Of a DNA stretch of 64,000 bases, positions 1-64,000 are shown piece after piece. The position numbers and the translations under genes were made by a program. The DNA lies in contig JBBELK010000213.1 in assembly GCA_037783545.1 (NCBI GenBank), forward strand, positions 1,612,001 to 1,676,000, in the 5' to 3' direction. The DNA comes from Henricia sp. BOLD:AAB3569 (taxonomy: Eukaryota; Echinodermata; Asteroidea; Spinulosida; Echinasteridae). The number at the start of each line of letters is the position of its first letter. Positions within the stretch are counted from its first letter, which is position 1. The notes under the pieces were generated by a model. It did not search any database, was not told the origin of the DNA, and saw only the letters and a list, made by a program, of their open reading frames with translations.

Positions 1-36
1 TGGGAGACCACCTGGGAATACCGAGTGTCGTAGGCA
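1..36 (+). rRNA. 5S rRNA gene, 3' part (cut by window edge)
   Basis: The window opens inside a 5S gene at about nt 84, in helix IV, and continues through the 3' strand of helix I (GTCGTAGGC) to the final A. A T4-G-T5 tract of the short spacer type follows at once. Confidence 0.95.
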
Positions 37-103
37 CTTTTGTTTTTAGTAAAATATTGTTCTTCAGTAAACGTTTCCAATTACGCAAACCTGTTAAGCA
101 TTC

Positions 104-222
104 GTCTACGACCATACCACATTGAATACACCGGTTCCCGTCTGATCACCGCAGTTAAGCAACGTTGGGCTCGGTCAGTACTTCGGTGGGAGACCACCTG
201 GGAATACCGAGTGTCGTAGGCA
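104..222 (+). rRNA. 5S rRNA gene (reference copy for this window)
   Basis: This copy carries the window's majority sequence. 5S rRNA is a structural RNA of the large ribosomal subunit, made by RNA polymerase III and bound by TFIIIA and ribosomal protein uL18 (L5). Visible structure: nt 1-9 (GTCTACGAC) pair with nt 110-118 (GTCGTAGGC) as helix I, with one G-U pair. nt 67-72 (CTCGGT) pair with nt 103-108 (ACCGAG). nt 82-86 (GGTGG) pair with nt 91-95 (CCACC) around a GAGA tetraloop. Length 119 nt is usual for eukaryotic 5S (about 119-121). The start was chosen from helix I pairing and the end from the base before the T tract. Mature ends could differ by one base. Confidence 0.98.
153..200 (+). 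promoter_or_regulatory. 5S internal control region (A box, IE, C box)
   Basis: In animal 5S genes the type 1 pol III promoter lies inside the gene: A box near nt 50-64, intermediate element near nt 67-72, C box near nt 80-97, bound by TFIIIA. Here these fall on the stretch from AGTTAAGCAACG through CTCGGT to GGTGGGAGACCACCTGG. Placement is by homology of position. The same region is intact in nearly every copy of the window, which argues that most copies can be transcribed. Confidence 0.85.
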
Positions 223-223
223 C

Positions 224-232
224 TTTTGTTTT
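224..232 (+). terminator. RNA polymerase III terminator, T4-G-T4
   Basis: Two runs of four T separated by one G begin two bases after the end of the RNA. Runs of four or more T on the non-template strand end pol III transcription; the second run can act as a backup. Short-type spacers read T4-G-T5 at this place. The tract follows essentially every gene in the window. Confidence 0.9.
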
Positions 233-262
233 GTCGAGTAAAATATTGTTCTTCAGTAAACG

Positions 263-272
263 TTTAAAATTA
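263..272 (+). promoter_or_regulatory. TATA-like element at -30 of the 5S gene
   Basis: TTTAAAATTA lies at -30 to -21 from the gene start at 293. Several invertebrate and fungal 5S genes need such an upstream element as well as the internal promoter. In this window it comes in versions: TTTAAAATTA (commonest), TTTCCAATTA (roughly 70-75 units), TTTAACATTA, TTTAAAAATA and rare ATTAAAATTA or TTTCTAATTA. The role is inferred from position and base content. Confidence 0.6.
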
Positions 273-281
273 CGCAAACCT

Positions 282-289
282 GTTAAGCA
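282..289 (+). promoter_or_regulatory. A-box-like octamer just upstream of the 5S start
   Basis: GTTAAGCA at -11 to -4 repeats exactly the octamer at nt 51-58 inside the gene, which is part of the A box. It is kept in almost all spacers; exceptions are GTTTAGCA before 8204, 31946, 52870 and 54943, GTCAAGCA before 34202, 40782 and 44161, and GTTAATCA before 11216. Whether it binds a factor is unknown, and chance similarity is possible. Confidence 0.35.
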
Positions 290-481
290 TTCGTCTACGA
301 CCATACCACATTGAATACACCGGTTCCCGTCTGATCACCGCAGTTAAGCAACGTTGGTCTCGGTCAGTACTTCGGTGGGAGACCACCTGGGAATACCGAG
401 TGTCGTAGGCACTTTTGTTTTGTCGAGTAAAATATTGTTCTTCAGTAAACGTTTAAAATTACGCAAACCTGTTAAGCATTC

Positions 482-600
482 GTCTAGGACCATACCACAT
501 TGAATACACCGGTTCCCGTCTGATCACCGCAGTTAAGCAACGTTGGGCTCGGTCAGTACTTCGGTGGGAGACCACCTGGGAATACCTAGTGTCGTAGGCA
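482..600 (+). rRNA. 5S copy with a broken helix I pair and G106T
   Basis: The start reads GTCTAGGACC, so nt 6 is G and cannot pair with G113. The 3' part also has G106T (CCTAGTG), which breaks the C69-G106 pair. Two unpaired positions in conserved helices make this copy a likely poor or non-functional one, though its internal promoter is intact and it could still be transcribed. Confidence 0.75.
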
Positions 601-2499
601 CTTTTGTTTTGTCGAGTAAAATATTGTTCTTCAGTAAACGTTTCCAATTACGCAAACTTGTTAAGCATTCGTCTATGACCATACCACATTGAATACACCG
701 GTTCCCGTCTGATCACCGCAGTTAAGCAACGTTGGGCTCGGTCAGTACTTCGGTGGGAGACCACCTGGGAATACCGAGTGTCGTAGGCACTTTTGTTTTG
801 TCGAGTAAAATATTGTTCTTCAGTAAACGTTTAACATTACGCAAACCTGTTAAGCATTCGTCTACGACCATACCACATTGAATACACCGGTTCCCGTCTG
901 ATCACCGCAGTTAAGCAACGTTGGGCTCGGTCAGTACTTCGGTGGGAGACCACCTGGGAATACCGAGTGTCGTAGGCACTTTTGTTTTGTCGAGTAAAAT
1001 ATTGTTCTTCAGTAAACGTTTAAAATTACGCAAACCTGTTAAGCATTCGTCTACGACCATACCACATTGAATACACCGGTTCCCGTCTGATCACCGCAGT
1101 TAAGCAACGTTGGGCTCGGTCAGTACTTCGATGGGAGACCACCTGGGAATACCGAGTGTCGTAGGCACTTTTGTTTTTAGTAAAATATTGTTCTTCAGTA
1201 AACGTTTCCAATTACGCAAACCTGTTAAGCATTCGTCTACGACCATACCACATTGAATACACCGGTTCCCGTCTGATCACCGCAGTTAAGCAACGTTGGG
1301 CTCGGTCAGTACTTCGGTGGGAGACCACCTGGGAATACCGAGTGTCGTAGGCACTTTTGTTTTGTCGAGTAAAATATTGTTCTTCAGTAAACGTTTAACA
1401 TTACGCAAACCTGTTAAGCATTCGTCTACGACCATACCACATTGAATACACCGGTTCCCGTCTGATCACCGCAGTTAAGCAACGTTGGGCTCGGTCAGTA
1501 CTTCGGTGGGAGACCACCTGGGAATACCGAGTGTCGTAGGCACTTTTGTTTTGTCGAGTAAAATATTGTTCTTCAGTAAACGTTTAAAATTACGCAAACC
1601 TGTTAAGCATTCGTCTACGACCATACCACATTGAATACACCGGTTCCCGTCTGATCACCGCAGTTAAGCAACATTGGGCTCGGTCAGTACTTCGGTGGGA
1701 GACCACCTGGGAATACCGAGTGTCGTAGGCACTTTTGTTTTTAGTAAAATATTGTTCTTCAGTAAACGTTTAAAATTACGCAAACCTGTTAAGCATTCGT
1801 CTACGACCATACCACATTGAATACACCGGTTCCCGTCTGATCACCGCAGTTAAGCAACGTTGGGCTCGGTCAGTACTTCGGTGGGAGACCACCTGGGAAT
1901 ACCGAGTGTCGTAGGCACTTTTGTTTTTAGTAAAATATTGTTCTTCAGTAAACGTTTAAAATTACGCAAACCTGTTAAGCATTCGTCTACGACCATACCA
2001 CATTGAATACACCGGTTCCCGTCTGATCACCGCAGTTAAGCAACGTTGGGATCGGTCAGTACTTCGGTGGGAGACCACCTGGGAATACCGAGTGTCGTAG
2101 GCACTTTTGTTTTGTCGAGTAAAATATTGTTCTTCAGTAAACGTTTAAAATTACGCAAACCTGTTAAGCATTCGTCTACGACCATACCACATTGAATACA
2201 CCGGTTCCCGTCTGATCGCCGCAGTTAAGCAACGTTGGGCTCGGTCAGTACTTCGGTGGGAGACCACCTGGGAATACCGAGTGTCGTAGGCACTTTTGTT
2301 TTGTCGAGTAAAATATTGTTCTTCAGTAAACGTTTAAAATTACGCAAACCTGTTAAGCATTCGTCTACGACCATACCACATTGAATACACCGGTTCCCGT
2401 CTGATCACCGCAGTTAAGCAACGTTGGGCTCGGTCAGTACTTCGGTGGGAGACCACCTGGGAATACCGAGTGTCGTAGGCACTTTTGTTTTGTCGAGTA

Positions 2500-5400
2500 A
2501 AATATTGTTCTTCAGTAAACGTTTAACATTACGCAAACCTGTTAAGCATTCGTCTACGACCATACCACATTGAATACACCGGTTCCCGTCTGATCACCGC
2601 AGTTAAGCAACGTTGGGCTCGGTCAGTACTTCGGTGGGAGACCACCTGGGAATACCGAGTGTCGTAGGCACTTTTGTTTTGTCGAGTAAAATATTGTTCT
2701 TCAGTAAACGTTTAAAATTACGCAAACCTGTTAAGCATTCGTCTACGACCATACCACATTGAATACACCGGTTCCCGTCTGATCACCGCAGTTAAGCAAC
2801 GTTGGGCTCGGTCAGTACTTCGATGGGAGACCACCTGGGAATACCGAGTGTCGTAGGCACTTTTGTTTTTAGTAAAATATTGTTCTTCAGTAAACGTTTA
2901 AAATTACGCAAACCTGTTAAGCATTCGTCTACGACCATACCACATTGAATACACCGGTTCCCGTCTGATCACCGCAGTTAAGCAACGTTGGGATCGGTCA
3001 GTGCTTCGGTGGGAGATCACCTGGGAATACCGAGTGTCGTAGGCACTTTTGTTTTGTCGAGTAAAATATTGTTCTTCAGTAAACGTTTAAAATTACGCAA
3101 ACCTGTTAAGCATTCGTCTACGACCATACCACATTGAATACACCGGTTCCCGTCTGATCACCGCAGTTAAGCAACGTTGGGCTCGGTCAGTACTTCGGTG
3201 GGAGACCACCTGGGAATACCTAGTGTCGTAGGCACTTTTGTTTTGTCGAGTAAAATATTGTTCTTCAGTAAACGTTTCCAATTACGCAAACCTGTTAAGC
3301 ATTCGTCTACGACCATACCACATTGAATACACCGGTTCCCGTCTGATCACCGCAGTTAAGCAACGTTGGGCTCGGTCAGTACTTCGGTGGGAGACCACCT
3401 GGGAATACCGAGTGTCGTAGGCACTTTTGTTTTGTCGAGTAAAATATTGTTCTTCAGTAAACGTTTAAAATTACGCAAACCTGTTAAGCATTCGTCTACG
3501 ACCATACCACATTGAATACACCGGTTCCCGTCTGATCACCGCAGTTAAGCAACGTTGGGCTCGGTCAGTACTTCGGTGGGAGACCACCTGGGAATACCGA
3601 GTGTCGTAGGCACTTTTGTTTTGTCGAGTAAAATATTGTTCTTCAGTAAACGTTTAAAATTACGCAAACCTGTTAAGCATTCGTCTACGACCATACCACA
3701 TTGAATACACCGGTTCCCGTCTGTTCACCGCAGTTAAGCAACGTTGGGCTCGGTCAGTACTTCGGTGGGAGACCACCTGGGAATACCTAGTGTCGTAGGC
3801 ACTTTTGTTTTGTCGAGTAAAATATTGTTCTTCAGTAAACGTTTCCAATTACGCAAACCTGTTAAGCATTCGTCTACGACCATACCACATTGAATACACC
3901 GGTTCCCGTCTGATCACCGCAGTTAAGCAACGTTGGGCTCGGTCAGTACTTCGGTGGGAGACCACCTGGGAATACCGAGTGTCGTAGGCACTTTTGTTTT
4001 GTCGAGTAAAATATTGTTCTTCAGTAAACGTTTAACATTACGCAAACCTGTTAAGCATTCGTCTACGACCATACCACATTGAATACACCGGTTCCCGTCT
4101 GATCACCGCAGTTAAGCAACGTTGAGCTCGGTCAGTACTTCAGTGGGAGACCACCTGGGAATACCGAGTGTCGTAGGCGCTTTTGTTTTGTCGAGTAAAA
4201 TATTGTTCTTCAGTAAACGTTTAAAATTACGCAAACCTGTTAAGCATTCGTCTACGACCATACCACATTGAATACACCGGTTCCCGTCTGATCACCGCAG
4301 TTAAGCAACGTTGGGCTCGGTCAGTACTTCGGTGGGAGACCACCTGGGAATACCGAGTGTCGTAGGCACTTTTGTTTTTAGTAAAATATTGTTCTTCAGT
4401 AAACGTTTAAAATTACGCAAACCTGTTAAGCATTCGTCTACGACCATACCACATTGAATACACCGGTTCCCGTCTGATCACCGCAGTTAAGCAACGTTGG
4501 GCTCGGTCAGTACTTCGGTGGGAGACCACCTGGGAATACCGAGTGTCGTAGGCACTTTTGTTTTTAGTAAAATATTGTTCTTCAGTAAACGTTTAAAATT
4601 ACGCAAACCTGTTAAGCATTCGTCTACGACCATACCACATTGAATACACCGGTTCCCGTCTGATCACCGCAGTTAAGCAACGTTGGGATCGGTCAGTACT
4701 TCGGTGGGAGACCACCTGGGAATACCGAGTGTCGTAGGCACTTTTGTTTTGTCGAGTAAAATATTGTTCTTCAGTAAACGTTTAAAATTACGCAAACCTG
4801 TTAAGCATTCGTCTACGACCATACCACATTGAATACACCGGTTCCCGTCTGATCGCCGCAGTTAAGCAACGTTGGGCTCGGTCAGTACTTCGGTGGGAGA
4901 CCACCTGGGAATACCGAGTGTCGTAGGCACTTTTGTTTTGTCGAGTAAAATATTGTTCTTCAGTAAACGTTTAAAATTACGCAAACCTGTTAAGCATTCG
5001 TCTACGACCATACCACATTGAATACACCGGTTCCCGTCTGATCACCGCAGTTAAGCAACGTTGGGCTCGGTCAGTACTTCGGTGGGAGACCACCTGGGAA
5101 TACCTAGTGTCGTAGGCACTTTTGTTTTGTCGAGTAAAATATTGTTCTTCAGTAAACGTTTCCAATTACGCAAACCTGTTAAGCATTCGTCTACGACCAT
5201 ACCACATTGAATACACCGGTTCCCGTCTGATCACCGCAGTTAAGCAACGTTGGGCTCGGTCAGTACTTCGGTGGGAGACCACCTGGGAATACCGAGTGTC
5301 GTAGGCACTTTTGTTTTGTCGAGTAAAATATTGTTCTTCAGTAAACGTTTAAAATAACGCAAACCTGTTAAGCATTCGTCTACGACCATACCACATTGAA

Positions 5401-5690
5401 TACACCGGTTCCCGTCTGATCACCGCAGTTAAGCAACGTTGGGCTCGGTCAGTACTTCGGTGGGAGACCACCTGGGAATACCGAGTGTCGTAGGCACTTT
5501 TGTTTTTTCGAGTAAAATATTGTTCTTCAGTAAACGTTTAAAATTACGCAAACCTGTTAAGCATTCGTCTACGACAATACCACATTGAATACACCGGTTC
5601 CCGTCTGATCACCGCAGTTAAGCAACGTTGGGCTCGGTCAGTACTTCGGTGGGAGACCACCTGGGAATACCGAGTGTCGTAGGCACTTTT
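2500..5690 (+). repeat. Segmental duplication, copy 1 (offset 6594 bp)
   Basis: Genes 2552 to 5567 match 9146 to 12161 unit by unit in spacing and in rare marks. I noticed fewer than ten differences over about 3.2 kb, for example CAGTGCTTCGG near 3001 against CAGTACTTCGG in the other copy, and GTTGAGCTCGG near 4122. The left edge lies between genes 2363 and 2552, the right edge between 5567 and 5945. Confidence 0.85.
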
Positions 5691-5755
5691 GTTTTGTCGA
5701 GTAAAATATTGTTCTTCAGTAAACGTTTAAAATTACGCAAACCTGTTAAGCATTC

Positions 5756-8700
5756 GTCTACGACCATACCACATTGAATACACCGGTTCCCGTCTGATCA
5801 CCGCAGTTAAGCAACGTTGGGCTCGTTCAGTACTTCGGTGGGAGACCACCTGGGAATACCTAGTGTCGTAGGCACTTTTGTTTTGTCGAGTAAAATATTG
5901 TTGTTCAGTAAACGTATCCAATTACGCAAACATGTTAAGCATTCGTCTACGACCATACCACATTGAATACACCGGTTCCCGTCTGATCACCGCGGTTAAG
6001 CAACGTTGGGCTCGGTCAGTACTTCGGTGGGAGACCACCTGGGAATACCGAGTGTCGTAGGCACTTTTGTTTTGTCGAGTAAAATATTGTTCTTCAGTAA
6101 ACGTTTAAAATTACGCAAACCTGTTAAGCATTCGTCTACGACCATACCACATTGAATACACCGGTTCCCGTCTGATCACCGCAGTTAAGCAACGTTGGGC
6201 TCGGTCAGTACTTCGGTGGGAGACCACCTGGGAATATCGAGTGTCGTAGGCACTTTTGTTTTGTCGAGTAAAATATTGTTCTTCAGTAAACGTTTAAAAT
6301 TACGCAAACCTGTTAAGCATTCGTCTACGACCATACCACATTGAATACACCGATTCCCGTCTGATCACCGCAGTTAAGCAACGTTGGGCTCGGTCAGTAC
6401 TTCGGTGGGAGACCACCTGGGAATACCGAGTGTCGTAGGCACTTTTGTTTTTAGTAAAATATTGTTCTTCAGTAAACGTTTAAAATTACGCAAACCTGTT
6501 AAGCATTCGTCTACGACCATACCACATTGAATACACCGGTTCCCGTCTGATCACCGCAGTTAAGCAACGTTGGGCTCGGTCAGTACTTCGGTGGGAGACC
6601 ACCTGGGAATACCTAGTGTCGTAGGCACTTTTGTTTTGTCGAGTAAAATATTGTTCTTCAGTAAACGTTTCCAATTACGCAAACCTGTTAAGCATTCGTC
6701 TACGACCATACCACATTGAATACACCGGTTCCCGTCTGATCACCGCAGTTAAGCAACGTTGGGCTCGGTCAGTACTTCGGTGGGAGACCACCTGGGAATA
6801 CCGAGTGTCGTAGGCACTTTTGTTTTGTCGAGTAAAATATTGTTCTTCAGTAAACGTTTAAAATTACGCAAACCTGTTAAGCATTCGTCTACGACCATAC
6901 CACATTGAATACACCGGTTCCCGTCTGATCACCGCAGTTAAGCAACGTTGGGCTCGGTCAGTACTTCGGTGGGAGACCACCTGGGAATACCGAGTGTCGT
7001 AGGCACTTTTGTTTTTAGTAAAATATTGTTCTTCAGTAAACGTTTCCAATTACGCAAACCTGTTAAGCATTCGTCTACGACCATACCACATTGAATACAC
7101 CGGTTCCCGTCTGATCACCGCAGTTAAGCAACGTTGGGCTCGGTCAGTACTTCGGTGGGAGACCACCTGGGAATACCGAGTGTCGTAGGCACTTTTGTTT
7201 TGTCGAGTAAAATATTGTTCTTCAGTAAACGTTTAAAATTACGCAAACCTGTTAAGCATTCGTCTACGACCATACCACATTGAATACACCGGTTCCCGTC
7301 TGATCACCGCAGTTAAGCAACGTTGGTCTCGGTCAGTACTTCGGTGGGAGACCACCTGGGAATACCGAGTGTCGTAGGCACTTTTGTTTTGTCGAGTAAA
7401 ATATTGTTCTTCAGTAAACGTTTAAAATTACGCAAACCTGTTAAGCATTCGTCTACGACCATACCACATTGAATACACCGGTTCCCGTCTGATCACCGCA
7501 GTTAAGCAACGTTGGGCTCGGTCAGTACTTCGGTGGGAGACCACCTGGGAATACCTAGTGTCGTAGGCACTTTTGTTTTGTCGAGTAAAATATTGTTCTT
7601 CAGTAAACGTTTCCAATTACGCAAACCTGTTAAGCATTCGTCTACGACCATACCACATTGAATACACCGGTTCCCGTCTGATCACCGCAGTTAAGCAACG
7701 TTGGGCTCGGTCAGTACTTCGGTGGGAGACCACCTGGGAATACCGAGTGTCGTAGGCACTTTTGTTTTTAGTAAAATATTGTTCTTCAGTAAACGTTTCC
7801 AATTACGCAAACCTGTTAAGCATTCGTCTACGACCATACCACATTGAATACACCGGTTCCCGTCTGATCACCGCAGTTAAGCAACGTTGGGCTCGGTCAG
7901 TACTTCGGTGGGAGACCACCTGGGAATACCGAGTGTCGTAGGCACTTTTGTTTTGTCGAGTAAAATATTGTTCTTCAGTAAACGTTTAAAATTACGCAAA
8001 CCTGTTAAGCATTCGTCTACGACCATACCACATTGAATACACCGGTTCCCGTCTGATCACCGCAGTTAAGCAACGTTGGGCTCGGTCAGTACTTCGGTGG
8101 GAGACCACCTGGGAATACCTAGTGTCGTAGGCACTTTTGTTTTGTCGAGTAAAATATTGTTCTTCAGTAAACGTTTCCAATTACGCAAACCTGTTTAGCA
8201 TTCGTCTACGACCATACCACATTGAATACACCGGTTCCCGTCTGATCACCGCAGTTAAGCAACGTTGGGCTCGGTCAGTACTTCGGTGGGAGACCACCTG
8301 GGAATACCGAGTGTCGTAGGCACTTTTGTTTTTAGTAAAATATTGTTCTTCAGTAAACGTTTCCAATTACGCAAACCTGTTAAGCATTCGTCTACGACCA
8401 TACCACATTGAATACACCGGTTCCCGTCTGATCACCGCAGTTAAGCAACGTTGGGCTCGGTCAGTACTTCGGTGGGAGACCACCTGGGAATACCGAGTGT
8501 CGTAGGCACTTTTGTTTTGTCGAGTAAAATATTGTTCTTCAGTAAACGTTTAAAATTACGCAAACCTGTTAAGCATTCGTCTACGACCATACCACATTGA
8601 ATACACCGGTTCCCGTCTGATCACCGCAGTTAAGCAACGTTGGTCTCGGTCAGTACTTCGGTGGGAGACCACCTGGGAATACCGAGTGTCGTAGGCACTT

Positions 8701-8886
8701 TTGTTTTGTCGAGTAAAATATTGTTCTTCAGTAAACGTTTAAAATTACGCAAACCTGTTAAGCATTCGTCTACGACCATACCACATTGAATACACCGGTT
8801 CCCGTCTGATCACCGCAGTTAAGCAACGTTGGGCTCGGTCAGTACTTCGGTGGGAGACCACCTGGGAATACCTAGTGTCGTAGGCA
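5756..8886 (+). rRNA. 5S gene block 2 (17 copies)
   Basis: Genes start at 5756, 5945, 6134, 6323, 6509, 6698, 6887, 7073, 7262, 7451, 7640, 7826, 8015, 8204, 8390, 8579 and 8768. The spacer before 5945 is unusual: it reads CGTATCCAATTA with CATGTTAAGC after it, and nearby GTTGTTCAGT replaces GTTCTTCAGT, so this is the most altered spacer of the first 10 kb. A rare G66T (CGTTGGTCTCGG) marks 7262 and 8579, 1317 bp apart, and also 293. Units 7451-7826 recur at 8015-8390 with a 564-bp step. Confidence 0.97.
7451..8578 (+). repeat. 3-unit (564-bp) local duplication
   Basis: The order long spacer with G106T, TTTCC spacer, short TTTCC spacer is found twice in a row at genes 7451-7826 and 8015-8390, an exact step of 564 bp (189+189+186). 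The copies differ at least by GTTTAGCA before gene 8204. A related group begins at 6698. Confidence 0.75.
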
Positions 8887-8956
8887 CTTTTGTTTTGTCG
8901 AGTAAAATATTGTTCTTCAGTAAACGTTTCCAATTACGCAAACTTGTTAAGCATTC

Positions 8957-11900
8957 GTCTATGACCATACCACATTGAATACACCGGTTCCCGTCTGATC
9001 ACCGCAGTTAAGCAACGTTGGGCTCGGTCAGTACTTCGGTGGGAGACCACCTGGGAATACCGAGTGTCGTAGGCACTTTTGTTTTGTCGAGTAAAATATT
9101 GTTCTTCAGTAAACGTTTAACATTACGCAAACCTGTTAAGCATTCGTCTACGACCATACCACATTGAATACACCGGTTCCCGTCTGATCACCGCAGTTAA
9201 GCAACGTTGGGCTCGGTCAGTACTTCGGTGGGAGACCACCTGGGAATACCGAGTGTCGTAGGCACTTTTGTTTTGTCGAGTAAAATATTGTTCTTCAGTA
9301 AACGTTTAAAATTACGCAAACCTGTTAAGCATTCGTCTACGACCATACCACATTGAATACACCGGTTCCCGTCTGATCACCGCAGTTAAGCAACGTTGGG
9401 CTCGGTCAGTACTTCGATGGGAGACCACCTGGGAATACCGAGTGTCGTAGGCACTTTTGTTTTTAGTAAAATATTGTTCTTCAGTAAACGTTTAAAATTA
9501 CGCAAACCTGTTAAGCATTCGTCTACGACCATACCACATTGAATACACCGGTTCCCGTCTGATCACCGCAGTTAAGCAACGTTGGGATCGGTCAGTACTT
9601 CGGTGGGAGATCACCTGGGAATACCGAGTGTCGTAGGCACTTTTGTTTTGTCGAGTAAAATATTGTTCTTCAGTAAACGTTTAAAATTACGCAAACTTGT
9701 TAAGCATTCGTCTACGACCATACCACATTGAATACACCGGTTCCCGTCTGATCACCGCAGTTAAGCAACGTTGGGCTCGGTCAGTACTTCGGTGGGAGAC
9801 CACCTGGGAATACCTAGTGTCGTAGGCACTTTTGTTTTGTCGAGTAAAATATTGTTCTTCAGTAAACGTTTCCAATTACGCAAACCTGTTAAGCATTCGT
9901 CTACGACCATACCACATTGAATACACCGGTTCCCGTCTGATCACCGCAGTTAAGCAACGTTGGGCTCGGTCAGTACTTCGGTGGGAGACCACCTGGGAAT
10001 ACCGAGTGTCGTAGGCACTTTTGTTTTGTCGAGTGAAATATTGTTCTTCAGTAAACGTTTAAAATTACGCAAACCTGTTAAGCATTCGTCTACGACCATA
10101 CCACATTGAATACACCGGTTCCCGTCTGATCACCGCAGTTAAGCAACGTTGGGCTCGGTCAGTACTTCGGTGGGAGACCACCTGGGAATACCGAGTGTCG
10201 TAGGCACTTTTGTTTTGTCGAGTAAAATATTGTTCTTCAGTAAACGTTTAAAATTACGCAAACCTGTTAAGCATTCGTCTACGACCATACCACATTGAAT
10301 ACACCGGTTCCCGTCTGTTCACCGCAGTTAAGCAACGTTGGGCTCGGTCAGTACTTCGGTGGGAGACCACCTGGGAATACCTAGTGTCGTAGGCACTTTT
10401 GTTTTGTCGAGTAAAATATTGTTCTTCAGTAAACGTTTCCAATTACGCAAACCTGTTAAGCATTCGTCTACGACCATACCACATTGAATACACCGGTTCC
10501 CGTCTGATCACCGCAGTTAAGCAACGTTGGGCTCGGTCAGTACTTCGGTGGGAGACCACCTGGGAATACCGAGTGTCGTAGGCACTTTTGTTTTGTCGAG
10601 TAAAATATTGTTCTTCAGTAAACGTTTAACATTACGCAAACCTGTTAAGCATTCGTCTACGACCATACCACATTGAATACACCGGTTCCCGTCTGATCAC
10701 CGCAGTTAAGCAACGTTGGGCTCGGTCAGTACTTCGGTGGGAGACCACCTGGGAATACCGAGTGTCGTAGGCACTTTTGTTTTGTCGAGTAAAATATTGT
10801 TCTTCAGTAAACGTTTAAAATTACGCAAACCTGTTAAGCATTCGTCTACGACCATACCACATTGAATACACCGGTTCCCGTCTGATCACCGCAGTTAAGC
10901 AACGTTGGGCTCGGTCAGTACTTCGGTGGGAGACCACCTGGGAATACCGAGTGTCGTAGGCACTTTTGTTTTTAGTAAAATATTGTTCTTCAGTAAACGT
11001 TTAAAATTACGCAAACCTGTTAAGCATTCGTCTACGACCATACCACATTGAATACACCGGTTCCCGTCTGATCACCGCAGTTAAGCAACGTTGGGCTCGG
11101 TCAGTACTTCGGTGGGAGACCACCTGGGAATACCGAGTGTCGTAGGCACTTTTGTTTTTAGTAAAATATTGTTCTTCAGTAAACGTTTAAAATTACGCAA
11201 ACCTGTTAATCATTCGTCTACGACCATACCACATTGAATACACCGGTTCCCGTCTGATCACCGCAGTTAAGCAACGTTGGGATCGGTCAGTACTTCGGTG
11301 GGAGACCACCTGGGAATACCGAGTGTCGTAGGCACTTTTGTTTTGTCGAGTAAAATATTGTTCTTCAGTAAACGTTTAAAATTACGCAAACCTGTTAAGC
11401 ATTCGTCTACGACCATACCACATTGAATACACCGGTTCCCGTCTGATCGCCGCAGTTAAGCAACGTTGGGCTCGGTCAGTACTTCGGTGGGAGACCACCT
11501 GGGAATACCGAGTGTCGTAGGCACTTTTGTTTTGTCGAGTAAAATATTGTTCTTCAGTAAACGTTTAAAATTACGCAAACCTGTTAAGCATTCGTCTACG
11601 ACCATACCACATTGAATACACCGGTTCCCGTCTGATCACCGCAGTTAAGCAACGTTGGGCTCGGTCAGTACTTCGGTGGGAGACCACCTGGGAATACCTA
11701 GTGTCGTAGGCACTTTTGTTTTGTCGAGTAAAATATTGTTCTTCAGTAAACGTTTCCAATTACGCAAACCTGTTAAGCATTCGTCTACGACCATACCACA
11801 TTGAATACACCGGTTCCCGTCTGATCACCGCAGTTAAGCAACGTTGGGCTCGGTCAGTACTTCGGTGGGAGACCACCTGGGAATACCGAGTGTCGTAGGC

Positions 11901-12279
11901 ACTTTTGTTTTGTCGAGTAAAATATTGTTCTTCAGTAAACGTTTAAAATAACGCAAACCTGTTAAGCATTCGTCTACGACCATACCACATTGAATACACC
12001 GGTTCCCGTCTGATCACCGCAGTTAAGCAACGTTGGGCTCGGTCAGTACTTCGGTGGGAGACCACCTGGGAATACCGAGTGTCGTAGGCACTTTTGTTTT
12101 TTCGAGTAAAATATTGTTCTTCAGTAAACGTTTAAAATTACGCAAACCTGTTAAGCATTCGTCTACGACAATACCACATTGAATACACCGGTTCCCGTCT
12201 GATCACCGCAGTTAAGCAACGTTGGGCTCGGTCAGTACTTCGGTGGGAGACCACCTGGGAATACTGAGTGTCGTAGGCA
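8957..12279 (+). rRNA. 5S gene block 3 (18 copies), duplicate of 2.4-5.7 kb
   Basis: Genes start at 8957, 9146, 9335, 9521, 9710, 9899, 10088, 10277, 10466, 10655, 10844, 11030, 11216, 11405, 11594, 11783, 11972 and 12161. From 9146 on, each start is 6594 bp after one in block 1 and shares its marks: G82A (CGATGGG) at 9335, C67A at 9521, GTCTGTTCACC at 10277, A45G at 11405, TTTTTTCGAG before 12161 with CGACAATACC inside it. Private changes include GAGTGAAATA near 10035 and GTTAATCA before 11216. Gene 8957 instead matches 671 (C6T, AACTTGTTAAGC). Confidence 0.97.
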
Positions 12280-12285
12280 CTTTTG
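9090..12285 (+). repeat. Segmental duplication, copy 2 (offset 6594 bp)
   Basis: This is the partner of the copy at about 2.5-5.7 kb. The units just left of it (8768, 8957) match 482 and 671 instead, with an offset of 8286 bp, so the partner changes here from the 0.4-1.1 kb region to the 2.5-5.7 kb region. That switch is a record of a second exchange. Confidence 0.8.
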
Positions 12286-12349
12286 TTTTGTCGAGTAAAA
12301 TATTGTTCTTCAGTAAACATTTAAAATTACGCAAACCTGTTAAGCATTC

Positions 12350-15300
12350 GTCTACGACCATACCACATTGAATACACCGGTTCCCGTCTGATCACCGCAG
12401 TTAAGCAACGTTGGGCTCGGTCATTACTTCGGTGGGAGACCACCTGGGAATACCGAGTGTCGTAGGAACTTTTGTTTTGTCGAGTAAAATATTGTTCTTC
12501 AGTAAACGTTTAAAATTACGCAAACCTGTTAAGCATTCGTCTACGACCATACCACATTGAATACACCGGTTCCCGTCTGATCACCGCAGTTAAGCAACGT
12601 TGGGCTCGGTCAGTACTTCGGTGGGAGACCACCTGGGAATACCGAGTGTCGTAGGAACTTTTGTTTTGTCGAGTAAAATATTGTTCTTCAGTAAACGTTT
12701 AAAAATACGCAAACCTGTTAAGCATTCGTCTACGACCATACCACATTGAATACACCGGTTCCCGTCTGATCACCGCAGTTAAGCAACGTTGGGCTCGGTC
12801 AGTACTTCGGTGGGAGACCACCTGGGAATACCGAGTGTCGTAGGCACTTTTGTTTTGTCGAGTAAAATATTGTTCTTCAGTAAACGTTTAACATTACGCA
12901 AACCTGTTAAGCATTCGTCTACGACCATACCACATTGAATACACCGGTTCCCGTCTGATCACCGCAGTTAAGCAACGTTGGGCTCGGTCAGTACTTCGGT
13001 GGGAGACCACCTGGGAATACCTAGTGTCGTAGGCACTTTTGTTCTGTCGAGTAAAATATTGTTCTTCAGTAAACGTCTCCAATTACGCAAACCTGTTAAG
13101 CATTCGTCTACGACCATACCACATTGAATACACCGGTTCCCGTCTGATCACCGCAGTTAAGCAACGTTGGGCTCGGTCAGTACTTCGGTGGGAGACCACC
13201 TGGGAATACCGAGTGTCGTAGGCACTTTTGTTTTGTGGAGTAAAATATTGTTCTTCAGTAAACGTTTAAAATTACGCAAACCTGTTAAGCATTCGTCTAC
13301 GACCATACTACATTGAATACACCGGTTCCCGTCTGATCACCGCAGTTAAGCAACGTTGGGCTCGGTCAGTACTTCGGTGGGAGACCACCTGGGAATACCG
13401 AGTGTCGTAGGCACTTTTGTTTTTAGTAAAATATTGTTCTTCAGTAAACGTTTAAAATTACGCAAACCTGTTAAGCATTCGTCTACGACCATACCACATT
13501 GAATACACCGGTTCCCGTCTGATCACCGCAGTTAAGCAACGTTGGGATCGGTCAGTACTTCGGTGGGAGACCACCTGGGAATACCGAGTGTCGTAGGCAC
13601 TTTTGTTTTGTCGAGTAAAATATTGTTCTTCAGTAAACGTTTAAAATTACGCAAACCTGTTAAGCATTCGTCTACGACCATACCACATTGAATACACCGG
13701 TTCCCGTCTGATCGCCGCAGTTAAGCAACGTTGGGCTCGGTCAGTACTTCGGTGGGAGACCACCTGGGAATACCTAGTGTCGTAGGCACTTTTGTTCTGT
13801 CGAGTAAAATATTGTTCTTCAGTAAACGTTTCCAATTACGCAAACCTGTTAAGCATTCGTCTACGACCATACCACATTGAATACACCGGTTCCCGTCTGA
13901 TCACCGCAGTTAAGCAACGTTGGGCTCGGTCAGTACTTCGGTGGGAGACCACCTGGGAATACCGAGTGTCGTAGGCACTTTTGTTTTTAGTAAAATATTG
14001 TTCTTTAGTAAACGTTTAAAATTACGCAAACCTGTTAAGCATTCGTCTACGACCATACCACATTGAATACACCGGTTCCCGTCTGATCACCGCAGTTAAG
14101 CAACGTTGGGCTCGGTCAGTACTTCGGTGGGAGACCACCTGGGAATACCGAGTGTCGTAGGCACTTTTGTTTTGTCGAGTAAAATATTGTTCTTCAGTAA
14201 ACGTTTAAAATTACGCAAACCTGTTAAGCATTCGTCTACGACCATACCACATTGAATACACCGGTTCCCGTCTGATCACCGCAGTTAAGCAACGTTGGGC
14301 TCGGTCAGTACTTCGGTGGGAGACCACCTGGGAATACCTAGTGTCGTAGGCACTTTTGTTTTGTCGAGTAAAATATTGTTCTTCAGTAAACGTTTCCAAT
14401 TACGCAAACCTGTTAAGCATTCGTCTACGACCATACCACATTGAATACACCGGTTCCCGTCTGATCACCGCAGTTAAGCAACGTTGGGCTCGATCAGTAC
14501 TTCGGTGGGAGACCACCTGGGAATACCGAGTGTCGTAGGCACTTTTGTTTTGTCGAGTAAAATATTGTTCTTCAGTAAACGTTTAAAATTACGCAAACCT
14601 GTTAAGCATTCGTCTACGACCATACCACATTGAATACACCGGTTCCCGTCTGATCACCGCAGTTAAGCAACGTTGGGCTCGGTCAGTACTTCGGTGGGAG
14701 ACCACCTGGGAATACCGAGTGTCGTAGGCACTTTTGTTTTGTCGAGTAAAATATTGTTCTTCAGTAAACGTTTAAAATTACGCAAACCTGTTAAGCATTC
14801 GTCTACGACAATACCACATTGAATACACCGGTTCCCGTCTGATCACCGCAGTTAAGCAACGTTGGGCTCGGTCAGTACTTCGGTGGGAGACCACCTGGGA
14901 ATACCGAGTGTCGTAGGCACTTTTGTTTTGTCGAGTAAAATTTTGTTCTTCAGTAAACGTTTAAAATTACGCAAACCTGTTAAGCATTCGTCTACGACCA
15001 TACCACATTGAATACACCGGTTCCCGTCTGATCACCGCAGTTAAGCAACGTTGGGCTCGGTCAGTACTTCGGTGGGAGACCACCTGGGAATACCGAGTGT
15101 CGTAGGCACTTTTGTTTTTAGTAAAATATTGTTCTTCAGTAAACGTTTAAAATTACGCAAACCTGTTAAGCATTCGTCTACGACCATACCACATTGAATA
15201 CACCGGTTCCCGTCTGATCACCGCAGTTAAGCAACGTTGGGCTCGGTCAGTACTTCGGTGGGAGACCACCTGGGAATACCGAGTGTCGTAGGCACTTTTG

Positions 15301-18300
15301 TTTTGTCGAGTAAAATATTGTTCTTCAGTAAACGTTTCCAATTACGCAAACCTGTTAAGCATTCGTCTACGACCATACCACATTGAATACACCGGTTCCC
15401 GTCTGATCACCGCAGTTAAGCAACGTTGGGCTCGGTCAGTACTTCGGTGGGAGACCACCTGGGAATACCGAGTGTCGTAGGCACTTTTGTTTTGTCGAGT
15501 AAAATATTGTTCTTCAGTAAACGTTTAAAATTACGCAAACCTGTTAAGCATTCGTCTACGACCATACCACATTGAATACACCGGTTCCCGTCTGATCACC
15601 GCAGTTAAGCAACGTTGGGCTCGGTCAGTACTTCGGTGGGAGACCACCTGGGAATACCGAGTGTCGTAGGCACTTTTGTTTTGTCGAGTAAAATATTGTT
15701 CTTCAGTAAACGTTTAAAAATACGCAAACCTGTTAAGCATTCGTCTACGACCATACCACATTGAATACACCGGTTCCCGTCTGATCACCGCAGTTAAGCA
15801 ACGTTGGGCTCGGTCAGTACTTCGGTGGGAGACCACCTGGGAATACCGAGTGTCGTAGGCACTTTTGTTTTGTCGAGTAAAATATTGTTCTTCAGTAAAC
15901 GTTTCCAATTACGCAAACCTGTTAAGCATTCGTCTACGACCATACCACATTGAATACACCGGTTCCCGTCTGATCACCGCAGTTAAGCAACGTTGGGCTC
16001 GGTCAGTACTTCGGTGGGAGACCACCTGGGAATACCGAGTGTCGTAGGCACTTTTGTTTTGTCGAGTAAAATATTGTTCTTCAGTAAACGTTTAAAAATA
16101 CGCAAACCTGTTAAGCATTCGTCTACGACCATACCACATTGAATACACCGGTTCCCGTCTGATCACCGCAGTTAAGCAACGTTGGGCTCGGTCAGTACTT
16201 CGGTGGGAGACCACCTGGGAATACCGAGTGTCGTAGGCACTTTTGTTTTGTCGAGTAAAATATTGTTCTTCAGTAAACGTTTAAAATTACGCAAACCTGT
16301 TAAGCATTCGTCTACGACCATACCACATTGAATACACCGGTTCCCGTCTGATCACCGCAGTTAAGCAACGTTGGGCTCGGTCAGTACTTCGGTGGGAGAC
16401 CACCTGGGAATACCGAGTGTCGTAGGCACTTTTGTTTTGTCGAGTAAAATATTGTTCTTCAGTAAACGTTTAAAATTACGCAAACCTGTTAAGCATTCGT
16501 CTACGACCATACCACATTGAATACACCGATTCCCGTCTGATCACCGCAGTTAAGCAACGTTGGGCTCGGTCAGTACTTCGGTGGGAGACCACCTGGGAAT
16601 ACCGAGTGTCGTAGGCACTTTTGTTTTTAGTAAAATATTGTTCTTCAGTAAACGTTTAAAATTACGCAAACCTGTTAAGCATTCGTCTACGACCATACCA
16701 CATTGAATACACCGGTTCCCGTCTGATCACCGCAGTTAAGCAACGTTGGGCTCGGTCAGTACTTCGGTGGGAGACCACCTGGGAATACCTAGTGTCGTAG
16801 GCACTTTTGTTTTGTCTAGTAAAATATTGTTCTTCAGTAAACGTTTCCAATTACGCAAACCTGTTAAGCATTCGTCTACGACCATACCACATTGAATACA
16901 CCGGTTCCCGTCTGATCACCGCAGTTAAGCAACGTTGGGCTCGGTCAGTACTTCGGTGGGAGACCACCTGGGAATACCGAGTGTCGTAGGCACTTTTGTT
17001 TTGTCGAGTAAAATATTGTTCTTCAGTAAACGTTTCCAATTACGCAAACCTGTTAAGCATTCGTCTACGACCATACCACATTGAATACACCGGTTCCCGT
17101 CTGATCACCGCAGTTAAGCAACGTTGGGCTCGGTCAGTACTTCGGTGGGAGACCACCTGGGAATACCGAGTGTCGTAGGCACTTTTGTTTTGTCGAGTAA
17201 AATATTGTTCTTCAGTAAACGTTTAAAAATACGCAAACCTGTTAAGCATTCGTCTACGACCATACCACATTGAATACACCGGTTCCCGTCTGATCACCGC
17301 AGTTAAGCAACGTTGGGCTCGGTCAGTACTTCGGTGGGAGACCACCTGGGAATACCGAGTGTCGTAGGCACTTTTGTTTTGTCGAGTAAAATATTGTTCT
17401 TCAGTAAACGTTTCCAATTACGCAAACCTGTTAAGCATTCGTCTACGACCATACCACATTGAATACACCGGTTCCCGTCTGATCACCGCAGTTAAGCAAC
17501 GTTGGGCTCGGTCAGTACTTCGGTGGGAGACCACCTGGGAATACCGAGTGTCGTAGGCACTTTTGTTTTGTCGAGTAAAATATTGTTCTTCAGTAAACGT
17601 TTAAAATTACGCAAACCTGTTAAGCATTCGTCTACGACCATACCACATTGAATACACCGGTTCCCATCTGATCACCGCAGTTAAGCAACGTTGGGCTCGG
17701 TCAGTACTTCGGTGGGAGACCACCTGGGAATACCGAGTGTCGTAGGCACTTTTGTTTTTAGTAAAATATTGTTCTTCAGTAAACGTTTAAAATTACGCAA
17801 ACCTGTTAAGCATTCGTCTACGACCATACCACATTGAATACACCGGTTCCCGTCTGATCACCGCAGTTAAGCAACGTTGGGCTCGGTCAGTACTTCGGTG
17901 GGAGACCACCTGGGAATACCGAGTGTCGTAGGCACTTTTGTTTTGTCGAGTAAAATATTGTTCTTCAGTAAACGTTTAAAATTACGCAAACCTGTTAAGC
18001 ATTCGTCTACGACCATACCACATTGAATACACCGGTTCCCGTCTGATCACCGCAGTTAAGCAACGTTGGGCTCGGTCAGTACTTCGGTGGGAGACCACCT
18101 GGGAATACCGAGTGTCGTAGGCACTTTTGTTTTGTCGAGTAAAATATTGTTCTTCAGTAAACGTTTAAAATTACGCAAACCTGTTAAGCATTCGTCTACG
18201 ACCATACCACATTGAATACACCGATTCCCGTCTGATCACCGCAGTTAAGCAACGTTGGGCTCGGTCAGTACTTCGGTGGGAGACCACCTGGGAATACCGA

Positions 18301-21300
18301 GTGTCGTAGGCACTTTTGTTTTTAGTAAAATATTGTTCTTCAGTAAACGTTTAAAATTACGCAAACCTGTTAAGCATTCGTCTACGACCATACCACATTG
18401 AATACACCGGTTCCCGTCTGATCACCGCAGTTAAGCAACGTTGGGCTCGGTCAGTACTTCGGTGGGAGACCACCTGGGAATACCTAGTGTCGTAGGCACT
18501 TTTGTTTTGTCGAGTAAAATATTGTTCTTCAGTAAACGTTTAAAAATACGCAAACCTGTTAAGCATTCGTCTACGACCATACCACATTGAATACACCGGT
18601 TCCCGTCTGATCACCGCAGTTAAGCAACGTTGGGCTCGGTCAGTACTTCGGTGGGAGACCACCTGGGAATACCGAGTGTCGTAGGCACTTTTGTTTTGTC
18701 GAGTAAAATATTGTTCTTCAGTAAACGTTTCCAATTACGCAAACCTGTTAAGCATTCGTCTACGACCATACCACATTGAATACACCGGTTCCCGTCTGAT
18801 CACCGCAGTTAAGCAACGTTGGGCTCGGTCAGTACTTCGGTGGGAGACCACCTGGGAATACCGAGTGTCGTAGGCACTTTTGTTTTGTCGAGTAAAATAT
18901 TGTTCTTCAGTAAACGTTTAAAAATACGCAAACCTGTTAAGCATTCGTCTACGACCATACCACATTGAATACACCGGTTCCCGTCTGATCACCGCAGTTA
19001 AGCAACGTTGGGCTCGGTCAGTACTTCGGTGGGAGACCACCTGGGAATACCGAGTGTCGTAGGCACTTTTGTTTTGTCGAGTAAAATATTGTTCTTCAGT
19101 AAACGTTTAAAATTACGCAAACCTGTTAAGCATTCGTCTACGACCATACCACATTGAATACACCGGTTCCCGTCTGATCACCGCAGTTAAGCAACGTTGG
19201 GCTCGGTCAGTACTTCGGTGGGAGACCACCTGGGAATATCTAGTGTCGTAGGCACTTTTGTTTTGTCGAGTAAAATATTGTTCTTCAGTAAACGTTTCCA
19301 ATTACGCAAACCTGTTAAGCATTCGTCTACTACCATACCACATTGAATACACCGGTTCCCGTCTGATCACCGCAGTTAAGCAACGTTGGGCTCGGTCAGT
19401 ACTTCGGTGGGAGACCACCTGGGAATACCGAGTGTCGTAGGCACTTTTGTTTTTAGTAAAATATTGTTCTTCAGTAAACGTTTAAAATTACGCAAACCTG
19501 TTAAGCATTCGTCTACGACCATACCACATTGAATACACCGGTTCCCGTCTGATCACCGCAGTTAAGCAACGTTGGGATCGGTCAGTACTTCGGTGGGAGA
19601 CCACCTGGGAATACCGAGTGTCGTAGGCACTTTTGTTTTGTCGAGTAAAATATTGTTCTTCAGTAAACGTTTAAAATTACGCAAACCTGTTAAGCATTCG
19701 TCTACGACCATACCACATTGAATACACCGGTTCCCGTCTGATCGCCGCAGTTAAGCAACGTTGGGCTCGGTCAGTACTTCGGTGGGAGACCACCTGGGAA
19801 TACCTAGTGTCGTAGGCACTTTTGTTCTGTCGAGTAAAATATTGTTCTTCAGTAAACGTTTCCAATTACGCAAACCTGTTAAGCATTCGTCTTCGACCAT
19901 ACCACATTGAATACACCGGTTCCCGTCTGATCACCGCAGTTAAGCAACGTTGGGCTCGGTCAGTACTTCGGTGGGAGACCACCTGGGAATACCGAGTGTC
20001 GTAGGCACTTTTGTTTTGTCGAGTAAAATATTGTTCTTCAGTAAACGTTTAAAATTACGCAAACCTGTTAAGCATTCGTCTACGACCATACTACATTGAA
20101 TACACCGGTTCCCGTCTGATCACCGCAGTTAAGCAACGTTGGGCTCGGTCAGTACTTCGGTGGGAGACCACCTGGGAATACCGAGTGTCGTAGGCACTTT
20201 TGTTTTTAGTAAAATATTGTTCTTCAGTAAACGTTTAAAATTACGCAAACCTGTTAAGCATTCGTCTACGACCATACCACGTTGAATACACCGGTTCCCG
20301 TCTGATCACCGCAGTTAAGCAACGTTGGGCTCGGTCAGTACTTCGGTGGGAGACCACCTGGGAATACCGAGTGTCGTAGGCACTTTTGTTTTGTCGAGTA
20401 AAATATTGTTCTTCAGTAAACGTTTAAAATTACGCAAACCTGTTAAGCATTCGTCTACGACCATACCACATTGAATACACCGGTTCCCGTCTGATCACCG
20501 CAGTTAAGCAACGTTGGGCTCGGTCAGTACTTCGGTGGGAGACCACCTGGGAATACCGAGTGTCGTAGGCACTTTTGTTTTTAGTAAAATATTGTTCTTC
20601 AGTAAACGATTAAAATTACGCAAACCTGTTAAGCATTCGTCTACGACCATACCACATTGAATACACCGGTTCCCGTCTGATCACCGCAGTTAAGCAACGT
20701 TGGGCTCGGTCAGTACTTCGGTGGGAGACCACCTGGGAATACCGAGTGTCGTAGGCACTTTTGTTTTGTCGAGTAAAATATTTTTCTTCAGTAAACGTTT
20801 AAAATTACGCAAACCTGTTAAGCATTCGTCTACGACCATACCACATTGAATACACCGGTTCCCGTCTGATCACCGCAGTTAAGCAACGTTGGGCTCGGTC
20901 AGTACTTCGGTGGGAGACCACCTGGGAATACCTAGTGTCGTAGGTACTTTTGTTTTGTCGAGTAAAATATTGTTCTTCAGTAAACGTTTCCAATTACGCA
21001 AACCTGTTAAGCATTCGTCTACGACCATACCACATTGAATACACCGGTTCCCGTCTGATCACCGCAGTTAAGCAACGTTGGGCTCGGTCAGTACTTCGGT
21101 GGGAGACCACCTGGGAATACCGAGTGTCGTAGGCACTTTTGTTTTTAGTAAAATATTGTTCTTCAGTAAACGTTTAACATTACGCAAACCTGTTAAGCAT
21201 TCGTCTACGACCATACCACATTGAATACACCGGTTCCCGTCTGATCACCGCAGTTAAGCAACGTTGGGCTCGGTCAGTACTTCGGTGGGAGACCACCTGG

Positions 21301-22632
21301 GAATACCGAGTGTCGTAGGCACTTTTGTTTTTAGTAAAATATTGTTCTTCAGTAAACGTTTAAAATTACGCAAACCTGTTAAGCATTCGTCTACGACCAT
21401 ACCACATTGAATACACCGGTTCCCGTCTGATCACCGCAGTTAAGCAACGTTGGGCTCGGTCAGTACTTCGCTGGGAGACCACCTGGGAATACCGAGTGTC
21501 GTAGCCACTTTTGTTTTGTCGAGTAAAATATTGTTCTTCAGTAAACGTTTAAAATTACGCAAACCTGTTAAGCATTCGTCTACGACCATACCACATTGAA
21601 TACACCGGTTCCCGTCTGATCACCGCAGTTAAGCAACGTTGGGCTCGGTCAGTACTTCGGTGGGAGACCACCTGGGAATACCGAGTGTCGTAGGCACTTT
21701 TGTTTTGTCGAGTAAAATATTGTTCTTCAGTAAACGTTTAACATTACGCAAACCTGTTAAGCATTCGTCTACGACCATACCACATTGAATACACCGGTTC
21801 CCGTCTGATCACCGCAGTTAAGCAACGTTGGGCTCGGTCAGTACTTCGGTGGGAGACCACCTGGGAATACCGAGTGTCGTAGGCACTTTTGTTTTTAGTA
21901 AAATATTGTTCTTCAGTAAACGTTTAAAATTACGCAAACCTGTTAAGCATTCGTCTACGACCATACCACATTGAATACACCGGTTCCCGTCTGATCACCG
22001 CAGTTAAGCAACGTTGGGCTCGGTCAGTACTTCGGTGGGAGACCACCTGGGAATACCGAGTGTCGTAGGCACTTTTGTTTTGTCGAGTAAAATATTGTTC
22101 TTCAGTAAACGTTTAACATTACGCAAACCTGTTAAGCATTCGTCTACGACCATACCACATTGAATACACCGGTTCCCGTCTGATCACCGCAGTTAAGCAA
22201 CGTTGGGCTCGGTCAGTACTTCGGTGGGAGACCACCTGGGAATACCGAGTGTCGTAGGCACTTTTGTTTTTAGTAAAATATTGTTCTTCAGTAAACGTTT
22301 AAAATTACGCAAACCTGTTAAGCATTCGTCTACGACCATACCACATTGAATACACCGGTTCCCGTCTGATCACCGCAGTTAAGCAACGTTGGGCTCGGTC
22401 AGTACTTCGGTGGGAGACCACCTGGGAATACCGAGTGTCGTAGGCACTTTTGTTTTTAGTAAAATATTGTTCTTCAGTAAACGTTTAAAATTACGCAAAC
22501 CTGTTAAGCATTCGTCTACGACCATACCACATTGAATACACCGGTTCCCGTCTGATCACCGCAGTTAAGCAACGTTGGGCTCGGTCAGTACTTCGGTGGG
22601 AGACCACCTGGGAATACCTAGTGTCGTAGGCA
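12350..22632 (+). rRNA. 5S gene block 4 (55 copies)
   Basis: Genes start at 12350, 12539, 12728, 12917, 13106, 13295, 13481, 13670, 13859, 14045, 14234, 14423, 14612, 14801, 14990, 15176, 15365, 15554, 15743, 15932, 16121, 16310, 16499, 16685, 16874, 17063, 17252, 17441, 17630, 17816, 18005, 18194, 18380, 18569, 18758, 18947, 19136, 19325, 19511, 19700, 19889, 20078, 20264, 20453, 20639, 20828, 21017, 21203, 21389, 21578, 21767, 21953, 22142, 22328 and 22514. A linked set, A45G with G106T and then a TTCTGTCG spacer, marks 13670 and 19700. A TTTAAAAATA element precedes 12728, 15743, 16121, 17252, 18569 and 18947. No gap or foreign DNA is seen. Confidence 0.97.
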
Positions 22633-22702
22633 CTTTTGTTTTGTCGAGTAAAATATTGTTCTTCAGTAAACGTTTCCAATTACGCAAACCTGTTAAGCAT
22701 TC

Positions 22703-25700
22703 GTCTACGACCATACCACATTGAATACACCGGTTCCCGTCTGATCACCGCAGTTAAGCAACGTTGGGCTCGGTCAGTACTTCGGTGGGAGACCACCTGG
22801 GAATATCTAGTGTCGTAGGCACTTTTGTTTTGTCGAGTAAAATATTGTTCTTCAGTAAACGTTTCCAATTACGCAAACCTGTTAAGCATTCGTCTACGAC
22901 CATACCACATTGAATACACCGGTTCCCGTCTGATCACCGCAGTTAAGCAACGTTGGGCTCGGTCAGTACTTCGGTGGGAGACCACCTGGGAATACCGAGT
23001 GTCGTAGGCACTTTTGTTTTGTCGAGTAAAATATTGTTCTTCAGTAAACGTTTAAAATTAAGCAAACCTGTTAAGCATTCGTCTACGACCATACCACATT
23101 GAATACACCGGTTCCCGTCTGATCACCGCAGTTAAGCAACGTTGGGCTCGGTCAGTACTTCGGTGGGAGACCACCTGGGAATACCGAGTGTCGTAGGCAC
23201 TTTTGTTTTGTCGAGTAAAATATTGTTCTTCAGTAAACGTTTAAAATTACGCAAACCTGTTAAGCATTCGTCTACGACCATACCACATTGAATACACCGG
23301 TTCCCGTCTGATCGCCGCAGTTAAGCAACGTTGGGCTCGGTCAGTACTTCGGTGGGAGACCACCTGGGAATACCTAGTGTCGTAGGCACTTTTGTTCTGT
23401 CGAGTAAAATATTGTTCTTCAGTAAACGTTTCCAATTACGCAAACCTGTTAAGCATTCGTCTACGACCATACCACATTGAATACACCGGTTCCCGTCTGA
23501 TCACCGCAGTTAAGCAACGTTGGGCTCGGTCAGTACTTCGGTGGGAGACCACCTGGGAATACCGAGTGTCGTAGGCACTTTTGTTTTGTCGAGTAAAATA
23601 TTGTTCTTCAGTAAACGTTTCCAATTACGCAAACCTGTTAAGCATTCGTCTACGACCATACCACATTGAATACACCGGTTCCCGTCTGATCACCGCAGTT
23701 AAGCAACGTTGGGCTCGGTCAGTACTTCGGTGGGAGACCACCTGGGAATACCGAGTGTCGTAGGCACTTTTGTTTTGTCGAGTAAAATATTGTTCTTCAG
23801 TAAACGTTTAAAATTACGCAAACCTGTTAAGCATTCGTCTACGACCATACCACATTGAATACACAGGTTCCCGTCTGATCACCGCAGTTAAGCAACGTTG
23901 GGCTCGGTCAGTACTTCGGTGGGAGACCACCTGGGAATACCGAGTGTCGTAGGCACTTTTGTTTTGTCGAGTAAAATATTGTTCTTCAGTAAACGTTTAA
24001 AATTACGCAAACCTGTTAAGCATTCGTCTACGACAATACCACATTGAATACACCGGTTCCCGTCTGATCACCGCAGTTAAGCAACGTTGGGCTCGGTCAG
24101 TACTTCGGTGGGAGACCACCTGGGAATACCGAGTGTCGTAGGCACTTTTGTTTTGTCGAGTAAAATATTGTTCTTCAGTAAACGTTTAAAATTACGCAAA
24201 CCTGTTAAGCATTCGTCTACGACCATACCACATTGAATACACCGGTTCCCGTCTGATCACCGCAGTTAAGCAACGTTGGGCTCGGTCAGTACTTCGGTGG
24301 GAGACCACCTGGGAATACCGAGTGTCGTAGGCACTTTTGTTTTTAGTAAAATATTGTTCTTCAGTAAACGTTTAAAATTACGCAAACCTGTTAAGCATTC
24401 GTCTACGACCATACCACATTGAATACACCGGTTCCCGTCTGATCACCGCAGTTAAGCAACATTGGGCTCGGTCAGTACTTCGGTGGGAGATCACCTGGGA
24501 ATACCGAGTGTCGTAGGCACTTTTGTTTTGTCGAGTAAAATATTGTTCTTCAGTAAACGTTTAAAATTACGCAAACCTGTTAAGCATTCGTCTACGACCA
24601 TACCACATTGAATACACCGGTTCCCGTCTGATCACCGCAGTTAAGCAACATTGGGCTCGGTCAGTACTTCGGTGGGAGACCACCTGGGAATACCTAGTGT
24701 CGTAGGCACTTTTGTTCTGTCGAGTAAAATATTGTTCTTCAGTAAACGTTTCCAATTACGCAAACCTGTTAAGCATTCGTCTACGACCATACCACATTGA
24801 ATACACCGGTTCCCGTCTGATCACCGCAGTTAAGCAACGTTGGGCTCGGTCAGTACTTCGGTGGGAGACCACCTGGGAATACCGAGTGTCGTAGGCACTT
24901 TTGTTTTGTCGAGTAAAATATTGTTCTTCAGTAAACGTTTCCAATTACGCAAACCTGTTAAGCATTCGTCTACGACCATACCACATTGAATACACCGGTT
25001 CCCGTCTGATCACCGCAGTTAAGCAACGTTGGGCTCGGTCAGTACTTCGGTGGGAGACCACCTGGGAATACCGAGTGTCGTAGGCACTTTTGTTTTGTCG
25101 AGTAAAATATTGTTCTTCAGTAAACGTTTAAAATTACGCAAACCTGTTAAGCATTCGTCTACGACCATACCACATTGAATACACAGGTTCCCGTCTGATC
25201 ACCGCAGTTAAGCAACGTTGGGCTCGGTCAGTACTTCGGTGGGAGACCACCTGGGAATACCGAGTGTCGTAGGCACTTTTGTTTTGTCGAGTAAAATATT
25301 GTTCTTCAGTAAACGTTTAAAATTACGCAAACCTGTTAAGCATTCGTCTACGACAATACCACATTGAATACACCGGTTCCCGTCTGATCACCGCAGTTAA
25401 GCAACGTTGGGCTCGGTCAGTACTTCGGTGGGAGACCACCTGGGAATACCGAGTGTCGTAGGCACTTTTGTTTTGTCGAGTAAAATATTGTTCTTCAGTA
25501 AACGTTTAAAATTACGCAAACCTGTTAAGCATTCGTCTACGACCATACCACATTGAATACACCGGTTCCCGTCTGATCACCGCAGTTAAGCAACGTTGGG
25601 CTCGGTCAGTACTTCGGTGGGAGACCACCTGGGAATACCGAGTGTCGTAGGCACTTTTGTTTTTAGTAAAATATTGTTCTTCAGTAAACGTTTAAAATTA

Positions 25701-28700
25701 CGCAAACCTGTTAAGCATTCGTCTACGACCATACCACATTGAATACACCGGTTCCCGTCTGATCACCGCAGTTAAGCAACATTGGGCTCGGTCAGTACTT
25801 CGGTGGGAGATCACCTGGGAATACCGAGTGTCGTAGGCACTTTTGTTTTGTCGAGTAAAATATTGTTCTTCAGTAAACGTTTAAAATTACGCAAACCTGT
25901 TAAGCATTCGTCTACGACCATACCACATTGAATACACCGGTTCCCGTCTGATCACCGCAGTTAAGCAACGTTGGGCTCGGTCAGTACTTCGGTGGGAGAC
26001 CACCTGGGAATATCTAGTGTCGTAGGCACTTTTGTTTTGTCGAGTAAAATATTGTTCTTCAGTAAACGTTTCCAATTACGCAAACCTGTTAAGCATTCGT
26101 CTACGACCATACCACATTGAATACACCGGTTCCCGTCTGATCACCGCAGTTAAGCAACGTTGGGCTCGGTCAGTACTTCGGTGGGAGACCACCTGGGAAT
26201 ACCGAGTGTCGTAGGCACTTTTGTTTTGTCGAGTAAAATATTGTTCTTCAGTAAACGTTTAAAATTAAGCAAACCTGTTAAGCATTCGTCTACGACCATA
26301 CCACATTGAATACACCGGTTCCCGTCTGATCACCGCAGTTAAGCAACGTTGGGCTCGGTCAGTACTTCGGTGGGAGACCACCTGGGAATACCGAGTGTCG
26401 TAGGCACTTTTGTTTTGTCGAGTAAAATATTGTTCTTCAGTAAACGTTTAAAATTACGCAAACCTGTTAAGCATTCGTCTACGACCATACCACATTGAAT
26501 ACACCGGTTCCCGTCTGATCGCCGCAGTTAAGCAACGTTGGGCTCGGTCAGTACTTCGGTGGGAGACCACCTGGGAATACCTAGTGTCGTAGGCACTTTT
26601 GTTCTGTCGAGTAAAATATTGTTCTTCAGTAAACGTTTCCAATTACGCAAACCTGTTAAGCATTCGTCTACGACCATACCACATTGAATACACCGGTTCC
26701 CGTCTGATCACCGCAGTTAAGCAACGTTGGGCTCGGTCAGTACTTCGGTGGGAGACCACCTGGGAATACCGAGTGTCGTAGGCACTTTTGTTTTGTCGAG
26801 TAAAATATTGTTCTTCAGTAAACGTTTCCAATTACGCAAACCTGTTAAGCATTCGTCTACGACCATACCACATTGAATACACCGGTTCCCGTCTGATCAC
26901 CGCAGTTAAGCAACGTTGGGCTCGGTCAGTACTTCGGTGGGAGACCACCTGGGAATACCGAGTGTCGTAGGCACTTTTGTTTTGTCGAGTAAAATATTGT
27001 TCTTCAGTAAACGTTTAAAATTACGCAAACCTGTTAAGCATTCGTCTACGACCATACCACATTGAATACACAGGTTCCCGTCTGATCACCGCAGTTAAGC
27101 AACGTTGGGCTCGGTCAGTACTTCGGTGGGAGACCACCTGGGAATACCGAGTGTCGTAGGCACTTTTGTTTTGTCGAGTAAAATATTGTTCTTCAGTAAA
27201 CGTTTAAAATTACGCAAACCTGTTAAGCATTCGTCTACGACAATACCACATTGAATACACCGGTTCCCGTCTGATCACCGCAGTTAAGCAACGTTGGGCT
27301 CGGTCAGTACTTCGGTGGGAGACCACCTGGGAATACCGAGTGTCGTAGGCACTTTTGTTTTGTCGAGTAAAATATTGTTCTTCAGTAAACGTTTAAAATT
27401 ACGCAAACCTGTTAAGCATTCGTCTACGACCATACCACATTGAATACACCGGTTCCCGTCTGATCACCGCAGTTAAGCAACGTTGGGCTCGGTCAGTACT
27501 TCGGTGGGAGACCACCTGGGAATACCGAGTGTCGTAGGCACTTTTGTTTTTAGTAAAATATTGTTCTTCAGTAAACGTTTAAAATTACGCAAACCTGTTA
27601 AGCATTCGTCTACGACCATACCACATTGAATACACCGGTTCCCGTCTGATCACCGCAGTTAAGCAACATTGGGCTCGGTCAGTACTTCGGTGGGAGATCA
27701 CCTGGGAATACCGAGTGTCGTAGGCACTTTTGTTTTGTCGAGTAAAATATTGTTCTTCAGTAAACGTTTAAAATTACGCAAACCTGTTAAGCATTCGTCT
27801 ACGACCATACCACATTGAATACACCGGTTCCCGTCTGATCACCGCAGTTAAGCAACATTGGGCTCGGTCAGTACTTCGGTGGGAGACCACCTGGGAATAC
27901 CTAGTGTCGTAGGCACTTTTGTTCTGTCGAGTAAAATATTGTTCTTCAGTAAACGTTTCCAATTACGCAAACCTGTTAAGCATTCGTCTACGACCATACC
28001 ACATTGAATACACCGGTTCCCGTCTGATCACCGCAGTTAAGCAACGTTGGGCTCGGTCAGTACTTCGGTGGGAGACCACCTGGGAATACCGAGTGTCGTA
28101 GGCACTTTTGTTTTGTCGAGTAAAATATTGTTCTTCAGTAAACGTTTCCAATTACGCAAACCTGTTAAGCATTCGTCTACGACCATACCACATTGAATAC
28201 ACCGGTTCCCGTCTGATCACCGCAGTTAAGCAACGTTGGGCTCGGTCAGTACTTCGGTGGGAGACCACCTGGGAATACCGAGTGTCGTAGGCACTTTTGT
28301 TTTGTCGAGTAAAATATTGTTCTTCAGTAAACGTTTAAAATTACGCAAACCTGTTAAGCATTCGTCTACGACCATACCACATTGAATACACAGGTTCCCG
28401 TCTGATCACCGCAGTTAAGCAACGTTGGGCTCGGTCAGTACTTCGGTGGGAGACCACCTGGGAATACCGAGTGTCGTAGGCACTTTTGTTTTGTCGAGTA
28501 AAATATTGTTCTTCAGTAAACGTTTAAAATTACGCAAACCTGTTAAGCATTCGTCTACGACAATACCACATTGAATACACCGGTTCCCGTCTGATCACCG
28601 CAGTTAAGCAACGTTGGGCTCGGTCAGTACTTCGGTGGGAGACCACCTGGGAATACCGAGTGTCGTAGGCACTTTTGTTTTGTCGAGTAAAATATTGTTC

Positions 28701-30933
28701 TTCAGTAAACGTTTAAAATTACGCAAACCTGTTAAGCATTCGTCTACGACCATACCACATTGAATACACCGGTTCCCGTCTGATCACCGCAGTTAAGCAA
28801 CGTTGGGCTCGGTCAGTACTTCGGTGGGAGACCACCTGGGAATACCGAGTGTCGTAGGCACTTTTGTTTTTAGTAAAATATTGTTCTTCAGTAAACGTTT
28901 AAAATTACGCAAACCTGTTAAGCATTCGTCTACGACCATACCACATTGAATACACCGGTTCCCGTCTGATCACCGCAGTTAAGCAACATTGGGCTCGGTC
29001 AGTACTTCGGTGGGAGATCACCTGGGAATACCGAGTGTCGTAGGCACTTTTGTTTTGTCGAGTAAAATATTGTTCTTCAGTAAACGTTTAAAATTACGCA
29101 AACCTGTTAAGCATTCGTCTACGACCATACCACATTGAATACACCGGTTCCCGTCTGATCACCGCAGTTAAGCAACGTTGGGCTCGGTCAGTACTTCGGT
29201 GGGAGACCACCTGGGAATATCTAGTGTCGTAGGCACTTTTGTTTTGTCGAGTAAAATATTGTTCTTCAGTAAACGTTTCCAATTACGCAAACCTGTTAAG
29301 CATTCGTCTACGACCATACCACATTGAATACACCGGTTCCCGTCTGATCACCGCAGTTAAGCAACGTTGGGCTCGGTCAGTACTTCGGTGGGAGACCACC
29401 TGGGAATACCGAGTGTCGTAGGCACTTTTGTTTTGTCGAGTAAAATATTGTTCTTCAGTAAACGTTTAAAATTAAGCAAACCTGTTAAGCATTCGTCTAC
29501 GACCATACCACATTGAATACACCGGTTCCCGTCTGATCACCGCAGTTAAGCAACGTTGGGCTCGGTCAGTACTTCGGTGGGAGACCACCTGGGAATACCG
29601 AGTGTCGTAGGCACTTTTGTTTTGTCGAGTAAAATATTGTTCTTCAGTAAACGTTTAAAATTACGCAAACCTGTTAAGCATTCGTCTACGACCATACCAC
29701 ATTGAATACACCGGTTCCCGTCTGATCGCCGCAGTTAAGCAACGTTGGGCTCGGTCAGTACTTCGGTGGGAGACCACCTGGGAATACCTAGTGTCGTAGG
29801 CACTTTTGTTCTGTCGAGTAAAATATTGTTCTTCAGTAAACGTTTCCAATTACGCAAACCTGTTAAGCATTCGTCTACGACCATACCACATTGAATACAC
29901 CGGTTCCCGTCTGATCACCGCAGTTAAGCAACGTTGGGCTCGGTCAGTACTTCGGTGGGAGACCACCTGGGAATACCGAGTGTCGTAGGCACTTTTGTTT
30001 TGTCGAGTAAAATATTGTTCTTCAGTAAACGTTTCCAATTACGCAAACCTGTTAAGCATTCGTCTACGACCATACCACATTGAATACACCGGTTCCCGTC
30101 TGATCACCGCAGTTAAGCAACGTTGGGCTCGGTCAGTACTTCGGTGGGAGACCACCTGGGAATACCGAGTGTCGTAGGCACTTTTGTTTTGTCGAGTAAA
30201 ATATTGTTCTTCAGTAAACGTTTAAAATTACGCAAACCTGTTAAGCATTCGTCTACGACCATACCACATTGAATACACAGGTTCCCGTCTGATCACCGCA
30301 GTTAAGCAACGTTGGGCTCGGTCAGTACTTCGGTGGGAGACCACCTGGGAATACCGAGTGTCGTAGGCACTTTTGTTTTGTCGAGTAAAATATTGTTCTT
30401 CAGTAAACGTTTAAAATTACGCAAACCTGTTAAGCATTCGTCTACGACAATACCACATTGAATACACCGGTTCCCGTCTGATCACCGCAGTTAAGCAACG
30501 TTGGGCTCGGTCAGTACTTCGGTGGGAGACCACCTGGGAATACCGAGTGTCGTAGGCACTTTTGTTTTGTCGAGTAAAATATTGTTCTTCAGTAAACGTT
30601 TAAAATTACGCAAACCTGTTAAGCATTCGTCTACGACCATACCACATTGAATACACCGGTTCCCGTCTGATCACCGCAGTTAAGCAACGTTGGGCTCGGT
30701 CAGTACTTCGGTGGGAGACCACCTGGGAATACCGAGTGTCGTAGGCACTTTTGTTTTTAGTAAAATATTGTTCTTCAGTAAACGTTTAAAATTACGCAAA
30801 CCTGTTAAGCATTCGTCTACGACCATACCACATTGAATACACCGGTTCCCGTCTGATCACCGCAGTTAAGCAACATTGGGCTCGGTCAGTACTTCGGTGG
30901 GAGATCACCTGGGAATACCGAGTGTCGTAGGCA
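22703..30933 (+). rRNA. 5S gene block 5 (44 copies), in the 17-unit repeat
   Basis: Genes start at 22703, 22892, 23081, 23270, 23459, 23648, 23837, 24026, 24215, 24401, 24590, 24779, 24968, 25157, 25346, 25535, 25721, 25910, 26099, 26288, 26477, 26666, 26855, 27044, 27233, 27422, 27608, 27797, 27986, 28175, 28364, 28553, 28742, 28928, 29117, 29306, 29495, 29684, 29873, 30062, 30251, 30440, 30629 and 30815. Short spacers precede 24401, 25721, 27608, 28928 and 30815 only. Marks include ACACAGGTTC at 23837 and its copies, CGACAATACC at 24026 and its copies, and G61A (CAACATTGGG) with GAGATCACC at 24401 and its copies. Confidence 0.97.
22703..30933 (+). repeat. 17-unit higher-order repeat, 3207 bp, 2.6 copies
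   Basis: Copies begin at genes 22703, 25910 and 29117, exactly 3207 bp apart (15 long and 2 short units). The first two are complete; the third stops after gene 30815. Each copy opens with a gene ending in TATCTAGTG and a TTTCC spacer, then a spacer with TTAAGCAAACC, then the A45G gene. Inside the copy, seven units (1320 bp) are themselves repeated: genes 23459-24590 match 24779-25910. So 3207 = 1320 + 1320 + 567. I saw no difference between the three copies at the marks I followed, which means very recent duplication or an assembly effect. Confidence 0.9.
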
Positions 30934-31003
30934 CTTTTGTTTTGTCGAGTAAAATATTGTTCTTCAGTAAACGTTTAAAATTACGCAAACCTGTTAAGCA
31001 TTC

Positions 31004-34000
31004 GTCTACGACCATACCACATTGAATACACCGGTTCCCGTCTGATCACCGCAGTTAAGCAACGTTGGGCTCGGTCAGTACTTCGCTGGGAGACCACCTG
31101 GGAATACCGAGTGTCGTAGGCACTTTTGTTTTGTCGAGTAAAATATTGTTCTTCAGTAAACGTTTAAAATTACGCAAACCTGTTAAGCATTCGTCTACGA
31201 CCATACCACATTGAATACACCGGTTCCCGTCTGATCACCGCAGTTAAGCAACGTTGGGCTCGGTCAGTACTTCGGTGGGAGACCACCTGGGAATACCGAG
31301 TGTCGTAGGCACTTTTGTTTTTAGTAAAATATTGTTCTTCAGTAAACGTTTAAAATTACGCAAACCTGTTAAGCATTCGTCTACGACCATACCACATTGA
31401 ATACACCGGTTCCCGTCTGATCACCGCAGTTAAGCAACGTTGGGCTCGGTCAGTACTTCGGTGGGAGACCACCTGGGAATACCGAGTGTCGTAGGCACTT
31501 TTGTTTTGTCGAGTAAAATATTGTTCTTCAGTAAACGTTTAAAATTACGCAAACCTGTTAAGCATTCGTCTACGACCATACCACATTGAATACACCGGTT
31601 CCCGTCTGATCACCGCAGTTAAGCAACGTTGGGCTCGGTCAGTACTTCGCTGGGAGACCACCTGGGAATACCGAGTGTCGTAGCCACTTTTGTTTTGTCG
31701 AGTAAAATATTGTTCTTCAGTAAACGTTTAAAATTACGCAAACCTGTTAAGCATTCGTCTACGACCATACCACATTGAATACACCGGTTCCCGTCTGATC
31801 ACCGCAGTTAAGCAACGTTGGGCTCGGTCAGTACTTCGGTGGGAGACCACCTGGGAATACCGAGTGTCGTAGGCACTTTTGTTTTGTCGAGTAAAATATT
31901 GTTCTTCAGTAAACGTTTAACATTACGCAAACCTGTTTAGCATTCGTCTACGACCATACCACATTGAATACACCGGTTCCCGTCTGATCACCGCAGTTAA
32001 GCAACGTTGGGATCGGTCAGTACTTCGGTGGGAGACCACCTGGGAATACCGAGTGTCGTAGGCACTTTTGTTTTTAGTAAAATATTGTTCTTCAGTAAAC
32101 GTTTAAAATTACGCAAACCTGTTAAGCATTCGTCTACGACCATACCACATTGAATACACCGGTTCCCGTCTGATCACCGCAGTTAAGCAACGTTGGGCTC
32201 GGTCAGTACTTCGGTGGGAGACCACCTGGGAATACCGAGTGTCGTAGGCACTTTTGTTTTGTCGAGTAAAATATTGTTCTTCAGTAAACGTTTAACATTA
32301 CGCAAACCTGTTAAGCATTCGTCTACGACCATACCACATTGAATACACCGGTTCCCGTCTGATCACCGCAGTTAAGCAACGTTGGGCTCGGTCAGTACTT
32401 CGGTGGGAGACCACCTGGGAATACCGAGTGTCGTAGGCACTTTTGTTTTTAGTAAAATATTGTTCTTCAGTAAACGTTTAAAATTACGCAAACCTGTTAA
32501 GCATTCGTCTACGACCATACCACATTGAATACACCGGTTCCCGTCTGATCACCGCAGTTAAGCAACGTTGGGCTCGGTCAGTACTTCGGTGGGAGACCAC
32601 CTGGGAATACCGAGTGTCGTAGGCACTTTTGTTTTTAGTAAAATATTGTTCTTCAGTAAACGTTTAAAATTACGCAAACCTGTTAAGCATTCGTCTACGA
32701 CCATACCACATTGAATACACCGGTTCCCGTCTGATCACCGCAGTTAAGCAACGTTGGGCTCGGTCAGTACTTCGGTGGGAGACCACCTGGGAATACCTAG
32801 TGTCGTAGGCACTTTTGTTTTGTCGAGTAAAATATTGTTCTTCAGTAAACGTTTCCAATTACGCAAACCTGTTAAGCATTCGTCTACGACCATACCACAT
32901 TGAATACACCGGTTCCCGTCTGATCACCGCAGTTAAGCAACGTTGGGCTCGGTCAGTACTTCGGTGGGAGACCACCTGGGAATACCGAGTGTCGTAGGCA
33001 CTTTTGTTTTGTCGAGTAAAATATTGTTCTTCAGTAAACGTTTAAAATTACGCAAACCTGTTAAGCATTCGTCTACGACCATACCACATTGAATACACCG
33101 GTTCCCGTCTGATCACCGCAGTTAAGCAACGTTGGGCTCGGTCAGTACTTCGGTGGGAGACCACCTGGGAATATCTAGTGTCGTAGGCACTTTTGTTTTG
33201 TCGAGTAAAATATTGTTCTTCAGTAAACGTTTCTAATTACGCAAACCTGTTAAGCATTCGTCTACGACCATACCACATTGAATACACCGGTTCCCGTCTG
33301 ATCACCGCAGTTAAGCAACGTTGGGCTCGGTCAGTACTTCGGTGGGAGACCACCTGGGAATACCGAGTGTCGTTGGCACTTTTGTTTTGTCGAGTAAAAT
33401 ATTGTTCTTCAGTAAACGTTTAAAATTAAGCAAACCTGTTAAGCATTCGTCTACGACCATACCACATTGAATACATCGGTTCCCGTCTGATCACCGCAGT
33501 TAAGCAACGTTGGGCTCGGTCAGTACTTCGGTGGGAGACCACCTGGGAATACCGAGTGTCGTAGGCACTTTTGTTTTTAGTAAAATATTGTTCTTCAGTA
33601 AACGTTTAAAATTACGCAAACCTGTTAAGCATTTGTCTACGACCATACCACATTGAATACACCGGTTCCCGTCTGATCACCGCAGTTAAGCAACGTTGGG
33701 ATCGGTCAGTACTTCGGTGGGAGACCACCTGGGAATACCGAGTGTCGTAGGCACTTTTGTTTTGTCGAGTAAAATATTGTTCTTCAGTAAACGTTTAAAA
33801 TTACGCAAACCTGTTAAGCATTCGTCTACGACCATACCACATTGAATACACCGGTTCCCGTCTGATCGCCGCAGTTAAGCAACGTTGGGCTCGGTCAGTA
33901 CTTCGGTGGGAGACCACCTGGGAATACCTAGTGTCATAGGCACTTTTGTTCTGTCGAGTAAAATATTGTTCTTCAGTAAACGTTTCCAATTACGCAAACC

Positions 34001-36957
34001 TGTTAAGCATTCGTCTACGACCATACCACATTGAATACACCGGTTGCCGTCTGATCACCGCAGTTAAGCAACGTTGGGCTCGGTCAGTACTTCGGTGGGA
34101 GACCACCTGGGAATACCGAGTGTCGTAGGCACTTTTGTTTTGTCGAGTAAAATATTGTTCTTCAGTAAACGTTTAAAATTACGCAAACCTGTCAAGCATT
34201 CGTCTACGACCATACCACATTGAATACACCGGTTCCCGTCTGATCACCGCAGTTAAGCAACGTTGGGCTCGGTCAGTACTTCGGTGGGAGACCACCTGGG
34301 AATATCTAGTGTCGTAGGCACTTTTGTTTTGTCGAGTAAAATATTGTTCTTCAGTAAACGTTTCTAATTACGCAAACCTGTTAAGCATTCGTCTACGACC
34401 ATACCACATTGAATACACCGGTTCCCGTCTGATCACCGCAGTTAAGCAACGTTGGGCTCGGTCAGTACTTCGGTGGGAGACCACCTGGGAATACCGAGTG
34501 TCGTAGGCACTTTTGTTTTGTCGAGTAAAATATTGTTTTTCAGTAAACGTTTAAAATTAAGCAAACCTGTTAAGCATTCGTCTACGACCATACCACATTG
34601 AATACACCGGTTCCCGTCTGATCACCGCAGTTAAGCAACGTTGGGCTCGGTCAGTACTTCGGTGGGAGACCACCTGGGAATACCGAGTGTCGTAGGCACT
34701 TTTGTTTTTAGTAAAATATTGTTCTTCAGTAAACGTTTAAAATTACGCAAACCTGTTAAGCATTCGTCTACGACCATACCACATTGAATACACCGGTTCC
34801 CGTCTAATCACCGAAGTTAAGCAACGTTGGGATCGGTCAGTACTTCGGTGGGAGACCACCTGGGAATACCGAGTGTCGTAGGCACTTTTGTTTTGTCGAG
34901 TAAAATATTGTTCTTCAGTAAACGTTTAAAATTACGCAAACCTGTTAAGCATTCGTCTACGACCATACCACATTGAATACACCGGTTCCCGTCTGATCGC
35001 CGCAGTTAAGCAACGTTGGGCTCGGTCAGTACTTCGGTGGGAGACCACCTGGGAATACCTAGTGTCGTAGGCACTTTTGTTCTGTCGAGTAAAATATTGT
35101 TCTTCAGTAAACGTTTCCAATTACGCAAACCTGTTAAGCATTCGTCTACGACCATACCACATTGAATACACCGGTTCCCGTCTGATCACCGCAGTTAAGC
35201 AACGTTGGGCTCGGTCAGTACTTCGGTGGGAGACCACCTGGGAATACCGAGTGTCGTAGGCACTTTTGTTTTGTCGAGTAAAATATTGTTCTTCAGTAAA
35301 CGTTTAAAATTACGCAAACCTGTTAAGCATTCGTCTACGACCATACTACATTGAATACACCGGTTCCCGTCTGATCACCGCAGTTAAGCAACGTTGGGCT
35401 CGGTCAGTACTTCGGTGGGAGACCACCTGGGAATACCGAGTGTCGTAGGCACTTTTGTTTTTAGTAAAATATTGTTCTTCAGTAAACGTTTAAAATTACG
35501 CAAACCTGTTAAGCATTCGTCTACGACCATACCACATTGAATACACCGGTTCCCGTCTGATCACCGCAGTTAAGCAACGTTGGGCTCGGTCAGTACTTCG
35601 GTGGGAGACCACCTGGGAATACCGAGTGTCGTAGGCACTTTTGTTTTGTCGAGTAAAATATTGTTCTTCAGTAAACGTTTAAAATTACGCAAACCTGTTA
35701 AGCATTCGTCTACGACCATACCACATTGAATACACCGGTTCCCGTCTGATCACCGCAGTTAAGCAACGTTGGGCTCGGTCAGTACTTCGGTGGGAGACCA
35801 CCTGGGAATACCTAGTGTCGTAGGCACTTTTGTTTTGTCGAGTAAAATATTGTTCTTCAGTAAACGTTTCCAATTACGCAAACCTGTTAAGCATTCGTCT
35901 ACGACCATACCACATTGAATACACCGGTTCCCGTCTGATCACCGCAGTTAAGCAACGTTGGGCTCGGTCAGTACTTCGGTGGGAGACCACCTGGGAATAC
36001 CGAGTGTCGTAGGCACTTTTGTTTTGTCGAGTAAAATATTGTTCTTCAGTAAACGTTTAAAATTACGCAAACCTGTTAAGCATTCGTCTACGACCATACC
36101 ACATTGAATACACAGGTTCCCGTCTGATCACCGCAGTTAAGCAACGTTGGGCTCGGTCAGTACTTCGGTGGGAGACCACCTGGGAATACCGAGTGTCGTA
36201 GGCACTTTTGTTTTGTCGAGTAAAATATTGTTCTTCAGTAAACGTTTAAAATTACGCAAACCTGTTAAGCATTCGTCTACGACAATACCACATTGAATAC
36301 ACCGGTTCCCGTCTGATCACCGCAGTTAAGCAACGTTGGGCTCGGTCAGTACTTCGGTGGGATACCACCTGGGAATACCGAGTGTCGTAGGCACTTTTGT
36401 TTTGTCGAGTAAAATATTGTTCTTCAGTAAACGTTTAAAATTACGCAAACCTGTTAAGCATTCGTCTACGACCATACCACATTGAATACACCGGTTCCCG
36501 TCTGATCACCGCAGTTAAGCAACGTTGGGCTCGGTCAGTACTTCGGTGGGAGACCACCTGGGAATACCGAGTGTCGTAGGCACTTTTGTTTTTAGTAAAA
36601 TATTGTTCTTCAGTAAACGATTAAAATTACGCAAACCTGTTAAGCATTCGTCTACGACCATACCACATTGAATACACCGGTTCCCGTCTGATCACCGCAG
36701 TTAAGCAACGTTGGGCTCGGTCAGTACTTCGGTGGGAGACCACCTGGGAATACCTAGTGTCGTAGGCACTTTTGTTTTGTCGAGTAAAATATTGTTCTTC
36801 AGTAAACGTTTAAAATTACGCAAACCTGTTAAGCATTCGTCTACGACCATACCACATTGAATACACTGGTTCCCGTCTGATCACCGCAGTTAAGCAACGT
36901 TGGGCTCGGTCAGTACTTCGGTGGGAGACCACCTGGGAATACCTAGTGTCGTAGGCA
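31004..36957 (+). rRNA. 5S gene block 6 (32 copies)
   Basis: Genes start at 31004, 31193, 31379, 31568, 31757, 31946, 32132, 32321, 32507, 32693, 32882, 33071, 33260, 33449, 33635, 33824, 34013, 34202, 34391, 34580, 34766, 34955, 35144, 35333, 35519, 35708, 35897, 36086, 36275, 36464, 36650 and 36839. Marks: CTTCGCTGGG with GTAGCCAC at 31568; TTTCTAATTA spacers before 33260 and 34391, 1131 bp apart; A45G at 33824 and 34955, also 1131 bp apart. Genes 31568-32882 match 21389-22703 at an offset of 10179 bp. The gene 36275 has GATACCACC, changing the helix IV loop. Confidence 0.97.
33071..35262 (+). repeat. 6-unit (1131-bp) duplication
   Basis: Genes 33071, 33260, 33449, 33635, 33824 and 34013 match 34202, 34391, 34580, 34766, 34955 and 35144 in order, with a constant step of 1131 bp (five long and one short unit). 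Shared marks are TATCTAGTG followed by a TTTCTAATTA spacer, TTAAGCAAACC in the next spacer, C67A, and A45G followed by TTCTGTCG. Each copy has private substitutions, such as TCGTTGGCAC near 33372 and CGAAGTTAAGC near 34813. Confidence 0.8.
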
Positions 36958-37027
36958 CTTTTGTTTTGTCGAGTAAAATATTGTTCTTCAGTAAACGTTT
37001 CCAATTACGCAAACCTGTTAAGCATTC

Positions 37028-37079
37028 GTCTACGACCATACCACATTGAATACACCGGTTCCCGTCTGATCACCGCAGT
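37028..37079 (+). pseudogene. 5S rRNA gene, 5' half (split by insertion)
   Basis: nt 1-52 of the 5S gene are normal, ending in CGCAGT, and then the sequence changes to the inserted element. The gene lies behind a TTTCC-type spacer and follows a G106T gene (36839). Most of the A box and the intermediate element (nt 53-72) are missing from both halves, so the locus cannot be a working 5S gene. Confidence 0.95.
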
Positions 37080-37083
37080 GATG

Positions 37084-37117
37084 CTACAGTCACACGGTCA
37101 AATACGTATGCTGCGGA
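37084..37117 (+). repeat. Left terminal inverted repeat
   Basis: This 34-bp end matches the reverse complement of 37441-37474 at 29 of 34 positions, with the outer CAGTCACACGGTCA perfect. It lies 4 bp inside the left junction with the 5S gene; GATG separates it from the 5S CAGT. Confidence 0.85.
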
Positions 37118-37407
37118 TTTTTTATATTCTTTATCCGCAGAAAATCACTTAAAAATTGCGCAGAAAAGTTAAATTAGCCATGAAATACGGATAATTGCGG
37201 ATGAATTACGGATAAATACGGACATTTACGCCTAAATAAAAAACAATTGCGGCAGGTGACATCTAATTTTTACGGATAGTTTACGGAGAGTTACGTATAT
37301 TACGGATAATTACGGATGCATTGCGGATTTTTTACGGATTTTTTATCCTGGCGGATGCTGCGGATTCGGCGGATTAATTACGGATCCATTACGGATAGAT
37401 ACGGATT

Positions 37408-37438
37408 CTGCGGATTTTTTACGGACAAAAATCCGCAG
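37408..37438. repeat. Perfect 12-bp hairpin inside the element
   Basis: CTGCGGATTTTT and AAAAATCCGCAG form a perfect 12-bp stem around a 7-base loop (TACGGAC). It sits just inside the right terminal repeat. A weaker partner with an 8-bp stem (CTGCGGAT/ATCCGCAG) and 14-base loop lies at 37111-37140, just inside the left end. Confidence 0.85.
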
Positions 37439-37440
37439 CG

Positions 37441-37474
37441 TCCGCAAGATCCGTATATGACCGTGTGACTGCAG
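37441..37474 (-). repeat. Right terminal inverted repeat
   Basis: Read on the - strand this matches the left end at 29 of 34 positions. The last three bases (CAG) are shared with the CAGT of the 5S gene, so the exact element end is uncertain by a few bases. Confidence 0.85.
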
Positions 37475-37518
37475 TACTTCGGTGGGAGACCACCTGGGAA
37501 TACCGAGTGTCGTAGGCA
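37472..37518 (+). pseudogene. 5S rRNA gene, 3' half (split by insertion)
   Basis: nt 73-119 resume directly after the element, starting with CAGTACTTCGG. The C box and the pol III terminator are intact. A short-type spacer follows and leads to the normal gene at 37586. Confidence 0.95.
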
Positions 37519-37585
37519 CTTTTGTTTTTAGTAAAATATTGTTCTTCAGTAAACGTTTAAAATTACGCAAACCTGTTAAGCATTC

Positions 37586-39210
37586 GTCTACGACCATACC
37601 ACATTGAATACACCGGTTCCCGTCTGATCACCGCAGTTAAGCAACGTTGGGCTCGGTCAGTACTTCGGTGGGAGACCACCTGGGAATACCGAGTGTCGTA
37701 GGCACTTTTGTTTTGTCGAGTAAAATATTGTTCTTCAGTAAACGTTTAAAATTACGCAAACCTGTTAAGCATTCGTCTACGACCATACCACATTGAATAC
37801 ACCGGTTCCCGTCTGATCACCGCAGTTAAGCAACGTTGGGCTCGGTCAGTACTTCGCTGGGAGACCACCTGGGAATACCGAGTGTCGTAGCCACTTTTGT
37901 TTTGTCGAGTAAAATATTGTTCTTCAGTAAACGTTTAAAATTACGCAAACCTGTTAAGCATTCGTCTACGACCATACCACATTGAATACACCGGTTCCCG
38001 TCTGATCACCGCAGTTAAGCAACGTTGGGCTCGGTCAGTACTTCGGTGGGAGACCACCTGGGAATACCGAGTGTCGTAGGCACTTTTGTTTTGTCGAGTA
38101 AAATATTGTTCTTCAGTAAACGTTTAAAATTACGCAAACCTGTTAAGCATTCGTCTACGACCATACCACATTGAATACACTGGTTCCCGTCTGATCACCG
38201 CAGTTAAGCAACGTTGGGCTCGGTCAGTACTTCGGTGGGAGACCACCTGGGAATACCTAGTGTCGTAGGCACTTTTGTTTTGTCGAGTAAAATATTGTTC
38301 TTCAGTAAACGTTTCCAATTACGCAAACCTGTTAAGCATTCGTCTACGACCATACCACATTGAATACACTGGTTCCCGTCTGATCACCGCAGTTAAGCAA
38401 CGTTGGGCTCGGTCAGTACTTCGGTGGGAGACCACCTGGGAATACCGAGTGTCGTAGGCACTTTTGTTTTTAGTAAAATATTGTTCTTCAGTAAACGTTT
38501 AAAATTACGCAAACCTGTTAAGCATTCGTCTACGACCATACCACATTGAATACACCGGTTCCCGTCTGATCACCGCAGTTAAGCAACGTTGGGCTCGGTC
38601 AGTACTTCGGTGGGAGACCACCTGGGAATACCGAGTGTCGTAGGCACTTTTGTTTTGTCGAGTAAAATATTGTTCTTCAGTAAACGTTTAACATTACGCA
38701 AACCTGTTAAGCATTCGTCTACGACCATACCACATTGAATACACCGGTTCCCGTCTGATCACCGCAGTTAAGCAACGTTGGGCTCGGTCAGTACTTCGGT
38801 GGGAGACCACCTGGGAATACCGAGTGTCGTAGGCACTTTTGTTTTTAGTAAAATATTGTTCTTCAGTAAACGTTTAAAATTACGCAAACCTGTTAAGCAT
38901 TCGTCTACGACCATACCACATTGAATACACCGGTTCCCGTCTGATCACCGCAGTTAAGCAACGTTGGGCTCGGTCAGTACTTCGGTGGGAGACCACCTGG
39001 GAATACCGAGTGTCGTAGGCACTTTTGTTTTGTCGAGTAAAATATTGTTCTTCAGTAAACGTTTAAAATTACGCAAACCTGTTAAGCATTCATCTACGAC
39101 CATACCACATTGAATACACCGGTTCCCGTCTGATCACCGCAGTTAAGCAACGTTGGGCTCGGTCAGTACTTCGGTGGGAAACCACCTGGGAATACCGAGT
39201 GTCGTAGGCA
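37586..39210 (+). rRNA. 5S gene block 7 (9 copies)
   Basis: Genes start at 37586, 37775, 37964, 38153, 38342, 38528, 38717, 38903 and 39092. Gene 37775 has CTTCGCTGGG and GTAGCCAC like 21389 and 31568. Genes 38153 and 38342 share ACACTGGTTCC, as does 36839. Gene 39092 begins with A instead of G (CATCTACGACC), so the terminal pair of helix I is lost, and it carries GTGGGAAACCACC. Confidence 0.96.
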
Positions 39211-39468
39211 CTTTTGTTTTGTCGAGTAAAATATTGTTCTTCAGTAAACGTTTAAATTACGCAAACCTGTTAAGCATTCGTCTACGACCATACCACATTG
39301 AATACACCGGTTCCCGTCTGATCACCCCAGTTAAGCAACGTTGGGCTCGGTCAGTACTTCGGTGGGAGACCACCTGGGAATACCTAGTGTCGTATGCACT
39401 TTTGTTTTGTCGAGTAAAATATTGTTCTTCAGTAAACGTTTCCAATTACGCAAACCTGTTAAGCATTC

Positions 39469-39586
39469 GTCTACGACCTACCACATTGAATACACCGGTT
39501 CCAGTCTGATCACCGCAGTTAAGCAACGTTGGGCTCGGTCAGTACTTCGGTGGGAGACCACCTGGAAATACCGAGTGTCGTAGGCA
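39469..39586 (+). rRNA. Divergent 5S subtype, first copy (loop A deletion)
   Basis: The start reads GTCTACGACCTACCAC: one A of the conserved loop A is missing (near nt 11). C36A (GGTTCCAGTCTG) and G99A (CTGGAAATACC) are linked to it. The same triplet of changes is in 41347, 42285, 42848, 44726 and 45664; 42285 and 45664 also have C91A, which breaks the pair closing the GAGA loop. Each follows a gene with G106T and GTATGCAC and a TTTCC spacer. The internal promoter is nearly intact, so transcription is possible, but ribosome use is doubtful. Confidence 0.85.
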
Positions 39587-40781
39587 CTTTTGTTTTGTCG
39601 AGTAAAATATTGTTCTTCAGTAAACGTTTAAAATTACGCAAACCTGTTAAGCATTCGTCTACGACCATACCACATTGAATACACCGGTTCCCGTCTGATC
39701 AACGCAGTTAAGCAACGTTGGGCTCGGTCAGTACTTCGGTGGGAGACCACCTGGGAATACCGAGTGTCGTAGGCACTTTTGTTTTGTCGAGTAAAATATT
39801 GTTCTTCAGTAAACGTTTAACATTACGCAAACCTGTTAAGCATTCGTCTACGACCATACCACATTGAATACACCGGTTCCCGTCTGATCACCGCAGTTAA
39901 GCAACGTTGGGCTCGGTCAGTACTTCGGTGGGAGACCATCTGGGAATACCGAGTGTCGTAGGCACTTTTGTTTTTAGTAAAATATTGTTCTTCAGTAAAC
40001 GTTTAAAATTACGCAAACCTGTTAAGCATTCGTCTACGACCATACCACATTGAATACACCGGTTCCCGTCTGATCACCGCAGTTAAGCAACGTTGGGCTC
40101 GGTCAGTACTTCGGTGGGAGACCACCTGGGAATACCGAGTGTCGTAGGCACTTTTGTTTTGTCGAGTAAAATATTGTTCTTCAGTAAACGTTTAAAATTA
40201 CGCAAACCTGTTAAGCATTCGTCTACGACCATACCACATTGAATACACCGGTTCCCGTCTGATCACCGCAGTTAAGCAACGTTGGGCTCGGTCAGTACTT
40301 CGGTGGGAGACCACCTGGGAATACCGAGTGTCGTAGGCACTTTTGTTTTTAGTAAAATATTGTTCTTCAGTAAACGTTTAAAATTACGCAAACCTGTTAA
40401 GCATTCGTCTACGACCATACCACATTGAATACACCGGTTCCCGTCTGATCACCGCAGTTAAGCAACGTTGGGCTCGGTCAGTACTTCGGTGGGAGACCAC
40501 CTGGGAATACCGAGTGTCGTAGGCACTTTTGTTTTTAGTAAAATATTGTTCTTCAGTAAACGTTTAAAATTACGCAAACCTGTTAAGCATTCGTCTACGA
40601 CCATACCACATTGAATACACCGGTTCCCGTCTGATCACCGCAGTTAAGCAACGTTGGGCTCGGTCAGTACTTCGGTGGGAGACCACCTGGGAATACCGAG
40701 TATCGTAGGCACTTTTGTTTTGTCGAGTAAAATATTGTTCTTCAGTAAACGTTTAAAATTACGCAAACCTGTCAAGCATTC

Positions 40782-40902
40782 ATCTACGACCATACCACAT
40801 TGAATACACCGGTTCCCGTCTGATCACCGCAGTTAAGCAACGTTGGGCTCGGTCAGTACTTCGGTGGGAGACCACCTGGGAATACCGAGTGTCGTATAGG
40901 CA
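40782..40902 (+). rRNA. 5S copy with TA insertion in helix I (121 nt)
   Basis: The 3' end reads GTCGTATAGGCA, with two extra bases in the strand that pairs with nt 1-9, and the first base is A. Helix I would be interrupted and its end pair lost. The upstream octamer is also changed to GTCAAGCA. An identical copy lies at 44161-44281. Both are likely defective. Confidence 0.8.
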
Positions 40903-43900
40903 CTTTTGTTTTTAGTAAAATATTGTTCTTCAGTAAACGTTTAAAATTACGCAAACCTGTTAAGCATTCGTCTACGACCATACCACATTGAATACACCGG
41001 TTCCCGTCTGATCACCGCAGTTAAGCAACGTTGGGCTCAGTCAGTACTTCGGTGGGAAACCACCTGGGAATACCGAGTGTCGTAGGCACTTTTGTTTTGT
41101 CGAGTAAAATATTGTTCTTCAGTAAACGTTTAAAATTACGCAAACCTGTTAAGCATTCGTCTACGACCATACCACATTGAATACACCGGTTCCCGTCTGA
41201 TCACCGCAGTTAAGCAACGTTGGGCTCGGTCAGTACTTCGGTGGGAGACCACCTGGGAATACCTAGTGTCGTATGCACTTTTGTTTTGTCGAGTAAATAT
41301 TGTTCTTCAGTAAACGTTTCCAATTACGCAAACCTGTTAAGCATTCGTCTACGACCTACCACATTGAATACACCGGTTCCAGTCTGATCACCGCAGTTAA
41401 GCAACGTTGGGCTCGGTCAGTACTTCGGTGGGAGACCACCTGGAAATACCGAGTGTCGTAGGCACTTTTGTTTTGTCGAGTAAAATATTGTTCTTCAGTA
41501 AACGTTTAAAATTACGCAAACCTGTTAAGCATTCGTCTACGACCATACCACATTGAATACACCGGTTCCCGTCTGATCACCGCAGTTAAGCAACGTTGGG
41601 CTCGGTCAGTACTTCGGTGGGAGACCACCTGGGAATACCGAGTGTCGTAGGCACTTTTGTTTTTAGTAAAATATTGTTCTTCAGTAAACGTTTAAAATTA
41701 CGCAAACCTGTTAAGCATTCGTCTACGACCATACCACATTGAATACACCGGTTCCCGTCTGATCACCGCAGTTAAGCAACGTTGGGCTCGGTCAGTACTT
41801 CGGTGGGAGACCACCTGGGAATACCGAGTGTCGTAGGCACTTTTGTTTTTAGTAAAATATTGTTCTTCAGTAAACGTTTAAAATTACGCAAACCTGTTAA
41901 GCATTCGTCTACGACCATACAACATTGAATACACCGGTTCCCGTCTGATCACCGCAGTTAAGCAACGTTGGGCTCGGTCAGTACTTCGGTGGGAGACCAC
42001 CTGGGAATACCGAGTGTCGTAGGCACTTTTGTTTTGTCGAGTAAAATATTGTTCTTCAGTAAACGTTTAAAATTACGCAAACCTGTTAAGCATTCATCTA
42101 CGACCATACCACATTGAATACACCGGTTCCCGTCTGATCACCGCAGTTAAGCAACGTTGGGCTCGGTCAGTACTTCGGTGGGAGACCACCTGGGAATACC
42201 TAGTGTCGTATGCACTTTTGTTTTGTCGAGTAAAATATTGTTCTTCGGTAAACGTTTCCAATTACGCAAACCTGTTAAGCATTCGTCTACGACCTACCAC
42301 ATTGAATACACCGGTTCCAGTCTGATCACCGCAGTTAAGCAACGTTGGGCTCGGTCAGTACTTCGGTGGGAGAACACCTGGAAATACCGAGTGTCGTAGG
42401 CACTTTTGTTTTGTCGAGTAAAATATTGTTCTTCAGTAAACGTTTAAAATTACGCAAACCTGTTAAGCATTCGTCTACGACCATACCACATTGAATACAC
42501 CGGTTCCCGTCTGATCACCGCAGTTAAGCAACGTTGGGCTCGGTCAGTACTTCGGTGGGAGACCACCTGGGAATACCGAGTGTCGTAGGCACTTTTGTTT
42601 TTAGTAAAATATTGTTCTTCAGTAAACGTTTAAAATTACGCAAACCTGTTAAGCATTCGTCTACGACCATACCACATTGAATACACCGGTTCCCGTCTGA
42701 TCACCGCAGTTAAGCAACGTTGGGCTCGGTCAGTACTTCGGTGGGAGACCACCTGGGAATACCTAGTGTCGTATGCACTTTTGTTTTGTCGAGTAAAATA
42801 TTGTTCTTCAGTAAACGTTTCCAATTACGCAAACCTGTTAAGCATTCGTCTACGACCTACCACATTGAATACACCGGTTCCAGTCTGATCACCGCAGTTA
42901 AGCAACGTTGGGCTCGGTCAGTACTTCGGTGGGAGACCACCTGGAAATACCGAGTGTCGTAGGCACTTTTGTTTTGTCGAGTAAAATATTGTTCTTCAGT
43001 AAACGTTTAAAATTACGCAAACCTGTTAAGCATTCGTCTACGACCATACCACATTGAATACACCGGTTCCCGTCTGATCAACGCAGTTAAGCAACGTTGG
43101 GCTCGGTCAGTACTTCGGTGGGAGACCACCTGGGAATACCGAGTGTCGTAGGCACTTTTGTTTTGTCGAGTAAAATATTGTTCTTCAGTAAACGTTTAAC
43201 ATTACGCAAACCTGTTAAGCATTCGTCTACGACCATACCACATTGAATACACCGGTTCCCGTCTGATCACCGCAGTTAAGCAACGTTGGGCTCGGTCAGT
43301 ACTTCGGTGGGAGACCACCTGGGAATACCGAGTGTCGTAGGCACTTTTGTTTTTAGTAAAATATTGTTCTTCAGTAAACGTTTAAAATTACGCAAACCTG
43401 TTAAGCATTCGTCTACGACCATACCACATTGAATACACCGGTTCCCGTCTGATCACCGCAGTTAAGCAACGTTGGGCTCGGTCAGTACTTCGGTGGGAGA
43501 CCACCTGGGAATACCGAGTGTCGTAGGCACTTTTGTTTTGTCGAGTAAAATATTGTTCTTCAGTAAACGTTTAAAATTACGCAAACCTGTTAAGCATTCG
43601 TCTACGACCATACCACATTGAATACACCGGTTCCCGTCTGATCACCGCAGTTAAGCAACGTTGGGCTCGGTCAGTACTTCGGTGGGAGACCACCTGGGAA
43701 TACCGAGTGTCGTAGGCACTTTTGTTTTTAGTAAAATATTGTTCTTCAGTAAACGTTTAAAATTACGCAAACCTGTTAAGCATTCGTCTACGACCATACC
43801 ACATTGAATACACCGGTTCCCGTCTGATCACCGCAGTTAAGCAACGTTGGGCTCGGTCAGTACTTCGGTGGGAGACCACCTGGGAATACCGAGTGTCGTA

Positions 43901-46037
43901 GGCACTTTTGTTTTTAGTAAAATATTGTTCTTCAGTAAACGTTTAAAATTACGCAAACCTGTTAAGCATTCGTCTACGACCATACCACATTGAATACACC
44001 GGTTCCCGTCTGATCACCGCAGTTAAGCAACGTTGGGCTCGGTCAGTACTTCGGTGGGAGACCACCTGGGAATACCGAGTATCGTAGGCACTTTTGTTTT
44101 GTCGAGTAAAATATTGTTCTTCAGTAAACGTTTAAAATTACGCAAACCTGTCAAGCATTCATCTACGACCATACCACATTGAATACACCGGTTCCCGTCT
44201 GATCACCGCAGTTAAGCAACGTTGGGCTCGGTCAGTACTTCGGTGGGAGACCACCTGGGAATACCGAGTGTCGTATAGGCACTTTTGTTTTTAGTAAAAT
44301 ATTGTTCTTCAGTAAACGTTTAAAATTACGCAAACCTGTTAAGCATTCGTCTACGACCATACCACATTGAATACACCGGTTCCCGTCTGATCACCGCAGT
44401 TAAGCAACGTTGGGCTCGGTCAGTACTTCGGTGGGAAACCACCTGGGAATACCGAGTGTCGTAGGCACTTTTGTTTTGTCGAGTAAAATATTGTTCTTCA
44501 GTAAACGTTTAAAATTACGCAAACCTGTTAAGCATTCGTCTACGACCATACCACATTGAATACACCGGTTCCCGTCTGATCACCGCAGTTAAGCAACGTT
44601 GGGCTCGGTCAGTACTTCGGTGGGAGACCACCTGGGAATACCTAGTGTCGTATGCACTTTTGTTTTGTCGAGTAAATATTGTTCTTCAATAAACGTTTCC
44701 AATTACGCAAACCTGTTAAGCATTCGTCTACGACCTACCACATTGAATACACCGGTTCCAGTCTGATCACCGCAGTTAAGCAACGTTGGGCTCGGTCAGT
44801 ACTTCGGTGGGAGACCACCTGGAAATACCGAGTGTCGTAGGCACTTTTGTTTTGTCGAGTAAAATATTGTTCTTCAGTAAACGTTTAAAATTACGCAAAC
44901 CTGTTAAGCATTCGTCTACGACCATACCACATTGAATACACCGGTTCCCGTCTGATCACCGCAGTTAAGCAACGTTGGGCTCGGTCAGTACTTCGGTGGG
45001 AGACCACCTGGGAATACCGAGTGTCGTAGGCACTTTTGTTTTTAGTAAAATATTGTTCTTCAGTAAACGTTTAAAATTACGCAAACCTGTTAAGCATTCG
45101 TCTACGACCATACCACATTGAATACACCGGTTCCCGTCTGATCACCGCAGTTAAGCAACGTTGGGCTCGGTCAGTACTTCGGTGGGAGACCACCTGGGAA
45201 TACCGAGTGTCGTAGGCACTTTTGTTTTTAGTAAAATATTGTTCTTCAGTAAACGTTTAAAATTACGCAAACCTGTTAAGCATTCGTCTACGACCATACA
45301 ACATTGAATACACCGGTTCCCGTCTGATCACCGCAGTTAAGCAACGTTGGGCTCGGTCAGTACTTCGGTGGGAGACCACCTGGGAATACCGAGTGTCGTA
45401 GGCACTTTTGTTTTGTCGAGTAAAATATTGTTCTTCAGTAAACGTTTAAAATTACGCAAACCTGTTAAGCATTCATCTACGACCATACCACATTGAATAC
45501 ACCGGTTCCCGTCTGATCACCGCAGTTAAGCAACGTTGGGCTCGGTCAGTACTTCGGTGGGAGACCACCTGGGAATACCTAGTGTCGTATGCACTTTTGT
45601 TTTGTCGAGTAAAATATTGTTCTTCGGTAAACGTTTCCAATTACGCAAACCTGTTAAGCATTCGTCTACGACCTACCACATTGAATACACCGGTTCCAGT
45701 CTGATCACCGCAGTTAAGCAACGTTGGGCTCGGTCAGTACTTCGGTGGGAGAACACCTGGAAATACCGAGTGTCGTAGGCACTTTTGTTTTGTCGAGTAA
45801 AATATTGTTCTTCAGTAAACGTTTAAAATTACGCAAACCTGTTAAGCATTCGTCTACGACCATACCACATTGAATACACCGGTTCCCGTCTGATCACCGC
45901 AGTTAAGCAACGTTGGGCTCGGTCAGTACTTCGGTGGGAGACCACCTGGGAATACCGAGTGTCGTAGGCACTTTTGTTTTTAGTAAAATATTGTTCTTCA
46001 GTAAACGTTTAAAATTACGCAAACCTGTTAAGCATTC

Positions 46038-47543
46038 GTCTACGACCATACCACATTGAATACACCGGTTCCCGTCTGATCACCGCAGTTAAGCAACGTT
46101 GGGCTCGGTCAGTACTTCGGTGGGAGACCACCTGGGAATACCTAGTGTCGTAGGTACTTTTGTTTTGTCGAGTAAAATATTGTTCTTCAGTAAACGTTTC
46201 CAATTACGCAAACCTGTTAAGCATTCGTCTACGACCATACCACATTGAATACACCGGTTCCCGTCTGATCACCGCAGTTAAGCAACGTTGGGCTCGGTCA
46301 GTACTTCGGTGGGAGACCACCTGGGAATACCGAGTGTCGTAGGCACTTTTGTTTTGTCGAGTAAAATATTGTTCTTCAGTAAACGTTTAAAATTACGCAA
46401 ACCTGTTAAGCATTCGTCTACGACCATACCACATTGAATACACCGGTTCCCGTCTGATCACCACAGTTAAGCAACGTTGGGCTCGGTCAGTACTTCGGTG
46501 GGAGACCACCTGGGAATACCGAGTGTCGTAGGCACTTTTGTTTTGTCGAGTAAAATATTGTTCTTCAATAAACGTTTAAAATTACGCAAACCTGTTAAGC
46601 ATTCGTCTACGACCATACCACATTGAATACACCGGTTCCCGTCTGATCACCGCAGTTAAGCAACGTTGGGCTCGGTCAGTACTTCGGTGGGAGACCACCT
46701 GGGAATACCGAGTGTCGTAGGCACTTTTGTTTTTAGTAAAATATTGTTCTTCAGTAAACGTTTAAAATTACGCAAACCTGTTAAGCATTCGTCTACGACC
46801 ATACCACATTGAATACACCGGTTCCCGTCTGATCACCGCAGTTAAGCAACGTTGGGCTCGGTCAGTACTTCGGTGGGAGACCACCTGGGAATACCTAGTG
46901 TCGTAGGTACTTTTGTTTTGTCGAGTAAAATATTGTTCTTCAGTAAACGTTTCCAATTACGCAAACCTGTTAAGCATTCGTCTACGACCATACCACATTG
47001 AATACACCGGTTCCCGTCTGATCACCGCAGTTAAGCAACGTTGGGCTCGGTCAGTACTTCGGTGGGAGACCACCTGGGAATACCGAGTGTCGTAGGCACT
47101 TTTGTTTTGTCGAGTAAAATATTGTTCTTCAGTAAACGTTTAAAATTACGCAAACCTGTTAAGCATTCGTCTACGACCATACCACATTGAATACACCGGT
47201 TCCCGTCTGATCACCACAGTTAAGCAACGTTGGGCTCGGTCAGTACTTCGGTGGGAGACCACCTGGGAATACCGAGTGTCGTAGGCACTTTTGTTTTGTC
47301 GAGTAAAATATTGTTCTTCAATAAACGTTTAAAATTACGCAAACCTGTTAAGCATTCGTCTACGACCATACCACATTGAATACACCGGTTCCCGTCTGAT
47401 CACCGCAGTTAAGCAACGTTGGGCTCGGTCAGTACTTCGGTGGGAGACCACCTGGGAATACCGAGTGTCGTAGGCACTTTTGTTTTTAGTAAAATATTGT
47501 TCTTCAGTAAACGTTTAAAATTACGCAAACCTGTTAAGCATTC
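46038..47543 (+). repeat. 4-unit (753-bp) tandem duplication
   Basis: Two adjacent copies, 46038-46790 and 46791-47543, share all four marks listed for the block and I saw no difference between them. Confidence 0.85.
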
Positions 47544-47662
47544 GTCTACGACCATACCACATTGAGTACACCGGTTCCCGTCTGATCACCGCAGTTAAGC
47601 AACGTTGGGCTCGGTCAGTACTTCGGTGGGAGACCACCTGGGAATACCGAGTGTCGTAGGCA
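46038..47662 (+). rRNA. 5S gene block 9 (9 copies), 4-unit repeat
   Basis: Genes start at 46038, 46227, 46416, 46605, 46791, 46980, 47169, 47358 and 47544. Genes 46038-46605 match 46791-47358 with a step of 753 bp (three long, one short unit). Shared marks are G106T followed by GTAGGTACTTTTG, CACCACAGTTAAG in the third unit and TTCAATAAACG before the fourth. Gene 47544 begins a different group, with ATTGAGTACACC. Confidence 0.96.
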
Positions 47663-47732
47663 CTTTTGTTTTGTCGAGTAAAATATTGTTCTTCAGTAAA
47701 CGTTTCCAATTACGCAAACCTGTTAAGCATTC

Positions 47733-47842
47733 GTCTACGACCATACCACATTGAATACACCGGTTCCCGTCAGATCACCGCAGTAGGGGCTCGGTCAGTA
47801 CTTCGGTGGGAGACCACCTGGGAATACCGAGTGTCGTAGGCA
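47733..47842 (+). pseudogene. 5S gene lacking 9 bp of the A box (copy 1)
   Basis: CGCAGT is followed by AGGGGCTCGG, where the normal gene has TTAAGC and the rest of the A box before GGGCTCGG. The net loss is 9 bp and T40A is present as well. The loss removes one strand of helix II and the core of the A box, so both transcription and folding should fail. Confidence 0.9.
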
Positions 47843-48854
47843 CTTTTGTTTTGTCGAGTAAAATATTGTTCTTCAGTAAACGTTTAAAATTACGCAAACC
47901 TGTTAAGCATTCGTATACGACCATACCACATTGAATACACCGGTTCCCATCTGATCACCGCAGTTAAGCAACGTTGGGCTCGGTCAGTACTTCGGTGGGA
48001 GACCACCTGGGAATACCGAGTGTCGTAGGCACTTTTGTTTTTAGTAAAATATTGTTCTTCAGTAAACGTTTAAAATTACGCAAACCTGTTAAGCATTCGT
48101 CTACGACCATACCACATTGAATACACCGGTTCCCGTCTGATCACCGCAGTTAAGCAACGTTGGGCTCGGTCAGTACTTCGGTGGGAGACCACCTGGGAAT
48201 ACCGAGTGTCGTAGGCACTTTTGTTTTGTCGAGTAAAATATTGTTCTTCAGTAAACGTTTAAAATTACGCAAACCTGTTAAGCATTCGTCTACGACCATA
48301 CCACATTGAATACACCGGTTCCCGTCTGATCACCGCAGTTAAGCAACGTTGGGCTCGGTCAGTACTTCGGTGGGAGACCACCTGGGAATACCGAGTGTCG
48401 TAGGCACTTTTGTTTTGTCGAGTAAAATATTGTTCTTCAGTAAACGTTTAAAATTACGCAAACCTGTTAAGCATTCGTCTATGACCATACCACATTGAAT
48501 ACACCGGTTCCCGTCTGATCACCGCAGTTAAGCAACGTTGGGCTCGGTCAGTACTTCGGTGGGAGACCACCTGGGAATACCGAGTGTCGTAGGCACTTTT
48601 GTTTTGTCGAGTAAAATATTGTTCTTCAGTAAACGTTTAAAATTACGCAAACCTGTTAAGCATTCGTCTACGACCATACCACATTGAATACACCGGTTCC
48701 CGTCTGATCACCGCAGTTAAGCAACGTTGGGCTCGGTCAGTACTTCGGTGGGAGACCACCTGGGAATACCTAGTGTCGTAGGCACTTTTGTTTTGTCGAG
48801 TAAAATATTGTTCTTCAGTAAACGTTTCCAATTACGCAAACCTGTTAAGCATTC

Positions 48855-48964
48855 GTCTACGACCATACCACATTGAATACACCGGTTCCCGTCAGATCAC
48901 CGCAGTAGGGGCTCGGTCAGTACTTCGGTGGGAGACCACCTGGGAATACCGAGTGTCGTAGGCA
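48855..48964 (+). pseudogene. 5S gene lacking 9 bp of the A box (copy 2)
   Basis: Same deletion and T40A as at 47733, in the same setting: behind a G106T gene and a TTTCC spacer, ahead of a GTATACGACC gene. It is therefore a copy made by block duplication, not a new event. Confidence 0.9.
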
Positions 48965-50162
48965 CTTTTGTTTTGTCGAGTAAAATATTGTTCTTCAGTA
49001 AACGTTTAAAATTACGCAAACCTGTTAAGCATTCGTATACGACCATACCACATTGAATACACCGGTTCCCATCTGATCACCGCAGTTAAGCAACGTTGGG
49101 CTCGGTCAGTACTTCGGTGGGAGACCACCTGGGAATACCGAGTGTCGTAGGCACTTTTGTTTTTAGTAAAATATTGTTCTTCAGTAAACGTTTAAAATTA
49201 CGCAAACCTGTTAAGCATTCGTCTACGACCATACCACATTGAATACACCGGTTCCCGTCTGATCACCGCAGTTAAGCAACGTTGGGCTCGGTCAGTACTT
49301 CGGTGGGAGACCACCTGGGAATACCGAGTGTCGTAGGCACTTTTGTTTTGTCGAGTAAAATATTGTTCTTCAGTAAACGTTTAAAATTACGCAAACCTGT
49401 TAAGCATTCGTCTACGACCATACCACATTGAATACACCGGTTCCCGTCTGATCACCGCAGTTAAGCAACGTTGGGCTCGGTCAGTACTTCGGTGGGAGAC
49501 CACCTGGGAATACCGAGTGTCGTAGGCACTTTTGTTTTGTCGAGTAAAATATTGTTCTTCAGTAAACGTTTAAAATTACGCAAACCTGTTAAGCATTCGT
49601 CTATGACCATACCACATTGAATACACCGGTTCCCGTCTGATCACCGCAGTTAAGCAACGTTGGGCTCGGTCAGTACTTCGGTGGGAGACCACCTGGGAAT
49701 ACCGAGTGTCGTAGGCACTTTTGTTTTTAGTAAAATATTGTTCTTCAGTAAACGTTTAAAATTACGCAAACCTGTTAAGCATTCGTCTACGACCATACCA
49801 CATTGAGTACACCGGTTCCCGTCTGATCACCGCAGTTAAGCAACGTTGGGCTCGGTCAGTACTTCGGTGGGAGACCACCTAGGAATACCGAGTGTCGTAG
49901 GCACTTTTGTTTTGTCGAGTAAAATATTGTTCTTCAGTAAACGTTTAAAATTACGCAAACCTGTTAAGCATTCGTCTACGACCATACCACATTGAATACA
50001 CCAGTTCCCGTCTGATCACCGCAGTTAAGCAACGTTGGGCTCGGTCAGTACTTCGGTGGGAGACCACCTGGGAATACCTAGTGTCGTAGGCACTTTTGTT
50101 TTGTCGAGTAAAATATTGTTCTTCAGTAAACGTTTCCAATTACGCAAACCTGTTAAGCATTC

Positions 50163-50272
50163 GTCTACGACCATACCACATTGAATACACCGGTTCCCGT
50201 CAGATCACCGCAGTAGGGGCTCGGTCAGTACTTCGGTGGGAGACCACCTGGGAATACCGAGTGTCGTAGGCA
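50163..50272 (+). pseudogene. 5S gene lacking 9 bp of the A box (copy 3)
   Basis: Third copy of the same lesion, 1308 bp after the second. Genes 51849 and 53059 at the matching place in later repeats have T40A but a full A box. Confidence 0.9.
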
Positions 50273-52223
50273 CTTTTGTTTTGTCGAGTAAAATATTGTT
50301 CTTCAGTAAACGTTTAAAATTACGCAAACCTGTTAAGCATTCGTATACGACCATACCACATTGAATACACCGGTTCCCATCTGATCACCGCAGTTAAGCA
50401 ACGTTGGGCTCGGTCAGTACTTCGGTGGGAGACCACCTGGGAATACCGAGTGTCGTAGGCACTTTTGTTTTTAGTAAAATATTGTTCTTCAGTAAACGTT
50501 TAAAATTACGCAAACCTGTTAAGCATTCGTCTACGACCATACCACATTGAATACACCGGTTCCCGTCTGATCACCGCAGTTAAGCAACGTTGGGCTCGGT
50601 CAGTACTTCGGTGGGAGACCACCTGGGAATACCGAGTGTCGTAGGCACTTTTGTTTTGTCGAGTAAAATATTGTTCTTCAGTAAACGTTTAAAATTACGC
50701 AAACCTGTTAAGCATTCGTCTACGACCATACCACATTGAATACACCGGTTCCCGTCTGATCACCGCAGTTAAGCAACGTTGGGCTCGGTCAGTACTTCGG
50801 TGGGAGACCACCTGGGAATACCGAGTGTCGTAGGCACTTTTGTTTTGTCGAGTAAAATATTGTTCTTCAGTAAACGTTTAAAATTACGCAAACCTGTTAA
50901 GCATTCGTCTATGACCATACCACATTGAATACACCGGTTCCCGTCTGATCACCGCAGTTAAGCAACGTTGGGCTCGGTCAGTACTTCGGTGGGAGACCAC
51001 CTGGGAATACCGAGTGTCGTAGGCACTTTTGTTTTTAGTAAAATATTGTTCTTCAGTAAACGTTTAAAATTACGCAAACCTGTTAAGCATTCGTCTACGA
51101 CCATACCACATTGAGTACACCGGTTCCCGTCTGATCACCGCAGTTAAGCAACGTTGGGCTCGGTCAGTACTTCGGTGGGAGACCACCTAGGAATACCGAG
51201 TGTCGTAGGCACTTTTGTTTTGTCGAGTAAAATATTGTTCTTCAGTAAACGTTTAAAATTACGCAAACCTGTTAAGCATTCGTCTACGACCATACCACAT
51301 TGAATACACCAGTTCCCGTCTGATCACCGCAGTTAAGCAACGTTGGGCTCGGTCAGTACTTCGGTGGGAGACCACCTGGGAATACCTAGTGTCGTAGGCA
51401 CTTTTGTTTTGTCGAGTAAAATATTGTTCTTCAGTAAACGTTTCCAATTACGCAAACCTGTTAAGCATTCGTCTACGACCATACCACATTGAATACACCG
51501 GTTCCCGTCTGATCACCGCAGTTAAGCAACGTTGGGCTCGGTCAGTACTTCGGTGGGAGACCACCTGGGAATACCGAGTGTCGTAGGCACTTTTGTTTTG
51601 TCGAGTAAAATATTGTTCTTCAGTAAACGTTTAAAATTACGCAAACCTGTTAAGCATTCGTCTACTACCATACCACATTGAATACACCGGTTCCCGTCTG
51701 ATCACCGCAGTTAAGCAACGTTGGGCTCGGTCAGTACTTCGGTGGGAGACCACCTGGGAATACCGAGTGTCGTAGGCACTTTTGTTTTGTCGAGTAAAAT
51801 ATTGTTCTTCAGTAAACGTTTCCAATTACGCAAACTTGTTAAGCATTCGTCTACGACCATACCACATTGAATACACCGGTTCCCGTCAGATCACCGCAGT
51901 TAAGCAACGTTGGGCTCGGTCAGTACTTCGGTGGGAGACCACCTGGGAATACCGAGTGTCGTAGGCACTTTTGTTTTGTCGAGTAAAATATTGTTCTTCA
52001 GTAAACGTTTAAAATTACGCAAACCTGTTAAGCATTCGTCTACGACCATACCACATTGAATACACCGGTTCCCATCTGATCACCGCAGTTAAGCAACGTT
52101 GGGCTCGGTCAGTACTTCGGTGGGAGACCACCTGGGAATACCGAGTGTCGTAGGCACTTTTGTTTTTAGTAAAATATTGTTCTTCAGTAAACGTTTAAAA
52201 TTACGCAAACCTGTTAAGCATTC

Positions 52224-52242
52224 GTCTACGACCATACCACAT
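52224..52242 (+). pseudogene. 5S gene remnant (first 18-19 nt) fused to a spacer
   Basis: The gene runs normally to CATACCACAT and then passes into TTTTAGTAAAATATT of a short spacer. The next gene starts only 79 bp on, at 52303, against 186 expected, so 107 bp were lost. A shared run of T at the joint fits a deletion or misaligned exchange at very short homology. Confidence 0.92.
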
Positions 52243-52302
52243 TTTTAGTAAAATATTGTTCTTCAGTAAACGTTTAAAATTACGCAAACCTGTTAAGCAT
52301 TC

Positions 52303-55300
52303 GTCTACGACCATACCACATTGAGTACACCGGTTCCCGTCTGATCACCGCAGTTAAGCAACGTTGGGCTCGGTCAGTACTTCGGTGGGAGACCACCTAG
52401 GAATACCGAGTGTCGTAGGCACTTTTGTTTTGTCGAGTAAAATATTGTTCTTCAGTAAACGTTTAAAATTACGCAAACCTGTTAAGCATTCGTCTACGAC
52501 CATACCACATTGAATACACCAGTTCCCGTCTGATCACCGCAGTTAAGCAACGTTGGGCTCGGTCAGTACTTCGGTGGGAGACCACCTGGGAATACCTAGT
52601 GTCGTAGGCACTTTTGTTTTGTCGAGTAAAATATTGTTCTTCAGTAAACGTTTCCAATTACGCAAACCTGTTAAGCATTCGTCTACGACCATACCACATT
52701 GAATACACCGGTTCCCGTCTGATCACCGCAGTTAAGCAACGTTGGGCTCGGTCAGTACTTCGGTGGGAGACCACCTGGGAATACCGAGTGTCGTAGGCAC
52801 TTTTGTTTTGTCGAGTAAAATATTGTTCTTCAGTAAACGTTTAAAATTACGCAAACCTGTTTAGCATTCGTCTACGACCATACCACATTGAATACACCGG
52901 TTCCCGTCTGATCACCGCAGTTAAGCAACGTTGGGCTCGGTCAGTACTTCGGTGGGAGACCACCTGGGAATACCGAGTGTCGTAGGCACTTTTGTTTTGT
53001 CGAGTAAAATATTGTTCTTCAGTAAACGTTTCCAATTACGCAAACTTGTTAAGCATTCGTCTACGACCATACCACATTGAATACACCGGTTCCCGTCAGA
53101 TCACCGCAGTTAAGCAACGTTGGGCTCGGTCAGTACTTCGGTGGGAGACCACCTGGGAATACCGAGTGTCGTAGGCACTTTTGTTTTGTCGAGTAAAATA
53201 TTGTTCTTCAGTAAACGTTTAAAATTACGCAAACCTGTTAAGCATTCGTCTACGACCATACCACATTGAATACACCGGTTCCCATCTGATCACCGCAGTT
53301 AAGCAACGTTGGGCTCGGTCAGTACTTCGGTGGGAGACCACCTGGGAATACCGAGTGTCGTAGGCACTTTTGTTTTTAGTAAAATATTGTTCTTCAGTAA
53401 ACGTTTAAAATTACGCAAACCTGTTAAGCATTCGTCTACGACCATACCACATTGAATACACCGGTTCCCGTCTGATCACCGCAGTTAAGCAACGTTGGGC
53501 TCGGTCAGTACTTCGGTGGGAGACCACCTGGGAATACCGAGTGTCGTAGGCACTTTTGTTTTGTCGAGTAAAATATTGTTCTTCAGTAAACGTTTAAAAT
53601 TACGCAAACCTGTTAAGCATTCGTCTACGACCATACCACATTGAATACACCGGTTCCCGTCTGATCACCGCAGTTAAGCAACGTTGGGCTCGGTCAGTAC
53701 TTCGGTGGGAGACCACCTGGGAATACCGAGTGTCGTAGGCACTTTTGTTTTGTCGAGTAAAATATTGTTCTTCAGTAAACGTTTAAAATTACGCAAACCT
53801 GTTAAGCATTCGTCTACGACCATACCACATTGAATACACCGGTTCCCGTCTGATCACCGCAGTTAAGCAACGTTGGGCTCGGTCAGTACTTCGGTGGGAG
53901 ACCACCTGGGAATACCGAGTGTCGTAGGCACTTTTGTTTTGTCGAGTAAAATATTGTTCTTCAGTAAACGTTTAAAATTACGCAAACCTGTTAAGCATTC
54001 GTCTACGACCATACCACATTGAATACACCGGTTCCCGTCTGATCACCGCAGTTAAGCAACGTTGGGCTCGGTCAGTACTTCGGTGGGAGACCACCTGGGA
54101 ATACCTAGTGTCGTAGGCACTTTTGTTTTGTCGAGTAAAATATTGTTCTTCAGTAAACGTTTCCAATTACGCAAACCTGTTAAGCATTCGTCTACGACCA
54201 TACCACATTGAATACACCGGTTCCCGTCTGATCACCGCAGTTAAGCAACGTTGGGCTCGGTCAGTACTTCGGTGGGAGACCACCTGGGAATACCGAGTGT
54301 CGTAGGCACTTTTGTTTTGTCGAGTAAAATATTGTTCTTCAGTAAACGTTTAAAATTACGCAAACCTGTTAAGCATTCGTCTACGACCATACCACATTGA
54401 ATACACCGGTTCCCGTCTGATCACCGCAGTTAAGCAACGTTGGGCTCGGTCAGTACTTCGGTGGGAGACCACCTGGGAATACCGAGTGTCGTAGGCACTT
54501 TTGTTTTGTCGAGTAAAATATTGTTCTTCAGTAAACGTTTAAAATTACGCAAACCTGTTAAGCATTCGTCTACGACCATACCACATTGAATACACCGGTT
54601 CCCGTCTGATCACCGCAGTTAAGCAACGTTGGGCTCGGTCAGTACTTCGGTGGGAGACCACCTTGGAATACCGAGTGTCGTAGGCACTTTTGTTTTGTCG
54701 AGTAAAATATTGTTCTTCAGTAAACGTTTAAAATTACGCAAACCTGTTAAGCATTCGTCTACGACCATACCACATTGAATACACCGGTTCCCATCTGATC
54801 ACCGCAGTTAAGCAACGTTGGGCTCGGTCAGTACTTCGGTGGGAGACCACCTGGGAATACCGAGTGTCGTAGGCACTTTTGTTTTTAGTAAAATATTGTT
54901 CTTCAGTAAACGTTTAAAATTACGCAAACCTGTTTAGCATTCGTCTACGACCATACCACATTGAATACACCGGTTCCCGTCTGATCACCGCAGTTAAGCA
55001 ACGTTGGGCTCGGTCAGTACTTCGGTGGGAGACCACCTGGGAATACCGAGTGTCGTAGGCACTTTTGTTTTTAGTAAAATATTGTTCTTCAGTAAACGTT
55101 TAAAATTACGCAAACCTGTTAAGCATTCGTCTACGACCATACCACATTGAGTACACCGGTTCCCGTCTGATCACCGCAGTTAAGCAACGTTGGGCTCGGT
55201 CAGTACTTCGGTGTGAGACCACCTAGGAATACCGAGTGTCGTAGGCACTTTTGTTTTGTCGAGTAAAATATTGTTCTTCAGTAAACGTTTAAAATTACGC

Positions 55301-58300
55301 AAACCTGTTAAGCATTCGTCTACGACCATACCACATTGAATACACCGGTTCCCGTCTGATCACCGCAGTTAAGCAACGTTGGGCTCGGTCAGTACTTCGG
55401 TGGGAGACCACCTGGGAATACCGAGTGTCGTAGGCACTTTTGTTTTTAGTAAAATATTGTTCTTCAGTAAACGTTTAAAATTACGCAAACCTGTTAAGCA
55501 TTCGTCTACGACCATACCACATTGAATACACCGGTTCCCGTCTGATCACCGCAGTTAAGCAACGTTGGGCTCGGTCAGTACTTCGGTGGGAGACCACCTG
55601 GGAATACCGAGTGTCGTAGGCACTTTTGTTTTGTCGAGTAAAATATTGTTCTTCAGTAAACGTTTAAAATTACGCAAACCTGTTAAGCATTCGTCTACGA
55701 CCATACCACATTGAATACACCGGTTCCCGTCTGATCACCGCAGTTAAGCAACGTTGGGCTCGGTCAGTACTTCGGTGGGAGACCACCTGGGAATACCGAG
55801 TGTCGTAGGCACTTTTGTTTTGTCGAGTAAAATATTGTTCTTCAGTAAACGTTTAAAATTACGCAAACCTGTTAAGCATTCGTCTACGACCATACCACAT
55901 TGAATACACCGGTTCCCGTCTGATCACCGCAGTTAAGCAACGTTGGGCTCGGTCAGTACTTCGGTGGGAGACCACCTGGGAATACCGAGTGTCGTAGGCA
56001 CTTTTGTTTTGTCGAGTAAAATATTGTTCTTCAGTAAACGTTTAAAATTACGCAAACCTGTTAAGCATTCGTCTACGACCATACCACATTGAATACACCG
56101 GTTCCCGTCTGATCACCGCAGTTAAGCAACGTTGGGCTCGGTCAGTACTTCGGTGGGAGACCACCTGGGAATACCGAGTGTCGTAGGCACTTTTGTTTTG
56201 TCGAGTAAAATATTGTTCTTCAGTAAACGTTTAAAATTACGCAAACCTGTTAAGCATTCGTCTACGACCATACCACATTGAATACACCGGTTCCCGTCTG
56301 ATCACCGCAGTTAAGCAACGTTGGGCTCGGTCAGTACTTCGGTGGGAGACCACCTGGGAATACCTAGTGTCGTAGGCACTTTTGTTTTGTCGAGTAAAAT
56401 ATTGTTCTTCAGTAAACGTTTCCAATTACGCAAACCTGTTAAGCATTCGTCTACGACCATACCACATTGAATACACCGGTTCCCGTCTGATCACCGCAGT
56501 TAAGCAACGTTGGGCTCGGTCAGTACTTCGGTGGGAGACCACCTGGGAATACCGAGTGTCGTAGGCACTTTTGTTTTGTCGAGTAAAATATTGTTCTTCA
56601 GTAAACGTTTAAAATTACGCAAACCTGTTAAGCATTCGTCTACGACCATACCACATTGAATACACCGGTTCCCGTCTGATCACCGCAGTTAAGCAACATT
56701 GGGCTCGGTCAGTACTTCGGTGGGAGACCACCTGGGAATACCGAGTGTCGTAGGCACTTTTGTTTTGTCGAGTAAAATATTGTTCTTCAGTAAACGTTTA
56801 AAATTACGCAAACCTGTTAAGCATTCGTCTACGACCATACCACATTGAATACACCGGTTCCCGTCTGATCACCGCAGTTAAGCAACGTTGGCCTCGGTCA
56901 GTACTTCGGTGGGAGACCACCTGGGAATACCGAGTGTCGTAGGCACTTTTGTTTTGTCGAGTAAAATATTGTTCTTCAGTAAACGTTTCCAATTACGCAA
57001 ACCTGTTAAGCATTCGTCTACGACCATACCACATTGAATACACCGGTTCCCGTCTGATCACCGCAGTTAAGCAACGTTGGGCTCGGTCAGTACTTCGGTG
57101 GGAGACCACCTGGGAATACCGAGTGTCGTAGGCACTTTTGTTTTGTCGAGTAAAATATTGTTCTTCAGTAAACGTTTAAAATTACGCAAACCTGTTAAGC
57201 ATTCGTCTACGACCATACCACATTGAATACACCGGTTCCCGTCTGATCACCGCAGTTAAGCAACGTTGGGCTCGGTCAGTACTTCGGTGGGAGACCACCT
57301 GGGAATACCGAGTGTCGTAGGCACTTTTGTTTTGTCGAGTAAAATATTGTTCTTCAGTAAACGTTTAAAATTACGCAAACCTGTTAAGCATTCGTCTACG
57401 ACCATACCACATTGAATACACCGGTTCCCGTCTGATCACCGCAGTTAAGCAACGTTGGGCTCGGTCAGTACTTCGGTGGGAGACCACCTGGGAATACCGA
57501 GTGTCGTAGGCACTTTTGTTTTGTCGAGTAAAATATTGTTCTTCAGTAAACGTTTAAAATTACGCAAACCTGTTAAGCATTCGTCTACGACCATACCACA
57601 TTGAATACACCGGTTCCCATCTGATCACCGCAGTTAAGCAACGTTGGGCTCGGTCAGTACTTCGGTGGGAGACCACCTGGGAATACCGAGTGTCGTAGGC
57701 ACTTTTGTTTTTAGTAAAATATTGTTCTTCAGTAAACGTTTAAAATTACGCAAACCTGTTAAGCATTCGTCTACGACCATACCACATTGAATACACCGGT
57801 TCCCGTCTGATCACCGCAGTTAAGCAACGTTGGGCTCGGTCAGTACTTCGGTGGGAGACCACCTGGGAATACCGAGTGTCGTAGGCACTTTTGTTTTTAG
57901 TAAAATATTGTTCTTCAGTAAACGTTTAAAATTACGCAAACCTGTTAAGCATTCGTCTACGACCATACCACATTGAGTACACCGGTTCCCGTCTGATCAC
58001 CGCAGTTAAGCAACGTTGGGCTCGGTCAGTACTTCGGTGGGAGACCACCTAGGAATACCGAGTGTCGTAGGCACTTTTGTTTTGTCGAGTAAAATATTGT
58101 TCTTCAGTAAACGTTTAAAATTACGCAAACCTGTTAAGCATTCGTCTACGACCATACCACATTGAATACACCGGTTCCCGTCTGATCACCGCAGTTAAGC
58201 AACGTTGGGCTCGGTCAGTACTTCGGTGGGAGACCACCTGGGAATACCGAGTGTCGTAGGCACTTTTGTTTTGTCGAGTAAAATATTGTTCTTCAGTAAA

Positions 58301-61300
58301 CGTTTAAAATTACGCAAACCTGTTAAGCATTCGTCTACGACCATACCACATTGAATACACCGGTTCCCGTCTGATCACCGCAGTTAAGCAACGTTGGGCT
58401 CGGTCAGTACTTCGGTGGGAGACCACCTGGGAATACCGAGTGTCGTAGGCACTTTTGTTTTGTCGAGTAAAATATTGTTCTTCAGTAAACGTTTAAAATT
58501 ACGCAAACCTGTTAAGCATTCGTCTACGACCATACCACATTGAATACACCGGTTCCCGTCTGATCACCGCAGTTAAGCAACGTTGGGCTCGGTCAGTACT
58601 TCGGTGGGAGACCACCTGGGAATACCGAGTGTCGTAGGCACTTTTGTTTTGTCGAGTAAAATATTGTTCTTCAGTAAACGTTTAAAATTACGCAAACCTG
58701 TTAAGCATTCGTCTACGACCATACCACATTGAATACACCGGTTCCCGTCTGATCACCGCAGTTAAGCAACGTTGGGCTCGGTCAGTACTTCGGTGGGAGA
58801 CCACCTGGGAATACCTAGTGTCGTAGGCACTTTTGTTTTGTCGAGTAAAATATTGTTCTTCAGTAAACGTTTCCAATTACGCAAACCTGTTAAGCATTCG
58901 TCTACGACCATACCACATTGAATACACCGGTTCCCGTCTGATCACCGCAGTTAAGCAACGTTGGGCTCGGTCAGTACTTCGGTGGGATACCACCTGGGAA
59001 TACCGAGTGTCGTAGGCACTTTTGTTTTGTCGAGTAAAATATTGTTCTTCAGTAAACGTTTAAAATTACGCAAACCTGTTAAGCATTCGTCTACGACCAT
59101 ACCACATTGAATACACCGGTTCCCGTCTGATCACCGCAGTTAAGCAACGTTGGGCTCGGTCAGTACTTCGGTGGGAGACCACCTGGGAATACCGAGTGTC
59201 GTAGGCACTTTTGTTTTGTCGAGTAAAATATTGTTCTTCAGTAAACGTTTAAAATTACGCAAACCTGTTAAGCATTCGTCTACGACCATACCACATTGAA
59301 TACACCGGTTCCCGTCTGATCACCGCAGTTAAGCAACGTTGGGCTCGGTCAGTACTTCGGTGGGAGACCACCTGGGAATACCGAGTGTCGTAGGCACTTT
59401 TGTTTTGTCGAGTAAAATATTGTTCTTCAGTAAACGTTTAAAATTACGCAAACCTGTTAAGCATTCGTCTACGACCATACCACATTGAATACACCGGTTC
59501 CCATCTGATCACCGCAGTTAAGCAACGTTGGGCTCGGTCAGTACTTCGGTGGGAGACCACCTGGGAATACCGAGTGTCGTAGGCACTTTTGTTTTTAGTA
59601 AAATATTGTTCTTCAGTAAACGTTTAAAATTACGCAAACCTGTTAAGCATTCGTCTACGACCATACCACATTGAATACACCGGTTCCCGTCTGATCACCG
59701 CAGTTAAGCAACGTTGGGCTCGGTCAGTACTTCGGTGGGAGACCACCTGGGAATACCGAGTGTCGTAGGCACTTTTGTTTTTAGTAAAATATTGTTCTTC
59801 AGTAAACGTTTAAAATTACGCAAACCTGTTAAGCATTCGTCTACGACCATACCACATTGAGTACACCGGTTCCCGTCTGATCACCGCAGTTAAGCAACGT
59901 TGGGCTCGGTCAGTACTTCGGTGGGAGACCACCTAGGAATACCGAGTGTCGTAGGCACTTTTGTTTTGTCGAGTAAAATATTGTTCTTCAGTAAACGTTT
60001 AAAATTACGCAAACCTGTTAAGCATTCGTCTACGACCATACCACATTGAATACACCGGTTCCCGTCTGATCACCGCAGTTAAGCAACGTTGGGCTCGGTC
60101 AGTACTTCGGTGGGAGACCACCTGGGAATACCTAGTGTCGTAGGCACTTTTGTTTTGTCGAGTAAAATATTGTTCTTCAGTAAACGTTTCCAATTACGCA
60201 AACCTGTTAAGCATTCGTCTACGACCATACCACATTGAATACACCGGTTCCCGTCTGATCACCGCAGTTAAGCAACGTTGGGCTCGGTCAGTACTTCGGT
60301 GTGAGACCACCTGGGAATACCGAGTGTCGTAGGCACTTTTGTTTTGTCGAGTAAAATATTGTTCTTCAGTAAACGTTTCCAATTACGCAAACCTGTTAAG
60401 CATTCGTCTACGACCATACCACATTGAATACACCGGTTCCCGTCTGATCACCGCAGTTAAGCAACGTTGGGCTCGGTCAGTACTTCGGTGGGAGACCACC
60501 TGGGAATACCGAGTGTCGTAGGCACTTTTGTTTTGTCGAGTAAAATATTGTTCTTCAGTAAACGTTTAAAATTACGCAAACCTGTTAAGCATTCGTCTAC
60601 GACCATACCACATTGAATACACCGGTTCCCGTCTGATCACCGCAGTTAAGCAACGTTGGGCTCGGTCAGTACTTCGGTGGGAGACCACCTGGGAATACCG
60701 AGTGTCGTAGGCACTTTTGTTTTGTCGAGTAAAATATTGTTCTTCAGTAAACGTTTAAAATTACGCAAACCTGTTAAGCATTCGTCTACGACCATACCAC
60801 ATTGAATACACCGGTTCCCGTCTGATCACCGCAGTTAAGCAACGTTGGGCTCGGTCAGTACTTCGGTGGGAGACCACCTGGGAATACCGAGTGTCGTAGG
60901 CACTTTTGTTTTGTCGAGTAAAATATTGTTCTTCAGTAAACGTTTAAAATTACGCAAACCTGTTAAGCATTCGTCTACGACCATACCACATTGAATACAC
61001 CGGTTCCCGTCTGATCACCGCAGTTAAGCAACGTTGGGCTCGGTCAGTACTTCGGTGGGAGACCACCTGGGAATACCGAGTGTCGTAGGCACTTTTGTTT
61101 TTAGTAAAATATTGTTCTTCAGTAAACGTTTAAAATTACGCAAACCTGTTAAGCATTCGTCTACGACCATACCACATTGAGTACACCGGTTCCCGTCTGA
61201 TCACCGCAGTTAAGCAACGTTGGGCTCGGTCAGTACTTCGGTGGGAGACCACCTGGGAATACCGAGTGTCGTAGGCACTTTTGTTTTGTCGAGTAAAATA

Positions 61301-63914
61301 TTGTTCTTCAGTAAACGTTTAAAATTACGCAAACCTGTTAAGCATTCGTCTACGACCATACCACATTGAATACACCGGTTCCCGTCTGATCACCGCAGTT
61401 AAGCAACGTTGGGCTCGGTCAGTACTTCGGTGGGAGACCACCTGGGAATACCTAGTGTCGTAGGCACTTTTGTTTTGTCGAGTAAAATATTGTTCTTCAG
61501 TAAACGTTTCCAATTACGCAAACCTGTTAAGCATTCGTCTACGACCATACCACATTGAATACACCGGTTCCCGTCTGATCACCGCAGTTAAGCAATGTTG
61601 GGCTCGGTCAGTACTTCGGTGGGAGACCACCTGGGAATACCGAGTGTCGTAGGCACTTTTGTTTTGTCGAGTAAAATATTGTTCTTCAGTAAACGTTTAA
61701 AATTACGCAAACCTGTTAAGCATTCGTCTACGACCATACCACATTGAATACACCGGTTCCCATCTGATCACCGCAGTTAAGCAACGTTGGGCTCGGTCAG
61801 TACTTCGGTGGGAGACCACCTGGGAATACCGAGTGTCGTAGGCACTTTTGTTTTTAGTAAAATATTGTTCTTCAGTAAACGTTTAAAATTACGCAAACCT
61901 GTTAAGCATTCGTCTACGACCATACCACATTGAATACACCGGTTCCCGTCTGATCACCGCAGTTAAGCAACGTTGGGCTCGGTCAGTACTTCGGTGGGAG
62001 ACCACCTGGGAATACCGAGTGTCGTAGGCACTTTTGTTTTGTCGAGTAAAATATTGTTCTTCAGTAAACGTTTAAAATTACGCAAACCTGTTAAGCATTC
62101 GTCTACGACCATACCACATTGAATACACCGGTTCCCGTCTGATCACCGCAGTTAAGCAACGTTGGGCTCGGTCAGTACTTCGGTGGGAGACCACCTGGGA
62201 ATACCGAGTGTCGAAGGCACTTTTGTTTTGTCGAGTAAAATATTGTTCTTCAGTAAACGTTTAAAATTACGCAAACCTGTTAAGCATTCGTCTACGACCA
62301 TACCACATTGAATACACCGGTTCCCGTCTGATCACCGCAGTTAAGCAACGTTGGGCTCGGTCAGTACTTCGGTGGGAGACCACCTGGGAATACCGAGTAT
62401 CGTAGGCACTTTTGTTTTTAGTAAAATATTGTTCTTCAGTAAACGTTTAAAATTACGCAAACCTGTTAAGCATTCGTCTACGACCATACCACATTGAGTA
62501 CACCGGTTCCCGTCTGATCACCGCAGTTAAGCAACGTTGGGCTCGGTCAGTACTTCGGTGGGAGACCACCTAGGAATACCGAGTGTCGTAGGCACTTCTG
62601 TTTTGTCGAGTAAAATATTGTTCTTCAGTAAACGTTTAAAATTACGCAAACCTGTTAAGCATTCGTCTACGACCATACCACATTGAATACACCGGTTCCC
62701 GTCTGATCACCGCAGTTAAGCAACGTTGGGCTCGGTCAGTACTTCGGTGGGAGACCACCTGGGAATACCTAGTGTCGTAGGCACTTTTGTTTTGTCGAGT
62801 AAAATATTGTTCTTCAGTAAACGTTTCCAATTACGCAAACCTGTTAAGCATTCGTCTACGACCATACCACATTGAATACACCGGTTCCCGTCTGATCACC
62901 GCAGTTAAGCAACGTTGGGCTCGGTCAGTACTTCGGTGGGAGACCACCTGGGAATACCGAGTGTCGTAGGCACTTTTGTTTTGTCGAGTAAAATATTGTT
63001 CTTCAGTAAACGTTTAAAATTACGCAAACCTGTTAAGCATTCGTCTACGACCATACCACATTGAATACACCGGTTCCCATCTGATCACCGCAGTTAAGCA
63101 ACGTTGGGCTCGGTCAGTACTTCGGTGGGAGACCACCTGGGAATACCGAGTGTCGTAGGAACTTTTGTTTTGTCGAGTAAAATATTGTTCTTCAGTAAAC
63201 GTTTAAAATTACGCAAACCTGTTAAGCATTCGTCTACGACCATACCACATTGAATACACCGGTTCCCGTCTGATCACCGCAGTTAAGCAACGTTGGGCTC
63301 GGTCAGTACTTCGGTGGGAGACCACCTGGGAATACCGAGTGTCGTAGGCACTTTTGTTTTTAGTAAAATATTGTTCTTCAGTAAACGTTTAAAATTACGC
63401 AAACCTGTTAAGCATTCGTCTACGACCATACCACATTGAATACACCGGTTCCCGTCTGATCACCGCAGTTAAGCAACGTCGGGCTCGGTCAGTACTTCGG
63501 TGGGAGACCACCTGGGAATACCGAGTGTCGTAGGCACTTTTGTTTTGTCGAGTCAAATATTGTTCTTCAGTAAACGTTTAAAATTACGCAAACCTGTTAA
63601 GCATTCGTCTACGACCATACCACATTGAATACACCGGTTCCCGTCTGATCACCGCAGTTAAGCAACGTTGGGCTCGGTCAGTACTTCGGTGGGAGACCAC
63701 CTGGGAATATCTAGTGTCGTAGGCACTTTTGTTTTGTCGAGTAAAATATTGTTCTTCAGTAAACGTTTCCAATTACGCAAACCTGTTAAGCATTCGTCTA
63801 CGACCATACCACATTGAATACACCGGTTCCCGTCTGATCACCGCAGTTAAGCAACGTTGGGCTCGGTCAGTACTTCGGTGGGAGACCACCTGGGAATACC
63901 GAGTGTCGTAGGCA
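52303..63914 (+). rRNA. 5S gene block 11 (62 copies)
   Basis: Genes start at 52303, 52492, 52681, 52870, 53059, 53248, 53434, 53623, 53812, 54001, 54190, 54379, 54568, 54757, 54943, 55129, 55318, 55504, 55693, 55882, 56071, 56260, 56449, 56638, 56827, 57016, 57205, 57394, 57583, 57769, 57955, 58144, 58333, 58522, 58711, 58900, 59089, 59278, 59467, 59653, 59839, 60028, 60217, 60406, 60595, 60784, 60973, 61159, 61348, 61537, 61726, 61912, 62101, 62290, 62476, 62665, 62854, 63043, 63232, 63418, 63607 and 63796. CCCATCTG marks 53248, 54757, 57583, 59467, 61726 and 63043. ATTGAGTACACC marks 52303, 55129, 57955, 59839, 61159 and 62476. Confidence 0.97.
52303..63914 (+). repeat. Loose higher-order pattern of 7, 13 and 15 units
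   Basis: The pair of marks ATTGAGTACACC then CACCTAGGAATA recurs at genes 52303, 55129, 57955, 59839, 61159 (first mark only) and 62476. The steps are 2826, 2826, 1884, 1320 and 1317 bp, all whole numbers of units. Genes 55129 to 57769 match 57955 onward only in part, so this is a mosaic of older exchanges rather than a clean repeat. Confidence 0.65.
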
Positions 63915-63984
63915 CTTTTGTTTTGTCGAGTAAAATATTGTTCTTCAGTAAACGTTTAAAATTACGCAAACCTGTTAAGCATTC

Positions 63985-64000
63985 GTCTACGACCATACCA
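63985..64000 (+). rRNA. 5S rRNA gene, 5' part (cut by window edge)
   Basis: The first 16 nt of a normal 5S gene (GTCTACGACC and the start of loop A) close the window, behind a TTTAAAATTA spacer. Confidence 0.95.

Follow-up and report, generated by a model that had tools for sequence, protein, structure and literature searches.

An inverted-repeat element interrupts one 5S rRNA gene in the window, the 64-kb stretch of DNA that we analysed as a whole, and our data assign it to a known class of mobile elements, of which it is an ordinary example that lies in 5S DNA by chance. The reading that best accounts for the data, to which we assign a probability of roughly 0.9, is that the element is a MITE (a non-autonomous miniature inverted-repeat element) of a recently active PIF/Harbinger-type family, that it entered a TTA of the 5S gene by chance and that it later lost its right end through a 26-bp deletion. 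The transposase of a related candidate autonomous element with matching ends would bind the ends and sub-terminal repeats of the MITE, cut it out and insert it at a 3-bp TWA target. The target would here have been the TTA at positions 52–54 of one 5S gene, and the subsequent deletion would have taken 18 bp of 5S sequence together with the element's right end and the target copy beside it. With its right terminus deleted the copy in the window is left without one end, and it has presumably lost its mobility.

The window consists of one tandem 5S rRNA array with units that are mostly 189 or 186 bp long. Rows of 5S-unit tandem repeats span it from end to end except at the element, which a preliminary description of the sequence had already taken to be the only non-5S DNA in the 64 kb. 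A search of the window with Rfam gave 336 matches, and all of the 150 matches listed are 5S. By script we located 331 unit starts, and all 333 script-matched units read TTAAG at the insertion place, so that the array itself provides the empty 5S site. Among the units found in the window (1–64000) there are 71 distinct 119-nt sequences, the commonest of which occurs 156 times. Three of the unit-start spacings are 180 bp; at 52163–52322, where a 79-bp spacer stretch is duplicated exactly in tandem, the spacing is 265 bp.

At the interrupted gene the 5S sequence runs to position 51, is followed by TGA in place of TTA and then by the element, and resumes at position 73 (Table 1). This confirms that an inverted-repeat element lies within a 5S gene, as first described. 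The missing positions 55–72 would hold box A and the IE of the internal promoter, which we take to lie at their usual places; with that proviso the earlier statement that the internal promoter is hit is correct, and the interrupted copy is very probably non-functional.

Table 1 Features of the interrupted 5S gene and the inserted element (window coordinates).
Feature	Position	Strand
5' part of the interrupted 5S rRNA gene (5S positions 1–51)	37028..37078	+
Left 3-bp target copy, TGA (all 333 script-matched units have TTA here)	37079..37081	+
PIF/Harbinger-type MITE, 390 bp; left end TGCTACAGTCACACGGTC; right end without its last 5 bp (TAGCA)	37082..37471	+
Left inverted-repeat arm	37084..37117	+
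Sub-terminal palindrome CTGCGGAT..ATCCGCAG, within a stretch of which some other copies have tandem repeats (66-bp unit) at their left end	37111..37140	+
Cluster of ACGGAT/GCGGAT motifs, probably bound by the transposase; the candidate autonomous element has them densely in its non-coding ends as well	37180..37430	+
Right inverted-repeat arm, shortened by the 26-bp deletion	37441..37471	+
3' part of the 5S gene (5S positions 73–119; 55–72 missing)	37472..37518	+

The element had been placed at 37080–37471 (392 bp). Its presence at the site stands, but its limits are corrected to 37082–37471, with TGA at 37079–37081 as a target copy. Its arms of 34 nt (37084–37117 and 37441–37474) are complementary at 29 of 34 positions (85%), which reproduces the earlier count, but the last 3 nt of the right arm so defined belong to the 5S gene (the CAG of CAGTACTTCGG). 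The register of the arms found by script matches at 27 of 34 positions, whereas no more than 21 matched in any of 2000 shuffled versions of the element. As had been stated, the element has no coding capacity: it contains no long coding frame, and the longest stop-free frame wholly inside it is 66 codons.

At the right junction GTGTGACTG is joined straight to CAGTACTTCGG. By comparison with an intact right end, 26 bp are lost without clear microhomology, namely the terminal TAGCA of the element, the TTA that would follow it and 18 bp of the 5S gene. Since no right target copy is left in the window, a duplication cannot be shown at the 5S site itself. A 22-bp pattern of the left junction, compatible with either orientation at the site, has one match in the genome, and this match is exact; with up to 3 mismatches allowed, the reversed control pattern gave 29 matches.

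Relatives of the element are present elsewhere in the 740.7-Mb assembly. We scored 40 candidate places, one of which is the element itself, and 32 of the 39 others are nearly full-length with 82–95% identity. Ten rows of an alignment of 33 relatives were low (nine at 53–56%, probably elements taken in the wrong orientation, and one at 85%) and only the high-identity rows were used; the closest relative, L009, is 98.9% identical over 376 ungapped positions. The 17-bp end motif ATGCTACAGTCACACGG gave 168 genome matches at up to 1 mismatch while the reversed control gave 2. Because an intact copy contributes two ends, and tandem repetition of the end adds more in some copies, the number of insertions must be well below 168. 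Left and right ends usually differ just inside the common 20 bp, where GTCA is followed by AA on the left (59 exact) and by TA on the right (61 exact). Related MITEs with the same ends range from 279 to 887 bp. Some copies begin with two to four tandem repeats of the left 66 bp; tandem repetition of this stretch was seen in L014, L016, L019, L024, L031, L032, L039 and L041, and in the copies whose ends were read the next 66-bp unit comes after AAAATA. These elements are MITEs in that they are short, non-coding and present in many copies, and have their ends in common with a full-length element.

That full-length element emerged from a genome search for the DDE_Tnp_4 domain (PF13359), which revealed a cluster of near-equal-score matches adjoining the end motif. 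The candidate autonomous element (L066:723-2834, with flanking triplets) is ~2.1 kb long and has the TIRs TGGCACAGTCACACGG / CCGTGTGACTGTAGCA. Its 423-codon frame matches DDE_Tnp_4 with 107.6 bits (cut-off 24.8) over profile positions 1–158 of 158, and the protein also matches Plant_tran, more weakly; a comparison of the transposase with solved structures gave no match at E up to 0.1. The autonomous set was drawn from 24 places, of which C258 (flanks as C242), C118, C921, C1038 (no end at the predicted place) and C60b (one end) were dropped. In all 19 copies kept, an open frame of 423–424 codons surrounds the DDE_Tnp_4 match. When the 18 other copies are compared with L066, 3 of 2,974 terminal bases are substituted (3 of 3,164 when L066 is included), from which it follows that the family moved recently. 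Longer versions (L109–L111) measure 2.3–3.1 kb with frames of 475–501 codons; L112 is 95.8% identical to L066 but has a broken frame, and L113 has one end. Adding L109–L112 later gave a set of 23 copies (the L109 triplets were read by eye).

No second ORF of the Myb/SANT type was found in L066, which has no other frame above 150 codons. Pfam searches with four other frames of L066, L109 and L110 and with the 113-codon frame of L110 returned nothing, and in L112 and L113 no such ORF was found as judged by frame length only. The element may depend on a Myb protein encoded outside it, or do without one. The MITE and the candidate autonomous elements have in common the terminal 16 bp (two positions at one end excepted), the target and dense CGGAT/CGTAA-type motifs. 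These motifs number 40 in the MITE, compared with 1.7 in shuffles, and in L066 they number 52 (2.5 in shuffles) and 28 (1.7) in the two non-coding ends and 14 (8.0) in the coding part. The common ends, target and motifs point to the DDE_Tnp_4 transposase of the candidate autonomous element as the enzyme that would move the MITE. The genome search as a whole yielded 151 DDE_Tnp_4 matches from 606 first-look candidates; the 150 that were scored form several groups by score and frame length, with frames of up to 555 codons, and the genome probably contains several Harbinger-like families. We rejected L068 (C95:1296700-1303000; 5.8 kb between ends) as an autonomous copy, as it is a MITE split by another element. 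The MITE is of the 700-bp type, and the ~5.2-kb insert carries an 800-codon reverse-transcriptase frame and a 358-codon tyrosine-recombinase frame and is DIRS-like.

The 5S sequence in the window presumably comes from an animal, to judge by its type, whereas the host of mPing, a MITE with which the present one can be compared, is rice. According to the available text of PMC4482050, the groups of the PHIS superfamily are defined by their TSD, that of PIF/Harbinger being a TWA target duplication, and a second, Myb/SANT ORF occurs in most autonomous candidates of PIF/Harbinger and is hence usual rather than defining. Like PIF/Harbinger so described, the family studied here has a TWA duplication (with frequent central-base mismatch), a DDE transposase (DDE_Tnp_4) and short TIRs; unlike it, the copies examined have no Myb/SANT ORF, the TIRs start TGCTACAG/TGGCACAG and the central base of the target copies often differs (PMC4482050). 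The same text describes the PHIS relatives Spy and ISL2EU as having related DDE transposases, and Spy as having a single ORF, as here. Spy, however, makes no TSD and uses an AAATTT target and ISL2EU has an AT TSD (PMC4482050), whereas the present family has TWA and shows neither feature of Spy. Resemblance to mPing, a Tourist-like rice MITE moved by PIF/Pong-like transposases, extends to the small size, the separate autonomous partner and the 3-bp TTA/TAA target; in the available account of mPing, non-matching target copies were engineered, whereas in the present family they are natural (PMC4561436).

To define the target we used 39 independent MITE loci, kept from 53 that were fetched (L009–L061) after removal of 5 without two ends, 6 same-site duplicates and 3 with damaged ends. 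Insertions have the structure TWA, TGCTACAG..CTGTAGCA, TWA. The flanking triplets are identical at 24 of the 39 MITE loci (14 TAA, 9 TTA, 1 TCA) and in 15 of 19 candidate autonomous copies, or 16 of 23 with L109–L112; the 24 and the 15 together comprise 38 loci with TAA or TTA and one with TCA. At 7 of 7 loci with usable empty sites the target is 3 bp. The preliminary description had looked to many copies with a constant target duplication as a sign of a DNA transposon family, and this is largely what we found: the 168 end matches, the 3-bp TWA and the candidate autonomous partner agree with it, but at the MITE loci the two triplets are identical in the 24 cases only. A Spy- or Helitron-like reading without TSD was rejected, since the triplets match after a one-base shift of the boundary and the empty sites show a 3-bp target. 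A palindromic target extending beyond TWA was likewise rejected; the pooled flanks show only a mild preference, mainly for C or T two bases outside the triplet.

Four observations count against our preferred reading, namely the lack of a Myb/SANT ORF in the candidate autonomous elements examined, the loss of the right target copy in the window, the left TGA instead of TTA, and the non-identical triplets at 15 of 39 MITE loci and in 7 of 23 candidate autonomous copies. The left TGA, together with the 26-bp loss without clear microhomology on the right, would fit the pasting of a MITE fragment into a broken 5S gene by double-strand-break repair, with no transposition. We consider this improbable, as the left end is exactly the family terminus and lies at a 5S TTA, which is the family target, while L011 is a further site with a left TGA and a right TTA, and intact insertions commonly show a changed central base.

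A special link of the family to 5S genes, which the preliminary description had raised, is unsupported. The flanks of the insertions were scanned for 5S, over only 60–100 bp in many autonomous copies, and the 58 other independent insertion sites read are all outside 5S; the sole blast match was 19 bp long with an E of 0.43. A 44-bp 5S pattern has 40,177 genome matches at up to 3 mismatches (control 0). Multiplied by 189 bp these amount to ~7.6 Mb, or ~1.0% of the assembly, and a single 5S hit is therefore at chance level, with 0.6 hits expected among 59 insertions. Among the sites read there is thus no sign of 5S targeting by the family and its landing looks random; the insertion in the window simply illustrates how a MITE can enter a very large set of 5S genes by chance. 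Spacings near 189–196 bp recur genome-wide among the 5S matches listed, for example on C29 and C118.

A transposon that targets 5S or pol III genes and finds a safe landing in multicopy RNA genes would have its model in Dada, whose elements, in the available account (PMC3706591), target multicopy small-RNA genes, and the window copy does lie inside such a gene. Dada differs from the present family, however, in its 6–7 bp TSD, its transposase distantly like those of MuDR, hAT, P and Kolobok and its family-specific RNA-gene targets (PMC3706591). With a 3-bp target, a DDE_Tnp_4 transposase, a 5S junction pattern that has a single genome match and the absence of 5S from the other sites read in a genome of which 5S makes up ~1%, such targeting is very improbable here. 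We give as little credence to an assembly artefact, for although 5S arrays are hard to assemble and the junctions are known here from the assembly alone, both junctions lie in a single 5S unit and combine a family-specific end and target with a small deletion, which would be unexpected for a mis-join.

The two target copies frequently differ at their central base. They do so in 4 of 19 candidate autonomous copies (7 of 23 with L109–L112), and the probability of at least 4 mismatches in 19 at the substitution rate of the element ends is about 5e-8. At the MITE loci the triplets differ in 15 of 39 cases, 12 of them at the centre only, one of which (L041) is a damaged end. To identify empty sites we joined the flanks of 19 non-matching loci (13 + 6) and compared all of them with the loci already read; for twelve (C237, C788, C1075, C408, C423b, C366, C1095, L011, L053, L041, L046 and L042) we also searched the genome, and for L009, L010, L017, L021, L023, L026 and L034 the comparison was among read loci only. 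Usable empty sites, which are paralogous repeats and not alleles, were obtained for seven loci (Table 2). L041 was dropped for its damaged left end, L023 and L042 matched too poorly, and L021 was omitted as ambiguous, with one 82% match that reads TAA and has gaps nearby, although it agrees with the pattern. No clean empty site for C1075, C408, C366 or L011 was seen among the 40 candidates scored per search. The C1095 site is a tandem repeat (matches ~295 bp apart) found on many contigs at up to 100% identity (C988, C1426, C586 and others).

Table 2 Central-base changes at loci with usable empty sites.
Locus	Empty sites	Changed copy
C237	TAA in 9/10; the tenth (L120) lacks a base at the site	right, to TTA
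C788	TAA in 2/2	right, to TTA
C423b	TTA in 19/19	left, to TAA
L009	TTA in 2/2 (88% and 80% identity)	left, to TAA
C1095	TTA, one copy read; many more listed, up to 100%	right, to TCA
L053	TAA, one copy read	right, to TCA
L046	TTA, one copy read	right, to TGA

At all seven loci the target is 3 bp long, one side is faithful and the central base of the other side is changed. The change of TTA to TGA on the left of the window element is an eighth case, in which the array serves as the empty site and the right copy is gone. The one part of our results that might surprise a specialist is the natural occurrence of central-base mismatches together with empty sites that can be read. Our literature search, which covered the available parts of the texts, found no description of natural central-base TSD mismatches in PIF/Harbinger, although one may exist elsewhere.

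In the mPing work, in the text available, a mechanism was inferred from the excision of constructs whose target copies had been engineered: the transposase is proposed to make cuts in the target copies that leave 3-nt 5' overhangs, and this accounts for the precise repair of the donor site (PMC4561436). A 5' staggered cut of this kind should leave a matching overhang on the excised element too. We tentatively propose, at somewhat less than even odds, that the excised element carries the 3-nt TWA 5' overhangs of its donor into the new site, where they could be sealed in instead of being replaced by fill-in. Because every TWA target can pair with the T and A at the outside of the overhang, only the central base could then mismatch, as is observed. 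Insertions would in that case keep, on one side, a one-base record of the previous site, the G of the TGA beside the 5S insertion would be a donor-site relic, and the mismatches would constitute genomic evidence for TSD-overhang transfer in PIF/Harbinger transposition. Alternatively, the gap at the new site may be misfilled, with a bias towards purines. In 6 of the 7 empty-site cases (the exception being L046), and in the window too, the new base is a purine when the strand is read from the changed end inwards, a bias better explained by misfilling than by overhang carry-over unless TAA already stood at both ends in most donors. The present data are compatible with either overhang carry-over or faulty gap filling. 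The family offers, within one genome, candidate autonomous copies that are almost identical, MITEs that match them and empty sites that can be read, and it lets one ask how PIF/Harbinger transposases cut and how 3-nt gaps are filled. Insertions with TAA/TTA outnumber those with TTA/TAA by 13 to 1 (sign test, 0.002), a difference that was noticed afterwards and was not a planned test.
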